Of a stretch of DNA of 53,092 bases, positions 1 through 53,092 are shown in pieces (the stretch's first letter is position 1; every line of letters begins with the position of its first letter). The stretch covers positions 1-53,092 of the forward strand of contig JAMPCH010000014.1 in the NCBI GenBank assembly GCA_023666265.1. Reading direction: 5' to 3'. The DNA is from Roseburia sp. GTDB lineage: Bacteria; Bacillota; Clostridia; Oscillospirales; Ruminococcaceae. The notes beneath the pieces are model-generated. The model searched no databases, was not told the DNA's origin, and saw only the letters and a program-made list of their open reading frames with translations. Position numbers and translations under genes: made by a program.

Positions 1-151
1 GCGGGGAAAGGGGATATTTCGTCTCGCCGTTCAAAAAGCCTTTCCATTTCACGGTCGCTTTTGTCCGATCTGGGCTGATCCAAAAGAACTGATAAAGCAT
101 TGTCTCTTCTTTGAGTGACGACTGATACGGGATCTTCTTGATGTCTTCCAT
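1..151 (-). CDS. Hypothetical protein, 3' end cut by window
   Basis: Partial gene. It starts at an ATG (149-151) with a GAGGT ribosome site 8 bases upstream and stays open for 50 codons to the window edge. The N-terminus reads MEDIKKIPYQSSLKEE, followed by an aromatic stretch (LYQFFWISPD). I do not recognise the family. It is served by a well-formed promoter at 199-227, so it begins a transcription unit that continues left of the window. Confidence 0.7.
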   Translation of the reverse strand, partial: MEDIKKIPYQSSLKEETMLYQFFWISPDRTKATVKWKGFLNGETKYPLSP

Positions 152-198
152 TGGCTTATACCTCGTTGTAGCTTTGTGCGGTTGTCTTCTTGTGTTTC

Positions 199-227
199 AT
201 TATATCACATCCTTTCTGAAATTGCAA
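199..227 (-). promoter_or_regulatory. Sigma-A type promoter
   Basis: On the minus strand, TTGCAA (222-227) and TATAAT (199-204) are separated by exactly 17 bases. It lies about 50 bases upstream of the partial gene at 1-151. The perfect -10 box and ideal spacing make this one of the clearest promoters in the window. Confidence 0.8.
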
Positions 228-266
228 GTCCCTACGCGACCTTTTGCGCTGATCCAAGATAAGGCA

Positions 267-300
267 AAGGTGTTAAGCCTGTAAAACGACTTAACACCTT
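267..300. other. Perfect 11-bp inverted repeat
   Basis: AAGGTGTTAAG (267-277) and CTTAACACCTT (290-300) are exact complements around a 12-base loop. The repeat lies between the stop of the small gene at 322-489 and the promoter at 199-227. No T-run follows on the minus strand, so it could be a terminator lacking a U-tract, an operator, or an RNA-processing hairpin. Confidence 0.6.
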
Positions 301-321
301 GTAAATGCTTGATTCTTGCGA

Positions 322-489
322 TTATTTACCTAGCCAATCAGTGGTTGTCACAACTCCCAGAGCTTCAAGCTTTGTCTTTGCTATCCGCATTTGTCTCTCT
401 GCTTCCTTTTTGGGATCGTCGGCATTGATAATCAGTTGCAAGTCGGCATACCTATCAATGACGCTCGCGATTAATTCGTAGTCTTGCAT
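322..489 (-). CDS. Small helical protein (55 aa)
   Basis: ATG at 489 is preceded by a strong GGAGGTG ribosome site; the gene ends in TAA. The protein starts MQDYELIASVIDRYADLQ and ends TTTDWLGK. It is charged, probably helical, and has no signal peptide or membrane segment. It is the last member of an array of small minus-strand genes at 322-2095, each with its own ribosome site. I do not recognise the family. Confidence 0.75.
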   Translation of the reverse strand: MQDYELIASVIDRYADLQLIINADDPKKEAERQMRIAKTKLEALGVVTTTDWLGK

Positions 490-532
490 TGCACACCTCC
501 TTGCAAAGCTGATAATTCGAGGAACTATGGCT

Positions 533-676
533 CTAGCGATCTTTGCCGGCTTCCGTTTCCGCTGCCTCTTTCAGATCGGGATCAGCAACATCTTCTATAA
601 TGTCTAAAATCTTGTCACTATCCAAACCCTCTTTTTTTAGGCGGTGAATAAGCCGAACGATTTCTTCTCCTGTCAT
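533..676 (-). CDS. Small helical protein (47 aa)
   Basis: The ATG is preceded by AAAGGAGG about 6 bases upstream; the stop is TAG. The sequence begins MTGEEIVRLIHRLKKEG, with an amphipathic helix and an acidic middle (LDIIEDVADPD). It is a member of the small-protein array. It is one of only three genes in the window that end in TAG. Function unknown. Confidence 0.75.
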   Translation of the reverse strand: MTGEEIVRLIHRLKKEGLDSDKILDIIEDVADPDLKEAAETEAGKDR

Positions 677-759
677 TTTTACGCCTCCTTTACGGTGGAA
701 CCAAGTCGTCGTTGAAGCGACGTCAACTACACCGTATGATCAAACCTCGTGACGTACCG

Positions 760-933
760 TCAATCCTCCGGCAATTCCAACGGCTGAAGCTTGAGCTTTA
801 GGAAACGTATCTCATCATCAATATCCTTTACCGTTTCGGTTGCGTTCTCCTTCAGCGCCATTTTCCGAATACGCTTTAGGCGCTGATACTCTTCGATCAA
901 TTGCCCGTTGTACCGTTTGTCGGTATCGTTCAT
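760..933 (-). CDS. Small coiled-coil protein (57 aa), paralogue of 1541-1711
   Basis: ATG at 933 has an AAGGAG ribosome site. The protein pattern (LIEEYQRLKRIRKMALKEN, then ETVKDIDDEI, ending LQPLELPED) aligns without gaps to the product of 1541-1711 (LISEYKKLKRARNLAEKEG, ETVKYLDEEI, ending LQPLELPEI). The two are clear paralogues, so part of the array arose by duplication. Both are predicted helical and highly charged. Function unknown; possibilities include small host-takeover or regulatory proteins. Confidence 0.8.
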   Translation of the reverse strand: MNDTDKRYNGQLIEEYQRLKRIRKMALKENATETVKDIDDEIRFLKLKLQPLELPED

Positions 934-945
934 CGTACTTTCTCC

Positions 946-1093
946 TTAGTCCTCTAAAGTTTTTTTGAAGATTTTCAAGCACTTTATCCAGCTTTGTTTC
1001 GCGCTTTTCTTCGTCCTCTTCTTCCTTGACTTCTTTTAATGCGTCCAGAACGAAGCGAACAAAGCCGTTAAACTGCTTGTCGGTCATCGTCAT
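946..1093 (-). CDS. Small acidic helical protein, probably frameshifted at an A7 run
   Basis: Starts MTMTDKQFNGFVRFVLDALK with a GGAAGGGA ribosome site, followed by an acidic heptad-like helix (KEVKEEEDEEKRETKLDK) and LENLQK. At a run of seven A (plus-strand T at 960-966) the strict frame reads on into the next gene and stops only at 818. Dropping one A gives LENLQKTLED and a TAA at 946-948, just before the next gene's ribosome site. I take the shorter product as ancestral; coordinates assume that. Function unknown. Confidence 0.6.
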
Positions 1094-1151
1094 AAGATCG
1101 TCCCTTCCTCCCTTCGGTCGCCCGAACCCGGGAATACAAACATTAGAGAAA

Positions 1152-1295
1152 TCACGATCTAATCTCAACGTCGTCAAGCTTTTCGATGATTTCCCTGATT
1201 TGTTCCCTAATTTCGTCATCCGCCGTTGATTCGTGTTCCTTAAGAATCCTCTCAATGATCTTAAGATCTTTATAAGTCAATGACTTTTTTGACAT
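1152..1295 (-). CDS. Small helical protein (47 aa)
   Basis: The ATG follows a GGAGGTGG ribosome site; the stop is TGA. The sequence starts MSKKSLTYKDLKIIERILKE and ends with a charged helix (EIREQIREIIEKLDDVEIRS). It has the same design as the other array members: a short polar N-terminus and one or two amphipathic helices. Function unknown. Confidence 0.75.
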   Translation of the reverse strand: MSKKSLTYKDLKIIERILKEHESTADDEIREQIREIIEKLDDVEIRS

Positions 1296-1332
1296 TATAC
1301 CACCTCCTTCGCAACATTTGAACTGCTGTTTG

Positions 1333-1500
1333 CTAGCTATTGCTTTCTAAAATTACACTGCTTTCAAACTCGGATAAAAATTCGTTTAATGTTTTTTCAT
1401 TTCCCGATTCAACATACTCAAAGGCTTTCAGAATCTGATCCCCTGTGTAGCCTAAACCCTTAAGCAGTTTTGACAAGCGCATCAATTCGGACATATTCAT
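1333..1500 (-). CDS. Small helical protein (55 aa)
   Basis: Chosen start ATG at 1500, with GGTGA 8 bases upstream; a GTG at 1512 and an ATG at 1494 are alternatives. Product begins MNMSELMRLSKLLKGLGYTG and contains QILKAFEYVESGNE. Ends in TAG. The KLLKGLGYTGDQILKAFEYVE segment resembles small helical adaptor-like folds, but I assign no function. Array member. Confidence 0.65.
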   Translation of the reverse strand: MNMSELMRLSKLLKGLGYTGDQILKAFEYVESGNEKTLNEFLSEFESSVILESNS

Positions 1501-1540
1501 CTCGTCGTTCACCGTCTCTTCATTCTGTGACTCATACAGC

Positions 1541-1711
1541 CTATATTTCCGGAAGCTCTAGCGGCTGTAACGTGACCTTAATAAACGCGATCTCTTCGTC
1601 AAGATACTTCACCGTTTCTTTAGCTCCCTCTTTTTCCGCAAGATTACGAGCGCGTTTTAATTTTTTATACTCGGAAATCAAACGCTCCTTTATGCCAAGA
1701 TCGGTTGACAT
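1541..1711 (-). CDS. Small coiled-coil protein (56 aa), paralogue of 760-933
   Basis: The ATG follows a GGAGGCG ribosome site; the stop is TAG. The product aligns end to end with the 57-aa protein at 760-933, including the shared C-terminal motif LQPLELPE. Helical, with no membrane segment. Paralogy within a 2-kb array is the only functional clue. Confidence 0.8.
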   Translation of the reverse strand: MSTDLGIKERLISEYKKLKRARNLAEKEGAKETVKYLDEEIAFIKVTLQPLELPEI

Positions 1712-1744
1712 TGCAACGCCTCCTTTTAAACATGCGATTGATGG

Positions 1745-1888
1745 TTACGATATTGTTTCCGATCCCCTCAACTTTTCGATAAGCTCATCGATTTTGTTCT
1801 TTTCGCTTTCGTCCGACGTGGCTTTTACTCGTTCGAGATACCGAATCGCGTCCATAATATCACCGACGGTCAAAGAGTTTTGAAACAT
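1745..1888 (-). CDS. Small helical protein (47 aa)
   Basis: The ATG follows AAAGGAGGAAATAG, a near-consensus ribosome site; stop TAA. Sequence: MFQNSLTVGDIMDAIRYLER followed by a Ser/Glu/Lys-rich segment and IDELIEKLRGSETIS. Array member, unknown function. Confidence 0.75.
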   Translation of the reverse strand: MFQNSLTVGDIMDAIRYLERVKATSDESEKNKIDELIEKLRGSETIS

Positions 1889-1945
1889 CTATTTCCTCCT
1901 TTCTCCCCTTGGGGCATATGCGGCTACGTGATACCGCTTACTGAG

Positions 1946-2095
1946 TTAATCCTGCAAACCTGTATTGATACGTTCGATCTCTTCCCTGATTTCCTTTAGC
2001 GTCTCTTCTTTTTTATCTGCCTCTAGAAGTTGTTCGAGACGCCTAAACAGCTTTAAGTCCCTACGCAAAATATCTTTGAAGTGAGTATCCGACAT
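1946..2095 (-). CDS. Small helical protein (49 aa), first of the array
   Basis: First gene after the promoter at 2139-2167. ATG at 2095, stop TAA. Product MSDTHFKDILRRDLKLFRRL then EQLLEADKKEETLKEIREEI: strongly amphipathic and highly charged. Unknown function; being first behind a near-consensus promoter suggests high early expression. Confidence 0.75.
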   Translation of the reverse strand: MSDTHFKDILRRDLKLFRRLEQLLEADKKEETLKEIREEIERINTGLQD

Positions 2096-2138
2096 TCCCA
2101 CCTACTCGCCTCCCCTCGTAAGATATACTTTTTTCTAC

Positions 2139-2167
2139 ATTATAGCACGGATTTTTTTCGGTGTCAA
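2139..2167 (-). promoter_or_regulatory. Near-consensus promoter for the small-protein array
   Basis: Minus strand: TTGACA (2162-2167), 17-base spacer, TATAAT (2139-2144). The spacer's promoter-proximal part, AAAAAATCCGTGC, recurs at the promoter at 16459-16487, so the two may share a regulator as well as sigma-A recognition. Confidence 0.9.
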
Positions 2168-2252
2168 GTCTGTATTGAATTTTCAAGGTGCTTTTTGGGG
2201 TCTACCTCCTTCCTTAAATTACAAGAATTTATACTCTCCGTATAATTTTAGG

Positions 2253-3419
2253 TCACGCCGCCTTGCTACGTTCGATACAATCCGCCATACGACTCTTGTA
2301 TGAAGGGTCATCGATCCTGAACGGCAGGACGATAAAAGTATACTCCTTTCCGCTGATGATCATAGGTGACAGCGCTCCGCTCCCGGAGAAAAGCGGTTTG
2401 TCGGTGTCGATCGTTTCCAGCACGTTCGCGAGAAGCTTGGGATTAAAAGCGATATGAAGATCGGGTCTCAACGTATTCTCCTTCGTCGCCACAAAGTCGA
2501 GCGACTCGTTCTCCGACACCTTAAAGTAGGCGTATACGCCCTCGCCGTTACTGAGTAAAACGACGGGGATCGGGGACTTTACTTCCTTCATTAGATCACG
2601 GTCGTAACGCATGACCGACAGCATCTCTTCCCGATCGACAGAAAAGTCGAAGCCGATGTTTATACTTAAAGTCTTATCGACATCGAGATACTTTCCTGTG
2701 ACCTGTCGGGCGATGTAGGTAAAACTCTTACCCTCGACCCGGATAAACTTTTGATCCCCGGAAATCGTGACCGCTTCCGACGATTTTTTATTCATGACCT
2801 TTCGCAGTACGGGAACGCACATATTATGTAACAGAACATTCTCCGCGTCGGGATTTACATTCAGTCCTTCCATCGATCTGATCCCGACCTGAACGCCGTC
2901 AAGCGCCTCAACGCGTTTCTTCTTCACATTGAAATGAAAGGCGTGTGTGGTTTCATTAACGTGATGTTCGCTTGTGAACTTCTTTAACATGGAAACGGTT
3001 TCCCAAAACCACGCTTCCGAAGCGGAGAAGATCTCCGTTGCCGTTTCCTCCATCTCGGGAGGGGAGACCGCATCCTTCTCCCACGCGGAGATCGTGATAT
3101 TCTTCTGTCCAACGCGAACGTTGGCTCGGCATTGATCTCCTTCTCCGACCTGTTCTATCGTGACCTCTCCTTGCATTTTGGCAATAAGCTTTAGATCATC
3201 CACGCTGACCCCGATCTCACCGACAGAGGCGTCGGAAGCTTCGCCTCGGATCTCCGCGTACTGATCGAAGTCAGACCCCCACGCCGTGACCACCCCGTTC
3301 TCGTCCACGCGGAAGTACAGCCGACGCAGAGCCGGCACAGAGCTTTTCTTCGGCACGACGGTCAATCCTTTTTCGATCATTGCCTTTAAATCTTTTGCGT
3401 TCATTGTAAATTTTAACAT
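2253..3419 (-). CDS. dnaN: DNA polymerase III beta subunit (sliding clamp)
   Basis: 388-aa processivity clamp that encircles DNA and tethers the replicative polymerase. The start MLKFTMNAKDLKAMIEKGLT follows an AGGAGG site; the longer frame to 3548 is upstream noise. The N-terminus matches the clamp pattern: early helix, the LRRLYFRVDENG strand, and SVDDLKLIAKMQGE at the domain 1 hairpin. Length is slightly above the usual 360-380 aa. Its C-terminus (YTFIVLPFRID) resembles the clamp's closing strand (VLPMRL), but is followed by a basic tail (SYKSRMADCIERSKAA). Phage-encoded clamps are known; this one implies a dedicated replisome. Confidence 0.88.
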   Translation of the reverse strand: MLKFTMNAKDLKAMIEKGLTVVPKKSSVPALRRLYFRVDENGVVTAWGSDFDQYAEIRGEASDASVGEIGVSVDDLKLIAKMQGEVTIEQVGEGDQCRANVRVGQKNITISAWEKDAVSPPEMEETATEIFSASEAWFWETVSMLKKFTSEHHVNETTHAFHFNVKKKRVEALDGVQVGIRSMEGLNVNPDAENVLLHNMCVPVLRKVMNKKSSEAVTISGDQKFIRVEGKSFTYIARQVTGKYLDVDKTLSINIGFDFSVDREEMLSVMRYDRDLMKEVKSPIPVVLLSNGEGVYAYFKVSENESLDFVATKENTLRPDLHIAFNPKLLANVLETIDTDKPLFSGSGALSPMIISGKEYTFIVLPFRIDDPSYKSRMADCIERSKAA

Positions 3420-3457
3420 TGTTTTGTCCTCCTGTTGTTTGGTTATTGTAGGTTGTG

Positions 3458-3829
3458 TTATACGAAGATTTCTTCTAAGGTTTCCCGGTTGGGGATATGA
3501 ACTTCCCGAACGATCTCCACGCCGTCGTCGAGATAGTCGCCGTTCCAAAAATCGTCTATATCGGAATACTCTTCTCCGATCCGCATAAAGTGATAGGAAT
3601 ATTCGGGACTGTTCACAAAATGGCGGTCAAGAAACCGCATGATCTTATCGATCTCGCCTACTCCGCTATAGTCGTTCGACCACTTCCACCATTCCCATTG
3701 AAGGATATAGGTGTCTTGATCGGTCTTATAGATCGTTGTCGGCTTGACATCATACTTTTGAATCGCCGCGAGGAATAGGCTGTACGCCTTTTCTCCGCAA
3801 GCGATCGTAACGTCGCTTCTGTAACTCAT
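3458..3829 (-). CDS. Conserved phage-type hypothetical protein (123 aa)
   Basis: The start at MSYRSDVTIACGEKAYSLFL follows AAAGGAGG. Compact alpha/beta pattern with many aromatic residues (ILQWEWWKWSND) and an acidic middle (IDDFWNGDYLDD). No catalytic signature I can name. Lies 38 bases upstream of the clamp start in the same direction, so it is probably co-transcribed with it. Confidence 0.7.
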   Translation of the reverse strand: MSYRSDVTIACGEKAYSLFLAAIQKYDVKPTTIYKTDQDTYILQWEWWKWSNDYSGVGEIDKIMRFLDRHFVNSPEYSYHFMRIGEEYSDIDDFWNGDYLDDGVEIVREVHIPNRETLEEIFV

Positions 3830-3843
3830 TGCTTTTTCCTCCT

Positions 3844-4047
3844 TTAGCTCCAATCGATTATGGTGTTTCCGTGTTCGTCGCATACGGCATAGTCGTACTC
3901 GGCAACCCCTTCGCCATTGTCGATCGCCTTTTCCATTTCGTCGAGGAATGGATTTTCTCCGCGATCCAACATAGCGATCTGTTCCGGCGTTGCGTCAAAT
4001 CCCATCGCGATACGCGACACTTTTTCCATTGTGACTTCGATTTTCAT
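3844..4047 (-). CDS. Small acidic hypothetical protein (67 aa)
   Basis: The start MKIEVTMEKVSRIAMGFDAT follows AAGGAGGAAGGAG. The C-terminus (EYDYAVCDEHGNTIIDWS) is typical of small phage regulatory or inhibitor proteins, but there is no assignable family. Overlaps the upstream gene by 4 bases (ATGA-type coupling). Confidence 0.65.
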   Translation of the reverse strand: MKIEVTMEKVSRIAMGFDATPEQIAMLDRGENPFLDEMEKAIDNGEGVAEYDYAVCDEHGNTIIDWS

Positions 4048-4241
4048 CGATCTCCTTCCTCCTTCTCGATGATGGCGAGGACTTTTAAACGATCCTCGCG
4101 GCTTAAATTTTCGAGCATTTGCGCGACATCTTCCGGGTCGGGGTGATTGACCGAGTCCTCGTACCCGTCGGCATACCCCTTTTGATACCACGGATTTTCA
4201 AACTTAGTACCTTTCATTTCATTCTCGATAGTCTTATTCAT
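4044..4241 (-). CDS. Small hypothetical protein (65 aa)
   Basis: Start taken at MNKTIENEMKGTKFENPW, overlapping the previous gene's end by 8 bases; an in-frame ATG at 4262 is possible. Contains NPWYQKGYADGYEDSV, a tyrosine/glycine-rich helix cap of the GYADGY kind common in phage proteins, and a C-terminal helix (LSREDRLKVLAIIEKEEG). Function unknown. Confidence 0.6.
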   Translation of the reverse strand: MNKTIENEMKGTKFENPWYQKGYADGYEDSVNHPDPEDVAQMLENLSREDRLKVLAIIEKEEGDR

Positions 4242-4683
4242 ACCAGAATCCCATCCCTTCATACTCGTCCTTTTGGGCGACAGGATAAGACTTACCCGAA
4301 ATGACGACCGTTTCCTCGATCAAATCGTCGAGACCGTCTACGTCTTGTCGTTTAATATTGAAGACCTCTTTGGTCTCCATGTTGACCTGACAATCGGAAG
4401 TGATCTCGATTCCGTCGTCCCATACGGAAACGAACGTCGCGTCAACCGCCATCATCAATTCCTTCATATACTGAAACGCGCAGTCATACATCGGCTTCCC
4501 GGTGATTGCGTCCTTAAAGATCGGACAATGCCAATCTCGTGTGAAGCCGTTTTCACGGCAATACTCGTTCACGATTTTTGTCGTGAGCGGTGTGACATAT
4601 ACATACAGATCACTTTCGTGGTGGGCGATTTCTGTGATCGGATAACCCTCGTCCAACAATCGTTTCATCAGCGGCTGTGACAT
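4234..4683 (-). CDS. Hypothetical protein (149 aa)
   Basis: The start MSQPLMKRLLDEGYPITEIA has a GAAGGAGG ribosome site. Mixed alpha/beta protein with a central Cys/His cluster (RDWHCPIFKD ... YDCAFQYMKE) and an acidic tail. No recognised domain. Tightly packed between neighbours with short overlaps, typical of phage early operons. Confidence 0.65.
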   Translation of the reverse strand: MSQPLMKRLLDEGYPITEIAHHESDLYVYVTPLTTKIVNEYCRENGFTRDWHCPIFKDAITGKPMYDCAFQYMKELMMAVDATFVSVWDDGIEITSDCQVNMETKEVFNIKRQDVDGLDDLIEETVVISGKSYPVAQKDEYEGMGFWYE

Positions 4684-4709
4684 ATAAATTCCTCCTTCAT
4701 ATGTATTTT

Positions 4710-5432
4710 TCACACCCACGCGGGCTCTATCGGTGAATCCGGAAGGCTGAAAAGCCAGTCGATCACCTCTTGCGGAATCTCTTCCTTCTTCCAGCTAGTG
4801 CCGTATCGATACCCACACATCGGGCAGGGCTTACAGAGGATACCGATCGGATCTTCATCGTAGCGAATCCATCCTCTTCGCTCTTTCGATGTCGCTCCCT
4901 TATCTCCGGCATACAAAGGACGCACGGGGCGGTAGTCAGGCAAATCCAGCTCCTTTCCGAACGATTTAACGGTATAGGGAAGTGAGGCATACATAGATTG
5001 TTCTTCGGTCGGGGTAAAGCTTTTGCCGTTTTTCAAAGCCGTAAGCGCGGCTTTCTCTGCCTCTTTCTGCTTTCGTCCGGCTTCATCGGTTAGGCAATAA
5101 CGATAAATCGTAATTGCCTCTTGCGCCTCGTCCTCCCAGCCGAGCGCTCTCTGATGTTCACAAGACGGGCGCAAATCGTTGAGATGCCAACGCTCCCATA
5201 TCTCCGAGAACTGTTTGAGCATTTCCTTTGTCCAACCTACCGCCGGCGTTCCTGCCGCTATCTCTTCGCGACATTGACCGCAAGATCCCGTACAGTTGCC
5301 GTTTGACTTAGGACCTATCACACCCGAAATACTAAGCCGTTCATCTTCGTATATGATTTTAGCGAAGGCTCTCGCCATTCGCCCGTTATATACCTCGCAC
5401 ATCGCGGGCTGTACGATCTTGACTCTTTCCAT
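4710..5432 (-). CDS. Conserved Cys-rich hypothetical protein (240 aa)
   Basis: Starts MERVKIVQPAMCEVYNGRMA after a GGAAGGAA site. Two cysteine pairs flank a helical middle: NCTGSCGQC near residue 48 and CKPCPMCG near residue 200. The internal motif LNDLRPSCEHQRALGW looks conserved-family in character. The arrangement suggests one or two small zinc-binding ribbons, but no enzymatic residues are evident. The annotation rests on pattern only. Confidence 0.65.
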   Translation of the reverse strand: MERVKIVQPAMCEVYNGRMARAFAKIIYEDERLSISGVIGPKSNGNCTGSCGQCREEIAAGTPAVGWTKEMLKQFSEIWERWHLNDLRPSCEHQRALGWEDEAQEAITIYRYCLTDEAGRKQKEAEKAALTALKNGKSFTPTEEQSMYASLPYTVKSFGKELDLPDYRPVRPLYAGDKGATSKERRGWIRYDEDPIGILCKPCPMCGYRYGTSWKKEEIPQEVIDWLFSLPDSPIEPAWV

Positions 5433-5677
5433 TTGTTCCTTCCTTTCTTTGCCTCTTCAATGATCCGATCGATATTTCGATCGAACAGCTCGATCATGTC
5501 TTGACGTTTGAGATCTAGCATATGGATTAACTCGCTACGAACCGAATGTCGATCGATCCGCCGACAGTTACATTGCACCGTTGTGATCAGCTCGCGGAAT
5601 GTGATGTTGTCGAGCAGGTTATCTTCTTCGTACAGATCTTCGCCGAGTATCCGTTGTCTTTTATTTAATTTGCTCAC
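5318..5677 (-). CDS. Hypothetical protein (119 aa)
   Basis: Start assigned to GTG at 5677 (GTGA overlap with the upstream stop, preceded by GGAAAGAAGG), reading MSKLNKRQRILGEDLYEEDN. Helical protein with VQCNCRRIDRHSVRSELIHM in the middle. Its last 115 bases overlap the start of the 240-aa gene in another frame, unusually long for this genome; the tail after EEAKKGRNKWKESR may be non-native. Confidence 0.55.
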   Translation of the reverse strand: MSKLNKRQRILGEDLYEEDNLLDNITFRELITTVQCNCRRIDRHSVRSELIHMLDLKRQDMIELFDRNIDRIIEEAKKGRNKWKESRSYSPRCARYITGEWREPSLKSYTKMNGLVFRV

Positions 5678-6408
5678 GCAAACACCTTCTTTCCAAAAAG
5701 AGCGAGCTGAACGATACAATCGGCGGCGCGTCCATCGATTTGCATGGTGTCGATTCTCCCGCCGCTCAAACAGAGAATACCGTCTTCGTTATCCGAGATC
5801 CATAAACGAACCCCGTTCAGCAGTTTCCCAAGCGTCAATTCCCATTTCTCGTTGCTTTCGGCATCGTGTAAGATCAGACTACCGCCTCGGGCGATCTGGT
5901 CGCTCGCATATTCTCCGAGATATTCGCCGACGACCTCGGCTTTATAACACCAGTAGGAGATATAGTCGAGCGCCGTCGACATGATGTCGTCTATTTCTTC
6001 CGTTGACAGCGAAACTGTGACGGTCAACGTCACAGCGAAATCGGTCGGCTCAGACAAGACGGAAGGAAGCCCGTCACACCGATAACATCCGCACGGCGTT
6101 TCCTCCGAGATAGCCAACACGGGAAGTTCCTTACATCGATTATCTCCGAAGTATGCGCCGGCTAGCTTATGCCCGCTCGCCTCATCCAAGTGACCGGAGT
6201 AGGCGACCTCGGCACATAGTCGATCCGCGAGCGTTCCGTTTCGAGCCAACTCGATCAGATCGGGGATCGTGAAGTATACACCCGTCCACTCGTCAAGTGT
6301 CAAGTTCTCTCCGGGTTCGCCGGAATCACAGTCGTAAAGATTTCCGCTGAAATGCACGAGCTTTTCCCCGTGATCTCCTTTTTCGACTTGATAAAAATAC
6401 CAGTCCAT
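5674..6408 (-). CDS. Conserved hypothetical protein (244 aa)
   Basis: Starts MDWYFYQVEKGDHGEKLVHF after AAAGGAG/AAGGAT. Shows a short Cys pair (CGCYRCDG, ~110), then a conserved-looking core ALDYISYWCYKAEVVGEYLG followed by LLNGVRLWISDNEDG. No enzyme signature. It lies directly downstream of noncoding element A (6455-6766) in the same orientation, so the element could be part of its leader. Confidence 0.65.
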   Translation of the reverse strand: MDWYFYQVEKGDHGEKLVHFSGNLYDCDSGEPGENLTLDEWTGVYFTIPDLIELARNGTLADRLCAEVAYSGHLDEASGHKLAGAYFGDNRCKELPVLAISEETPCGCYRCDGLPSVLSEPTDFAVTLTVTVSLSTEEIDDIMSTALDYISYWCYKAEVVGEYLGEYASDQIARGGSLILHDAESNEKWELTLGKLLNGVRLWISDNEDGILCLSGGRIDTMQIDGRAADCIVQLALFGKKVFA

Positions 6409-6454
6409 TTTGATCCTTTACTCCTTTCTTAATAGCATTGAAAATTCTTGTTGA

Positions 6455-6766
6455 TTTTTATTACTCTAAAATATAATGAGACTCCGGATTTAGCGGAGCT
6501 GGGGTGTTTCTGGCAGCCGTTAAAATCTGTTTATAATTGGATTTAGCAGTAACCAGTTGTCTTTGGATGACCCTGTGTTGTGGCTTACTTATGGGGTTTC
6601 GATTGTTCCTTTACCACCATTTGCCACCCAAGCCGATAACATTTTTACACGCGGCGGGCACAGAGGCGTCTTCGGTTCCTATCCATCCTATCCCCGTCGT
6701 CCTATCAAGGTTCTTCTTCCGGTAATACCTAAAAGATCGGCATAGCCGAATGTGCAGTAATAAAAA
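6455..6766 (-). ncRNA. Noncoding element A: candidate structured RNA, sister of element B
   Basis: A 312-bp gene-free interval closed by an 11-bp inverted repeat (TTTTTATTACT at 6455-6465, AGTAATAAAAA at 6756-6766). The block 6695-6766 matches 8855-8926 in element B at about 65 of 72 positions, and both also share the TTTTATTACTCTAAAA end. The middle differs from B. Read on the minus strand, the conserved block comes first and contains a perfect hairpin TCGGC-TAT-GCCGA. Orientation is inferred from the operon. Alternatives: a short mobile element with terminal repeats, or a leader of the gene at 6408. Confidence 0.6.
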
Positions 6767-6779
6767 CTTAGAGATCACA

Positions 6780-7088
6780 TTAGGTCAAAAGGCAAGACGG
6801 AGATTGCGCCCAGTCCGCCATTATGACCTTACACGGATAGATCCCTAGGATCGCATATCCTTCCTTACAGTACGGCTGATCCTTCAACACGTAAGTGATC
6901 CGACACAAGATGCTCTGTCCCGTAAGACGCGGTTCGCGGGCATCCCCGTCAACCTCTTCCGCGCATTCGTTGAGGGCGAGATAATCGCCGACTTTATAAT
7001 CCCGGTCGTTTTCCCGTACCTCAAAGGTCTTTTCTCCGGACACTAGGTCGTTAAAATATCCCGGAAAGATCTTTAATTCATGAATCAT
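6780..7088 (-). CDS. ASCH/DUF3850-type RNA-binding domain protein
   Basis: 102 aa. Start MIHELKIFPGYFNDLVSGEK follows GGAGGAG. The pattern HELKI-x-P-x-YF-x(3)-V-x-G-x-K-TFEVRENDRDYKVGDYLAL is the signature of the small ASCH-like/DUF3850 family, a PUA-like beta barrel thought to bind RNA or modified nucleotides. It sits third in the RT gene set and ends 14 bases before element A, so an RNA-binding role with the RT or its RNA is an attractive inference. Confidence 0.75.
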   Translation of the reverse strand: MIHELKIFPGYFNDLVSGEKTFEVRENDRDYKVGDYLALNECAEEVDGDAREPRLTGQSILCRITYVLKDQPYCKEGYAILGIYPCKVIMADWAQSPSCLLT

Positions 7089-7102
7089 TTCAGCTCCTCC
7101 TT

Positions 7103-7432
7103 TCACTCTTTTTCCGCAATCTCGTCGAGGAGATCGTGTGTCTGTCGATCGGCGACCTCCGCTCGCTTAGCGTCGTTAAATCGATCGAGCGATCCGACAA
7201 GGTAGCCGGTGATCCGCCTGATCCTCTCGAATTGGACTTGTTCATAGCGGAACGAAAGATTTACATATTCCCCGTCCACCTCGACGACGACCTCTAAAAG
7301 CTTTTGTCTTGGGCTTTTATCCCGCCCTCTTTTGATATATGCTTCCTCCTCCTGTCGGGAAATCGCACCGCCGATGACCGTGACCCTCGGTCTCGTCCCG
7401 CTCATCGATGTGTCTTTGTTTGTGGGATACAT
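7103..7432 (-). CDS. Small RT-associated protein (109 aa)
   Basis: Chosen start ATG at 7432 with AAAGGAG 7 bases upstream; an internal ATG at 7405 forms an ATGA overlap with the RT stop but lacks a ribosome site. Basic N-terminus (SGTRPRVTVIGGAISRQEEE), then a beta-rich stretch (LLEVVVEVDGEYVNLSFRYE) and a helical tail. It overlaps the RT gene by 31 bases, implying translational coupling. No recognised domain. Confidence 0.65.
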   Translation of the reverse strand: MYPTNKDTSMSGTRPRVTVIGGAISRQEEEAYIKRGRDKSPRQKLLEVVVEVDGEYVNLSFRYEQVQFERIRRITGYLVGSLDRFNDAKRAEVADRQTHDLLDEIAEKE

Positions 7433-8580
7433 ACGCGTTCTCCTTTCAATTGGCGCTTAATCGTCTCCGTGATATTCACGCCGAATTTTGTGCTGTACTG
7501 TCGGATCAGATAGTTAATATAGTCTCTCTCGATCGAAAGGTAGTACGAGATCTTTCCTTGTAAATGATATACGTCGTCCAGCGACCAAAACGTTCCACCG
7601 ATCGTGTCGGTCGCAAAGTGCGTCAGCATTGATTCAAAGACCTTCTTGTTGCGGTGTCCGATCGTGATGTTATTATCTTTATTCAGGCATACTCCGAGAA
7701 TAAAGTTCTTCCCCTTACGCGAACAATAATGGGTCTTTTCCGCTTTGATCCGAAACGGCATTTGAAAATTCCCAAGGATCGAGTTGATCTTCTGCTCTAC
7801 TTCGCGGAAGTCAAAGCTTTGGCGACACGACACCACAATATCGTCAGCGTATCGTGTATAGATGTAGTGGGGCGTATGCGTTCCGCAATAGTTCGTCATC
7901 TCGTGGTCAAAGGGGATCATCATAAGGTTCGTTAAGAATGGGCTGATCGGCGTTCCCTGAGGCAGTCCTCCGTCTAGGAACGCTAATTCCAACGCTTCCT
8001 TCAAAGCTGTTTTTCCGCGCTCGGAAGCACACACCAAATTGAGAGGGTAGATCATCGACGCCATCCTCATCACAGTCTCCATCGTTGTCGACCCGAAAAA
8101 ATTTGAGAAATCAAACTTGGCAAACCATTCGGACTCGTTGTTTTGATGGCATCGCACCGCATCCACCGGACAGCGCTCCTTCACATAAGCATAAGCGCTT
8201 GTGTGGTGGAACTTTGTCCCGATCTTCATATCAAAAAGCTGTTTTAACTCGTCAAGTGCTTTTTTTAATTCATCGTTCGGCGCGTCGATCTTACGAAGCC
8301 CTCCCGATTTTTTGGGGATACGAAACGTATGATAGAGCGAATGGCGCTCCGACGAATATAAAGGATCATAGAATACGCGATACTGTTCCAACGCAAGGAT
8401 GAAATCCTCCGCGTTGAACGTATCGGGAGTTTTTGAATCGGGAACGACACCGTCTCGCCTCTTTCGGGTGACGGTCAGATTGGGCGATTGCACCGCCTGC
8501 TCCGGCAATTCGCCTGTCAGTATCTGTAAAAAAGTCGGTGTGACAAAGCGAGGTGTTGAAGGGTTTACGTAATAGATCAT
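7402..8580 (-). CDS. Reverse transcriptase, retron/group II-like, class unassigned
   Basis: 392 aa. Fingers/palm motifs in order: IPKKSGGLRKIDAP (88-101, motif 1), AKFDFSNFF (154-162, catalytic Asp157), GLPQGTPISPFLTNL (205-219), YTRYADDIVVS (241-251, catalytic Asp246/247), KTHYCSRKGKNFILG (282-296). All catalytic residues are intact. The retron hallmarks NAxxH and VTG are not evident; an ILG replaces VTG, closer to group II intron-type RTs. It lacks the DGR-type SQ motif and has no maturase or endonuclease domain. Start ATG with AAAGGA. The noncoding element B immediately upstream is the natural candidate template or primer RNA. Confidence 0.9.
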   Translation of the reverse strand: MIYYVNPSTPRFVTPTFLQILTGELPEQAVQSPNLTVTRKRRDGVVPDSKTPDTFNAEDFILALEQYRVFYDPLYSSERHSLYHTFRIPKKSGGLRKIDAPNDELKKALDELKQLFDMKIGTKFHHTSAYAYVKERCPVDAVRCHQNNESEWFAKFDFSNFFGSTTMETVMRMASMIYPLNLVCASERGKTALKEALELAFLDGGLPQGTPISPFLTNLMMIPFDHEMTNYCGTHTPHYIYTRYADDIVVSCRQSFDFREVEQKINSILGNFQMPFRIKAEKTHYCSRKGKNFILGVCLNKDNNITIGHRNKKVFESMLTHFATDTIGGTFWSLDDVYHLQGKISYYLSIERDYINYLIRQYSTKFGVNITETIKRQLKGERVCIPQTKTHR

Positions 8581-8603
8581 AGTTTTTTTCCTTTCGTTTT
8601 ATC

Positions 8604-8926
8604 ATTTTATTACTCTAAAAAAAGATGTCAGGATGCAGAATCTGAGTTCAAGTTTTTCCTAAGGACTCTTGGACCCCGAATGTTGAATATACAACAGTCA
8701 TTTTTTTTACATAGTGCTAGGACGGATGGCAGTACTATGAAAGGCAGAGAGAGAATATAACTTGCTCGTTGAAGTTTCATATCGTTTTCAAGTTTCGTGA
8801 AGCTTTCATTGCTATCAACCCTCTCGTGAGTATGCTGGGTTGACCATCAGCCTCCGTCGTCCTATCAAGAATGTTCTTCCGATGATACCTGAAAGATCGG
8901 CATAGCCGAATGTGCAGTAATAAAAT
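8604..8926 (-). ncRNA. Noncoding element B upstream of the RT: candidate RT-associated RNA
   Basis: Gene-free 323 bp closed by an 11-bp perfect inverted repeat (ATTTTATTACT 8604-8614, AGTAATAAAAT 8916-8926). It ends 23 bases before the RT start codon, matching the retron plan of an RNA flanked by complementary ends directly before its RT. The block 8855-8926 is about 90% identical to 6695-6766 of element A. Internal helices visible on the minus strand: TCGGC-TAT-GCCGA near the 5' end, AAGAA-CA-TTCTT, and TCAACCC pairing GGGTTGA. No ORF or consensus promoter of its own is evident. Confidence 0.65.
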
Positions 8927-8939
8927 TTGATGTAAGTAT

Positions 8940-9614
8940 TTAATCCGACTCTACGCGAAAACGGAACGCATCGATCAAAACAAACTTCTTAATAGGTTCT
9001 CCTTTTAAGAAGTTGACAAAGTTCGACGCGCCGTAACCACAAATGATCCGAACGGTCGGGCATACGCACAGCGCGACACCGCAAGCCGACATCGGTGTTT
9101 CCGCGTCAGCCTCCTCGTCCGTGAAATCCATAGACTTTAAGAAGATCTCACGATCCTTTTGAGAACGCCAGTCCGCTCCGTAATGCTGGGCTTTGGTCAA
9201 CCCGGTTCGAAAATCGAACATCGCCTTAACGTCTACGGAACTCATTAAGCGCTCCGTGATCGATCGACGGGTCGAGATCTTATCGACGCATAAGAAGACA
9301 TAGCCGCCCAAATTCTGATCTGTGTAACCTCCGGGACGGAGGCGGATATGACCCTCCGCCTCGGGATTGATCCGAACGATCATATCGCGCACCGCATCGA
9401 CCTTTTCACGTCCGATATCGGAAACGCTGAACATCTGATTCGCGAGATTGTGTCCCTCGACCTTATCGAAATCGTACAGGTTAAAATTCACAAATCCGAA
9501 ACGCGCCAAATTTTCCGCAAGGGTCGACCCGACAGAGCCGCACCCGATAATGTGGATCCGGTCATTCCCAATCGAGGTAGGGTCGATAAAGTCCCAGCTC
9601 TTCCTTAAATCCAT
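8940..9614 (-). CDS. ThiF/E1-like adenylyltransferase
   Basis: 224 aa. Rossmann nucleotide-binding loop GCGSVGS (24-30), followed by LYDFDKVEGHNLANQ (47-60), which matches the D-x-D ... N-x(3)-Q ATP/Mg site of E1/ThiF enzymes, and the conserved lysine in DIGREKVDAV. A later cysteine cluster (SACGVALCVCP) could hold the thioester or zinc cysteines. E1 enzymes adenylate the C-terminus of a ubiquitin-like protein; the small beta-grasp protein at 11536-11763 is the obvious partner. The N-terminus overlaps the JAMM gene by 53 bases; an AAAGGAG site supports this start. Confidence 0.85.
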   Translation of the reverse strand: MDLRKSWDFIDPTSIGNDRIHIIGCGSVGSTLAENLARFGFVNFNLYDFDKVEGHNLANQMFSVSDIGREKVDAVRDMIVRINPEAEGHIRLRPGGYTDQNLGGYVFLCVDKISTRRSITERLMSSVDVKAMFDFRTGLTKAQHYGADWRSQKDREIFLKSMDFTDEEADAETPMSACGVALCVCPTVRIICGYGASNFVNFLKGEPIKKFVLIDAFRFRVESD

Positions 9615-10173
9615 ACGTGGTATGCTCCTTTCTTTTTACGACTTGTCTTGCCTTTACGAGATAGTCCTGTAACGGACAGTCTTCAATTTGAAGGATACAG
9701 TCGTTTTTTTCGTAGACGATCATATTTACGCCGTCGTACAGTTCCATATAAAAATTCAGCGACTTATTCCAGATCATGAAAAGGTAATATTTCCGATTCG
9801 GATTTGAGACGCTTGTCAGCTGTTCCAGCCGATCGTTCCACTCCGACCGATCGATACTGCTCGGCGTTACGCCCATATTCACATGAGAATGAGCGTGCAT
9901 CCGAACGCCGCAGAACACATCGTTCGGGAGTTCTTCCCGCCACGCAGTATAAGCTTCTTCGTCCGTGTCGACTGTAGCGCCTGTGACTTCTTGTGGAAAA
10001 ACCAAAATGTCGGTCACGCGAAACAAGTCCCCTTCTCTTTGGATCACGCCATGCCACGCGATTTCCGTGGAAAAGGTCGCGAGTAGCGCCGTCATTTTTA
10101 TCCAAGCCTCCTGTGTAAAAATGATCCGAGGCTTGATCACGATTCGCTCTGTACGATCTCGTTCGCGCTCCAT
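9562..10173 (-). CDS. JAMM/JAB-family deubiquitinase-like peptidase
   Basis: 203 aa. The complete zinc peptidase signature is present: Glu37 (STEIAWHG), then H95-S-H97, seven residues, and SSID (Ser105, Asp108), i.e. E ... HxH-x7-S-x2-D. Such enzymes cleave isopeptide or C-terminal tails of ubiquitin-like proteins. Start ATG follows AAGGAGGG and overlaps the upstream gene by 37 bases. In PRTRC-like cassettes the JAB protein pairs with ThiF, as here. Confidence 0.88.
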   Translation of the reverse strand: MERERDRTERIVIKPRIIFTQEAWIKMTALLATFSTEIAWHGVIQREGDLFRVTDILVFPQEVTGATVDTDEEAYTAWREELPNDVFCGVRMHAHSHVNMGVTPSSIDRSEWNDRLEQLTSVSNPNRKYYLFMIWNKSLNFYMELYDGVNMIVYEKNDCILQIEDCPLQDYLVKARQVVKRKEHTTYGFKEELGLYRPYLDWE

Positions 10174-11450
10174 AATACGCCCTCCTTATCTTCAAAGATT
10201 TTTTGATCCTTATTTTGAAGGATCTCCCGATTGAGTTCCTGCATCACAGTTACATCGGAAAAAGTCAGCCCTCCCGTTACCGCGACCAGCTCGGCGATGT
10301 ACCCCTTCCAATCACTATTTGTCAGTTTCTCGGAGAGCCGCGCCGTTCGTCCCGTTCCGAAGCAATCGTACTTCGTAATATGAGGGTTCGCGATCGCGTG
10401 ATCCGCTAGGTAGACCGTCATTCCTTTACCGTCACGCGTCGGCTGGTTATTGTCCTTAATATTAAAGCCTTGCTTTATCCGAAGGAAGTATTTCTTATCT
10501 AAGAAAACCGTTTGATACAGCTTCCGAAGAAAGTCCCCTTGAGGTTCGTCCGAGTCCGAGAAGAGTTCGCTATTCGGCGCCGTGATATACGTCTCGGCTA
10601 CATCCTCCTCATAGTTAGTCGCGAGCGTTGCACAGGTGATGTGTAAATAATCGCCTTGTAACTCCAACTGAACACCCATCGAATCGGCAAATTTGATCAA
10701 TTCCGTCATATCGAGCGACGCCGATGAGGTCTCGTATTGTTTTCTCAAAGCGTCTACCTCCTGTTTTCTTTTCGCAAGACGGTTCCCGTAACCATAGAGC
10801 TCTTGTACAGCGTTCTCGTATTCGTCTTCGGCATTTTTCAACAAGATTTTGCCCGTATCAAGTCTACGTAGGATATCTGCTTGCAAACGATCTTTGAGGT
10901 TCTTTTTTAGAAGCTCCTGCCATTCGCGGTGATGCCTATCTCGTGTTGTCGAAACAAATGGGGTATCGTTGCCTTTTCCCAAAGCTTCCAGCACTTTTAG
11001 TTCCTCCGCCGTCAACGGCGTTTTATTTTTAAAGATATCCGGGAGCAGAGACGGGATTACCGAGGCGACGAACATCCATTGGGGATAGGTCGCAGCCACC
11101 AAATCAAAGGCGACCACCACCTCGTCTGTATCTTCCGCGTGTTTTTTTCCAATTGCCAAATCCAAATGGCACTGTTTATCAGCCAAAGATTGGATCGCGG
11201 TAAAGATCGGATCTTGCGTCCATTCTCCCGCATTCACACATTGTTTCGCATATGTTATAGGATCGTACTGAGACGCAAAACGCACCTTCGGCTGCTCGAA
11301 TAGGCTATTATTCGAAGGTGTACGCTCGTATTGCGACGAGAGCTCCGGTCGACCTTCCGACAAATAATGGAGAACGTTTGACACTACATAGTTTTCGTTC
11401 AAACTAAAACTCGTGTCTCGGAATGGGAATAAATTTTCCCATATTCTCAC
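10137..11450 (-). CDS. Large cassette protein (437 aa) with possible C-terminal E2-like motif
   Basis: The start is GTG at 11450, six bases after AGGAGGTG. N-terminal half: mixed domain with VVVAFDLVAATYPQWMFVAS; middle (roughly 180-260): charged helical region (KNLKDRLQADILRRLD, LAKRKQEVDALRKQYE). C-terminal part: strand-rich, with ANPHITKYDCFGTGR around residue 355-368. That string resembles the HPH ... CLG active-site segment of E2/RWD-like folds in bacterial ubiquitin-like operons, making Cys363 a candidate thioester cysteine. This is a motif-level inference; the protein could equally be a divergent PRTRC protein B. Confidence 0.6.
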   Translation of the reverse strand: MRIWENLFPFRDTSFSLNENYVVSNVLHYLSEGRPELSSQYERTPSNNSLFEQPKVRFASQYDPITYAKQCVNAGEWTQDPIFTAIQSLADKQCHLDLAIGKKHAEDTDEVVVAFDLVAATYPQWMFVASVIPSLLPDIFKNKTPLTAEELKVLEALGKGNDTPFVSTTRDRHHREWQELLKKNLKDRLQADILRRLDTGKILLKNAEDEYENAVQELYGYGNRLAKRKQEVDALRKQYETSSASLDMTELIKFADSMGVQLELQGDYLHITCATLATNYEEDVAETYITAPNSELFSDSDEPQGDFLRKLYQTVFLDKKYFLRIKQGFNIKDNNQPTRDGKGMTVYLADHAIANPHITKYDCFGTGRTARLSEKLTNSDWKGYIAELVAVTGGLTFSDVTVMQELNREILQNKDQKIFEDKEGVLWSANEIVQSES

Positions 11451-11491
11451 AATGATCACCTCCTTATGGCGCGATGAAAATTTTTATGATT

Positions 11492-11520
11492 AAGAGAGCG
11501 GGCGATTTGTCCGCTCTCTT
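11492..11520. other. Strong hairpin between the Ubl and the 437-aa gene
   Basis: AAGAGAGCGG (11492-11501) pairs exactly with CCGCTCTCTT (11511-11520) around 9 bases. On the minus strand it follows the Ubl stop by about 15 bases, with no proper U-tract, so it is more likely an attenuator or RNA-processing/stability hairpin that tunes Ubl versus downstream expression. Confidence 0.6.
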
Positions 11521-11535
11521 AGATCAGTTCTGTCT

Positions 11536-11763
11536 TTATGCACAATTATTCTTACTTACTTGGATCACCTTAAATTCTTCCGCCGCTTCGTCGATCTCCG
11601 CGAATGAAGTGTCGAGATCGCGGTAAGTGACCGCGTTGACCAAGTATGATCTCGTCGGATCAAAGCCGTTCTCGGCGAGGACATCGCTGACCTTTTGATC
11701 CGAGCTAACGATCACATCCTTACGCTCCGCGTCGTTACTTAAAGAGACTTTAATTTGATTCAT
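11536..11763 (-). CDS. Ubiquitin-like beta-grasp protein (75 aa)
   Basis: Sequence pattern fits a beta-grasp: strand QIKVSLS, strand KDVIVSS, helix KVSDVLAENGFD, strands YLVNAVTYRDL, and a final KVIQVS. The size equals the small Ubl (protein C-like) of PRTRC cassettes. The C-terminus ends KNNCA, with no Gly-Gly, so any E1 reaction would use an unusual tail. Start ATG follows AAAGGAAGG. The downstream E1, JAMM and large-protein genes make it the probable substrate of this module. Confidence 0.72.
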   Translation of the reverse strand: MNQIKVSLSNDAERKDVIVSSDQKVSDVLAENGFDPTRSYLVNAVTYRDLDTSFAEIDEAAEEFKVIQVSKNNCA

Positions 11764-11796
11764 AATAAACCTTCCTTTCTTGATACTTAAAATTAA

Positions 11797-11820
11797 GAGG
11801 CAGAGAAAGATCCCTGCCTC
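11797..11820. other. Intergenic hairpin upstream of the Ubl gene
   Basis: GAGGCAG (11797-11803) and CTGCCTC (11814-11820) pair perfectly. It sits between the 128-aa gene and the Ubl gene. No U-run on the minus strand. Together with 11492-11520 it encloses the Ubl gene between hairpins. Confidence 0.5.
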
Positions 11821-11834
11821 GCCCGTTGTTCATC

Positions 11835-12221
11835 TTACTCGATCATCTCCAAGAACGCCGCCTCTTCCTCCTCGATCTCGGGGATCACCGCCATGATCTG
11901 TTCCTCGATCTGTTTCAGAAGCGTCGTCGGTTTCAAGAGCGTCGCCGTTAGCGCGGTGTTGACTTCTTCCTCGTTCCCTCCGAAACCGTTATAGACCATG
12001 GTAGCGCATAGCTTTCCGTCCATTCCCGGAACGAGTGTCGCGGCAAAAGGTTTGAGCGTTCCCGTGGGGATGCTGTCGGATACGGCGAGTTTGAAATATT
12101 CGTTTCCGTCATCGTCCTTTAAGGTAAGCGCCTCGGGTCGACTTCGCAGGACCTTGTCGTGCTGATCCTCCGTTAAGTCGGTTAAGATGTTTACGGTGTT
12201 TCCGCATTTGACAATTCTCAT
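11835..12221 (-). CDS. Ubl-cassette accessory protein (128 aa)
   Basis: The start MRIVKCGNTVNILTDLTEDQ follows AAAGGAGG. Beta-rich N-terminal half, then PFAATLVPGMDGKLCATMVY, NGFGGNEEEVNTALTATLLK and a very acidic helix (PEIEEEEAAFLEMIE). Position and size are reminiscent of the protein E slot of PRTRC cassettes, but I cannot demonstrate homology. Confidence 0.6.
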   Translation of the reverse strand: MRIVKCGNTVNILTDLTEDQHDKVLRSRPEALTLKDDDGNEYFKLAVSDSIPTGTLKPFAATLVPGMDGKLCATMVYNGFGGNEEEVNTALTATLLKPTTLLKQIEEQIMAVIPEIEEEEAAFLEMIE

Positions 12222-12305
12222 ATGATTGTCCTCCTTTGTAATAATATTTTGTCCCATATGGGATGGTAGCGGCTGATCGGGTATTTCTGCGCCGCCAACA
12301 GAAGA

Positions 12306-12740
12306 TCAGATGACCGATGGAAATTCCCGAATGATGATCGAGCTGAGTTTTTCGCGCTCCTGCACCGACATGGTAACGCCTAGGCTTCGCATCATCCGCT
12401 CCGCCGCCTCTCGTACAAGTTGCGATTTTTGTTCCAACTTCTTGTACTTTAAGTATTCCGAATACGGCTTTATCGTATAGCCGATCGGGAAATCCCTTAG
12501 CTCGCTCCGTAGCAGGCGTTCGAGATCGTCCTCGATCGTTTCGAGTGATGTTCCGATCGCGCTGACTTCAACGGGCGCTCCGTATTGCCTCCGATATACG
12601 GTCAGTTCGGGTGTGTTAAAAAAATTCGTGAAACAAATCTCCACACCGCTTGACGGACAGTTTGATAAAAACACCGGGCAAGTCCGAGCGGATTCCGAGC
12701 AGATGTCCACCTCATGGACGTTTCTGATATACACGACCAT
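12306..12740 (-). CDS. Ubl-cassette hypothetical protein (144 aa)
   Basis: ATG after GGAAGGAGG. N-terminal part contains three Cys (DICSESARTCPVFLSNC), then GTSLETIEDDLERLLRSELR and a C-terminal helix (REAAERMMRSLGVTMSVQER). No recognised domain. Co-directional with and 84 bases upstream of the accessory gene; counted as the possible first cytoplasmic member of the cassette. Confidence 0.6.
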   Translation of the reverse strand: MVVYIRNVHEVDICSESARTCPVFLSNCPSSGVEICFTNFFNTPELTVYRRQYGAPVEVSAIGTSLETIEDDLERLLRSELRDFPIGYTIKPYSEYLKYKKLEQKSQLVREAAERMMRSLGVTMSVQEREKLSSIIIREFPSVI

Positions 12741-12969
12741 TGCGTTCTTCCTCCTTCCGATCTTCCAAAAACGACTTACGAAGCTCCCTCCAACGATCTA
12801 TGAGCCACGAAACGATATAGGCGCAAACGCTCTCCCAAACAAACAGAAACGCAAAACCTTCCATCGTTTGACAGAGCATAAAGGCAACCACGATAAAGAC
12901 CGTCGGCATCACGACCGCGATCAAAACGAGCGCGATCCGGATATGATTTCGAATGAGCCAACATTTCAA
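12712..12969 (-). CDS. Small membrane protein with two TM segments (85 aa)
   Basis: Two hydrophobic helices, IALVLIAVVMPTVFIVVAFML (residues ~11-31) and FAFLFVWESVCAYIVSWLI (~38-56), followed by a basic cytoplasmic tail. The start lacks a close ribosome site (GGAGGG is about 20 bases away), so it could begin elsewhere. Overlaps the next gene by 29 bases. Possible membrane anchor or lysis-related protein; function unknown. Confidence 0.5.
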   Translation of the reverse strand: MKCWLIRNHIRIALVLIAVVMPTVFIVVAFMLCQTMEGFAFLFVWESVCAYIVSWLIDRWRELRKSFLEDRKEEERNGRVYQKRP

Positions 12970-13017
12970 CGATTTGATAAATGATCCCTCCTTACATATA
13001 AATGATCTATGTTCTAT

Positions 13018-13092
13018 TGGTTGGACTGGCGGGGATTGAACCCACGAATGACGGAGTCAAAGTCCGTTGCCTTACCGCTTGGCTACAGTCCA
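13018..13092 (-). tRNA. tRNA-Gln (anticodon UUG)
   Basis: Complete cloverleaf on the minus strand: acceptor TGGACTG/CAGTCCA, anticodon stem ACGGA/TCCGT with loop CTTTGAC (anticodon TTG), T-loop GGGTTCAATCCCC context, discriminator A and encoded CCA (13018-13020). Phage tRNA-Gln(UUG) reads CAA/CAG. It is not an amber suppressor as encoded, though UUG tRNAs can weakly misread UAG. Confidence 0.92.
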
Positions 13093-13411
13093 ACGGGCAT
13101 ATCGCTCGGTCTGCGATACGACCGTTCGTTCAGTGCTCCTATTCGGAGCCTGCGGGATACCTGTTTTTTGTTCCCTCAAACGTTACAAGGTTTTGTAAAA
13201 CCTAAACCCGGGCTTACGCCATCGTTCCGCTAGGCGAAACAACCTCGCCTTTTGCGGCGGCGTGTTCATTCGACACCTTACTATCGGTGTCGTTAAACGC
13301 GCCGATACGCCGCTTAAAACTCCTATTTTATGCACTTGCTAACCGTAAGCGCCGGGAAGTTGGCGAGTACAAATGTACGCCATTTTTGATAGCTCCTTTC
13401 ATAAGAATTGT
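13093..13411 (-). other. Hairpin-rich stretch without a convincing gene
   Basis: No long ORF. Several helices are visible: GACACC/GGTGTC, GCTCC/GGAGC, AGGTTTT/AAAACCT, and CGCC-GCAAAA-GGCG. A micro-ORF with a good AAAGGAG site (minus strand near 13389, MAYICTRQLPGAYG) exists but is too short to defend. It probably represents structured RNA flanking the tRNA cluster. Confidence 0.4.
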
Positions 13412-13503
13412 TCCCCGATTCGGGAGTCGAACCCGATCTCGCGGACATGATCCAAGGACGACCGAAGTCCTTACGGATGATCCGCTCAAGTTCCCACTCG
13501 GGG
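13412..13503 (-). tRNA. tRNA-like element, noncanonical (putative anticodon CGG)
   Basis: Acceptor arms CCCCGAG/ATCGGGG (6 of 7 pairs) and a perfect T-arm TCGGG-TTCGACT-CCCGA. Between them the sequence folds as one long nested hairpin: GCGGA/TCCGC, ATCC/GGAT, AAGGAC/GTCCTT with loop TTCGGTC. A conventional reading gives CGG in the anticodon loop, with a variable-arm-like GGA/TCC stem and a poor D-arm. No CCA is encoded. It could be a degenerate tRNA-Pro or a genuine tRNA-like RNA. Confidence 0.5.
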
Positions 13504-13506
13504 GCG

Positions 13507-13531
13507 GTTCAACCCCGAGCTGGGGCTGAAC
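13507..13531. other. Near-perfect inverted repeat
   Basis: GTTCA-A-CCCC-GAGCT-GGGG-C-TGAAC: nine pairs plus a mismatch around a GAGCT loop, sitting between the two tRNA-like elements. No U-tract; possibly an RNA-processing hairpin. Confidence 0.5.
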
Positions 13532-13550
13532 TTAGGAAAAGGAACGCTAT

Positions 13551-13590
13551 GGCGGGGATCGGGAGTTGAACCCGAATAAACCCTCCCCGC
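13551..13590 (-). ncRNA. tRNA acceptor/T-arm minihelix
   Basis: Perfect 7-bp acceptor-like stem GCGGGGA/TCCCCGC stacked on a perfect T-arm TCGGG-TTCAACT-CCCGA. Only an 8-base linker (GGGTTTAT) stands where the D and anticodon arms should be. This is either a tRNA gene that lost its bottom half by deletion or a tRNA-mimicking minihelix. No encoded CCA. Confidence 0.55.
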
Positions 13591-13595
13591 ATATC

Positions 13596-13614
13596 GTAAG
13601 CGCTCGGCGCTTAC
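13596..13614 (-). other. Hairpin spanning the stop codon of the 50-aa gene
   Basis: GTAAGCG/CGCTTAC, seven perfect pairs with a five-base loop; the 50-aa gene's TAA lies in the stem. Likely protects the mRNA end or separates it from the minihelix RNA. Confidence 0.5.
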
Positions 13615-13763
13615 ACGATCGTATCTAAGCCTGTACGATTCCAGTCGCGCAGATCGACCGTAAGAAAGATCCCGTCCTTTTCGAGCATGATTTTTCCGAG
13701 AGGAAGCACCGTCCTTTGCACCTCGGAAGGGCGCGAAGCGGCTAAAATTTTTCGGATAGACAT
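13611..13763 (-). CDS. Small hypothetical protein (50 aa)
   Basis: Start MSIRKILAASRPSEVQRTVL; an AAGGAG site lies 12 bases upstream. Compact pattern with PLGKIMLEKDGIFLTVDLRD. A longer frame reaching 14180 is a shadow of the 324-aa gene. Unknown function. Confidence 0.5.
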   Translation of the reverse strand: MSIRKILAASRPSEVQRTVLPLGKIMLEKDGIFLTVDLRDWNRTGLDTIV

Positions 13764-13796
13764 AGCTGAGATTATCTCCTTTTTCTTTTTATTTTT

Positions 13797-13834
13797 CCGT
13801 ATTGGCGTTACCCGGGCGAAACCGCGTGGAGGTT
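13797..13834 (-). repeat. Dispersed 38-bp repeat, copy 1
   Basis: On the minus strand begins AACCTCCACGCGGTT and ends CCGGGTAACGCCAATACGG. It matches 34 of 38 bases of 50399-50436 (plus strand). It lies in the leader of the 50-aa gene. Confidence 0.65.
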
Positions 13835-13853
13835 CGGAAATTCTTCGCCCTTT

Positions 13854-13873
13854 GCGGCGACTGTTGCCGCCGC
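13854..13873 (-). terminator. GCAACAGT-loop hairpin after the 324-aa gene
   Basis: Minus strand GCGGCG-GCAACAGT-CGCCGC, six GC pairs, 27 bases after the stop of the 324-aa gene. The same loop and closing pairs recur after the major capsid gene (32458-32477). No U-tract; probably a conserved 3'-end hairpin. Confidence 0.55.
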
Positions 13874-13899
13874 TGAATATGGTTATGGAGGTAGTGAGA

Positions 13900-14874
13900 T
13901 TAGGCTTCTTTTGTTTTGGCGGGCTTACGCGTTTTCTTCGCTTTCGGCTCGGGATTTTCCGCAGATCCTTCCGTCGCGTCGGGCTTGTCCGAAGCTTCTT
14001 CCGATGTCCCGATGATCTCGGGTTCACCTGTCGACGCGGATTTTTCCGCCGTCGCGGGAGGCGTGGCTTCTTTCGCCGTTCCGTATGTAAGGCTCGCGTT
14101 TCTTCCGTTGACGATCGCGCATAATGCGTCCGCAAAAAACATCTCGATCGAACGGCTGTTGAGGATCTTAATTCCTCCATATTTTGCCTTTTTATTCCCG
14201 GCGGTTACGGAGAGGAGGAGTGTGTTCCAATGCCGATTATTGACCCGATACAGGTTTTTCGTCGGATCGCTTTCGCACGGAACAAACAGGATTTCGTCCA
14301 GTAACGCTTGCATCGCGTTGACGGTTTGTGACTTAGACAGCGGGTTTATACCGATCCCCTCGTCCGCCTGCATCTTCTGTTTGGCAAGCTCGTTCAGCTT
14401 ATAACACGACTTGACGACAGATAGATCTTCCGCTCGCGTGAGATCCGCCGTTGCTAACGTAAGCCGCAGACCGAGGACATCGAGGGACGGCTTAAAGCTC
14501 TCATATCCGAGCCATTCCCATACTTCGAGTAAGTTAAACTTTCCTTCCATTGTTTCGGCGCTCGATCCCGTTTTGTCGTTGACCTTGCATCCGGTGTACG
14601 CAAATGTGCGCTCGGCGATGACCTTCTTTTTGATTGCTCGGGCGAGATCGTCATCGGACAGACCCGTCGCCTCGTACTCATTCGACCACGTAAGCACCGC
14701 ATACTTGGCGCTCGCGGTGATATTTTCCGATACCGCCGTCTTGATCTCTTCCTTGACGCTCGCAAGTTCCGCCGCTTTCGCGGTAAAGCGAACATCGTTA
14801 TACTTCGCGGATAAGGCGCTTACGCGCTCGGACGTTGTGAGAACGTCGTTTTTTAATTTTTCGATTTCGTACAT
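13900..14874 (-). CDS. Hypothetical protein (324 aa) with disordered Ala/Lys/Pro-rich tail
   Basis: Start MYEIEKLKNDVLTTSERVSA after GAAAGGTAGG. N-terminal heptad-like coiled coil (~1-45). A folded middle (~70-260) contains LLEVWEWLGYESFKPSLDVLG and YGGIKILNSRSIEMFFADAL. The last ~60 residues are low-complexity (Ala, Pro, Glu, Lys), typical of flexible or DNA-associated tails. No domain recognised; could be a nucleoid-associated or virion-internal protein. Confidence 0.7.
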   Translation of the reverse strand: MYEIEKLKNDVLTTSERVSALSAKYNDVRFTAKAAELASVKEEIKTAVSENITASAKYAVLTWSNEYEATGLSDDDLARAIKKKVIAERTFAYTGCKVNDKTGSSAETMEGKFNLLEVWEWLGYESFKPSLDVLGLRLTLATADLTRAEDLSVVKSCYKLNELAKQKMQADEGIGINPLSKSQTVNAMQALLDEILFVPCESDPTKNLYRVNNRHWNTLLLSVTAGNKKAKYGGIKILNSRSIEMFFADALCAIVNGRNASLTYGTAKEATPPATAEKSASTGEPEIIGTSEEASDKPDATEGSAENPEPKAKKTRKPAKTKEA

Positions 14875-14916
14875 AGTGTGTACCTACCTTTCGTTGTTGT
14901 TTTGTGGTTTTAGCCA

Positions 14917-14957
14917 TATGAAAACGTCCTCACGCTCCGAAACGGAACGCGAGGACG
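14917..14957 (-). terminator. Rho-independent terminator, minus strand
   Basis: A 15-bp stem (with two wobble pairs) between 14925-14939 and 14943-14957, three-base loop, followed on the minus strand by TTTTC. It ends whatever minus transcript comes from 14958-15360, just before the 324-aa gene's own leader. Confidence 0.65.
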
Positions 14958-15360
14958 CTTGATATATAGCTGTCGCATAAAGCGACTAAACTTCTGCTTA
15001 TACATTCGCATTTCGTCCGCTCTCAAATATACGCCTACGTTGAAGATCCGCCCATCAGACTTCCCTTCCGCTATGTACGTCCGCATAACAGCCGCACAGT
15101 CTATGCGTTTACGCTTACGCATCTTACAAGATACGGATTCGATCCGAAGATCCGGTCCCCAGACTTCCCGCCTCTCGGCGCATCGGGTTTAGTTCCGGCA
15201 TAATAGCGGTATCTGACTGTCCTGCCCCTTACGCAACTGTTTATCCGCTTCTTTTCTGCCCGATAAACTGGGCGTACTAGGATACGCTCCTATGGGCGGT
15301 ACGCTATCGTTGTGTACCCGCCATTCCTTCGAGAATGGTAGCGTTTACGGGTTTGATATT
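14958..15360. other. Structured zone, possible ncRNA or small ORF
   Basis: No confident gene. A minus-strand frame (ATG at 15122, 70 aa, MRKRKRIDCAAVMRTYIAEG) lacks a ribosome site and runs through the terminator. An upstream frame starting MPELNPMRREAGSLGTGSSD ends just before it. The motif GGGAAGTCTG ... GGATCTTC occurs twice on the minus strand (near 15160 and 15050). Hairpins: CCATTC/GAATGG, GCCC/GGGC, TAGGA/TCCTA. The plus-strand terminator at its right edge indicates plus-strand transcription. Confidence 0.4.
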
Positions 15361-15362
15361 CT

Positions 15363-15388
15363 ACGCCTACCCGTTTAGGCGTTTTTTT
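15363..15388 (+). terminator. Rho-independent terminator on the plus strand
   Basis: ACGCCTA-CCCGTT-TAGGCGT followed by seven T. Textbook intrinsic terminator, oriented to stop plus-strand transcripts although all neighbouring genes lie on the minus strand. Confidence 0.8.
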
Positions 15389-15389
15389 G

Positions 15390-15517
15390 GGAGCGGGGCG
15401 GCTTTCGCCGTTCCCGTCCGTTACTAGGGGCGGGGGTGTAACACTCGCCGTTCCCTCGGAGCGGGGCGGCTTTCGCCGTTCCCGTCCGTTACTAGGGGCG
15501 GGGGTGTAACACTCGCC
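15390..15517. repeat. Tandem direct repeat, 2 x 60 bp, period 68
   Basis: The 60-bp unit at 15390-15449 is repeated exactly at 15458-15517, with an 8-base spacer. Each unit begins GGAGCGGGGCGGC and contains GGCG-GCTTT-CGCC (a GAAA tetraloop when read as GGC-GAAA-GCC on the minus strand) and a GGTGTAACACTC end. GC-rich against its surroundings. It separates two convergent terminators. Confidence 0.85.
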
Positions 15518-15547
15518 AAAAAAGAAAAGCCGCCCGAGTGGGCGGCT
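15518..15547 (-). terminator. Rho-independent terminator of the sigma-like gene
   Basis: Minus strand AGCCGCCC-ACTC-GGGCGGCT followed by TTTTCTTTTTT. Fifteen bases after the stop codon of the sigma-like gene. Confidence 0.88.
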
Positions 15548-15561
15548 AAAAAGTATGTTGA

Positions 15562-16365
15562 TTATAAATATTTTGCAAGCCCTGCATTCACGGCGGCGGC
15601 GCGGATTTTAGCAAAAGCGCGTGATACTTTCATTGCGTTTGTACGGCGATCACGCGCGATCGCGCGGAAAGACAAGCCGCGCTCGTGATCCGCCAAAAAA
15701 GCAAGCTGATCGGGCAATAATCTGCTTTCAAACTCGTTATAGTCCGCCCAAAAGTCGGCGCTGTCGTCGCGATCCTCAGCGGCGTAAAACTCCCGTACTG
15801 TCTGCAAGCTCGTTAAAAAGTCTATCAATTCGCGGTCTGCTTCTATGCTCGCGGCATTGATCGGGCTGTCAAGGCGGCGACGGTTGCTGTCTTGATACCG
15901 CATAACAGCGGAGCGGGCGGCGTTGCGGATCGAAAGCAAGCGGAGCGCGGGGAAGTCGTAAGTCTCGGCGGTCTCGGCGGCTCTCTCGATCATAGCCGTA
16001 AGGGCGATTGATATGTATTCCTGTACTTCTTGATCGCTCCCCGAAAGCTTGCCGACTATGTAGGTATTAAAACTTTCGATCTCCGCTCCACTCCGCGCGA
16101 GATCATAATATCTTGATAGATCGGCGGCGATCTTGAGAAGGCTATTATAAATCGCCAACATATCCTTTCGCGCCGTGTTGTCGTATGAGGTCTTGGCGCA
16201 CCCTGCACCCACGAGCGCGGCGGCATAGTAGCGGACTATATCGCCGTATTGATCGGAGCGGGTCACGTCATAGGCTCGACGGATGCTCGGTGCTTGCTTC
16301 TTTGCGTCGTAAACGGTGACAGTAACACGGGCTTCGAGATCGATTTTCTTAAGCGTCTTTTTCAT
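15562..16365 (-). CDS. Sigma-factor-like transcription regulator (267 aa)
   Basis: The C-terminal ~55 residues (LLPDQLAFLADHERGLSFRAIARDRRTNAMKVSRAFAKIR) match sigma-70 region 4: an acidic/hydrophobic helix, a GLSFRAIA helix-turn-helix, and a basic recognition helix. The middle (YISIALTAMIERAAETAETYDF ... LLSIRNAARSAVMRYQDSNR) resembles the region 2 helices of phage and ECF-type factors, but is divergent. It may redirect host RNA polymerase to phage promoters. Has its own promoter (16459-16487), a structured leader and a terminator. Confidence 0.65.
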   Translation of the reverse strand: MKKTLKKIDLEARVTVTVYDAKKQAPSIRRAYDVTRSDQYGDIVRYYAAALVGAGCAKTSYDNTARKDMLAIYNSLLKIAADLSRYYDLARSGAEIESFNTYIVGKLSGSDQEVQEYISIALTAMIERAAETAETYDFPALRLLSIRNAARSAVMRYQDSNRRRLDSPINAASIEADRELIDFLTSLQTVREFYAAEDRDDSADFWADYNEFESRLLPDQLAFLADHERGLSFRAIARDRRTNAMKVSRAFAKIRAAAVNAGLAKYL

Positions 16366-16458
16366 AGCGTTTCCCTTCTTTCCCCAGCGGGGGAAGCCGT
16401 CTTTTTGATCGCCCGACGGCGGGACGAAATTATTTCGGGGGAAGCCCCCGTTGTCGTC

Positions 16459-16487
16459 AATATAGCACGGATTTTTTGATTTGTCAA
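16459..16487 (-). promoter_or_regulatory. Promoter of the sigma-like gene
   Basis: Minus strand TTGACA (16482-16487), 17-base spacer, TATATT (16459-16464). The spacer ends AAAAAATCCGTGC exactly as in the promoter at 2139-2167. The ~90-base leader that follows is rich in hairpins (CGGGGG-CTT-CCCCCG; CTTCCCC/GGGGAAG), suggesting post-transcriptional control. Confidence 0.85.
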
Positions 16488-17398
16488 GAGGTTTTGCAAA
16501 AAATTTTTAGTTTTTTTTGCGAAAATGCCGATTTTTGTTGTATCTACAACAATTAAAAGCCTAGTAAGTAAGTAGGTTTTACCCTAAATATAAACGCGAC
16601 TTACCTTGGAGTATTACGATAAAAAGTACGCCCCGTTATTTTACGACGAAAAAGGCTTGAAAAAGCCTACAAATACGTAGTTATATCTTTCTATCTCTAG
16701 TTTTAGTTTTTAACTCTTCTCAATCTCGTACAGCTTTTCGCTCTACCCAAAGTATAGTATTTATCACCAAAAAGATAAGATAAAATCATAACTTTTGCAC
16801 AATAGTGTTTTTATTTTATATCCAAAAATCCAGTAAAATTCTAAAGTTTTCTGTAAATTTTAATTACGGCATATTGAATAAAATAATCTTGATTTCATCT
16901 ATATTTTTATGGAATTAGTCAATTGTAATTTTAGTCAATGTATGATATGATTAAGTCAAAGAAAGATTTTGTCATATAATTTGATCTGGAGTGCAAGATA
17001 TATTTTAATAAGCTATTAAAATATATAGCTCTGATTAAAAATCAAAAATTAAATATTATTCTCTGGCTAATAAATAATTATATATTATATTATATATAAA
17101 TAAAAAATAAAAAATATATAGATAATTAAAAGTAAAAAAGGACAAATTTTTTCTGCTATGTACGTTTGGCTTTCGCAAACGGCTTTGTTAAGCCAAACAA
17201 GCAAGGGTATTGACAAATCAAAATTGTATTTTTTAATGTTTAATTCATCTACGAAAAAATGAGGATTTGAAGTAAAAAGTTATATGGCTTTTATTTGGAT
17301 CTTTTTTCGGAATAAAATAATGCACATAGAAATCAAGAAATTTAAAAATAAATTTGTGCATTATTTACAAATAAAAATTTTTAAAATGGAGGTTCACA
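16488..17398. other. AT-rich divergent intergenic region, candidate origin/control zone
   Basis: About 0.9 kb without a supportable gene between the leftward and rightward arms. Extremely AT-rich core around 16990-17130. A perfect 13-bp palindromic hairpin (ATATATTTTAATA / TATTAAAATATAT, loop AGC) lies at 16998-17026. AGGCTT-GAAA-AAGCCT occurs near 16650. No iteron series found by eye. Origin function is inferred from composition and position. Confidence 0.45.
17315..17366. promoter_or_regulatory. 12-bp inverted repeat upstream of the first rightward gene
   Basis: AAATAATGCACA (17315-17326) and TGTGCATTATTT (17355-17366) are exact complements 28 bases apart, 32 bases before the ATG at 17399. 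It could be an operator for a dimeric repressor or a leader hairpin. Confidence 0.6.
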
Positions 17399-18238
17399 AT
17401 GGAAAGGTATGTATTGGTAAGCACAGAGACGGGAGAGGTACTGGATACATTGGTGTTTGATGCGGAAAGTCAAGACGAATATCGCTTCTCTAAGCCGGAG
17501 GCAATTAAACGAAAAGTCGGGGACTATGTGATCATCAATTTTGAAGGCTTCGCAGGAGAACAGGATATGACTAAAATCTCACCTAGAATACTATCCTCTT
17601 ATTTGTTCTTGGCTAGTTTCGCAGACGATAAGTACCGTGTTGCATGGAGCAATCACAAGGCAATCTCCGAGAAAGATATTCGTTCTTTTGTCGGTGACAA
17701 CACACTCGATACATTGCTACAAAAACACTTTGTGTGTAAGCTCGGGAATGCGCTCTTTTTAAATCGACGCACACTCTTCTCGCACGAGAAACCTATTAAC
17801 GCTTACAGTATACGATGCGTTGTGATGTTTAAGGAAGCTTATAGATGTCTGTTTAGGTCTCTCGACAACAAGGGGAGGACAACGCTTGGGCATATCATCA
17901 GAGCGTTACCTATGACAAATTATCGTTGGAATTGTGTAAGTTATAACCTGCGCGAGGAATACAAAGAGGATATTGACCGAATGAACGCCGAAGAGCTGAA
18001 CGAGGCGCTATTTCAAAACAAGCAGAATGTATACCAATGGCTCAAAAAGGCGACGAGCATTACATATGTTCACGATACGCATGAATATCGCTTGTGTATG
18101 TATCAGACACCGACAAAGTCGAACTTCGGCGGATTCTTCATTTCGCCCTATCTGTTCTACCGTGGGAAGGACATCGGAGCCGCCAGAAGCGTTCGATCCG
18201 GGAAAGACGGCAAGGACGGCTGGATCGTAGAGATTTAA
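17399..18238 (+). CDS. Hypothetical protein (279 aa), first rightward gene
   Basis: ATG after AATGGAGG. N-terminal beta strands (YVLVSTETGEVLDTLVFDAE), then a helical core with ISPRILSSYLFLASFADDKYRVAW and GRTTLGHIIRALPMTNYRWN, the latter plausible as a winged-helix or helix-turn-helix segment; the C-terminus is rich in aromatics. Position at the arm junction beside an AT-rich region would suit a replication initiator or regulator, but no motif proves it. Confidence 0.65.
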   Translation: MERYVLVSTETGEVLDTLVFDAESQDEYRFSKPEAIKRKVGDYVIINFEGFAGEQDMTKISPRILSSYLFLASFADDKYRVAWSNHKAISEKDIRSFVGDNTLDTLLQKHFVCKLGNALFLNRRTLFSHEKPINAYSIRCVVMFKEAYRCLFRSLDNKGRTTLGHIIRALPMTNYRWNCVSYNLREEYKEDIDRMNAEELNEALFQNKQNVYQWLKKATSITYVHDTHEYRLCMYQTPTKSNFGGFFISPYLFYRGKDIGAARSVRSGKDGKDGWIVEI

Positions 18239-18392
18239 TGGGAGGAGGAGAAAGCAATGTTCAAAAGAAGAGACAAAGGGTAGCTTTGGTCGTATCGGAA
18301 ATTACAGAGATACAACGGTTATTGCCGAGGAACAGTCGACTTCTTATCTGGAAGTCACATTAAAAACATTGACATTACAGGAGGACACAATA

Positions 18393-19172
18393 ATGAAAAA
18401 TCAGATTCAGGTATTTACTAATTCGGAATTTGGCGAGATCAGAACGCTGAATATTAACGGCGAGCCGTGGTTTGCCGGCAAGGATGTTGCAGAGATTCTC
18501 GGTTATGAAAGAACGACAAAAGCAATTGTCGATAGAGTTGATGAAGATGACCGCATTATGTTGGACAAAGATACTCAGTCCCAATTCAGGACTGAGTTGG
18601 GTCAGCGTGGCGGTTGGATCATCAACGAAAGCGGCTTGTACAGCCTTATTCTTTCGAGCAAACTGCCGAGCGCGAAGAAATTCAAGCATTGGATTACTGC
18701 CGAGGTCTTACCTTCAATCCGCAAACACGGAGCGTATATGACCGAAGACGTTCTCAAACAAGCGATCACCACTCCCGACTTCATTATTCAGCTTGCAACA
18801 GCATTAAAGGAAGAACAGCAAGCCAGAAGATCGGCAGAAGAAACGCTTTGCAAACAAAAGCCCCTCGTGGACTTCGCTCATCAAGTGTCCAATACAGCGG
18901 ATTTGATCGATATGAACACTATGGCGAAACTTCTCAGCGACCATGGTCTTAGCATTGGCAGAAATCGCCTGTTTCGATTTCTGAAAGAGGCAAACATTCT
19001 TATGGATAACGGCTTACCCTACCAAATGTATGTAGACGCGGGACACTTCAAAGTGAAGGAGTCTACATACAGGGATCATTACGGCAATATCCATACAAAC
19101 AGACAAACGCTCGTGACCGGAAAAGGACAACTGTATATTACCAAAAAGGTAAAAGAGCTTCGGACTGTTTGA
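18393..19172 (+). CDS. Phage antirepressor, Bro-N plus KilA C-terminal type
   Basis: 260 aa. Start MKNQIQVFTNSEFGEIRTLN with AGGAGGACAC upstream. Residues ~1-110 are a Bro-N domain (INGEPWFAGKDVAEILGY, RGGWIINESGLYSLILSSKLPSAKKFKHWITAEVLPSIRKHGAYM). The C-terminal part (MAKLLSDHGLSIGRNRLFRFLKE ... TLVTGKGQLYITKK) is the antirepressor KilAC domain. These DNA-binding proteins modulate lysis/lysogeny or early regulation in Firmicutes phages. An upstream in-frame extension of about 40 codons without a good start exists. Confidence 0.88.
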   Translation: MKNQIQVFTNSEFGEIRTLNINGEPWFAGKDVAEILGYERTTKAIVDRVDEDDRIMLDKDTQSQFRTELGQRGGWIINESGLYSLILSSKLPSAKKFKHWITAEVLPSIRKHGAYMTEDVLKQAITTPDFIIQLATALKEEQQARRSAEETLCKQKPLVDFAHQVSNTADLIDMNTMAKLLSDHGLSIGRNRLFRFLKEANILMDNGLPYQMYVDAGHFKVKESTYRDHYGNIHTNRQTLVTGKGQLYITKKVKELRTV

Positions 19173-19213
19173 TTGTTGGCACTAACTATCGTATACAAAA
19201 AAGGGAGGAAAAA

Positions 19214-19582
19214 ATGTCGAGAATTAAAATAGAAAACCAAGCCTATCTCTTAGGACTGGCAACACCGCATGATCGGAGCGATCAGAGATACTACGCGTCG
19301 CTTATTGATGAGCTGAAGCTAAAAACTGAAGCGTCAAGTAACCGCTATATGCCGAAACCCGGCAAGTCTCCAAGCGGTCAGGGTGTAGTTTATCAGGAAA
19401 CGCTTTACAAATACTACGTTGATCTGATCAATGACACATTACACGAGATCCGTCAAAAGGGACATAAAGCCTATGTGTTTGATCTCTTTCAAATCAGAGA
19501 TGTGGTCAAGTATGAGCCGTTGGCGACATTTCGATACTTAAAAGCCAGCGATTCTTTCGAGGTCACATTGCAGGCTACATAA
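19214..19582 (+). CDS. Hypothetical protein (122 aa)
   Basis: Start MSRIKIENQAYLLGLATPHD after AAGGGAGG. Alpha/beta pattern with GQGVVYQETLYKYYVDLIND and KAYVFDLFQIRDVVKYEPLA. No known domain. It sits directly before the RNA polymerase gene (24-base gap), so it may be a partner or simply co-expressed. Confidence 0.65.
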   Translation: MSRIKIENQAYLLGLATPHDRSDQRYYASLIDELKLKTEASSNRYMPKPGKSPSGQGVVYQETLYKYYVDLINDTLHEIRQKGHKAYVFDLFQIRDVVKYEPLATFRYLKASDSFEVTLQAT

Positions 19583-19605
19583 GGTTTGGAGAAGGAGGAT
19601 TATTG

Positions 19606-22401
19606 ATGAAAGAACAGCAGGGAGCGTATATCGTAAGACTGGAAGCTAAAGACCTTTGGCTTGTCAGTCATTACAAGAAGGGTGTGGGGTGCGGATATAA
19701 TCTGTATACCCGATCCGGAAAACTAAACTACAACAAATTCAAAGGTGCGTTAGACTATAGTTTGGATTTTCAAAAACTCCAAAAAGTTTACTATAACGTA
19801 TATCGCCGCAGAAATTTCATTGTGCGCCACGAAGGCAAGCAGTATGTTAAGTCAATCATTAGCGTCGATTTTAACTATAGTGTTAAAGAATTTAATCGTG
19901 TCACCTATCTCAGCAAGTATACACACACATCTGCCGACAACAGAGTCAGCGCATATGTAAAGATAGGATATGACTATAGCGACCTGACCTTCAACGACAG
20001 CGTAGCGTATGCCGACGGAGAGCTGGTGGGGGTGATCGTCAATAGTCCGATAGAGTGTCCGTTGGACGAATCGGTACTGGGAAAAGCCTTTAAGTTTGAA
20101 GGCGGCATTTATAAGGCGGCATCCATTCCTACCGTGGTCAGCGTAACACAGCTTCGTGAGTGGATCTATGAAAACGGCTTTGTGTGTGATAATCGCAAGT
20201 ACATACGATATAAGCGCTCAAACGGAAGCAGTCGACTTGGGAAATGTTTATTCATTGACGAGCGACTCTATCATTTGATGGATAAGTGGCAACGATGCGG
20301 ACTGAAGCCGGAGCAATCGGACAGCTTTGACCTCGCCGCCTACGAGGCTTATATCAGCCTCCCACTCAGCTCGATCATCGGAACGGTTCAGATCAAGCCG
20401 GAGAACATTCTGTTGATCAAGGATTTCGAGAGTGTCTTCACCGAAAACATGATCGTAACAAGAGATGTGAACGGAGAACTACGCTCACAGGCAGAGGAGC
20501 ATGAGGTTCACAACAGTATTTGGGACGGGCAGAGCTTACTGGACACTTCCCTATTCGCGGGCTATGAAGATCGCGGCATGCTATTGCTACGTAACCGATT
20601 TTTTAAGTCTTGCTGTTTTCACACGAAAATTCAAGAGTGGTTTCGAGACAACGGAATCACCGAGATTGACCAGTTAAACGGATATACGACAGCGAAGCAC
20701 GTCTCGGACATTAAGCTGATCACTACGCCGAGTAGTATCAAGTATTTAAAATTCGGCACAATGACCAACTGGCTTCTCCGTCTTGATCCGTCGTTTGGGA
20801 TCGTCAAGCACGAAAAATCAACACACATACTCGGCGGAAAGCTGGTTCAAACACACTACCAGCTCATCAATACGCTCCAGATGTCCAAGGAAGAGGTTGA
20901 AGAGCTGATCCAGCCTACCGCACATTTGTTAGAGTCGATGAACGATGATCCCACTGTTGTGAAGCTGTACAACGGATTTGTGCGACGCGACACCGTGTCC
21001 GATTGTTTATATACGAAAAATGACTTGATCTACAACGCCATGAACATAACAGACCGATTCTGTGAAACAAAGATGTACGAGGATTTTAAGTTTGAGCTGA
21101 TCCAATCCATTAAAGACGATATGAAGGCGGGGAAGATTCTGGTACACGGCAACTATTCGGTGCTGTTCGGAAACCCGGTCGAAATGCTCAAAGCCGCAAT
21201 CGGAAAATTTGACGGGACAAGCCAAATCGGAGCCGGTAACATCTTCTGTAAAAATTTTAATTTTGACCGGACGATCCTCGGGAGCAGGTCACCTCATGTA
21301 TGTGCGTCAAACGTTTATCTCGCGACTAACGCATATAACGAGGAGATTGATCGCTACTTTAATCTGAGCAAAGAGATCGTCGCCGTCAATAGTATTGGTG
21401 AGTCGCTCCTCGATCGACTTTCCGGTAGCGACTTTGATTCGGACTCGTGTTTATTGACCGATAATGAGATTTTAATCCACGCGGCACAGAAGAATTATCA
21501 CAAGTTCTTAGTTCCGACGAGCGCGGTCAGCGCAACAAAGCGTGTTCGTAAATATTCGCTACGTGATTTAGCCGACCTTGACACATCGATCAGCCGAAAC
21601 AAAATCGGCGAAATTGTCAATCTCGCGCAAATTCTCACGACGAAATTCTTCACAAATGTGAATAACGGGCAATCGTTTGAAGAGAACGAGGAAATATACA
21701 ATGACATTGTAACGCTTGACGTACTTTCGGGTATTGAGATCGACAAGGCAAAGAAAGAATTTGACGTCGACACATCAAAGGAACTGGATCGAATCCGAAA
21801 GAGATGGCTGGAGCGGGACGAAGACAATAGGGTCATCATGCCGAAATTCCTCGGATATATCGCGAACAAAAAAGGGTATTACGATGCCTCGAAGAAGAAC
21901 TATGCCTATCATCAATCCTCAATGGAATACGTTCAACAGGTCGTGCGTAGTATCAGGCTTCGTCATCGGAAGGATTTTTTGAAGCTCTCCGACGTGTTTA
22001 CGGATGGCTCGTATGACTCCGGAAATGTAAACTACAAAACAAGGAACTCGATCATTTCGGCGGTAGAACAATATAGAGGCTGTCGTATTTATTATTTAAC
22101 ATCGGATGACGTCGACTATCAAGTAAAACGCAACGAATTAAATAAGCTTTATAACAAACTTTTAAACTTTGTCTCCAATAAGGATCTGAACGAAGACACG
22201 ATCATCTCTCTCATTCGGGCATGTGAATCCGATAGACACAAATGGCATCGCGGTACGCTATTTCACATATTGTGTTGCCCTGAAACCGGCTTGATCCATC
22301 GCTTATTTACCGCGTGTCGGCAGGAAAACAGCTTTTTGGAGGAGGCGATTGACGGCGAGATTGTGTTGTTTGACACCCGATACATAAAAATTAAAAAATA
22401 A
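19606..22401 (+). CDS. Single-chain YonO/QDE-like RNA polymerase (932 aa)
   Basis: ATG after GAAGGAGG. Around residue 605-612, LLDRLSGSDFDSDSCLLTDN matches the metal-binding DxDxD loop (consensus DFDGD) of double-psi beta-barrel polymerases of the YonO/crAss-like and eukaryotic RdRP-like lineage; here the Gly is Ser, but the three Asp are kept. Upstream, KILVHGNYSVLFGNPVEMLKAAIGKF and FDGTSQIGAGNIFCKNFNFD fit the preceding barrel (NPVE resembles the polymerase NP-x-x motif). Probably transcribes a subset of phage genes independently of host polymerase. Confidence 0.8.
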   Translation: MKEQQGAYIVRLEAKDLWLVSHYKKGVGCGYNLYTRSGKLNYNKFKGALDYSLDFQKLQKVYYNVYRRRNFIVRHEGKQYVKSIISVDFNYSVKEFNRVTYLSKYTHTSADNRVSAYVKIGYDYSDLTFNDSVAYADGELVGVIVNSPIECPLDESVLGKAFKFEGGIYKAASIPTVVSVTQLREWIYENGFVCDNRKYIRYKRSNGSSRLGKCLFIDERLYHLMDKWQRCGLKPEQSDSFDLAAYEAYISLPLSSIIGTVQIKPENILLIKDFESVFTENMIVTRDVNGELRSQAEEHEVHNSIWDGQSLLDTSLFAGYEDRGMLLLRNRFFKSCCFHTKIQEWFRDNGITEIDQLNGYTTAKHVSDIKLITTPSSIKYLKFGTMTNWLLRLDPSFGIVKHEKSTHILGGKLVQTHYQLINTLQMSKEEVEELIQPTAHLLESMNDDPTVVKLYNGFVRRDTVSDCLYTKNDLIYNAMNITDRFCETKMYEDFKFELIQSIKDDMKAGKILVHGNYSVLFGNPVEMLKAAIGKFDGTSQIGAGNIFCKNFNFDRTILGSRSPHVCASNVYLATNAYNEEIDRYFNLSKEIVAVNSIGESLLDRLSGSDFDSDSCLLTDNEILIHAAQKNYHKFLVPTSAVSATKRVRKYSLRDLADLDTSISRNKIGEIVNLAQILTTKFFTNVNNGQSFEENEEIYNDIVTLDVLSGIEIDKAKKEFDVDTSKELDRIRKRWLERDEDNRVIMPKFLGYIANKKGYYDASKKNYAYHQSSMEYVQQVVRSIRLRHRKDFLKLSDVFTDGSYDSGNVNYKTRNSIISAVEQYRGCRIYYLTSDDVDYQVKRNELNKLYNKLLNFVSNKDLNEDTIISLIRACESDRHKWHRGTLFHILCCPETGLIHRLFTACRQENSFLEEAIDGEIVLFDTRYIKIKK

Positions 22402-22578
22402 AAACTAACAACTTTTTTAGATTAGCCGGTAAAACCTTTTGTTTGCAATCCCGAAAATGCGATCATAGCGCGATTTGTTTGATGCACAAATAACCGTTTG
22501 ATAGGAAAGGGGCGTGGCAACTCTCGCGCATTCATTACACATTACGTACATTTATTTGTAAAAAAGGATTGTAAGGAT

Positions 22579-23577
22579 ATGACTAACAACAAAACATCGT
22601 CTCAGGATTTTTCAACAAAGCAACCAACCGAATCTTTCGATGACTATGCGTTGCGGCTCTATCAGAATCGCAACACATATGGATACAGTCATCGATATAT
22701 CGCGTCATTACTTAATCGGGAAAGCGGACAAAGCAAGGGGGAAAGCGCGTGGCGAAAGTTCTACGCGGGATTTATTCGTGGGGTCAATTACTCTGCTGAG
22801 AAGCAGACTGTCGGACAAAAGCGAATTTTGGCATTATCGGATTTTCACTTCCCTTTCGCCCTTCCCGTATCGACCTTCTCGCAATACGTCGGTACAGAAA
22901 CGTTGGTCTTGAACGGGGACATACTGGACTGTCAGTCCATATCATCCTTCCCAAAATTGTATCGCGTCCCGATCATGGAAGAAATGATCGGCGTTCGAAA
23001 TTATTTGATCGATCTGATCACGCTGATCCAACCGAAAGAAGTGCATATCACGGTCGGCAATCACGAGCATCGGCTGGGAAAATATCTTGCCACGCGTATG
23101 GACACGGATGTGATCGAGCTGATGCCGGACACCTCGCTTGATTATATTGTAACGGACGGCTTCTATCATTATGACAAACGGTTAGGGATCAAGACTTGGT
23201 ATGAGCCGATCACGTCGGTCTTTAAGAACACGGTCATTCACTTTGACGGCGATTGGAAGTGTAAGGTAGGAAAAACGATCTTTTGTCACCCGCTCACCTT
23301 CTCATCGTCGATCATGAAAACCACGGAGAAGGCGGTCAATCACTTCTTCCGAACCGAATCCGACTTTGATGCAGTAGTACTTGGTCACACACACAAGCTC
23401 GGATTTTACCCGCAAGGCAATGTAGCCTTATACGAAATGGGTACTTGTAGCGATGTCTCGCAACTGGATTATATGAACGGAAAGCTAACCGACCCGCAAC
23501 AATCCGGCTTTTTACTCTTGATTCAGAACGAAGACGGGTCTATCAATACAAACGAAACAAAATTAATCAAATTATAA
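22579..23577 (+). CDS. Calcineurin-like metallophosphoesterase (332 aa)
   Basis: Start MTNNKTSSQDFSTKQPTESF; the longer frame from 22498 lacks support. N-terminal ~80 residues look like a small helical DNA-binding region (YGYSHRYIASLLNRESGQSK). Catalytic motifs in order: LALSDFHFP (DxH), VLNGDILDC (GD), ITVGNHEHR (GNHE), IFCHPLTF (H), and VLGHTHKLG (GHxH). All metal ligands are present. Substrate unknown; phage relatives act on nucleic acid ends or phosphate monoesters. Confidence 0.88.
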   Translation: MTNNKTSSQDFSTKQPTESFDDYALRLYQNRNTYGYSHRYIASLLNRESGQSKGESAWRKFYAGFIRGVNYSAEKQTVGQKRILALSDFHFPFALPVSTFSQYVGTETLVLNGDILDCQSISSFPKLYRVPIMEEMIGVRNYLIDLITLIQPKEVHITVGNHEHRLGKYLATRMDTDVIELMPDTSLDYIVTDGFYHYDKRLGIKTWYEPITSVFKNTVIHFDGDWKCKVGKTIFCHPLTFSSSIMKTTEKAVNHFFRTESDFDAVVLGHTHKLGFYPQGNVALYEMGTCSDVSQLDYMNGKLTDPQQSGFLLLIQNEDGSINTNETKLIKL

Positions 23578-23591
23578 GGAGAATTACAACT

Positions 23592-23870
23592 ATGACACTC
23601 AACAAAAAGGAATTTGCGGCGGTCGTCGCGGAGAAAGCGAATTGTACCAAACAGCATGCCGAGGAGATGGTCGACTGTATTATGGGCGCGATCACCGATA
23701 CGCTCGCGGGCGGCGATGAAGTCAAGCTCATCGGATTCGGTACATTCGGCACACGGATCGCCAACGCGCGAAACGGCATCAACCCGCTGAACGGGGAAAC
23801 GATCTCGATTCCCTCGAAGGTAAAGCCCTTCTTCAAGGCGGGCAAAACGCTGAAAGACTCGCTAAACTAA
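23592..23870 (+). CDS. hup: HU-family DNA-binding protein
   Basis: 92 aa, standard HU length. N-terminal helices (LNKKEFAAVVAEKANCTKQHAEEMVDCIMGAIT), GFGTFGTRIANARNGINPLNGETISIPSKVKPFFKAGKTLKDSLN with the beta-arm Asn-Pro at the tip. Likely compacts or bends phage DNA. AAGGAG ribosome site. Confidence 0.95.
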   Translation: MTLNKKEFAAVVAEKANCTKQHAEEMVDCIMGAITDTLAGGDEVKLIGFGTFGTRIANARNGINPLNGETISIPSKVKPFFKAGKTLKDSLN

Positions 23871-23899
23871 TACCTCTCATATATCTTTCCTCTTTTGTA

Positions 23900-23925
23900 G
23901 CGTGAAGCCTTATACGGCTTCGCGC
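23900..23925 (+). terminator. Strong hairpin between HU and the tRNA
   Basis: GCGTGAAGCC/GGCTTCGCGC, ten pairs (one G-T) and a six-base loop, ending two bases before the tRNA. No U-tract; could terminate HU transcription or mark tRNA 5' processing. Confidence 0.6.
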
Positions 23926-23927
23926 AT

Positions 23928-24001
23928 GGCGGGGTAGTGTAATGGTAGCACATCAGACTCATTCCCTGAATATGGCGGTTCAAGTCCGTCCCTCGCAACC
24001 A
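23928..24001 (+). tRNA. tRNA with CAU anticodon (Met or Ile2)
   Basis: D-arm GTGT/GCAC, anticodon loop CTCATTC (CAT at 23960-23962), T-arm GGCGG-TTCAAGT-CCGTC, discriminator A and encoded CCA. The acceptor has a G-A at the first pair, the anticodon stem ends in an A-C mismatch, and base 37 is U instead of the usual purine. Unusual but foldable. The initiator/elongator/lysidine type cannot be told by eye. Confidence 0.75.
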
Positions 24002-24122
24002 ACAATGGTATGGTTTTCGGCGATTTTGCAGACCATTTCAAAAAAACAAAATTGCGAAGCTTTGCTTCATAGAGCTGTCCTTCGGGACGGTTCTTATTCT
24101 TTTTCAGAAAGGAACATGGATC

Positions 24123-25169
24123 GTGGCGACGAGAAAAACATACAGAAAAATCATCACCTCGGACGAAACGTATGAGCATGTAGACGCTTCGACGCGGGAA
24201 CTTGTGGAAGATTTTTTAAGAGACTATAACATCAGAAGTTCGCCGAGATCGGTAGAGATCTATCGCTCCAACTACAGAATATTCCTATGTTGGAATTATC
24301 AATACAATAACAATATCCCGTTTGTGCAAATCAACAAACGACAGCTGAAGCGATTCTTTATTTTTGCTTCCGAAGAGCTGAAGTGGGGGTCGTCGCGCTA
24401 TAAGAATATGTGGAGTTCGTTAAATACGTTCAGCGAGTGGATCGAGAATGTATGCGACGACATTTACCCGAATTTCAGAAACAATGTAAAAAAGATCGAA
24501 AAAGTCCCCAAGAGCGTTGCGCGGGAAAAATCCGTCTTTACAAAGCAAGAGCTGGACGGCTTAATGGAAAAGCTTGCGGCAAAGGGCAAAGTACAAGAGT
24601 GCTGTTTACTGGCTTTAATCATGTCGAGCGGTATGCGGATCTCGGAAGTAGCAAGAATGAGAACAGAATATATCGATCGAAACAACACGGCTTTTGACGG
24701 TTTATTCTTGGAAACGACCAAGCAGATCCAAACCAAGGGACGCGGACAGGACGGCAAGCCGCTTCACAAATATCTGATCAAGGATCTGTTTCTTCCCGCC
24801 TATGAGAAGTGGATGGCGGAGCGAGAGAAGACACTTGTACAATGTGAGAAGGAAGACCACGGCTATATCTTTATAACCGCAAAAGGAGATCCCGCCCAAG
24901 TGTCGACATTCCGCTATTGGATGTCGCGTTGGGATAGCCTTCTCGACGGCGGTAAGCATTGGTACGCGCACGCCGGTAGGCACTTCTGGACATCATACCT
25001 AAGCGCGATCGGGCTGGAGAAGCAATTGATCCAAGAGCTACAGGGGTGGTCGTCCGATACGCTGGTCGATCTCTATGATGACAACACCGCCAAGGATATG
25101 GCTTGGAAGGGACTGGAAAAGCTAAAGAACGAGTTACAGAAGGGGGATGACGCAAATGCCGGCGACTAA
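24123..25169 (+). CDS. Tyrosine recombinase/integrase family
   Basis: 348 aa, GTG start after GAAAGGAA. N-terminal SAM-like core-binding domain (~20-120). Catalytic domain: MSSGMRISEVARM (Arg I), a Lys-bearing strand (TKGRGQDGKPLHKYL), HAGRHFWTSYL (HxxR then His) and LVDLYDD (nucleophile Tyr). All key residues present. Adjacent to a tRNA, the classical attachment site, but also just upstream of the terminase, so it could resolve genome multimers instead of integrating. Confidence 0.85.
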   Translation: MATRKTYRKIITSDETYEHVDASTRELVEDFLRDYNIRSSPRSVEIYRSNYRIFLCWNYQYNNNIPFVQINKRQLKRFFIFASEELKWGSSRYKNMWSSLNTFSEWIENVCDDIYPNFRNNVKKIEKVPKSVAREKSVFTKQELDGLMEKLAAKGKVQECCLLALIMSSGMRISEVARMRTEYIDRNNTAFDGLFLETTKQIQTKGRGQDGKPLHKYLIKDLFLPAYEKWMAEREKTLVQCEKEDHGYIFITAKGDPAQVSTFRYWMSRWDSLLDGGKHWYAHAGRHFWTSYLSAIGLEKQLIQELQGWSSDTLVDLYDDNTAKDMAWKGLEKLKNELQKGDDANAGD

Positions 25170-26133
25170 GTACGGAAAAGGCAGGGGGACTTCCGCGCCC
25201 GCCTCAAAGACAAACAAAAAGCCGGAAACATTCATGTGCTGTCGTTGTAAAAAAGTGATGACGAAAGTACAAGTCAATAAGGAATGCAGTATTGTCAAGT
25301 CGCCTCTTTGGGAGGGAAACGGCTATCGACTCCCCATCTGTAATGATTGTCTCAACTTTTTATACGGATTTTACTTCAGAGCGCTCGGAAACGAGTATGA
25401 CGCTTATCGAAGAATCTGTATGAAATTTGATATTTACTATCATAATGCGATCGTGGATAGCGCGCTCAAGAACGACGCGTCGACCGATCGGATCGCGCCG
25501 TATATCGGTCAACTCAACTTCGCCCGATATCAAGGAAAGACCTATGACAACACGATCGAGGAGGAAGCCAACGAGGAAGCGCCGCAGCCCTCGGAAGAGC
25601 CGACGACAACCGTATCGATCGAAACGGAGATCGAAGAAAAGATCGATCCCGAATTGGAGCTATTCTTTGGACTCGGTTTTAAACAAAAGGAATACGCGTT
25701 TATGGATACGTATTACACGGCGCAAATGAACGAGATCCCGGAGTCCTGTCGGGAAGCGCTCGATGAAACGGTCAGGGATATGAGCCGTTTTAAGGCACTT
25801 CAGGCGCGGGGATTTGAAAGCGGTATTGTAGACGAAATCGATAAGTACAGCACGCTCTTTCAAAAGAGCTTAAAATATAAGGACGACTATATCGCCAAAT
25901 ACAAAAAGACCGAATCGTCTACAACCGAGGATTTGACGATGTCGAACTTGACGGAGATGATCGAAAACTTTTGCCCTGCCGACGTGTATCGAAACAAAGG
26001 CGTTTTCCAAGACGTTGACAGGATCAAAGATTATTTTACACGGTTTGTTGCCAGACCCCTCAAAAATTTCTTCACGGGTTCTCGCGAGATGGATAAGGAG
26101 TTTAACGTAAATGGCTACAACGAAGACGAATGA
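25156..26133 (+). CDS. Zinc-finger protein in the small-terminase position
   Basis: Start at ATG 25156 (MPATKYGKGRG), nine bases after AGGGGG. Residues ~25-70 hold CCRCKKVMTKVQ ... ICNDCLNFLYG, a CxxC ... CxxC zinc ribbon. Long acidic middle (EEEANEEAPQPSEEPTTTVS) and helical C-terminus. It precedes the large terminase with a 23-base overlap; proteins of this layout often act as the DNA-recognition small terminase. Function inferred from position. Confidence 0.6.
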   Translation: MPATKYGKGRGTSAPASKTNKKPETFMCCRCKKVMTKVQVNKECSIVKSPLWEGNGYRLPICNDCLNFLYGFYFRALGNEYDAYRRICMKFDIYYHNAIVDSALKNDASTDRIAPYIGQLNFARYQGKTYDNTIEEEANEEAPQPSEEPTTTVSIETEIEEKIDPELELFFGLGFKQKEYAFMDTYYTAQMNEIPESCREALDETVRDMSRFKALQARGFESGIVDEIDKYSTLFQKSLKYKDDYIAKYKKTESSTTEDLTMSNLTEMIENFCPADVYRNKGVFQDVDRIKDYFTRFVARPLKNFFTGSREMDKEFNVNGYNEDE

Positions 26134-27967
26134 AAAGTGGACATCTCGTGAAAGGATCGTTCGGTTCTTCGACGATCGTCAAAAGCGACTGCATACCTTC
26201 TTCCCGGAAGGAAGCTTTCTCTCCAATCAAACGAACGCAGAAAACGCCCTAATGCTTATTACATACTACCGCAGAAACCTTCATCGGTATGCGACCGAAT
26301 ACCTGAAGATCCCGTTGTATTTATATCAACAGATCCTTTTGTATTTCATGGGGCGCAGTCGGACGATCGTCATTATCGCTTCGCGATGCGCCGCCAAATC
26401 CTTTCTTTTGGGCGTATATGAAATGTGCATCTCATCGCTGTATCCAAACAGCGCTTGCGCGATCGTTTCGAGAACGCTACCGCAGGCGGAGATCATCATC
26501 AGCAAGAAGATCCAAGAGGTACTGGTCGGGATCAGCCCCACGCTCAAACGCGAGATGAACCTGAATAAATGTAAGACCACAACGGGGAAGGCGACGGTAA
26601 AGACCCGAAACGGGTCGACTATATTTTCGGTTGCGCTTTCCGGGAGTGCCAGAGGAAACCGATCTACCAGTAACGTACACGAAGAGGCGAGAGAACTGGA
26701 TGAAAACAAGATCAACGAATTTATCAAGCCTTTTACACAAGCTCGTTCCCGCGCCTTTCTCATGCTTCCCGACTACGACGCCAACGACCCGGAACTGATC
26801 GAGGAGCCAACAGACATTTCGATCAGTTCCAGCATCAGCGACACGCATTGGCTCTATAAACGAGCAAAGGACGCATTTCTCGACTTTTTAAACGGCGGCG
26901 ACTCTTGTATGGTCGCGCTCGATTATTCGGTCGTGCTGAAGCACGGGCTAAAGACCTACAAGGATCTGGCAGGCGCAAAAAGAACAACAGACCCGACGAC
27001 GTGGATGGTCGAGTATGAAAACGCGGTATTGCGCTCCAACGCAAAAGCCTATTTTACTTATGATATGGTAAGAGAGGTACAGACAGAGCGTAAAGCCTTT
27101 TATCCTCGGAAGGTGGACGACTTTGTCAACCAAAAGAAAAATCCTTACGCGATCCCTAAGCAACCCGGCGAGGTACGGATCGTTTCTTGCGATATCGCCT
27201 TCGTTGACCGCGCGGGGAACGATAACTCTTGTTACTCGTGCCTGAGGCTTCTCCCCGAAAACGTCGGCGACGGAAGTGAGACAACACAAATTCAATATCG
27301 CGTCAAGATCCCCTATCTCGAAGCAAAACGCGGCTCGGAAACGCGCAAGCAAGCAATTCGGATACGGCAACTGCACGCCGACTTTGACGCGGATTATATC
27401 GTACTGGATACACGTAACGGCGGCTCAACGATTATGGATTATCTATGCCGCCCGCTTTATGACGACGAGCGGTTTATCGAATACGTCCCGATCAGATGTA
27501 TGAACGACGACGCGCTTAACCGCGCTTGTACCAGTCACACCGCGCAACCGATCGTCTTCGCGATCTCCGCATCATATGCGCTTAATAGTAAGATCGCGAT
27601 CAATTTTAAGGGGATGATGTTAGAGCATCGGATCGATTTATTGATCCCAAAAGATGAAGGCGTGGAAGAACTGCAAAAATACGCGCCCGAGTACCGAGGC
27701 TCGGACAATCCCGATGTCCGTATGTTCTACGAAAAACCGTATCTGGAGACTATGCTTCTGCTCAACGAACTGATCAACCTTGAGGGCGAGCGCAACGAGA
27801 TGGGTATGGTTCGTATCCGCGAACATTCCAATATGACGAAAGACCGATATACCTCGGTCAGCTACGGTGTTTATTTTGCCAGTGAGTTAAGCCGCGACCT
27901 CTTACGGGAAGGAGAAACGCTCTCTTTTTCTACGGCAAGGCGCTGTGTATCTCAACTAAAATTTTAA
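26111..27967 (+). CDS. terL: Terminase large subunit
   Basis: 618 aa DNA-packaging motor. Walker A-like IASRCAAKSFLLGVYE (~95-110, a deviant P-loop as in many TerL), AIVSRTLPQAEIIISKKIQE, Walker B region TSNVHEEARELDENK, then a C-terminal RNase H-like nuclease (VRIVSCDIAFVDRAGNDNSC with catalytic Asp; YIVLDTRNGGSTIMDYL). Ribosome site AAGGAG. Upstream of portal as usual. Confidence 0.92.
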   Translation: MATTKTNEKWTSRERIVRFFDDRQKRLHTFFPEGSFLSNQTNAENALMLITYYRRNLHRYATEYLKIPLYLYQQILLYFMGRSRTIVIIASRCAAKSFLLGVYEMCISSLYPNSACAIVSRTLPQAEIIISKKIQEVLVGISPTLKREMNLNKCKTTTGKATVKTRNGSTIFSVALSGSARGNRSTSNVHEEARELDENKINEFIKPFTQARSRAFLMLPDYDANDPELIEEPTDISISSSISDTHWLYKRAKDAFLDFLNGGDSCMVALDYSVVLKHGLKTYKDLAGAKRTTDPTTWMVEYENAVLRSNAKAYFTYDMVREVQTERKAFYPRKVDDFVNQKKNPYAIPKQPGEVRIVSCDIAFVDRAGNDNSCYSCLRLLPENVGDGSETTQIQYRVKIPYLEAKRGSETRKQAIRIRQLHADFDADYIVLDTRNGGSTIMDYLCRPLYDDERFIEYVPIRCMNDDALNRACTSHTAQPIVFAISASYALNSKIAINFKGMMLEHRIDLLIPKDEGVEELQKYAPEYRGSDNPDVRMFYEKPYLETMLLLNELINLEGERNEMGMVRIREHSNMTKDRYTSVSYGVYFASELSRDLLREGETLSFSTARRCVSQLKF

Positions 27968-27983
27968 GAAAAGGAGGAGAGCT

Positions 27984-29627
27984 ATGTCCGAAAATTTTTC
28001 CGTGTTGTACCGAGGGACGGCGATCGACGATCAACACGTCTTGATCACATCGACCGAGCCGAAGTCTTCGTTTAACTTTAAGGAATACGAAGAAAAGGTC
28101 TTAGCCTCGTCGATGGAAAAATACGGCGATGACGCAAAAACTTATTCGGCGATCGTATCGGAAGAAGGGTCGGGCGCGTCTCTGACGATCGACGATGTTC
28201 ATAAGTTGGCGGTCAACATCAACAGCGATCTAAGCAAGCTGAAACGGGCAAATCAGCATATCTTACAGTACGTATTGACCGACCCATACGCGGGTCGCGC
28301 CTATGAGTGTATCTATGCCAATATCAACACGAGTATTAAACTGAACTACCCCGACAAAGAGGAAGGCGACGACGAAAGCATCATAAGAGACGTACAAAAG
28401 GCGATCGAAGACTTTAATCGAATGATCGACATCGATCGATTTACGCGCGAAGCGATCGCCGGGACGGTACTGGAAGGCAATTATAACACGTATTTACGTA
28501 TCACTTCCGACCCTCAAAATCCCGCAACCGTCACAAGCGTAGCGATCGACCATTATCCTCTGTCTTTATGCTATCAATCGGACTATTATCTGAACGGTGA
28601 AAACGTGTTACAGTTCGAGATCGGCGAGTTACGGAACAAACTACAGAAGCAGTATCCGAAATACCGAAAAACGAAGAAGGCGGTATTTTTTGAAAACCTA
28701 GAGGAAGAAGTCAAGGCGAATTATTCCAACGAGATCTATGAAGCATATATGGGAAAAGAGCAGTATCTGAAGCTCGATCCCGCTATGACATATACGATCA
28801 AGATAAATTCGATGGGAAGGAAGTTTGGCGTTTCACCCTTCTTTAAAGCGCTCAAACCGCTGATCGTCTTGGGGAACATCGAAAAGGCTGATGTCGCCGA
28901 CTCAAAAACACGATCGAAGAAGATCATCTTTCAAAAACTGCGGAAGGAGCTTTTGGGACCGGGCGGTCAGTACAAGGGATTCGCCGAGATGGAATACGCG
29001 CATTCCGCCGCCGCCGAAGCATTACAAACAAATTTCTGTCTGTACACCGCTCCGGCATTCGTAGAAGATCTATCGTATGTCATCGACAATTCCACCAACG
29101 ACAACACCGCGAACACCGTCAAGATCTATACGTCCCGGCTTTTAACAGCGCTGGGCATTAGCTTCGCGGATAGCGAGCTTTCTTCCTTCTCGGCGGCGAA
29201 TATATCGGTCGACCAGCTTATGCGAACGATCAATTCCATTTCCGAACAGGTAGAACAGCTCTTGCGAAAATATTATCAAGTATACTTAAAGGCAATCGGA
29301 TTGCCGCCCGAGCTTGCGCCTACCGTCAAAGTACTTGACTCCGAAATGATGGATTGGGGACTAAGGAAGGAGTTCGCGCAATTCGCGTACAACACACTAA
29401 ATATCTCCCGAGATACGGCTTTCAAACTGGTCGGGCTGGATATTCAGGACGAAAAGACAAAGCGCGAACAGGAAAACTCCGAGGGGTATGACGCGATCTT
29501 TACACCCAGACAGAACGCTTACAACTCGGATGTCAGCAACGTTTCCGCCCAAGCGGGACGACCGCCGAGTTCCGACGACTTAGCAAAGCAAGCTTTTGAC
29601 AAAAGCTATTCCGACAAGGTAAGGTGA
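27984..29627 (+). CDS. Portal protein
   Basis: 547 aa; AAGGAGG site. Position after terL, length, and the pattern of alternating helices and a long stem helix (ISVDQLMRTINSISEQVEQLLRKYYQVYLKAIGL) are typical of portal proteins, which form the dodecameric packaging vertex. The disordered C-terminus (SAQAGRPPSSDDLAKQAFDK) is also usual. Confidence 0.82.
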   Translation: MSENFSVLYRGTAIDDQHVLITSTEPKSSFNFKEYEEKVLASSMEKYGDDAKTYSAIVSEEGSGASLTIDDVHKLAVNINSDLSKLKRANQHILQYVLTDPYAGRAYECIYANINTSIKLNYPDKEEGDDESIIRDVQKAIEDFNRMIDIDRFTREAIAGTVLEGNYNTYLRITSDPQNPATVTSVAIDHYPLSLCYQSDYYLNGENVLQFEIGELRNKLQKQYPKYRKTKKAVFFENLEEEVKANYSNEIYEAYMGKEQYLKLDPAMTYTIKINSMGRKFGVSPFFKALKPLIVLGNIEKADVADSKTRSKKIIFQKLRKELLGPGGQYKGFAEMEYAHSAAAEALQTNFCLYTAPAFVEDLSYVIDNSTNDNTANTVKIYTSRLLTALGISFADSELSSFSAANISVDQLMRTINSISEQVEQLLRKYYQVYLKAIGLPPELAPTVKVLDSEMMDWGLRKEFAQFAYNTLNISRDTAFKLVGLDIQDEKTKREQENSEGYDAIFTPRQNAYNSDVSNVSAQAGRPPSSDDLAKQAFDKSYSDKVR

Positions 29628-29636
29628 GATATATGA

Positions 29637-30959
29637 ATGGAACAGAATAAAACAATTATTTTAAGCTCCTCTCCGATCGAGGTCGCCGAAGACAAGACTT
29701 GTAAATACGCGACTTTTCTGATCTCGGTTTTAGACGAGTATGATCGGATGGGGAGGAAGATCCCGCTCGAAGCGGGAGAAAAAAATCATGCTACGCTTCG
29801 CGGATTTCCGATCGTCGCGAAGCTGGTACGCGATCGCGCCAACCGCCCGGTTGATTTTGGCGGTCATGAAATGCGCCAATGGAAGCGCAGAAACGGCGAG
29901 ACCGAAACGGTATTCAATACTTACCCGATCGGTTCCGTCACGGACACATGGATTGAATCTCGCGAAGTAAGCGGCTATGAAGGCGAAAAGCCTTGTATGA
30001 TGGCGAAAGCGAAGCTTTGGACGAGCCGCAGTCCCGAATATTTCAGCGTATTTGACAAGCTATGGAACGAGGGGAAGATCAGCTCTTCGTGGGAACTGGA
30101 AGCCAGCGAGGTAGAACACGAGTCCGGCGGGAAGTCGATCTTAAAGAACTTTTCGTTTATCGGGAACGCTCTCCTCGGCACCAACCACGTCCCCGCCGTA
30201 TGCGGAGCGGGCGTGTATGAATATGCGGAAGTAGACGGTGAATACTGCGACTCTACGGAAGAGCTTACCGCCGCGCTTCTCAAGGATATTGATCATAATT
30301 TAACAAGACAGGAGGACAATCCTTTGGCAGACGAACTTAAGCAGGAAGAAGAGAAGAAAGAGAAGGAAGAGGAGCAAACCACTCCGAACGCTCCTTCCGA
30401 ACCGTCAAACGAAGAACAGGAACAGGAAGATTCCAAAAAGAAGGAGGATCACAAGGCGGCTGATGACGCTCCGAAGAGCGGCGATCAAGGCGCACCGGAT
30501 CACGACATTGTCGAGGAACTCAGAACAGCGCTCATTCACGCGAACGAGATCATCGAAGATCTACGGGCGACCGTACAAGCGTTAGAACCCTTTAAGGCGC
30601 AAATGGAGCAGATCGAGCAGGAAAAGCAAGCCGCCAAAAAGAAAGAGCAGATCGCGCAACTCAGACAGTTCGCGGCAGACAGCAAGCAATTTACCGAGGA
30701 GGAGCTTGCGGAAGAGGGCGGCGACGAAACGCTTAACAAGATGATCGCCGATCTGGACATCGCGGGGATCAAAGCAATGATCGCGGATAGACTGGTCAAG
30801 TCGTTTACGACGCAGGCAAGCGAGAAGCAAAACAGCGGCGTATCGGTAGCGTCAATGGGTTACGCGGTACATAAGACCGATCTTTCCAAGCTTGAACCGC
30901 AGATCAGCGATGACAACCTCGTCAGCGCATACATTCACAGAAACAAGAAAGGAAGATAA
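29637..30959 (+). CDS. Capsid maturation protease fused to scaffold
   Basis: 440 aa. N-terminal ~210 residues: a phage prohead protease-like beta fold (LRGFPIVAKLVRDRANRPVDFGGHEM with a candidate His, GKISSSWELEA with candidate catalytic Ser, SFIGNALLGTNHVPAVCGAG). C-terminal half: Glu/Lys-rich linker and a long coiled coil (EELRTALIHANEIIEDLRATVQALEPFKAQMEQIEQEKQ), a typical scaffold delta domain that is cleaved off. Located between portal and capsid genes. Confidence 0.78.
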   Translation: MEQNKTIILSSSPIEVAEDKTCKYATFLISVLDEYDRMGRKIPLEAGEKNHATLRGFPIVAKLVRDRANRPVDFGGHEMRQWKRRNGETETVFNTYPIGSVTDTWIESREVSGYEGEKPCMMAKAKLWTSRSPEYFSVFDKLWNEGKISSSWELEASEVEHESGGKSILKNFSFIGNALLGTNHVPAVCGAGVYEYAEVDGEYCDSTEELTAALLKDIDHNLTRQEDNPLADELKQEEEKKEKEEEQTTPNAPSEPSNEEQEQEDSKKKEDHKAADDAPKSGDQGAPDHDIVEELRTALIHANEIIEDLRATVQALEPFKAQMEQIEQEKQAAKKKEQIAQLRQFAADSKQFTEEELAEEGGDETLNKMIADLDIAGIKAMIADRLVKSFTTQASEKQNSGVSVASMGYAVHKTDLSKLEPQISDDNLVSAYIHRNKKGR

Positions 30960-30962
30960 CAA

Positions 30963-31433
30963 ATGCTTAGAGAACTTATTGTACATGAAGGGTTAGCGGC
31001 GGACGCGACCTTTACGGCGGCGACCGATCTCAAGACCGGTATGGGCGTTGTATTAAACTACAAGGATCATACCGCCGGTCTCCCCGAATCGACCACGGCG
31101 GACAATATCGTCTTAGTGCAAAAAATGCCGATCCCGACCGGGAGAAACGCGGCGCTTACTCAGTTTTCGGATTACGAAGATGAGTTTAATACGGTCAATG
31201 AGGGCGACAAGTTCGTCGCTTATGATTATCCGACCGGCGACACCTTCGCGACCGATCAGTATAATACTGCAACGCTGACCGAAAACGCGATCGGGAAGAC
31301 GGTCGCCGTCGGCACGGACGGGCTTTGGACGGTTGCCGAATCGGCTTCGCGCTTCAAGTTCGTAGGACTTAAAAACGACAACGGTCACGTGCTTGCTAAA
31401 ATTTATGTGAGCAACGTCGCCGTCGCCAACTAA
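30963..31433 (+). CDS. Head decoration/capsid-stabilising protein (likely)
   Basis: 156 aa, beta-rich (LKTGMGVVLNYKDHTAGLPE, DKFVAYDYPTGDTFATDQYN, LAKIYVSNVAVAN), sitting just before the major capsid gene. This position and composition fit capsid decoration proteins; homology is not demonstrated. Confidence 0.6.
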   Translation: MLRELIVHEGLAADATFTAATDLKTGMGVVLNYKDHTAGLPESTTADNIVLVQKMPIPTGRNAALTQFSDYEDEFNTVNEGDKFVAYDYPTGDTFATDQYNTATLTENAIGKTVAVGTDGLWTVAESASRFKFVGLKNDNGHVLAKIYVSNVAVAN

Positions 31434-31453
31434 GACACAAGGAGGATTTTATC

Positions 31454-32443
31454 ATGGCAGATTACAGCATTGCCGAACTCGCGCAGAATGTAAATATGTA
31501 CGAGTTGGCATTTAAAACAAATCGCGGCATGACGCTGACCGCCGAGGAGGACAAAGCCAGAGACAATCTGGATCAGTATTTCAAGGAGGTCGGCGCACGC
31601 GGTCGCGACAAGGAGCATCAGGTCGCAGACTTTATGCAAGAGGTCGTCCACGAAGAGCTTTACAACACGCCCGACGAGCTTCTCGACGTGATGTTCGATC
31701 AGGGGGATGTCGGCGAGTTCGACGATTACGAGGGCTACACCGAGCCGAAGAATACGCTCGTCGCGTATGAGGCGGCAAAGGGTGGCAATGTAGAGCGTTC
31801 GTTCTTAGACCCTTCGTTCCTTAAGCCGACATGGAAAAATCGTCAGATCGAGACGGACATTTCCTTCGCCGAGCTTGAGAGAGGAGGCTGGAAGAGCGTA
31901 TCGAAGTATACCGAATATGCGACAGCGGCTTTCAAGAACGCACGTTTCCAAGACATTTTCGCAATCATCGACGCGGCGATGGCGCCCGGCGCGGAGAATG
32001 TTATTACGGTAGCTTCCTCTTTCCCGACACAGGTCGCGGTCGATCAGGCGGCTCTTTACATCCAAGATCGCGCGGACGACAAGGGGATCTTCATCGGTCG
32101 GTCTAAGTACATTCAGGCGATCTCTAAGCTCCCCGGCTTTATTTCTCAGGATATGATGAACGAGATCAATCGCACCGGCAGACTCGGTACTTATGACGGC
32201 GTAAGCCTCATCCCGATCTCCAGCGCAAAGAAGCTCGGCGACGGTAGCGGCTTAATTATGGATAAGCGTATTTTCGGTATTGCGGGTAAGATCGGTCGCC
32301 TCAACACAAAGGGATCGATCAAGACGTATCAGGTCGAGGATCCGAACAAGGAGAAGATGCACATTATGTTCAAGAACTTCACTTACGGCTTCTCGTTCAA
32401 TAAGGACACGCTCGAAAATATCGTAAAGATCACACTTGAGTAA
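31454..32443 (+). CDS. Major capsid protein, HK97-like
   Basis: 329 aa; AAGGAGG site. Acidic N-terminus, then ETDISFAELERGGWKSVSKYTEYATAAFK, IFAIIDAAMAPGAENVITV and a C-terminal P/A-domain pattern (GSGLIMDKRIFGIAGKIGRL, FTYGFSFNKDTLENIVKITL) characteristic of HK97-fold capsids. Position after decoration protein supports it. Confidence 0.85.
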   Translation: MADYSIAELAQNVNMYELAFKTNRGMTLTAEEDKARDNLDQYFKEVGARGRDKEHQVADFMQEVVHEELYNTPDELLDVMFDQGDVGEFDDYEGYTEPKNTLVAYEAAKGGNVERSFLDPSFLKPTWKNRQIETDISFAELERGGWKSVSKYTEYATAAFKNARFQDIFAIIDAAMAPGAENVITVASSFPTQVAVDQAALYIQDRADDKGIFIGRSKYIQAISKLPGFISQDMMNEINRTGRLGTYDGVSLIPISSAKKLGDGSGLIMDKRIFGIAGKIGRLNTKGSIKTYQVEDPNKEKMHIMFKNFTYGFSFNKDTLENIVKITLE

Positions 32444-32457
32444 TCGGGAGAACGTTA

Positions 32458-32477
32458 GGGGCGGCAACAGTCGCCCC
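32458..32477 (+). terminator. GCAACAGT-loop hairpin after the capsid gene
   Basis: GGGGCG-GCAACAGT-CGCCCC begins 14 bases after the capsid stop. Same loop as the hairpin at 13854-13873. No U-run; probably partial attenuation or 3'-end protection that keeps capsid mRNA high. Confidence 0.6.
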
Positions 32478-32488
32478 AATATACGCGA

Positions 32489-32671
32489 ATGAAGAAATAT
32501 TTTTACTGTTATTCTCGGCGCTTAAAGAAAGCGCTGTTAGCCAATGGCTTCCGCTACATCTGTGTTGGGATCAACAAAAACAGCGGAAGCCGCTTTTGGC
32601 TTTTCCCGGGAACAAGGGAACTGAACGATTATAAGAATTTTATTTACCAAACAGAAAGGGATCGATTTTAA
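32489..32671 (+). CDS. Small conserved phage protein (60 aa, DUF5659-like)
   Basis: MKKYFYCYSRRLKKALLANG then FRYICVGINKNSGSRFWLFP: a short aromatic domain seen in many Firmicutes phages between head and neck genes (the DUF5659 label is from memory). Function unknown; may be a small nucleic-acid- or peptide-binding adaptor. No strong ribosome site. Confidence 0.6.
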   Translation: MKKYFYCYSRRLKKALLANGFRYICVGINKNSGSRFWLFPGTRELNDYKNFIYQTERDRF

Positions 32672-33379
32672 ATGGCATCTGTTGAAGAAAAAACCTACTT
32701 ACTTTGTAACTATACGCCGTCCCGTGTTGTAGTATCGCTCAAAAACGGCGAGGGCGTTTGTATTGAGCGAGGAAGATACGATCTCCCCGCCACCTACCCT
32801 TTTACGCTCAGCGAGATCCAGCACATCAACAACACGTCAGCCTGTTTACGAAACGGCACATTAGTCCCACACGAGGATTGTCGAGAGTTTATTTACGAAA
32901 CGCTCCGCATTGGAGATTGGAAAGAGATCCTGACCAACTTACAGATTGAGGAAATCATTCTCAATCCGACCGTCGAGGGATTACAAAAACTCCTCGACAT
33001 CAAGGATCATCAGTATTTCGACCGTGTTTACGGCGTATTTTTAGGGCTTAAAAACTCGGACGCTCCTATCACGTCGAACGTCGAAAAAACAATCACGACA
33101 AGGTATCGAGAGCTACTCGCCGGGAAACGCACATCGGAGATCACGTTACGCAAAACGCCCGCTCAAACCTCAATGTCTTCTGTCGGAGACGCAAAAATGG
33201 CTTCGATCGAAGAGGAGATCTCCCAGCTCAAATCGATGATGACGGCGTTCTTGGAGTCGCAAGCACTTGGCGGGAATCAGCCCATCTCTGACGCGGGAAC
33301 GACCTCCACAGCCCCGAAGGGCAGAACACGCAAGAAAGCCACCAATCCCGCCGATCATCCCTCTGAAACGAATGAATAA
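32672..33379 (+). CDS. Hypothetical structural-region protein (235 aa)
   Basis: Starts MASVEEKTYLLCNYTPSRVV directly after the preceding stop. N-terminal strand-rich domain with GVCIERGRYDLPATYPFTLS, a helical middle, a predicted coiled coil (MASIEEEISQLKSMMTAFLE) and a basic Ala/Pro/Lys tail (APKGRTRKKATNPADH). Location suits a head-completion or neck protein; no firm family. Confidence 0.6.
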   Translation: MASVEEKTYLLCNYTPSRVVVSLKNGEGVCIERGRYDLPATYPFTLSEIQHINNTSACLRNGTLVPHEDCREFIYETLRIGDWKEILTNLQIEEIILNPTVEGLQKLLDIKDHQYFDRVYGVFLGLKNSDAPITSNVEKTITTRYRELLAGKRTSEITLRKTPAQTSMSSVGDAKMASIEEEISQLKSMMTAFLESQALGGNQPISDAGTTSTAPKGRTRKKATNPADHPSETNE

Positions 33380-33875
33380 CACGACCAGCTATCAACAGAT
33401 CTACGAATGGTTCTTCTCCAGAATCGAAAAGGATGAAGAGTTCTTTCGCTATTACGATCTGACCGCTAAGGACGCTATTCGGCTCGCGAAACGCCGCGCG
33501 TCGAATTATCTAGAGGAAGCTATTGGGTTGATCAAACTCAAGGCGCTCCCACAAGTAGACTTCAACGACCGAACTCATAGAGGCTTTAACTTTCAATTTA
33601 ACGCTATGGAGCGGATATTGATCCCCTCGCTCATGTACGAGATGTACTTGGATCGGGACATTGCCTACCTAAAGCTGTACAACGTGAATTTTACCTCGAC
33701 CGACATCCGGGTTTTTGATCCATCCAACGCGCGAAAGACATATCTGGAGTTATATCAAACCGTTCGCGACTATAATAAACAGCTCATCGATGACTATAAA
33801 AACACCGACAGAACGACGGGAAAGTTCAGGAAGATGAGCTTTAAAAAATACGATATTCGGAGGGATGACGATTGA
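33372..33875 (+). CDS. Head-tail connector-like protein (167 aa)
   Basis: Starts MNNTTSYQQIYEWFFSRIEK, overlapping the previous gene by 8 bases. Mostly helical with a C-terminal basic tail; size, helix content and position match adaptor/connector proteins that dock on the portal. Function inferred. Confidence 0.6.
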   Translation: MNNTTSYQQIYEWFFSRIEKDEEFFRYYDLTAKDAIRLAKRRASNYLEEAIGLIKLKALPQVDFNDRTHRGFNFQFNAMERILIPSLMYEMYLDRDIAYLKLYNVNFTSTDIRVFDPSNARKTYLELYQTVRDYNKQLIDDYKNTDRTTGKFRKMSFKKYDIRRDDD

Positions 33876-34870
33876 AGGGCTTAGACTACTTTCGAGCTAT
33901 TCATGGATCGCTCAATATGCCTTCACAGTCGGAAACAAATCGGCGAAAGGCGGTCGATCGCACAGAACGAGATTATATGAAGTCGCTCGATGTGGATAAG
34001 TTCTTCTTATGGGATAAGGGAATTACCGACACGGAAGCCTTTCTCAACATCTACGATCAAAAGTTTTCGACGGTGATCGGGCATCAACAAAGTTTTACCT
34101 GTCCCATCGATCAGTCCATTCAAACGGGAGACATCTGGTACAACCCGATCGACCAGCAATACTGGCTTGTTATGTATGTGGCGAGTAAGGATCGAATTTA
34201 CAAAACGGGTGTTATGTATCGGTGCAGCGGAACGCTTAAATGGAAGGACAGAGACGCAAGGGTATGGGAATATCCCGTACACGACACAAACGCGACACAA
34301 TACAATTCCGGTGTCGACCAAGGACGGATCGTAGATTATGGTTCGTCTCAACATAGGCTCATGACGACGACCGACGAGAATACCTTAAAGCTGGTATTGG
34401 ATCAGCGGTTTTTTGTTGGGGAAAGCCTTGCGATCCCCGACATCTACAAATTGACGCAGATCGACACGTCCGCACAGCATTTCGACAAAGGGATCATCTC
34501 CTTGACGCTGACAAAGGATCAGTACAATGCGCTGAACGACGACATAGATCAGCGCCTTTGTGATGTCAGAGGAGAAAAAAATACCGAGTCAGTCGGCACA
34601 AGAGCGCTTGCGCTTAAGTTCCGATCGTCTCCGACGATCCGAACGGGCGGCATCAAAACCATCGTGGCGGAGAGTGCGTCGGGCAATTTGACGTGGGCGA
34701 TCACTACACCCGAAATATCCGATCTGGTCGACCTCTTCCCCACCGATCGAGAATGTAAAATCAAGGTGAAACTATCGAGTGAACTGATCGGAAAAAGCTT
34801 TGTGCTTACTTGCACGGACGATAGCGGAGAGGCGGTGTCACAAGAATTTACCATAACGGGAGGAGTGTAA
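33872..34870 (+). CDS. Neck/head-closure protein (332 aa)
   Basis: TTG start in a TTGA overlap with the upstream stop, preceded by GGAGGGATG. Residues ~60-130 form a beta-barrel-like pattern (IQTGDIWYNPIDQQYWLVMY) seen in head-closure proteins. The C-terminal ~90 residues look like an Ig-type domain (LTWAITTPEISDLVDLFPTD ... LIGKSFVLTCTDDSG). Confidence 0.6.
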   Translation: MKGLDYFRAIHGSLNMPSQSETNRRKAVDRTERDYMKSLDVDKFFLWDKGITDTEAFLNIYDQKFSTVIGHQQSFTCPIDQSIQTGDIWYNPIDQQYWLVMYVASKDRIYKTGVMYRCSGTLKWKDRDARVWEYPVHDTNATQYNSGVDQGRIVDYGSSQHRLMTTTDENTLKLVLDQRFFVGESLAIPDIYKLTQIDTSAQHFDKGIISLTLTKDQYNALNDDIDQRLCDVRGEKNTESVGTRALALKFRSSPTIRTGGIKTIVAESASGNLTWAITTPEISDLVDLFPTDRECKIKVKLSSELIGKSFVLTCTDDSGEAVSQEFTITGGV

Positions 34871-34872
34871 GT

Positions 34873-35433
34873 ATGACCCAAGAAAAGGGAGTAACGGATC
34901 TCTATAGCCCTGTCGGCGTTTTAAAATCCAGAATTTGTTAGATCATTGCGCGTTCCGAACGGGTCAGAAACGCGTTAAATTATCTGGGAATCGACGCGAC
35001 GCAGGACTTTGATCCGGAAGATCATCTGTCTTATGTCGGGAATTGTATCCTTCCGTTTTTAAAAGACCCGGCGACGATCACTACGACCGACCCGCAGATC
35101 CTTGTGGGAGTAGACACACAGTTTAACCCGCAAAATCCCGGTATCTTAAACTGTTATATCACGATCGTCATCGTCATTAACTATGATGATATGAAGACAG
35201 AGAAGGGCTATGTCAGAGAGGATCTGTTAGAGGACGGCGTGGTATGTTACACAAAAGCGGATTTGATCGCGGAAGAAATCCTTATGGCACTCGCGGAAGA
35301 CCCAAGTAAGACATGGATCGGAGAGATCCGTTTAAGCTCATCGGAGGAAGCGTCGCTCAATAATTCGGCGCATTATGCCCGAAAGCTACATTTATACGTA
35401 CAAGAAATCAATCCGGCAAATAGAGGGGTCTAA
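34873..35433 (+). CDS. Neck/tail-completion protein interrupted by in-frame TAG
   Basis: ATG at 34873 follows GGAGG two bases after the previous stop. The frame reads MTQEKGVTDLYSPVGVLKSR-IC, then TAG at 34939-34941, then IIARSERVRNALNYLGIDAT and continues coherently to TAA at 35431-35433 (186 codons). Downstream segments (ILVGVDTQFNPQNPGILNCY, LLEDGVVCYTKADLIAEEIL) look like a tail-completion/minor tail protein. The fragment after the TAG has no ATG before codon 97 and no ribosome site. Either a nonsense mutation, amber readthrough, or a sequencing error. Confidence 0.65.
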
Positions 35434-35434
35434 A

Positions 35435-36217
35435 ATGAATCGAGACCTGATAGCACGATATGGTCGCGAGCTGGCTTACGCCGCGCCGATCGAATATGAA
35501 CATATTCTTTTTTATCCCGTCAAATTCAAGAATCTTACCTTATATCAGTCGCTGATCCCTTGTTTATTATTCAATCCGATCTATTACCCGGATATGGAAC
35601 TCAGCTCTCTTCCCCGACTCTATTTTCTGACGGAATGTCTGCGACACTCGAACAACGAGGCATTTGCCGCGCAACACCCCGAGTTTCACGCATTGCTCTT
35701 TAAAACGATCGGGCTACTGTCTTTGGTTCTCGGAGATCAGCAGTTCGACTTCGTCGAAACCGCGTCGGGGCGGTACGTCATTCAGGTACAGGATCGGAAC
35801 GATCCTAATATCATCTACACGATCAATTCGAAGCAATTCGATACGATCCGCGAGATCATTCTGATCCAGAACGACACATTTTATGATGATGAATACGTCC
35901 ACCCCGATATTCAAAAGTGGATCGACGAACAAAAAGCGGCGGAAATAAAACGGTCGAAGGCTACGCCCGAAACGATCGAAGACAAGATCGAGGCGCTTAT
36001 GTTAGAGTTTCATCAAATCGACGAACATTTCTTAGATGAAATGACGATCCGTCATGTAAATCGCCTCTTTGAAAAAATGACGAGACGAGAGAGCTATAAC
36101 GCGCAAATCACGGGAATGATGAGCGGTATGGTCAAATTTAAAGACGATCCGATCAGTTGGGTAGCGACTCAGCCGAGGCGAACGGATCTTGAACAATATT
36201 TAAAGGAATTAAAATAA
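35435..36217 (+). CDS. Tail-region hypothetical protein (260 aa)
   Basis: Start MNRDLIARYGRELAYAAPIE, GAGGGG ribosome site, one base after the previous stop. Helical; ends with LEQYLKELK. A location just before the tail tube gene is unusual for an assembly chaperone, but the helical character and FHQIDEHFLDEMTIRHVNRL segment would suit a tail assembly factor. Unassigned. Confidence 0.55.
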   Translation: MNRDLIARYGRELAYAAPIEYEHILFYPVKFKNLTLYQSLIPCLLFNPIYYPDMELSSLPRLYFLTECLRHSNNEAFAAQHPEFHALLFKTIGLLSLVLGDQQFDFVETASGRYVIQVQDRNDPNIIYTINSKQFDTIREIILIQNDTFYDDEYVHPDIQKWIDEQKAAEIKRSKATPETIEDKIEALMLEFHQIDEHFLDEMTIRHVNRLFEKMTRRESYNAQITGMMSGMVKFKDDPISWVATQPRRTDLEQYLKELK

Positions 36218-36237
36218 ACGAACGGAGGACATTTTTA

Positions 36238-37263
36238 ATGAAAGAAAATATTGCACAGACCAGCGGGAAGCTGTTCCTGCCGAAGTCGGCGAACGCGATC
36301 TTTAAGGTCGATGATATGGTCGCGTTTATCGCGAGAGCGAATACCAGCGCGAATGTTGACATTCAGACAACGCAGGATACGCTCACGGGCGGTCAGAACA
36401 ATGCCGTCATCGGTATTATCACTTCCGAAAAGGCGATCGACGTAAGCTTTGACACGCCCGAGTGGCAACCGGAATTTCTCGCCGCGAATATCGGTACGGC
36501 GATCCGATACGGCTCTCAGAATTTTACGATCGACGATTTAACCTTTAATGTCGAGAATGGTAAGATCCTCTTATCCGAACGTCCGGCGGACGATCAGATC
36601 CAGATCTCTGTCGGTTCCGCGTGGGTTACGATCGAAGTACCCGCCGACAGCCTCTCGATCGATGTCTCGGAGTACGGCTTCCAAGACGGCGAATGCGTCA
36701 GCGTGATCGGTCTGTTTAAGAGAGTCGGGAAGGAGATCTCTCTGGCGATCGACACCGACCCGACGGTAGGGACGCTGATCCTCTCTTCTCCGATCTTTAA
36801 GGGGACGAAGGGCAAGGTAGGTACCGCACAATACACCTTCCCCGCCTTTGTACTTTCGGGCAACTGGACACAGGCGTTCCAAGCGGACGCTTCGTATACG
36901 ATCTCGGGTAAGCCCGTAGCGGTAGCCGGTGAAAAGTGCGGTGAGGGCGAAACCTACGGATATTACAGGGAGTATATCGACGACGAGGACACGGTCGACA
37001 TTGCTGTTATTGCGGCTTCCCCGTCCGTGGTAGAACTTACGGTCGGCGATACACAACAGCTTTCCGTATACGGCGCTCGCAACGCAATGTACGAGAAGAT
37101 CCTGCTTGAAAGCGACGTAGTATACGCGGCGGAAGGCGACGCAGTAACCGTTTCGGAAACGGGTTTAATTACTGCGGTAAAGGAAGGGGAGGCAACCGTA
37201 AAGATCGCTTATAATAACCTTACCGCGACCGCAACGGTCATTGTAACCACCGCGACAGACTAA
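36238..37263 (+). CDS. Major tail (tube) protein with C-terminal Ig-like domain
   Basis: 341 aa; GGAGG site. N-terminal ~255 residues strand-rich (SGKLFLPKSANAIFKVDDMV ...). The last ~80 residues (VIAASPSVVELTVGDTQQLSVYGA ... VSETGLITAVKEGEATVKIAY) are a Big_2/BID-2-type Ig fold with the usual ITAVKEGEATVK signature. Such surface Ig domains may bind carbohydrates or mucus; the core likely polymerises as the tail tube. Confidence 0.75.
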   Translation: MKENIAQTSGKLFLPKSANAIFKVDDMVAFIARANTSANVDIQTTQDTLTGGQNNAVIGIITSEKAIDVSFDTPEWQPEFLAANIGTAIRYGSQNFTIDDLTFNVENGKILLSERPADDQIQISVGSAWVTIEVPADSLSIDVSEYGFQDGECVSVIGLFKRVGKEISLAIDTDPTVGTLILSSPIFKGTKGKVGTAQYTFPAFVLSGNWTQAFQADASYTISGKPVAVAGEKCGEGETYGYYREYIDDEDTVDIAVIAASPSVVELTVGDTQQLSVYGARNAMYEKILLESDVVYAAEGDAVTVSETGLITAVKEGEATVKIAYNNLTATATVIVTTATD

Positions 37264-37279
37264 GAGTAATTCAGAGTAC

Positions 37280-37312
37280 GGGCGGGATCGTGTATCCCGC
37301 CCCCTGCTCTTT
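37280..37312 (+). terminator. Terminator-like hairpin after the tail tube gene
   Basis: GGGCGGGAT-CGTGT-ATCCCGCCC, nine pairs, followed by CCTGCTCTTTT. Probably partially terminates, giving high tube expression. Confidence 0.7.
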
Positions 37313-37324
37313 TAAGGAGATAAT

Positions 37325-37585
37325 ATGGCTGAACAAGAAAAGACGATTGAATTAGGCGTTGTTCCCGAAGATGTAATTGCCTCGAATGTGGCGATTACAC
37401 CGAAGGAAACAAGGCAAAACAAGAGTATTTCGGCGAAGGTAACGCGAATTGCCAAGGAAGAGGTTTGGGTCATCGTTGATGGTTTCGGCAAAATCGTTCC
37501 TCGGTCGGCAATCGCGGAAGACACGCTCAAAATCGGCGATACGGTTTCAATTCCCGCCGCCGTTTTTAAACCGAAGAAAAAGTGA
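37325..37585 (+). CDS. Small basic protein with S1/OB-like pattern (86 aa)
   Basis: MAEQEKTIELGVVPEDVIAS, then strands SISAKVTRIAKEEVWVIVDG and FGKIVPRSAIAEDTLKIGDTVSIPAAVFKPKKK, reminiscent of a small OB/S1-type barrel. AAGGAG site. Possible RNA- or DNA-binding helper of the adjacent resolvase; inferred only. Confidence 0.6.
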   Translation: MAEQEKTIELGVVPEDVIASNVAITPKETRQNKSISAKVTRIAKEEVWVIVDGFGKIVPRSAIAEDTLKIGDTVSIPAAVFKPKKK

Positions 37586-37761
37586 ACACGATTTGCAAAA
37601 ACGCTTATGTCAGCTCGCGGAACAAGGACGATAACGGCATCAAATATATCATATGCGCCTTGACAAGATCCAACTGCATCGCGCAGAGGTTTTGTCGGGA
37701 CAGAACGGAATATATCGTATCCGAACGCGCCGATAAGCAATGTAAGCATTACAAAAAATAA
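37582..37761 (+). CDS. Small Cys-rich protein (59 aa)
   Basis: GTG start overlapping the previous TGA (GTGA). Sequence begins MNTICKNAYVSSRNKDDNG; five cysteines (TICKN, IICAL, SNCIAQRFCRD, KQCKHYKK) suggest a small zinc ribbon. Typical of tiny phage metal-binding proteins. Function unknown. Confidence 0.65.
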   Translation: MNTICKNAYVSSRNKDDNGIKYIICALTRSNCIAQRFCRDRTEYIVSERADKQCKHYKK

Positions 37762-37829
37762 CAGTAAAGGATTGAGGGCTGGGTCGTATCGTTTCTGTGG
37801 GAGGCGATGCGCCAGCTCCTTTATTTTTA

Positions 37830-38315
37830 ATGATGAGAATTTTAGCGCTTGATCAATCTACCCGCTGTACGGGTTATTGTGTGATCGCGGACGGTCACAT
37901 TGAGAGTTATGGGGCTATCGACCCCGATAATAAAAAGGGCTTTGTCAATGATCGTTTAAGGAGTATGTTCTTTAAGATCAGAGAGAAGGTCGAAGAGATC
38001 GATCCCGATTTTGTTGTGATGGAAGGGACGCAGTACCAAAAGAACGCGCAGTCATTCAACATTCTCAGCAAGTTACAAGGGATCATTATGGCGATTTTGT
38101 TCGTTAAAGATATTGGTTCTTACATCGTAGCGCCAACGTGCTGGAAATCCTTTTGCGGGATTCAAGGGCAAAGACGGCATGAACAAAAGGCTAATACACA
38201 AGCATTCGTACAGGAAAAATACGGTCTGACCGCAACGGAAGACGAAGCCGACGCAATCGGTATCGCAACGTGGGCGGCGGCAAATGTTTCAAAATTTAAC
38301 GAGGAGAAAGAATAA
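37830..38315 (+). CDS. RuvC-like Holliday-junction resolvase/nuclease
   Basis: 161 aa from MMRILALDQSTRCTGYCVIA (GTG at 37797 is an alternative start; neither has a strong ribosome site). Conserved RNase H-fold acidic residues: LALDQST (Asp), VVMEGTQY (Glu), TEDEADAIGIATWA (paired Asp). Phage RuvC-like enzymes debranch DNA before packaging. Confidence 0.85.
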   Translation: MMRILALDQSTRCTGYCVIADGHIESYGAIDPDNKKGFVNDRLRSMFFKIREKVEEIDPDFVVMEGTQYQKNAQSFNILSKLQGIIMAILFVKDIGSYIVAPTCWKSFCGIQGQRRHEQKANTQAFVQEKYGLTATEDEADAIGIATWAAANVSKFNEEKE

Positions 38316-38791
38316 TGGCAGTTGTAAATTATAAGGACATTCAGTTTAAGAACACATTAACGCTTGATGAATACAATCAGGTCGTAAGCCGTATCGTCGA
38401 AGAAACGGCAAGAATGTTTGAAGCAGAACAGTTTGGGATGCTTCGCTATGTACGTGCAACGGCTCTGATCGGCGCGGTCACAAACATCAAGCTCGAACAG
38501 CTTTCCGCCGAAGACAGATGGCGGCTCATCAACGAAACGAAAATCGAGCCGGATATTGCCGCCCATCTCGGCGAGCTGTACTTCAATATGCTCTCCGACA
38601 TACAGGCAGCTCTTACCTTCCGCTTGTCCTTAAAACCCACTCTAGGGTCGCTCATCAAGACGATCGACGAGACTGTTACATCTTGGAAGGACAAGGTGAG
38701 GGAGGTTGACTTAACCGAGTTCGTTTCCCGCATCTTCTCTATTCCCTCTAACGCAACCGCTTTTTCGCCCGATGAACAGATTGGTGAATAA
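38315..38791 (+). CDS. Hypothetical tail-region protein (158 aa)
   Basis: Overlaps the resolvase stop by one base. Helical (LDEYNQVVSRIVEETARMFE, LIKTIDETVTSWKDKVREVD). In siphophages this slot before the tape measure often holds the tail assembly chaperone; the AbiL-type island now lies just after it. Role inferred from position. Confidence 0.55.
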   Translation: MAVVNYKDIQFKNTLTLDEYNQVVSRIVEETARMFEAEQFGMLRYVRATALIGAVTNIKLEQLSAEDRWRLINETKIEPDIAAHLGELYFNMLSDIQAALTFRLSLKPTLGSLIKTIDETVTSWKDKVREVDLTEFVSRIFSIPSNATAFSPDEQIGE

Positions 38792-38895
38792 AATCAGCAT
38801 TTTATTCAGAGCATAAACTTATGATCGCGAGACATTTTATTCAGATGATATTTGTGCCATTTTGCATAATTTTTGCAAAATCGCATAAAAATATA

Positions 38896-38924
38896 TTGAT
38901 TTCTTGCGGAATATGTGGTATAAT
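38896..38924 (+). promoter_or_regulatory. Promoter of the AbiL-type island
   Basis: TTGATT (38896-38901), 17-base spacer, TATAAT (38919-38924), then about 40 bases to the ATPase start. The upstream 100 bases are AT-rich unlike flanking phage genes, consistent with an autonomously expressed insert. Confidence 0.8.
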
Positions 38925-38965
38925 AGTATCGGTTTTGAAATTTGTCTTGCAGGAAGGAACGCCTT

Positions 38966-40306
38966 ATGTTACTGAATTTTACGGTAAAGAACTACAAATC
39001 CTTTGCGAACGAAATGAATTTTTCGATGATTGCCTCACCCAAACAGAACGATTTAAAATACAGTCTGTTTGAGAAAAAAGCGAGTGGGCGCAACTATAAG
39101 ATTCAATGTTCGTCTGTTGTTTACGGCGCTAACGCTAGCGGAAAGAGCAATATTATCGGCGCGATGGATACATTAAAGGCTGTCGTTTTGAGGGGCAATA
39201 TCAAAAATATAGAAAAAAAGAACCCAAACGTTGCTTCTTCTAAACTTGAGCTTATCCCTAATTTAAATAGTCCGGACGGCGAACCTGTCGAATTTACCAT
39301 TGAATTTATTGACGATTCTTTGCTGTTCAAATATACGCTGTTGCTTGATTTGGGATGCTTCCTCAACAAGGAGCATCGCAGAAGGATTATTTCAGAAGAA
39401 TTGTATCTTAACAACAAGACAGTTTTTAAGCGTGACGAGACGATTAAACTGGGCGAATATAAGCATTTGCAGAAATACTTGCCGTTTAAACAAGCTGAGG
39501 TTGAAAAAATGGAGGAAATCTCAAACAGCAGTCTCGATGACGAGGAACTGTTTTTGACAAATGGGTTCAAAGTTATTTTTTCGCCCGAGATTGTAAAAAA
39601 GTTTACCGATTGGATAGAACAGAGATTTGTTGTGATGTATCGTGCAGACAGCATGGAGAGAGTGGTGAGTTTTTCAGATACCGACAAGAAAGGCATCTAT
39701 ATTGACTCGACCGTCAATAAGGCGGCAAAGATTTTCGGCGTAAATTCAAATTCGTTGGGGTATATTAACACGGATAGGAATAGTAATGAAGTGAGATTAT
39801 GCTCTATTTTTGAAAATGTTGACGGGGGAAAAGTCGCAACAATGCCCGCCGAAATGTTTGAATCGTATGGGACTGTTAGGTTTATAAACCTTTTTCCGAT
39901 GATTTTGGAAGCCTTTGCGAACGGCGCTACACTTGTAGTCGACGAGTTTGACGCCTCTATTCATCCCTTGACGTTGATGAACATCATCAACATGTTTCAT
40001 AATGACAGCATAAACCAAAACCATGCACAGCTTATTTTTAACACTCATAATCCGGTCTTCCTCAACTCAAATCTTTTCAGGCGAGACGAAATTAAGTTTG
40101 TGCAACGCGACAACGAAACAGGCAACAGCGAACTTTATTCGCTTGCCGACTTCGGAACATCCGGCAAGAACGGCGTGAGAAATTCCGCAGATTATATGAA
40201 GTATTATTTTGATTACAAATACGGAGCGATTGAAGATGTGGATTTTACTCCCATATTTGAGAATATTGTCGGAAATGACGATATGGAAAGTGTCGGGGGT
40301 GAATGA
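38966..40306 (+). CDS. AAA15-type ATPase, AbiLi/RloA-like
   Basis: 446 aa, GGAAGGAA site. N-terminal LNFTVKNYKSFANEMNFSM is the SMC-like opening of COG1106 ATPases; Walker A GANASGKSN at ~53; Walker B TLVVDEFDASIHP at ~322; LIFNTHNPVFLN carries the switch His. With the downstream RloB-like gene it forms the AbiL (RloA/RloB) abortive-infection pair known in lactococci and others. Expected to sense infection and license a nuclease-like partner. Confidence 0.85.
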   Translation: MLLNFTVKNYKSFANEMNFSMIASPKQNDLKYSLFEKKASGRNYKIQCSSVVYGANASGKSNIIGAMDTLKAVVLRGNIKNIEKKNPNVASSKLELIPNLNSPDGEPVEFTIEFIDDSLLFKYTLLLDLGCFLNKEHRRRIISEELYLNNKTVFKRDETIKLGEYKHLQKYLPFKQAEVEKMEEISNSSLDDEELFLTNGFKVIFSPEIVKKFTDWIEQRFVVMYRADSMERVVSFSDTDKKGIYIDSTVNKAAKIFGVNSNSLGYINTDRNSNEVRLCSIFENVDGGKVATMPAEMFESYGTVRFINLFPMILEAFANGATLVVDEFDASIHPLTLMNIINMFHNDSINQNHAQLIFNTHNPVFLNSNLFRRDEIKFVQRDNETGNSELYSLADFGTSGKNGVRNSADYMKYYFDYKYGAIEDVDFTPIFENIVGNDDMESVGGE

Positions 40307-40986
40307 GCATGGGTGTCCGCAAAACGTGCAACAGTTATTATTTCAGCGTTGAAGGCGAAACGGAACGCTGGTATCTTGAACATCTTCAAAGGCTTATCAA
40401 CAGCTCCGAAGGGGCGAAGTACTCGGTAAAGTTTATTATTAAGGTCAAAAAGGATCCACGTGAAATGGTAAAAATTTTATCGGTCACAGACAAAGTAGCG
40501 GTCAGCCATTTCTGCGATATGGAAAGCAATGACGAAGAACATGTCAAAGGCTTTCGTTCTACTCTCAACAATTTGAAAGCGGCTAGCAGGATGGGCAAAA
40601 AACTAAGCTATAGCTTGAGTTACAGCAATTTTACGTTTGACTTGTGGATTGCTTTGCACAAGGTGGATTGCAACACTCAGTTAGTTGACAGAAAACAGTA
40701 TCTGAAGTATTTAAACGACGGCTTTAGCACACATTTTACTTCAATGAAAGAGTACAAGGATGAGAATAACTTCAAGCGCTACTTGGAGAAAATCACACTT
40801 GATGATGTTGTTTCAGCCATTAAGCGAGCCGAGAAGATTATGAATAATAATCAATTGAACGGTTACAAACCCGTTGAGTATGAGAAATTTACATACTATA
40901 CCGAAAATCCCTCCTTGTCGGTACATGAGATCATTACGGATATATTAAAGCGATGTCAACTGTTATCGAGTAGCCAAACCGTGTAA
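40303..40986 (+). CDS. RloB-like partner (AbiLii-type effector)
   Basis: 227 aa; ATGA overlap with the ATPase. SVEGETERWYLEHLQRLI near residue 13 is the conserved Glu motif of RloB; HFCDMESNDEEH follows (~67), then SNFTFDLWIALHK. RloB proteins are predicted RNase/TOPRIM-like effectors controlled by the paired ATPase. Confidence 0.82.
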   Translation: MSMGVRKTCNSYYFSVEGETERWYLEHLQRLINSSEGAKYSVKFIIKVKKDPREMVKILSVTDKVAVSHFCDMESNDEEHVKGFRSTLNNLKAASRMGKKLSYSLSYSNFTFDLWIALHKVDCNTQLVDRKQYLKYLNDGFSTHFTSMKEYKDENNFKRYLEKITLDDVVSAIKRAEKIMNNNQLNGYKPVEYEKFTYYTENPSLSVHEIITDILKRCQLLSSSQTV

Positions 40987-41053
40987 ATATACCGCATAAA
41001 CTTACTGAGTATTTTTGCATTAAGTCACAATAAAAAACACTAACCAAAAAAGT

Positions 41054-41086
41054 AAAAGCACTAACTTTCCAGTTAGTGCTTTTTTA
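41054..41086 (+). terminator. Terminator closing the AbiL-type island
   Basis: AAAAGCACTAACT-TTCC-AGTTAGTGCTTTTTT: a 12-13-bp stem, tetraloop and T-run. Can act in both directions because of the A-run on its 5' side. Confidence 0.9.
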
Positions 41087-41104
41087 ATTTTACCTAAATG
41101 ATTT

Positions 41105-41713
41105 ATGAAAATCAACATTACCAAAAAACAGCTTATGCAAAAAGCGACCGCCGCGTTGAACGATGAGAAAAGCCGAAAACACATCTTAGCCAACAGCAAG
41201 GACGGGCTTGAGCGCTATCGTGGCGCAATGTCGCAGGGTATGACGGTCGGACGCGCGATCTTAGAGATCGCGACCTTCAAAAAATACATATACCAATATG
41301 TGTTCGAGGCGGCTCCTCGTTCTCAGGTCGAAAGCATTGTGAAGATTTTTAGCCAGTACAAGGCGAGCGATCTCATTTTACACACGATCGTAGAACAAAG
41401 CATAGACCCGAAAACCAAAGAGCTGAAAAGCTTTAAAGTAGAATTGAACATCAACCCCGCGCTTGTAAGGCGGCGTTCGCTGAATCCGAACAACGAGGGG
41501 GTAAACGACATTATCGGGTTAATGACCTTCGGCTGGCACACCACAAAGAATACGCCGTTCGGCAAGTGGAACGGTCATCGCGTAAAGGGGTTGAGCGAAC
41601 GAACGCCCAACTCCTTTCTTCGTGACGCGGTTCAATACTATAACGAACAGCGAGGCGCTCGCGGGTTTTGGGCAACGATGCAAGAGCCGTATATACCGAA
41701 GAATTACCCATAA
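41105..41713 (+). CDS. Tail-region hypothetical protein (202 aa)
   Basis: Basic protein: MKINITKKQLMQKATAALND, then VNDIIGLMTFGWHTTKNTPF and a Gly/Arg-rich tail. No ribosome site is visible; the 5' side is the island terminator, suggesting the insertion changed its native leader. Pattern resembles minor tail/neck proteins preceding the tape measure. Confidence 0.6.
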   Translation: MKINITKKQLMQKATAALNDEKSRKHILANSKDGLERYRGAMSQGMTVGRAILEIATFKKYIYQYVFEAAPRSQVESIVKIFSQYKASDLILHTIVEQSIDPKTKELKSFKVELNINPALVRRRSLNPNNEGVNDIIGLMTFGWHTTKNTPFGKWNGHRVKGLSERTPNSFLRDAVQYYNEQRGARGFWATMQEPYIPKNYP

Positions 41714-41740
41714 TGAAAGTGTTGAATATGAGGATTTTAA

Positions 41741-44700
41741 ATGGCAGACATCATTTTAGAATTTGGCGTACTGGGCGGTTCCAGCATTACGGAGGCGGGA
41801 TCGTCCGGAGAACAAATGTACAGAGACATCGAGGCGATCTCGAAGCGGATCGAGGAAGACGTCACCAAGAAGATCAAGTTTGAGTTTGATACAAGTTCAA
41901 TAGAACAAGCAAAAGAACGACTTCAAAAGCAAGTCGCCGACTTGAAGGATCTCCAAATCCCGATCGATTTTCAATTGGACTCCGAACAGATCCAAAGCGC
42001 GATCAAAAAGGCGCAAAAGCAAATCAAGGGCGGCGAGAAGTCGTCACACAGCGGGACAATCGACACGGACATCAAACAGATCGAAAACGAGGCAAAGGAA
42101 GCGGCGACAAGCGTCGAACGCTCCGAAGAACAAATCGCGCAAAGCACCAAAAGAACGGTCGAGACCGTCAGCTCCGCGATCAAAGGCGAGCTGAAAGACT
42201 TAAACAGCGCGATCTCCGTTACGGAAAAGAAGATCAACGACCGGCTCTCAGGCGTGACTTTAGCGTATACCGACAAGGAAGGAGTACGCACCACCCAAAC
42301 CATCGGCGAGGATTCCGTCGGTAACATCTTTACCACCACAACCGAGAGCAACAAGGAGCTGATCTCCGGTCTCGGACAAACAGAAAAACGGCTTCAATCC
42401 CTCAAGGCGCAGATCGACAAAACATTTCAAAACGATGCACTTGACGACTTCGGTCAATCGATTGAAGCAAACGCGCGTGTCAAGCTCCAAGCGGTCGAAG
42501 CACAGGTCGATCGCGTTAAGTCGATTTTAACGTCCTCAAAGAACGAAAACAACGAGAATTTGTCTGTTAGCTTATCTAATATTGATCAAACGATCGCGGA
42601 CACGCGGTCTTGGTTCAATGTGTTGAACGAATGCCAAGAGACGATCGTTCAGATCGATAACCAATTCTCAAAGATCACCGCTGACGACGCAAAAGCTTCC
42701 GGGCAAACCGAAGCATATGAGCGGCAAGCGCTAGCGCTTGAGGAGATCAAACGACTGCAACAAGAGGTGCTTCAAGGCAGTACAGCGGACGGAAAAGCGA
42801 CCGATAGCAACAGCGTCGACAATCTCAGCCGCAAGCTTCATGCGGCGGTGACCAACCAAAACGCGCTGAACACCGCCGTCAAGACATACAACACCGAGGC
42901 GAAAAAGCATCAAAACGCCACGCTACAGATCAATAAGATCTTCTCCGAGGCACATCACTACTTCAACAAATACCAAAGCGGGATCGAGTCGAACGTCCAA
43001 CTGACGGAACGGTGGTGGGCGCTACTCAATAAGATCGAGTCGGGCGGCTTCGGCGATGACGTACTGGGTGCAAGAAACGAGCTGGCACAGCTCCAAACAG
43101 ATAGCAAGCTCGCGGGCGCGGAGGTCATATCCCTACACTCAAAGCTCGGCAAGCTCTTTAAGGATCACTTCGGCGCACAAGCGGCGACGGCAGCTACCGG
43201 GTTGATCCTCAACGCCCTACATAACGTATACGGATACGTCGTCGAGATCGACTCCGCGATGACGGAGCTTAAAAAAGTCACCGACGAGACCGACGCGGCT
43301 TACGATCGGTTCTTATCGGACATACCGCAACTCGCCAAAGCTGTCGGCGCTTCGATCAGCGACGTCGTCAACGCGACCGCAGACTTCGCGCGTCTCGGAT
43401 ACGACATGGACGAAGCGACCATGCTGGCGGAAGCGGCTACGGTTTACAAGAATGTCGGCGACGGAATTGACAGCATTGATACCGCGTCGAAGTCGATCAT
43501 TTCGACGATGAAGGCGTTCGGTATCGCGGCGGAAGACGCCATGAGTATTGTCGATAAATTTAACATTGTCGGCAACAACTTTGCGATCTCCTCCGTCGGG
43601 ATCGGTGAAGCGCTGGAACGCTCCGCCGCGACGCTCGCGGAAGCGGGTAACTCGATCGAGGAATCGATCGCGCTCGTAACGGCGGCGAACACGGTCATTC
43701 AAGATCCCGATGTAGTCGGTACGGCGATGAAGACGATCTCGATGTATCTTCGTGCCGCGAAGACCGACGCGGAGGCGGCGGGGATCGAAACGGACGGCAT
43801 GGCGGAAAGCGTATCCAAACTTCGGGAGGAACTAAAGTCCTTAACGGGCGTAGATATTATGCTCGACGACAAGAACTTTAAGAGTACCTATCAGATCTTA
43901 TCCGAGATCTCCGAGGTGTGGAGCGACCTTTCCGACGTAACGCAGTCGAACGTCATGGAGCGTCTCGCCGGGAAACGGCAAGGCAACGTATTAGCCTCGA
44001 TCCTCAACAACTGGAAGGACGCGGAAGAAGCTTATCGGACGGCGCTTGATTCCGAGGGATCGGCGCTCGCAGAAAATGAAAAGTACCTGAACAGTATCGA
44101 GGGGTGCTTACAGCGGTTAAAGGTCGCGTATGAAGACCTTTCGGAAGCGATCTTAGGCGACGATCTCATTAAAAATGTAGTCGGCGGATTGACGAATGTG
44201 ATCGATTTACTCAATAACATTTCGGAGATCCCCGGAAACAGCATTACCGGGAATATCGTCGGGATCGGGGTCGGAGAGCTTTTACGGCAGGAAGGGATCG
44301 GGCTTCTGACGACTCAGAAGGATCAATTCGGGAATACGCACCTGACATCGCCTGTGTCCTCGTGGTTCAAAGAGTTTAAGAAGATCAAAGGAGACGTACA
44401 GGAAGCAAACTCGGGACTGACCGCGTTTTTCAAATCACTTTTCTCCGTAGAAGCGAAAATGGAGCCGGTGACGAAGAATGCTTCTGTTTTAACTGGTTTG
44501 CTTAATGATGCTTATCAATTAGCAAAACATCCTGAGACAAATGCGGTCTCACTTGAGGATTTCAAAGCTGCCATCGACTTAATAGAAGTGGACGCACAAT
44601 ACACTAACCTATTTGATCAACTCGACTCAGATGCGGAACGCTGGATAAACAGTAATGCCAAAACCAAAGAAATGCTGAAAGCAATTAAGTCCAGCAGCGA

Positions 44701-47700
44701 AGACGCATCTAAGGGGATCAATAAGTATTATACTTCCGTCAAAGAAGGTCAATTTGTAGCCGAAACCTTTGGCGCGAAGCTCAAGTCACTTGGCTCAAAC
44801 ATTGCCTCTTTCGGGGCGCAAGCATTGGCTTCTGCCTTAATTTCATGGGGCATCAGCGCTCTTGTTGGCTTGATTGACGACATCGTTCATGCGGAAGAAC
44901 AGGCGATAGAAAAAACTAAGGAACTCTCTAAGACCTACAAAGACGAACAATCCTCTCTTGAAGCCTTAAAGCAAGAATATTATGACATTGTTGACAGTAA
45001 CAAAACCGAATCCGAAAAGACGCAGGAATTACTCAAATGGAAAAAGAAACTCATAGAGGCTTACGGCGATGAAAAGGATGCAATCGAGGGCGTCACGACC
45101 GCGAGAGCGACAGGAGAACAGTTTTTCGACAAGGAAGCATACGAAAACGCCAAAGAATATATTGTTAAACTTGGAGACGACTATCAAGACATAGTTGATA
45201 GGGCGTTTTCTATCAAAACGGGACTTATACGTTCTCCGCTCGATCCGGACAAAGGAAATGTCCGACAAGAATTAGAACAATTTGGAATATCGCTAAAGAT
45301 AAAAACATCGCCGGATTCTATTTCCGATTTCAATTTCACATACGGCAACGACGTATATGAAGCGGTAGACAATATCAAAAAGGCACTTGATTATTACCAA
45401 TCTAAGATTACCAACGGCGAGGAGTTATCGGATTTACAAAGCGCCGCAAGAGAACAAATGCAGTCCCTACTTGATGAATATGAAAAATTCATCAACGATA
45501 GCGAGGAAATATTATCGGGCGGCGGAGAAGCCTATTTCACTAAACTCTATTATGAATTTCTCAGAGTCGATCAAAACAAACTCGACAATGTAACAGCAGA
45601 AACGTTCGGCAGTTGGAAAGACTCCTTTTGGGGTTATATCAACGAAAACGCAAAAAATCTGCTTGACGACGAGAACTTCAAGAATATCGCCAACGACTAC
45701 TTTGACGATCTGTTTATCGACTTGTTCCCGAATGAATCTATTGAAACGGGAGCAAACGGCGCTTCGTTACGCTTAAAGAGTTTAGGAAAATCTTTATCAG
45801 ATTTTAAAGAGACATTAAGCGACACTTTTTCTGATCAATCTACGATTCAATCCGCCTTTGATAAAATCCAAAGCGGGTCTTCCCTTTCGGCTGATGAGGT
45901 CAGAAAGCTGATCGAGTTGTGTCCCGAATTGGCAAGTTCCTTTACTAAAACAGCGGATGGATATACCATAGACGCGGAACGCCTCATCGAAGCGAATGAC
46001 AGCATAACAAAGGACATCAGAGACGGGGTCGCGGAAAGAGCCAATGAACTTAGAGAATATCTGAATCAGGCAAAGACTATCAACAACGCAGAAGACGCGA
46101 AGACTGTTTCAGAGGGAATGAAAGCAGCGCAAGACGAGCTTCAACAGTTGGAAATCTATCTCTCCATGTTGGGGATAACTGCTTCCGATACTTCCGATGA
46201 ACTAAAAAAGATTTCTAATGCTGTTGAAGCCAACGCAAAAAGCGTAAAGATCCTGAACACCGCGATCGACGAAATGAACGACACCGGTCACATCTCCGCC
46301 TCCACTTACGCGGATATTATTGAAGCGGGCGGAAACTTTACGGACTGCCTTGAAATCCAAAACGGGCAGTTAGTGCTGAATATCCAAAAGCTAAAGGAAC
46401 TTGAAGCGCAAGAATACAAAAACGCGATCGCGGCGAACAATCTCAGGGTCGTCGAATTGCGACCGTTGGACTGGATGCCCGATATCAGCGAGCAGATCAA
46501 AAACCTGTTCGAGCAAAACAAGGTGCTTCAGTATCTGCTCGACGACCTATACGCCGCAAGCGGAACGGATACAGGTACGAATACCGATACAGAGGATAAC
46601 GGTTACGACACCGCTCTCAAAGAATACGACGACCTGTTAGCTCGCGGATTGATCTCTTATCAAGACTATCTCGACAAGAAGAAGCGACTCATCAAGGAGA
46701 CCTACGGTGACGACATTGAAAAGAAGAATGAACTGTTACTTGACGTTGAGTACAGCACCGACTGGGAAAAGCTTTATCAAGAAGAACTTGATAAGTGGGA
46801 GAAGCAAAACCTCGACTACAATTCCCTAGAGAGCCGACAAGGCGATATTGAAAAGCGGAAGACGCTCGCAAAAAGCTACTTCTTCGGCGAAGACTCCAAG
46901 CACCAAGATAAAACGACTTATAAAAGCGTTATGCAGGAGATCGCCGACGATGAGCTTGCAATATACAAGGATCAGCTGGATCGCGGCATTATCACTACAA
47001 AAGACTTTATCGAACGTATCTCGGAAATGTGGGATGATTACGCCGACGAAAGCGGAGATCACTTACTCGATCCGTCCTTCGTATCCGACAACATTGACCT
47101 CAAGAAGCTTTACGAAGACGCGGTAGAGGAATGGGAACGTGAGAACGGGTTTGACGGTTCGGACGATAAGCTAAAGGCGCGAGCTGAATTTAAGCTTGAA
47201 ATGATCGGAACGCTTTTCTACGACGACAAATCCCTTTACTACGACATAGAGACCTATCGAGAGCTTGCGAAGGAAGCGGCGGAAGACGAGCTGTCCGCGC
47301 TTGACGCAATGCTCGACAAGGGGCTGATCTCGTGGTCTCAATACGTTGACGGGCTTGACGACATCAAGAATCGGTATAAGGACTCGGTCGGAAACGCGAT
47401 CGTTACCGACGAAGACATTGCCGAAAAGGTCACACCCGATAAGGAATACGAGACGCGCCTTTACGACTGGGATACAAAGCACGAATACGACTTCCGCAAC
47501 GAGGACACGGCGATCGATCTCCGCAGAGAGCGTGCCGAAGAAATGCAGCGGCTCAACGATGAGATCTTCGGCGATCCGAGCTCGGAAAACTACGATCCTA
47601 AGAAGTGGAAAGAAAACCTTGAAGCAATTTCCGACTATAAGGATCAGACCGAATCGATCGCCCGCGACTCAATGAAGCGATATATCGAGGAATCCGAAAA

Positions 47701-48481
47701 GAACGATGAAAGGCTTCAGCAACTCGATAAGGAGATCGAAGCACTCGAAGAGAAGAACGACGAGTTAAAGAAAGCAAACGAACTGGAAGAAAAAGAGTTG
47801 GCGCTTCTCGAAGCCAAGCAGAAGCTTGAAGAGGCTTCGAGAAATCGAAATCAACTCATTTTCAAGGACGGCGGATTTGAATACGCAATCGATCAAGAAG
47901 CATATCAAGACGCGTCGGACGCGGTCAAGGACGCTGAAAATGACCTAGCCGAGACGCAAAGACAAACACAGATCGACCTTTTGACCGAGGAACGTGACGG
48001 GATCAAAAGCGTTTATGAGCTTCTGAAAGAAAAGCTAGATGATCTCGGAGACAATGATCCGGCGCAATGGGATTACAAAACGGCGGACGCCTTGATCTCC
48101 AAAATTGATCGGTCGGAACTCACCGAGGCTCAAAACGCGCAATTGACTGTATTCCTTAATCAAAAGCTTCGGGACGATCTTGAAAACGGTACATTCGCGA
48201 TGACGCCGGCAGAGATCGTAAAGAAACTGGAGACTATGCCGAGCATAGACCATCTATTCTGGTTTGACGGCACGATTCAAAGCGCCTCGGCAATGGAGTC
48301 GAGGAATCTTACCAGTAACAATACGTATAACAACCGATCGGCGACTGATCAGTCGATCCATGTAGGCGATATTCATATCAGCGTACAGGGAGATAGCACA
48401 GAAGAAATGCTTACCGATTTTGCGCGACAGCTAGGCACGGCGCTACAAACGCGTTTACCACAGGTGCTTTATCGGAAATAA
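41741..48481 (+). CDS. Tail tape measure protein (2246 aa)
   Basis: Sets tail length during assembly; at ~0.15 nm per residue it implies a tail of roughly 330 nm. N-terminal coiled coils (~50-450). Conserved TP901-type core ~500-740 (AKAVGASISDVVNATADFAR, LGYDMDEATMLAEAATVYKN, FNIVGNNFAISSVGIGEALE). A hydrophobic stretch lies around 1022-1045 (IASFGAQALASALISWGISALVGLI). Glu/Lys helical C-terminal third with repeated DYxDxL-like segments. Codon usage changes between about 44480 and 46260, suggesting a recombined middle. Confidence 0.92.
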   Translation: MADIILEFGVLGGSSITEAGSSGEQMYRDIEAISKRIEEDVTKKIKFEFDTSSIEQAKERLQKQVADLKDLQIPIDFQLDSEQIQSAIKKAQKQIKGGEKSSHSGTIDTDIKQIENEAKEAATSVERSEEQIAQSTKRTVETVSSAIKGELKDLNSAISVTEKKINDRLSGVTLAYTDKEGVRTTQTIGEDSVGNIFTTTTESNKELISGLGQTEKRLQSLKAQIDKTFQNDALDDFGQSIEANARVKLQAVEAQVDRVKSILTSSKNENNENLSVSLSNIDQTIADTRSWFNVLNECQETIVQIDNQFSKITADDAKASGQTEAYERQALALEEIKRLQQEVLQGSTADGKATDSNSVDNLSRKLHAAVTNQNALNTAVKTYNTEAKKHQNATLQINKIFSEAHHYFNKYQSGIESNVQLTERWWALLNKIESGGFGDDVLGARNELAQLQTDSKLAGAEVISLHSKLGKLFKDHFGAQAATAATGLILNALHNVYGYVVEIDSAMTELKKVTDETDAAYDRFLSDIPQLAKAVGASISDVVNATADFARLGYDMDEATMLAEAATVYKNVGDGIDSIDTASKSIISTMKAFGIAAEDAMSIVDKFNIVGNNFAISSVGIGEALERSAATLAEAGNSIEESIALVTAANTVIQDPDVVGTAMKTISMYLRAAKTDAEAAGIETDGMAESVSKLREELKSLTGVDIMLDDKNFKSTYQILSEISEVWSDLSDVTQSNVMERLAGKRQGNVLASILNNWKDAEEAYRTALDSEGSALAENEKYLNSIEGCLQRLKVAYEDLSEAILGDDLIKNVVGGLTNVIDLLNNISEIPGNSITGNIVGIGVGELLRQEGIGLLTTQKDQFGNTHLTSPVSSWFKEFKKIKGDVQEANSGLTAFFKSLFSVEAKMEPVTKNASVLTGLLNDAYQLAKHPETNAVSLEDFKAAIDLIEVDAQYTNLFDQLDSDAERWINSNAKTKEMLKAIKSSSEDASKGINKYYTSVKEGQFVAETFGAKLKSLGSNIASFGAQALASALISWGISALVGLIDDIVHAEEQAIEKTKELSKTYKDEQSSLEALKQEYYDIVDSNKTESEKTQELLKWKKKLIEAYGDEKDAIEGVTTARATGEQFFDKEAYENAKEYIVKLGDDYQDIVDRAFSIKTGLIRSPLDPDKGNVRQELEQFGISLKIKTSPDSISDFNFTYGNDVYEAVDNIKKALDYYQSKITNGEELSDLQSAAREQMQSLLDEYEKFINDSEEILSGGGEAYFTKLYYEFLRVDQNKLDNVTAETFGSWKDSFWGYINENAKNLLDDENFKNIANDYFDDLFIDLFPNESIETGANGASLRLKSLGKSLSDFKETLSDTFSDQSTIQSAFDKIQSGSSLSADEVRKLIELCPELASSFTKTADGYTIDAERLIEANDSITKDIRDGVAERANELREYLNQAKTINNAEDAKTVSEGMKAAQDELQQLEIYLSMLGITASDTSDELKKISNAVEANAKSVKILNTAIDEMNDTGHISASTYADIIEAGGNFTDCLEIQNGQLVLNIQKLKELEAQEYKNAIAANNLRVVELRPLDWMPDISEQIKNLFEQNKVLQYLLDDLYAASGTDTGTNTDTEDNGYDTALKEYDDLLARGLISYQDYLDKKKRLIKETYGDDIEKKNELLLDVEYSTDWEKLYQEELDKWEKQNLDYNSLESRQGDIEKRKTLAKSYFFGEDSKHQDKTTYKSVMQEIADDELAIYKDQLDRGIITTKDFIERISEMWDDYADESGDHLLDPSFVSDNIDLKKLYEDAVEEWERENGFDGSDDKLKARAEFKLEMIGTLFYDDKSLYYDIETYRELAKEAAEDELSALDAMLDKGLISWSQYVDGLDDIKNRYKDSVGNAIVTDEDIAEKVTPDKEYETRLYDWDTKHEYDFRNEDTAIDLRRERAEEMQRLNDEIFGDPSSENYDPKKWKENLEAISDYKDQTESIARDSMKRYIEESEKNDERLQQLDKEIEALEEKNDELKKANELEEKELALLEAKQKLEEASRNRNQLIFKDGGFEYAIDQEAYQDASDAVKDAENDLAETQRQTQIDLLTEERDGIKSVYELLKEKLDDLGDNDPAQWDYKTADALISKIDRSELTEAQNAQLTVFLNQKLRDDLENGTFAMTPAEIVKKLETMPSIDHLFWFDGTIQSASAMESRNLTSNNTYNNRSATDQSIHVGDIHISVQGDSTEEMLTDFARQLGTALQTRLPQVLYRK

Positions 48482-48542
48482 AGAGATCCCATAAGCATAA
48501 AAAATGCTTCGAGATGAAGTTTTAACACATTGTAAATAGACC

Positions 48543-48592
48543 TTATCTTATGTAACCTCCCGCCATTTCAGCAGGGAGGTTGCACGAGATAA
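48543..48592. other. Long hairpin at the left edge of cargo island 2
   Basis: TTATCT - 5 nt - AACCTCCC - 12-nt loop - GGGAGGTT - 5 nt - AGATAA: two perfectly paired helices separated by a symmetric internal loop. It lies between the tape measure stop and the promoter at 48610. Could be a terminator lacking a U-run or a recombination hairpin. Confidence 0.6.
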
Positions 48593-48609
48593 AATACGCA
48601 AAATAAATG

Positions 48610-48638
48610 TTGACATTTTCAGAATATTTATGTATAAT
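48610..48638 (+). promoter_or_regulatory. Promoter of the HipA-like module
   Basis: TTGACA (48610-48615), 17-base spacer, TATAAT (48633-48638): perfect consensus. AT-rich context differs from the flanking tail genes. Confidence 0.9.
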
Positions 48639-48700
48639 TTTAAAAGAGGCTGTTTTAACGTGTCTGTAAAATTATACATAAGGATTGTGAAAACTCAACA

Positions 48701-49612
48701 ATGGTAGAAATCAAAGACTTTTCTTCTTTTGTAGTCCCGAAAGGATTTGTTGAGCCGAGCGGATGTAGCGAAAAATGTTATCTGACATTGCCTGATTCAA
48801 ACGGCTCTACGTCTAACCTAACGGAATTTGGTCTTTTCAAATTTCCAAAACAAGAAAACACATATGAATATGTTTCCGAACATCTCGCCTCACTACTCGC
48901 ATGCAGACTTGGCGTTGACTGCTGTGAAGTCGATATAGGGACATATAATGGAAGGTTCGGTTGCTTTAGTCATTGGATGTATTCTATAGGAGAAACGAGA
49001 TTTGTTGAAGGAACCTCTCTGTTAGAATCATATTATCCGGATTATGACAAGGATCATCCTTATAAAGAAGGGAAAAATCATTATGCAATAGAAACGATCG
49101 TGCCATGCCTTACCTCAAATAAAATGAGAGAAGATTTCATCAAAATGCTTATCTTTGACTTTTTGATTGGCAATAGCGATAGACACCACAGTAATTGGGC
49201 GATACTCCAAGATCATAACAGTCCTATTATGAGATTCTCGCCACTATATGACAACAGCTCTTCTTTGTGCGCCTACACATCGGATAAACAAGCAGAATTA
49301 TGCCTCGCGCAAGAAGCCTCTATGATGTCATTATGTGACACAAAATCCCGATCACAGATCGGGATAAGTAACGTGAAAAAGCCGAGACATTCAACTATAA
49401 TGTGTTATATCATCAATCATTATTTGAATTTCTCCGCATACCCCGAGGTATTCTGTTTGATCGGAAGTATTCTTGATCTTTCGGACAACGAAATATCGGA
49501 TCTCATAAACGAGTACAGAATTATTTTACCGTCAAATAGGATAATATTGTTGATAAAATTTATTCGGCACAAAAGAGACTTATTAAGACGAATTTATCAA
49601 GATAAAAACTGA
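48701..49612 (+). CDS. HipA-like serine/threonine kinase, catalytic part only
   Basis: 303 aa. LIFDFLIGNSDRHHSNWAIL (~152-171) carries the HipA catalytic Asp motif (GNSDRHxxN), and FSPLYDNSSSLC (~179-190) the metal-binding Asp (LYDN). N-terminal lobe includes GLFKFPKQENTYEYVSEHLA, with Lys equivalent to the ATP-binding lysine and the Glu-bearing helix. Lacks the HipA N-subdomain 1, which appears encoded separately by the next gene. Probable toxin of a HipBST-like or HipA-type module. Confidence 0.82.
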   Translation: MVEIKDFSSFVVPKGFVEPSGCSEKCYLTLPDSNGSTSNLTEFGLFKFPKQENTYEYVSEHLASLLACRLGVDCCEVDIGTYNGRFGCFSHWMYSIGETRFVEGTSLLESYYPDYDKDHPYKEGKNHYAIETIVPCLTSNKMREDFIKMLIFDFLIGNSDRHHSNWAILQDHNSPIMRFSPLYDNSSSLCAYTSDKQAELCLAQEASMMSLCDTKSRSQIGISNVKKPRHSTIMCYIINHYLNFSAYPEVFCLIGSILDLSDNEISDLINEYRIILPSNRIILLIKFIRHKRDLLRRIYQDKN

Positions 49613-49631
49613 TTGAAAGGAGATACAAAAT

Positions 49632-50327
49632 ATGAATAAAACATTGAATATTTTTTGGCAAGAACCTCAACGACATCAACGCTTTCAAATCGGTACACTG
49701 TCATATGATGGGTCGTGCTATTTGTTTCAGTATGTAAAAGATTTTAGCCGACTTGAAGAAAAAGGATTTATCGAGATCCTCCCTTTTTTGGACAGAAACA
49801 AGATCTATAAGTCCAAAGAAATGTTCGCCGTGTTTTTGTCACGACTGCCGGATCGCAAGCAAATTGGCATTGAGAGAATTTTACAAAAATACGGTTTGAC
49901 GGAATATGACGCATTTGAATTGTTGGCAAGGAGCGGTGGAAGAGTTCCGGGAGACACAATGGAATTTATCGTTCCCATTAACCGCGAGTCTAAAAAACCT
50001 ATTCAATTTTTCATTGCAGGGGTAAGCCACGGAAGCTTTTGTGAGTTAAGTGAAACTTATGGACAATGTGGATTGATTCCCACAGGTAGCCTCCTCGAAT
50101 ACAAAACAGAACCCGAGAATGATTACGACGAAAACGCTATCGTTCTTTTGTGGAAAGGAAAAAAAGTCGGATACATTCCTTTTTACTACTCTAAGGATTT
50201 TTCCGATATGATCAAAGCAGGGAATGAGTTGATCATCCGAGCAATTTCGCACGTAAAAAAATCATGCTGTGACAAGAATGATCAATGTCAAACCTGCATT
50301 GCAATTGAGGTATCTATTAAACAGTAA
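49632..50327 (+). CDS. HipS/HipA-N1-like domain fused to HIRAN domain (231 aa)
   Basis: Residues ~1-110 resemble the HipA N-subdomain 1: strands RFQIGTLSYDGSCYLFQYVK, then FAVFLSRLPDRKQ and FELLARSGGRVPGDTMEFI (HipA pattern LA-x-x-GGRLPTD). Residues ~115-205 look like HIRAN (FFIAGVSHG ... EPENDYDENAIVLLWKGKKVGYIP), a DNA-end or damaged-DNA-binding fold. C-terminal Cys cluster KKSCCDKNDQCQTC may bind zinc. Probably an antitoxin or sensor for the kinase; AAAGGAG site 20 bases after the kinase stop. Confidence 0.75.
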   Translation: MNKTLNIFWQEPQRHQRFQIGTLSYDGSCYLFQYVKDFSRLEEKGFIEILPFLDRNKIYKSKEMFAVFLSRLPDRKQIGIERILQKYGLTEYDAFELLARSGGRVPGDTMEFIVPINRESKKPIQFFIAGVSHGSFCELSETYGQCGLIPTGSLLEYKTEPENDYDENAIVLLWKGKKVGYIPFYYSKDFSDMIKAGNELIIRAISHVKKSCCDKNDQCQTCIAIEVSIKQ

Positions 50328-50337
50328 AGCGTATAGT

Positions 50338-50360
50338 CCCTCGCTCAAAGTGAGGGTTTT
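50338..50360 (+). terminator. Terminator of the kinase/HIRAN pair
   Basis: CCCTC ... GAGGG stem followed by TTTTGCTTT, ten bases after the HIRAN gene stop. Confidence 0.65.
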
Positions 50361-50398
50361 GCTTTGATGTCAAACCCAATAACGAACGCAGATCCCCT

Positions 50399-50436
50399 AA
50401 CCTCCACGCGGTTGCGTCCGGGTAACGCTAATAAGG
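50399..50436 (+). repeat. Dispersed 38-bp repeat, copy 2
   Basis: Begins AACCTCCACGCGGTT and ends CCGGGTAACGCTAATAAGG. It differs from the copy at 13797-13834 at four positions. It lies inside a 308-base gap (50328-50635) that otherwise holds a terminator and a weak promoter. Confidence 0.65.
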
Positions 50437-50558
50437 GTAGTGCGATGTGAGAACCGCAAAATATAATGTTCCCGCCTTTTTTGCATATACGCTCTTGGTT
50501 AAATTGCACATTCTCCTTTTTTAATATTAGTGCATAATATCGATTTTTAAAGAACATA

Positions 50559-50587
50559 TGGAAATTCCAATTATGCTGTGATATAAT
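50559..50587 (+). promoter_or_regulatory. Possible promoter of the membrane module
   Basis: TATAAT (50582-50587) with TGGAAA (50559-50564) 17 bases upstream, a weak -35. The 318-aa gene starts 48 bases later. Confidence 0.5.
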
Positions 50588-50635
50588 AGAACAGGATGGA
50601 TTCGTATTATAATGAAGTAAGGGGAATGAGATGTC

Positions 50636-51592
50636 ATGACGATACGGAGAAAAGTGCGGTTTTATTACCTTAACATCGAAAGGGCTGTCTATACCAAGGA
50701 AAATAATAAAACCACAATTCAGCATTTATCTGCTACAAAAAAATTCGAGCTATTTCAGCAAACCATTAACCAAAACGCGCAACAGTTGTCCAATGGTAAT
50801 TTTGTATTCAGAACACAAGCTACAAATGGAAGAGAATATGTCATCGAAGTTATCAATGTCACAGAACAAAAAGCATTTATCAAGATAGGACAGCAAAATT
50901 ATGCTAACACAATTGCGCTTAGAGATAAGCACACGTCGGAGAGCGAACAAGTTCCAATGCTCCCAAGTCAATTGTTAGAGCTTTTTACATATTGTTTGAT
51001 CGATTTCGAAACAGGAATTGTGAGTTACATTAACCTACACGGGACCCCCAATGTTTCGGTGTTGTGCAATATATTTAATGATTTTTACACAGCCAGCGAT
51101 TTTCATGCGTACTTGTCTACTATTATATCGAACGATATTTTAGACTTGATAAGTAAAAAGCAAGTCATTTCTTCCATCGATATTGACGTGGCAGTTCCTA
51201 ATGATGAGATATTAAGCGGCGTAATCGGTCTCAACGAAGACGACTTCGACTCTTTGAGAGACGTTCCGTCAAAAACCATATCACTTCATATTTCAAAAAG
51301 AGCAAATATATTTAAAAATCGTAATGCCTTTCTAGACTTTATTAACAAGGTTTTGAGTAAAAACAAAGATAGTCTTAAAAGTATTAAGGTTCGAGCTAAA
51401 GACAGCGGCGAAAAATCCGAAGTATACAATCTTTTTAAATATTGTTTTACCAAAGATGTAGAATTAGAAGATTTAAACACCAATTTCCGTGAAGAAGATT
51501 TCGCAAAGCAACTTGAAGACGTCTATCAGAACAACAAAGAAGATATAAAGCAATATATTAGATACCCATATAAGGAGAAGAAAGATATATGA
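50636..51592 (+). CDS. Cytoplasmic protein of a two-gene membrane module (318 aa)
   Basis: MTIRRKVRFYYLNIERAVYT, then an all alpha/beta protein with LPSQLLELFTYCLIDFETGI and KSIKVRAKDSGEKSEVYNLF. Lys-rich, AT-rich coding, unlike tail genes. Overlaps the membrane gene by 4 bases (ATGA). Size and pairing recall Kiwa (KwaB with KwaA), but the gene order is reversed and I see no proof of DUF4868 homology. Probable sensor of a defence or exclusion module. Confidence 0.6.
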   Translation: MTIRRKVRFYYLNIERAVYTKENNKTTIQHLSATKKFELFQQTINQNAQQLSNGNFVFRTQATNGREYVIEVINVTEQKAFIKIGQQNYANTIALRDKHTSESEQVPMLPSQLLELFTYCLIDFETGIVSYINLHGTPNVSVLCNIFNDFYTASDFHAYLSTIISNDILDLISKKQVISSIDIDVAVPNDEILSGVIGLNEDDFDSLRDVPSKTISLHISKRANIFKNRNAFLDFINKVLSKNKDSLKSIKVRAKDSGEKSEVYNLFKYCFTKDVELEDLNTNFREEDFAKQLEDVYQNNKEDIKQYIRYPYKEKKDI

Positions 51593-52050
51593 ACAAAACG
51601 AATCGAAACAATTGGATAAGTTTAATTGTAACTTTAATCATAACAATTTTGGTCATCGTTGTGTTATGCGAAAGTTCCGTTTTGAGTCTTCATAATGTAC
51701 AAAGCCTCGGAAACGATTTCCAATACAACATCATTTCAACCTCTTCAACCATCGCGGGGTTTTTATTTACAGCCATATCTATACTATTATCGGCGTTGAA
51801 TAAGGACAGAATTAAGCGATTATGGGAAAATCACTACCTTGATAACCTTTACCGTTTTGCATTTGTAGGGATTGTTGCGAATATTATCTCTATTATTGTC
51901 GCTATAGTTATACTATGCTTTTCTATTGCCGAAACATTCGCTTGGATGGTTGCGATGATTGAAATGGTTTCTTTGGCGGTAGGCATTGTGTTTTTTACGT
52001 GTTGTACATTTAAATTACTTCGCTTGGTAAATAAAATGAAAACAGATTAA
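51589..52050 (+). CDS. Four-TM membrane protein (153 aa)
   Basis: Hydrophobic helices: ISLIVTLIITILVIVVLCES (~10-30), IISTSSTIAGFLFTAISILL (~48-68), FAFVGIVANIISIIVAIVIL (~91-111) and MVAMIEMVSLAVGIVFFTCC (~121-141). No signal peptide. ATGA coupling to the 318-aa gene indicates fixed stoichiometry. Four-TM effectors that depolarise the membrane are common in anti-phage systems; that role is inferred. Confidence 0.75.
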   Translation: MNKTNRNNWISLIVTLIITILVIVVLCESSVLSLHNVQSLGNDFQYNIISTSSTIAGFLFTAISILLSALNKDRIKRLWENHYLDNLYRFAFVGIVANIISIIVAIVILCFSIAETFAWMVAMIEMVSLAVGIVFFTCCTFKLLRLVNKMKTD

Positions 52051-52154
52051 GTGCTTTGAAAATATAAAACGTATACTATCACGAGAATGTGTGGCACCTT
52101 ATAATAGAATTTTTATATTCAAATTCTTACAAACAGTCATATTTTAGAATAAGC

Positions 52155-52199
52155 AGAGTTTATTGTTTCTTAGTCAGAAACGGATAAACTCTTTTTTTA
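52155..52199 (+). terminator. Terminator closing cargo island 2
   Basis: AGAGTTTAT/ATAAACTCT stem extended by TTTC/GAAA around TTAGTCA, followed by seven T. It directly precedes the ribosome site of the next tail gene, marking the island's right edge. Confidence 0.9.
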
Positions 52200-52218
52200 T
52201 ATGGAAGGAGGCATCTTC

Positions 52219-53092
52219 TTGAACCAAAACGAAATCAACAAGCTCGCCGATACGCTTTTAAACGTAACGACCAACGTCACAAACCAAAAGGTAAGCGGCG
52301 CACAGTATGACAAGTCTTTTCAGACCAAGATCGTTGGAGTCAATCAAATGTTCTCCGACGAGATCCCCGAAGAAACACAACAAGAGCTGATCAAGAAATA
52401 TACTCTTGAAGAAGGTGCTGATCCCTGTTATTACACCTTCATACTGGACGAAGCCTATTATGTCAAGAAATCCGACGTAAAATTTCAGTTATATCAGGAC
52501 GTTGTGATACGCATTCCGAACGGTAACTGGGATCGAATGTACATTGAGGGATCGGATAGTCAAGAAGTAGCAGAACCAGCCCCCTACACCGCCGGACAAG
52601 GCATCACGATCACGGGTCAAGAGATCGGGCTAAAGGTCGCGGGGAAGGGGAGCTATTACGACGGCAACTGGAAAAACCTCATTGGCGGGGTCTATATCGA
52701 CACGATGACGACGGGGAGCGCGAACTCGCTTAACGTCGACAATATGGGGATCTTACGCCTCCTTCCCGCGAAGGTCGGGACGATCGGCGGGGTAAGCCCG
52801 GGATTGGGGCTAAGGCGATCGAGCGCGAGTTCGACGGACACCAAGGGCGAGATCACGGTCAATGTCGGAAAGGGGCTTAGTCTCACGAAAAAATCCTCGT
52901 ATAATTCGACGTATGACTCGGGGTATGAGATCACGCCAAAGCTCGGGGAGGGGCTTTATTTTGATGATGACGGGAAGATCAATGTTTTGACCTCGGACGA
53001 GAGCGGAGGCGGCGGGGCAGGATATGTGATCAAGGCGCAAGGAATAAACATATATGCCGAAAACTATTTAAACGCATTTAGTATTTCGCCGG
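52219..53092 (+). CDS. Distal tail/fibre protein, 3' end cut by window
   Basis: TTG start at 52219, seven bases after AAGGAGG; an in-frame ATG at 52201 lies upstream of that site and is unlikely. Open for 291 codons to the window end. MNQNEINKLADTLLNVTTNV opens a small domain; from about residue 120 there are fibre-like repeats (YTAGQGITITGQEIGLKVAG, VNVGKGLSLTKKSSYNSTYD, KLGEGLYFDDDGKINVLTSD), typical of receptor-binding or upper-baseplate proteins. The Gly-rich linker GGGGAGY suggests further domains. Confidence 0.75.
   Translation, partial: MNQNEINKLADTLLNVTTNVTNQKVSGAQYDKSFQTKIVGVNQMFSDEIPEETQQELIKKYTLEEGADPCYYTFILDEAYYVKKSDVKFQLYQDVVIRIPNGNWDRMYIEGSDSQEVAEPAPYTAGQGITITGQEIGLKVAGKGSYYDGNWKNLIGGVYIDTMTTGSANSLNVDNMGILRLLPAKVGTIGGVSPGLGLRRSSASSTDTKGEITVNVGKGLSLTKKSSYNSTYDSGYEITPKLGEGLYFDDDGKINVLTSDESGGGGAGYVIKAQGINIYAENYLNAFSISP

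Follow-up and report, generated by a model that had tools for sequence, protein, structure and literature searches.

Can a single phage reverse transcriptase (RT) serve several different noncoding RNAs? The known retrons, to our knowledge, pair one RT with one RNA; the question is raised by a locus of Roseburia sp. (GenBank assembly GCA_023666265.1, contig JAMPCH010000014.1), where an RT gene set is flanked by two related noncoding elements, A and B, with common ends, a common 72-nt block, and differing interiors. This arrangement, pointed out in a preliminary description of the DNA, is confirmed by direct reading, repeat search, blastn, and MAFFT. The features concerned are listed below, with positions in the window (the whole stretch of DNA that was analysed, 53,092 nucleotides).

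6456–6765, minus strand: element A (310 nt), second noncoding RNA candidate, downstream of the RT gene set
6756–6765, minus strand: a1 arm of A, 10/10 pairs with 6456–6465
6755, minus strand: candidate priming G of A, on the same basis as that of B
6737–6749, minus strand: hairpin H1 of A, identical to H1 of B
6716–6735, minus strand: hairpin H2 of A, with two stem differences from B that keep the pairing (C-G to U-G and G-U to G-C, by eye)
6466–6693, minus strand: variable interior of A, without similarity to the B interior (blastn, MAFFT)
6456–6465, minus strand: a2 arm of A, pairing with a1 of A
7402–8580, minus strand: retron-like RT, 392 aa, with LPQGTPIS and YTRYADD motifs
8605–8925, minus strand: element B (321 nt), noncoding RNA candidate immediately upstream of the RT, with terminal stem and 72-nt block
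8916–8925, minus strand: a1 arm of B, TTTTATTACT, 10/10 pairs with 8605–8614; a1/a2 pairing is family-wide
8915, minus strand: candidate priming G of B, directly 3' of a1; the family column is conserved
8897–8909, minus strand: hairpin H1 of B (TCGGC TAT GCCGA), a direct reading; helix 1 covaries across the family
8876–8895, minus strand: hairpin H2 of B (helix 2), whose pairs are preserved by the A/B stem differences (by eye)
8615–8853, minus strand: variable interior of B (candidate template, msd-like), without similarity to A
8605–8614, minus strand: a2 arm of B, AGTAATAAAA, with a preceding AG, a feature of most family members

On the plus strand both elements start with TTTTATTACT and finish with AGTAATAAAA (direct reading, repeat search); they are 92% identical over the 72-nt block (6694–6765 and 8854–8925) and 87% identical at the opposite ends (6456–6478 and 8605–8627), the similarity detected by blastn being confined to positions 1–72, while MAFFT found no stretch of similarity between the interiors. 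Because A and B, like the RT, have the minus strand as their sense strand, each RNA has the 72-nt block at its 5' end. Element B does end close before the RT start, at a distance of 24 nt and not of the 23 first given; the two intervals, originally called gene-free, are so in the sense of lacking a plausible gene, given the 62-aa ORFs found on the plus strand within A (6537–6725 and 6557–6745). The retron geometry proposed for the elements is supported: both have 10-bp paired ends, a G at a1, and 5' hairpins. Two copies of the 72-nt block occur in the 2.81-Mb assembly, its matches across 99 genomes (own included) are limited to its own genome, and an exact 21-mer search of viral contigs returned zero matches; an Rfam scan of the window yielded two tRNAs only, with nothing within 6400–8950 at E 1. 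Whole-element folding (z of −1.68 for B and −0.65 for A) would not, by itself, have shown the A/B signal.

Matches to the RT start about 75 aa into the protein, which thus carries an N-terminal extension. Its best PADLOC model is RT_II-A (E 2.4e-54), its best solved relative the RT of retron Ec83; the NCBIfam St85 RT model gives 194.9 bits, below its cut-off of 235, and those of Drt2 and Drt3a 55.6 and 44.4. In the RT tree, whose root is unsure, a separate branch (support 95/88) is placed beside 14 retron RTs. The protein belongs to the retron lineage. A published paper (PMC6868368) gives NAxxH in region X for 14 of 16 validated retrons, VTG at the start of region Y likewise for 14 of 16, and 8–30 complementary bases at the ends of the retron RNAs. 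That the RT lacks the usual retron motifs, as had been noted, is true for NAxxH and VTG (AVRCH and ILG in the window RT, with consensus AVKRH, the H mostly conserved, and NLG in 40 aligned RTs); its profile is nevertheless retron-like.

With the single RT protein as query, neither viral nor genome contigs yielded a relative; a search with a profile built from three RTs did retrieve relatives. About 90 distinct loci carry RTs of the one clade, viral contigs making up 80 of the 102 clade sources (the best 80 of 370 viral RT relatives were analysed), and 10 of the 101 clade loci, two of which are the same locus, contain an RNase HI gene. R1, a covariance model that describes the 5' domain by its stem, near-invariant G, and two hairpins, gave 185 matches at E ≤ 1 across the 94 clade sources searched, 8 near-identical loci having been left out. 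After removal of 17 matches with E above 0.19 and three at E 0.10–0.14, 165 were counted; 28 matches are to sequences from which the model was built, or to identical copies of these, including both window elements and one of the three in another genome of the order, G398. No counted match was obtained in 23 of the 94 sources, nor any match in 8 of 20 out-of-sample loci. At least two copies are found in 55 of the 71 sources having counted matches, the number per source ranging from 1 to 8 (mostly 2-3, with a single source reaching 8); they flank the RT on both sides in 49 of 70 loci, and throughout the family the element strand is the RT strand. A model built without the window elements, run on both strands of the window, ranked A first (15.4 bits, E 0.27) and B second (11.3 bits, E 1.9); from these scores, weak despite the ranks, the window elements look like a divergent member of the family. 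Since the same kind of 5' domain is present in 69 other loci, the pair of elements around the RT is real and beyond chance.

Compensatory base changes are abundant in the hairpins and terminal stems of the family. Using a single search procedure, an element's own a1 and a2 reach a score of at least 20 in 107 of 163 cases, compared with 187 of 3260 when a1 is swapped from another locus and 41 of 302 when it comes from another element of the same locus; the register of the window a1 arms is off in this scoring (16 and 16.5), their 10-bp stem being a direct reading. An alternative search for a2, relying on AG plus the inner 5 nt, gave a unique site in 94 of 163 elements (control, 52 of 1459), and, moving outward from there, the following three positions are paired in 85, 82, and 78 of the 94 elements (56, 32, and 30 expected). 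A G follows a1 in all 26 non-window sequences and in 142 of 161 matches. With the window excluded, 82.5% of hairpin cells are paired versus 62.5% after shuffling, and hairpin covariation is 0.635 versus 0.259 for shuffled (0/500) and at most 0.280 for slid alignments; in helix 2, 92.8% of cells are paired in non-window sequences. Identity of the 5' domains, taken from the alignment fitted to the model, is 0.641 within loci and 0.477 between loci, the closest 5' domain lying in the same locus for 55 of 119 elements only. Whole elements fold somewhat more stably than their shuffles (mean z −3.1, n = 37).

The interiors behave differently from the 5' domain: of the 254 pairs of similar elements, 249 resemble each other solely in the first 124 nt (246 in the first 100), and the five that are similar over the full length comprise four between near-identical loci and one inside a single locus, L099, whose two copies are identical across all 354 nt. 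In two related phages (L033 and L034), one interior is 66.9% identical, compared with 99.2% for its upstream flank and 95.0% for its 5' domain; two of the three interiors do not change fast (95.6% and 97.3%). An origin of the interiors from host or phage sequence was considered and rejected, since the assembly contains neither interior a second time and short matches are at shuffled level; element B had no match among phage records.

The explanation that we regard as probable is that elements A and B belong to one RNA family, and that a single phage RT serves this family in trans, most likely producing several different msDNAs. The suggestion that the RT might serve several RNAs, or that the RNAs form a modular family, is supported by the family and its multiple copies, all of which the one RT would use. 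In each RNA, the paired ends (a1/a2) would leave an unpaired G directly after a1, and the two hairpins would act as an msr-like docking domain bound by the RT; as in retrons, cDNA synthesis might begin at the 2'-OH of this G and proceed into the interior from the a2 side, giving a branched RNA-DNA molecule (msDNA) with the aid of a host or phage RNase H. With conservation limited to the 5' domain and the ends, one phage can carry several templates with different cDNA parts. The lack of NAxxH and VTG, the position of the G outside a TAGC context, and the mostly unremarkable stability of the interiors count against the msDNA reading. Also to be weighed against the explanation are the sources and out-of-sample loci without a match, the weak scores of the window elements under the model built without them, the many elements whose closest 5' domain lies in another locus, the identical pair in L099, and the two interiors of L033 and L034 that do not change fast.

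In an alternative that we consider unlikely, the RNAs are templates copied in another way, as in the DRT2 and DRT9 defence systems (circular copying, protein priming, concatemers), and not msDNA primed from a 2'-OH; in those systems, too, a structured noncoding RNA adjoins the RT. The absence of the two retron motifs would suit such copying, as would interiors that are mostly not stable hairpins (median z −0.76 for 37 elements; +0.8 for A and +0.5 for B in the window); among the exceptions is the element at 7743 of locus L115. Against it stand the near-invariant G right at the a1 stem, an RT far nearer to retron RTs than to Drt2 or Drt3a (194.9 bits against 55.6 and 44.4), and the reading frames, interiors being open in 41 of 115 cases versus a mean of 33.2 in dinucleotide shuffles (sd 4.6, highest 42; a cruder shuffle gave an expectation of 20.4). 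The interiors are not clearly maintained as open reading frames, and a DRT2-like coding template was rejected.

Quite improbable, in our judgement, is a reading of the elements not as RT templates but as phage RNAs or DNA sites for regulation, replication, or packaging; the interiors have no common structure, which would agree with such a role, but the distribution of the elements follows the RT closely. In 394 genomes of the order, searched with R1 under stricter filters, matches were confined to two genomes, G000 and G398, whose RT matches are far stronger than those of all other genomes, and to a weak one in G009 (E 0.006), so that apart from this one they occur only with a clade RT and the elements are not widespread away from it. 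None of 65 control loci, whose RTs are more distant, gave a match (8 of the 65 were scanned and score best as retron RTs, the others being RT relatives at a similar distance), and each of the 67 matches in 20 possibly fragmentary virus records is on the RT strand and no more than about 8 kb away from the RT.

The terminal inverted repeats, the several copies per genome, and the identical pair in L099 might recall MITE-like small DNA transposons parked near the RT, a reading that is hardly credible: the terminal arms vary among the copies of one phage, each fitting its own partner, which speaks against one transposase, and the interiors are unrelated apart from L099, strand and place are fixed, and the internal hairpins covary. 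A transposon was rejected, no single set of terminal repeats being common to the copies in the family, although the two copies in the window have their arms in common. A diversity-generating retroelement (DGR), with an element as the template repeat for a variable gene, would account for the combination of a phage RT and a noncoding repeat that varies, and can be dismissed for the window, where no template/variable repeat pair was found: neither interior has a second copy in the own genome (best other matches E 0.08 and 1.0; for 8628–8853 of B, none below E 1), the longest exact matches between the interiors and the remaining window are at shuffled level, the best RT matches are retron RTs with no DGR model among the matches listed, and 19 of the 52 substitutions between L033 and L034 do not involve adenine.

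The proposed trans-acting RT and its RNAs are tightly linked to a neighbouring operon, with the following components.

8940–9614, minus strand: ThiF/E1-like protein (Pfam ThiF 2e-22), accompanying the RT
9562–10173, minus strand: JAB/JAMM-like protein, a conserved neighbour (PADLOC JAB E 0.002, weak; no Pfam match)
10137–11459, minus strand: "P440" conserved neighbour, no convincing family match
11536–11763, minus strand: 75-aa protein, no family match
11835–12257, minus strand: "E140" conserved neighbour, by conservation across loci

The second of these proteins contains, by eye, HxHx7Sx2D, which we take to be the JAB/JAMM motif. Among loci reached through the E1/ThiF gene (best 80 of 155 ThiF relatives analysed), 77 of 78 have an RT relative and the remaining one is cut by the contig end. 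The RT profile score fails to separate the clade at these loci (clade RTs from 387, other RTs up to 391), and the RT calls therefore rest on place, at 0.6–6.4 kb past the start of ThiF, and on the YTRYADD motif, present in 69 of 77. The ThiF-like protein scores 29.5 bits with the PRTRC_ThiF model, whose cut-off is 144.75; P440 and the 75-aa protein had no match to an E2 or ubiquitin-like family, and we can only guess from its size and place that the latter is ubiquitin-like. No known retron effector was recognised among the scanned neighbours in the window.

As to function, the system might be a phage-versus-host or phage-versus-phage device, in which the different msDNAs would serve as decoys or sensors, with the protein side left to the E1/JAB-like genes; interiors that change fast would be in keeping with an arms race. 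More tentatively, with somewhat less confidence than doubt, we propose a new class in which one RT and a diversifying array of templates yield an msDNA repertoire obligately coupled to the E1/JAB operon, the phages renewing their DNA "baits" or "sensors" while keeping the docking domain. The earlier suggestion of novelty is supported, and the system would represent a novel form of retron; no matching published system, that is, neither a retron with several RNAs nor a phage ThiF/JAB operon containing an RT, was found in the literature searched (a scope outside which most subscription journals and preprints fall). If true, this would be a new part in phage-host conflict and a natural multiplex system for making single-stranded DNA, a counterpart to retron engineering: one phage-encoded RT, beside ubiquitin-type genes, apparently serves multiple RNAs that combine a fixed handle with a free cargo, in which the message of the msr-like domain to the RT and the driver of the variable interiors become testable.

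With DGRs, the present system shares a phage RT and variable sequence, without a template/variable repeat pair having been found here. DRT2 and DRT9 also combine an RT with an adjacent structured noncoding RNA, whereas the present RT is weakly similar to Drt2 and no clear reading frame is encoded. E1/ThiF-like and JAB-like genes with a small protein are found in BIL, type II CBASS, and PRTRC systems as well as here, where the JAB match is weak, no E2 is recognised, PRTRC_ThiF is far below cut-off, and an RT and RNAs accompany these genes. Retrons, the present RT being nearest to types II-A and I-A (St85, Ec83, and Ec78), likewise have a homologous RT, a noncoding RNA with complementary ends (10 bp here) just upstream of it, a G where the a1 stem ends (here outside a TAGC context), and 5' msr-type hairpins 3' of the G followed by a template-like part. 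They differ in the typical NAxxH and VTG, replaced in the present RTs, in an msd that is a long stable stem, unlike the mostly not unusually stable interiors described here, in a known effector gene, in the place of which an E1/JAB-like operon with no recognised effector is found, and in an RT without a counterpart to the present N-terminal extension; the present loci lie mostly on viral contigs (80 of 102 sources), and where retrons have one RNA per RT, two are present in the window and at least two in 55 of 71 sources.

The two elements that flank the reverse transcriptase (RT) gene of the window belong to a structured, multicopy RNA family which is linked both to the RT and to an E1-like (ThiF) gene. 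The 53,092-nt phage contig carries an integrase family match and, weakly, matches to large terminase families; on its minus strand, proteins of 140, 75 and 440 aa, a JAB-like and a ThiF/E1-like protein come first, then element B and the RT, and after these a 109-aa protein, a DUF3850/ASCH protein and element A. The features needed here are:

6456-6765, minus strand: element A, noncoding RNA
6780-7106, minus strand: DUF3850/ASCH-domain protein
7402-8580, minus strand: RT
8605-8925, minus strand: element B, noncoding RNA
10137-11459, minus strand: 440-aa neighbour protein (P440)
11835-12257, minus strand: 140-aa neighbour protein (E140)

Elements A and B, the only two copies in the window, agree in a terminal stem of 10 bp, in a 5' block of 72 nt and at a short 3' end, their interiors being unrelated; none of the window's genes was recognised as a known effector. 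The contig also encodes a phage DNA polymerase processivity factor (2253-3548, minus strand, PHROG 947) and two tRNAs (13021-13092, minus strand; 23928-23998, plus strand), the second of which, directly ahead of the integrase gene, could mark an attachment site.

As a lone query, the window RT finds one relative of 43% identity (genome G398) in 394 genomes of the order, the remaining matches having E-values of 2e-20 or weaker; a second relative (38.6%) is found in the phage record MT835544.1, from human faeces. Both loci keep the gene order of the window and show two elements apiece by eye, a third being found later in G398 by R1, a covariance model of the 5' domain. A three-RT profile extended this clade to viral contigs (the best 80 of 370 loci were taken) and to genome contigs, with 15 close loci among the matches listed (80 of 277), mostly titled as MAGs of Clostridia-type bacteria; four more close RT loci came from genomes of the class. 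Across 91 de-duplicated clade loci, some of them cut by contig ends, the neighbours are ThiF (80), JAB (76), P440 (74) and the E140 group (71). In the reverse search, a ThiF profile gave 80 of 155 viral loci, 78 of them new, and 77 of these 78 hold an RT relative, whose ORF starts 0.6-6.4 kb past the ThiF start and which carries YTRYADD in 69 of the 77; the 78th locus stops just past ThiF, with a clade RT at the other end of the same record. The E1-like gene and the RT thus travel together. The loci L072 and L283 are one IMG/VR record with ThiF at one contig end and the RT at the opposite end, which probably reflects a circularly permuted genome with its cut inside the operon.

In a MAFFT alignment of twenty-eight 5' ends, the 5' domain consists, in order, of the terminal arm a1 (NNNCTGTAAT), a G, hairpin 1, hairpin 2 (CTTCTYGCTGTYAGCRGAAG) and TAACAACTTGA. 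Hairpin cells are paired in 81.7% of cases, vs 62.1% after shuffling, with a covariation score of 0.623 vs 0.253 (slid versions reach at most 0.264); with the window left out, the values are 82.5%, 0.635 and a slid maximum of 0.280. Helix 1 is weaker than helix 2 (68.4% vs 92.8% of cells paired). The window is a divergent member of this family: a model built without it (R2), run over both strands of the window, has the two elements as its top two places, both in register with a1 and the G, at weak scores of 15.4 bits (E 0.27) and 11.3 bits (E 1.9), the third-ranked place scoring 11.1; the 40-bit R1 scores of the same elements arise by construction. Both differences between the hairpin 2 stems of A and B keep their pairs, as judged by eye.

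R1 gives 185 matches at E<=1 in 94 clade sources (1.15 Mb) and none in 0.76 Mb from 65 control loci, whose RTs are more distant; across the 394 genomes it matches the window's own genome, G398 and, weakly, G009 only. Out of sample, 12 of 20 further ThiF-found contigs hold 22 matches at E<=0.1, all on the ThiF strand and downstream of ThiF (L219 and L220 look alike), while in 20 virus records, possibly fragments, 67/67 matches share the strand of the RT and lie no more than about 8 kb away from it. The 165 kept matches are spread over 71 sources: 16 have a single copy, 28 have two, 19 three, seven four, and one (L070) eight. With respect to the RT, 75 elements are upstream and 88 downstream in 70 loci, 49 of which have both; the ThiF-RT interval contains a match in 57/81 loci, and tandem arrays occur in L070 and L115 (7142, 7452, 7743). 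The interior of the L115 element at 7743 is predicted to be very stable (z -11), unlike most of the family.

Arm sequences vary among the copies of one phage, yet each pairs with its own partner, as in L046 (TCTATGCAAT/ATTGCATAGA and GATGTACAAT/ATTGTACAT); the two elements of the window have the same arms. The median length is 311.5 nt for elements whose ends pair (n=124), and AG immediately precedes the 14-nt a2 arm segment in 86/122. Among 254 similar element pairs, likeness is confined to the first 124 nt in 249; four of the other five join near-identical loci and one lies within L099, whose copies at 5238-5591 and 6988-7341, one on each side of the RT, are identical over 354 nt, either by real duplication or as an assembly effect. 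Fast interior change is seen in one of the three elements of the locus pair L033/L034, the third, since its interior is 66.9% identical (flanks 99.2% and 95.2%, 5' domain 95.0%) vs 95.6% and 97.3% for the other two.

As for mechanism, the RT may dock on the two hairpins, cDNA would be primed at the G after a1, and the interior would be the part copied; several msDNAs per phage, and a role for them, are envisaged on this model. A modest hint of RNA-DNA hybrids comes from the enrichment of RNase HI genes, present in 10/101 clade loci vs 2/97 others, one of these two being a fragment of the G398 locus itself; the L070 protein matches Pfam RNase_H at 6e-44. The RNase HI genes next to the RT, on either side of it, are:

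L070, 7648-8115: RNase HI
L047, 7531-7995: RNase HI
L084, 7385-7834: RNase HI
L067, 4911-5444: RNase HI
L079, 5167-5598: RNase HI

An SSB gene (Pfam) lies downstream of the RT in L049 (12216-12617), and its group occurs in 15/91 loci. The P440 proteins have in common a C-terminal PNPHIxxxxCLGxY motif, which we take to resemble the active-site region of E2-like enzymes; Pfam and PDB profiles gave no confirmation of this likeness.

The top profile matches of the window RT are retron RTs, and the preliminary description, which proposed a retron-like RT accompanied by a modular RNA family, was right in substance. Clade RTs have AVxxH in region X and xLG in region Y. In a tree that combines 21 of them with 14 retron RTs and one group II RT, a branch with support 95/88 separates the clade from the rest; the root of the tree is uncertain because the outgroup branch is long. 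Compared with retrons, the system lacks NAxxH and VTG and has neither a stable msd stem nor a layout of one RNA per RT, and its msDNA is predicted; it is therefore classed as retron-like, rather than as a retron.
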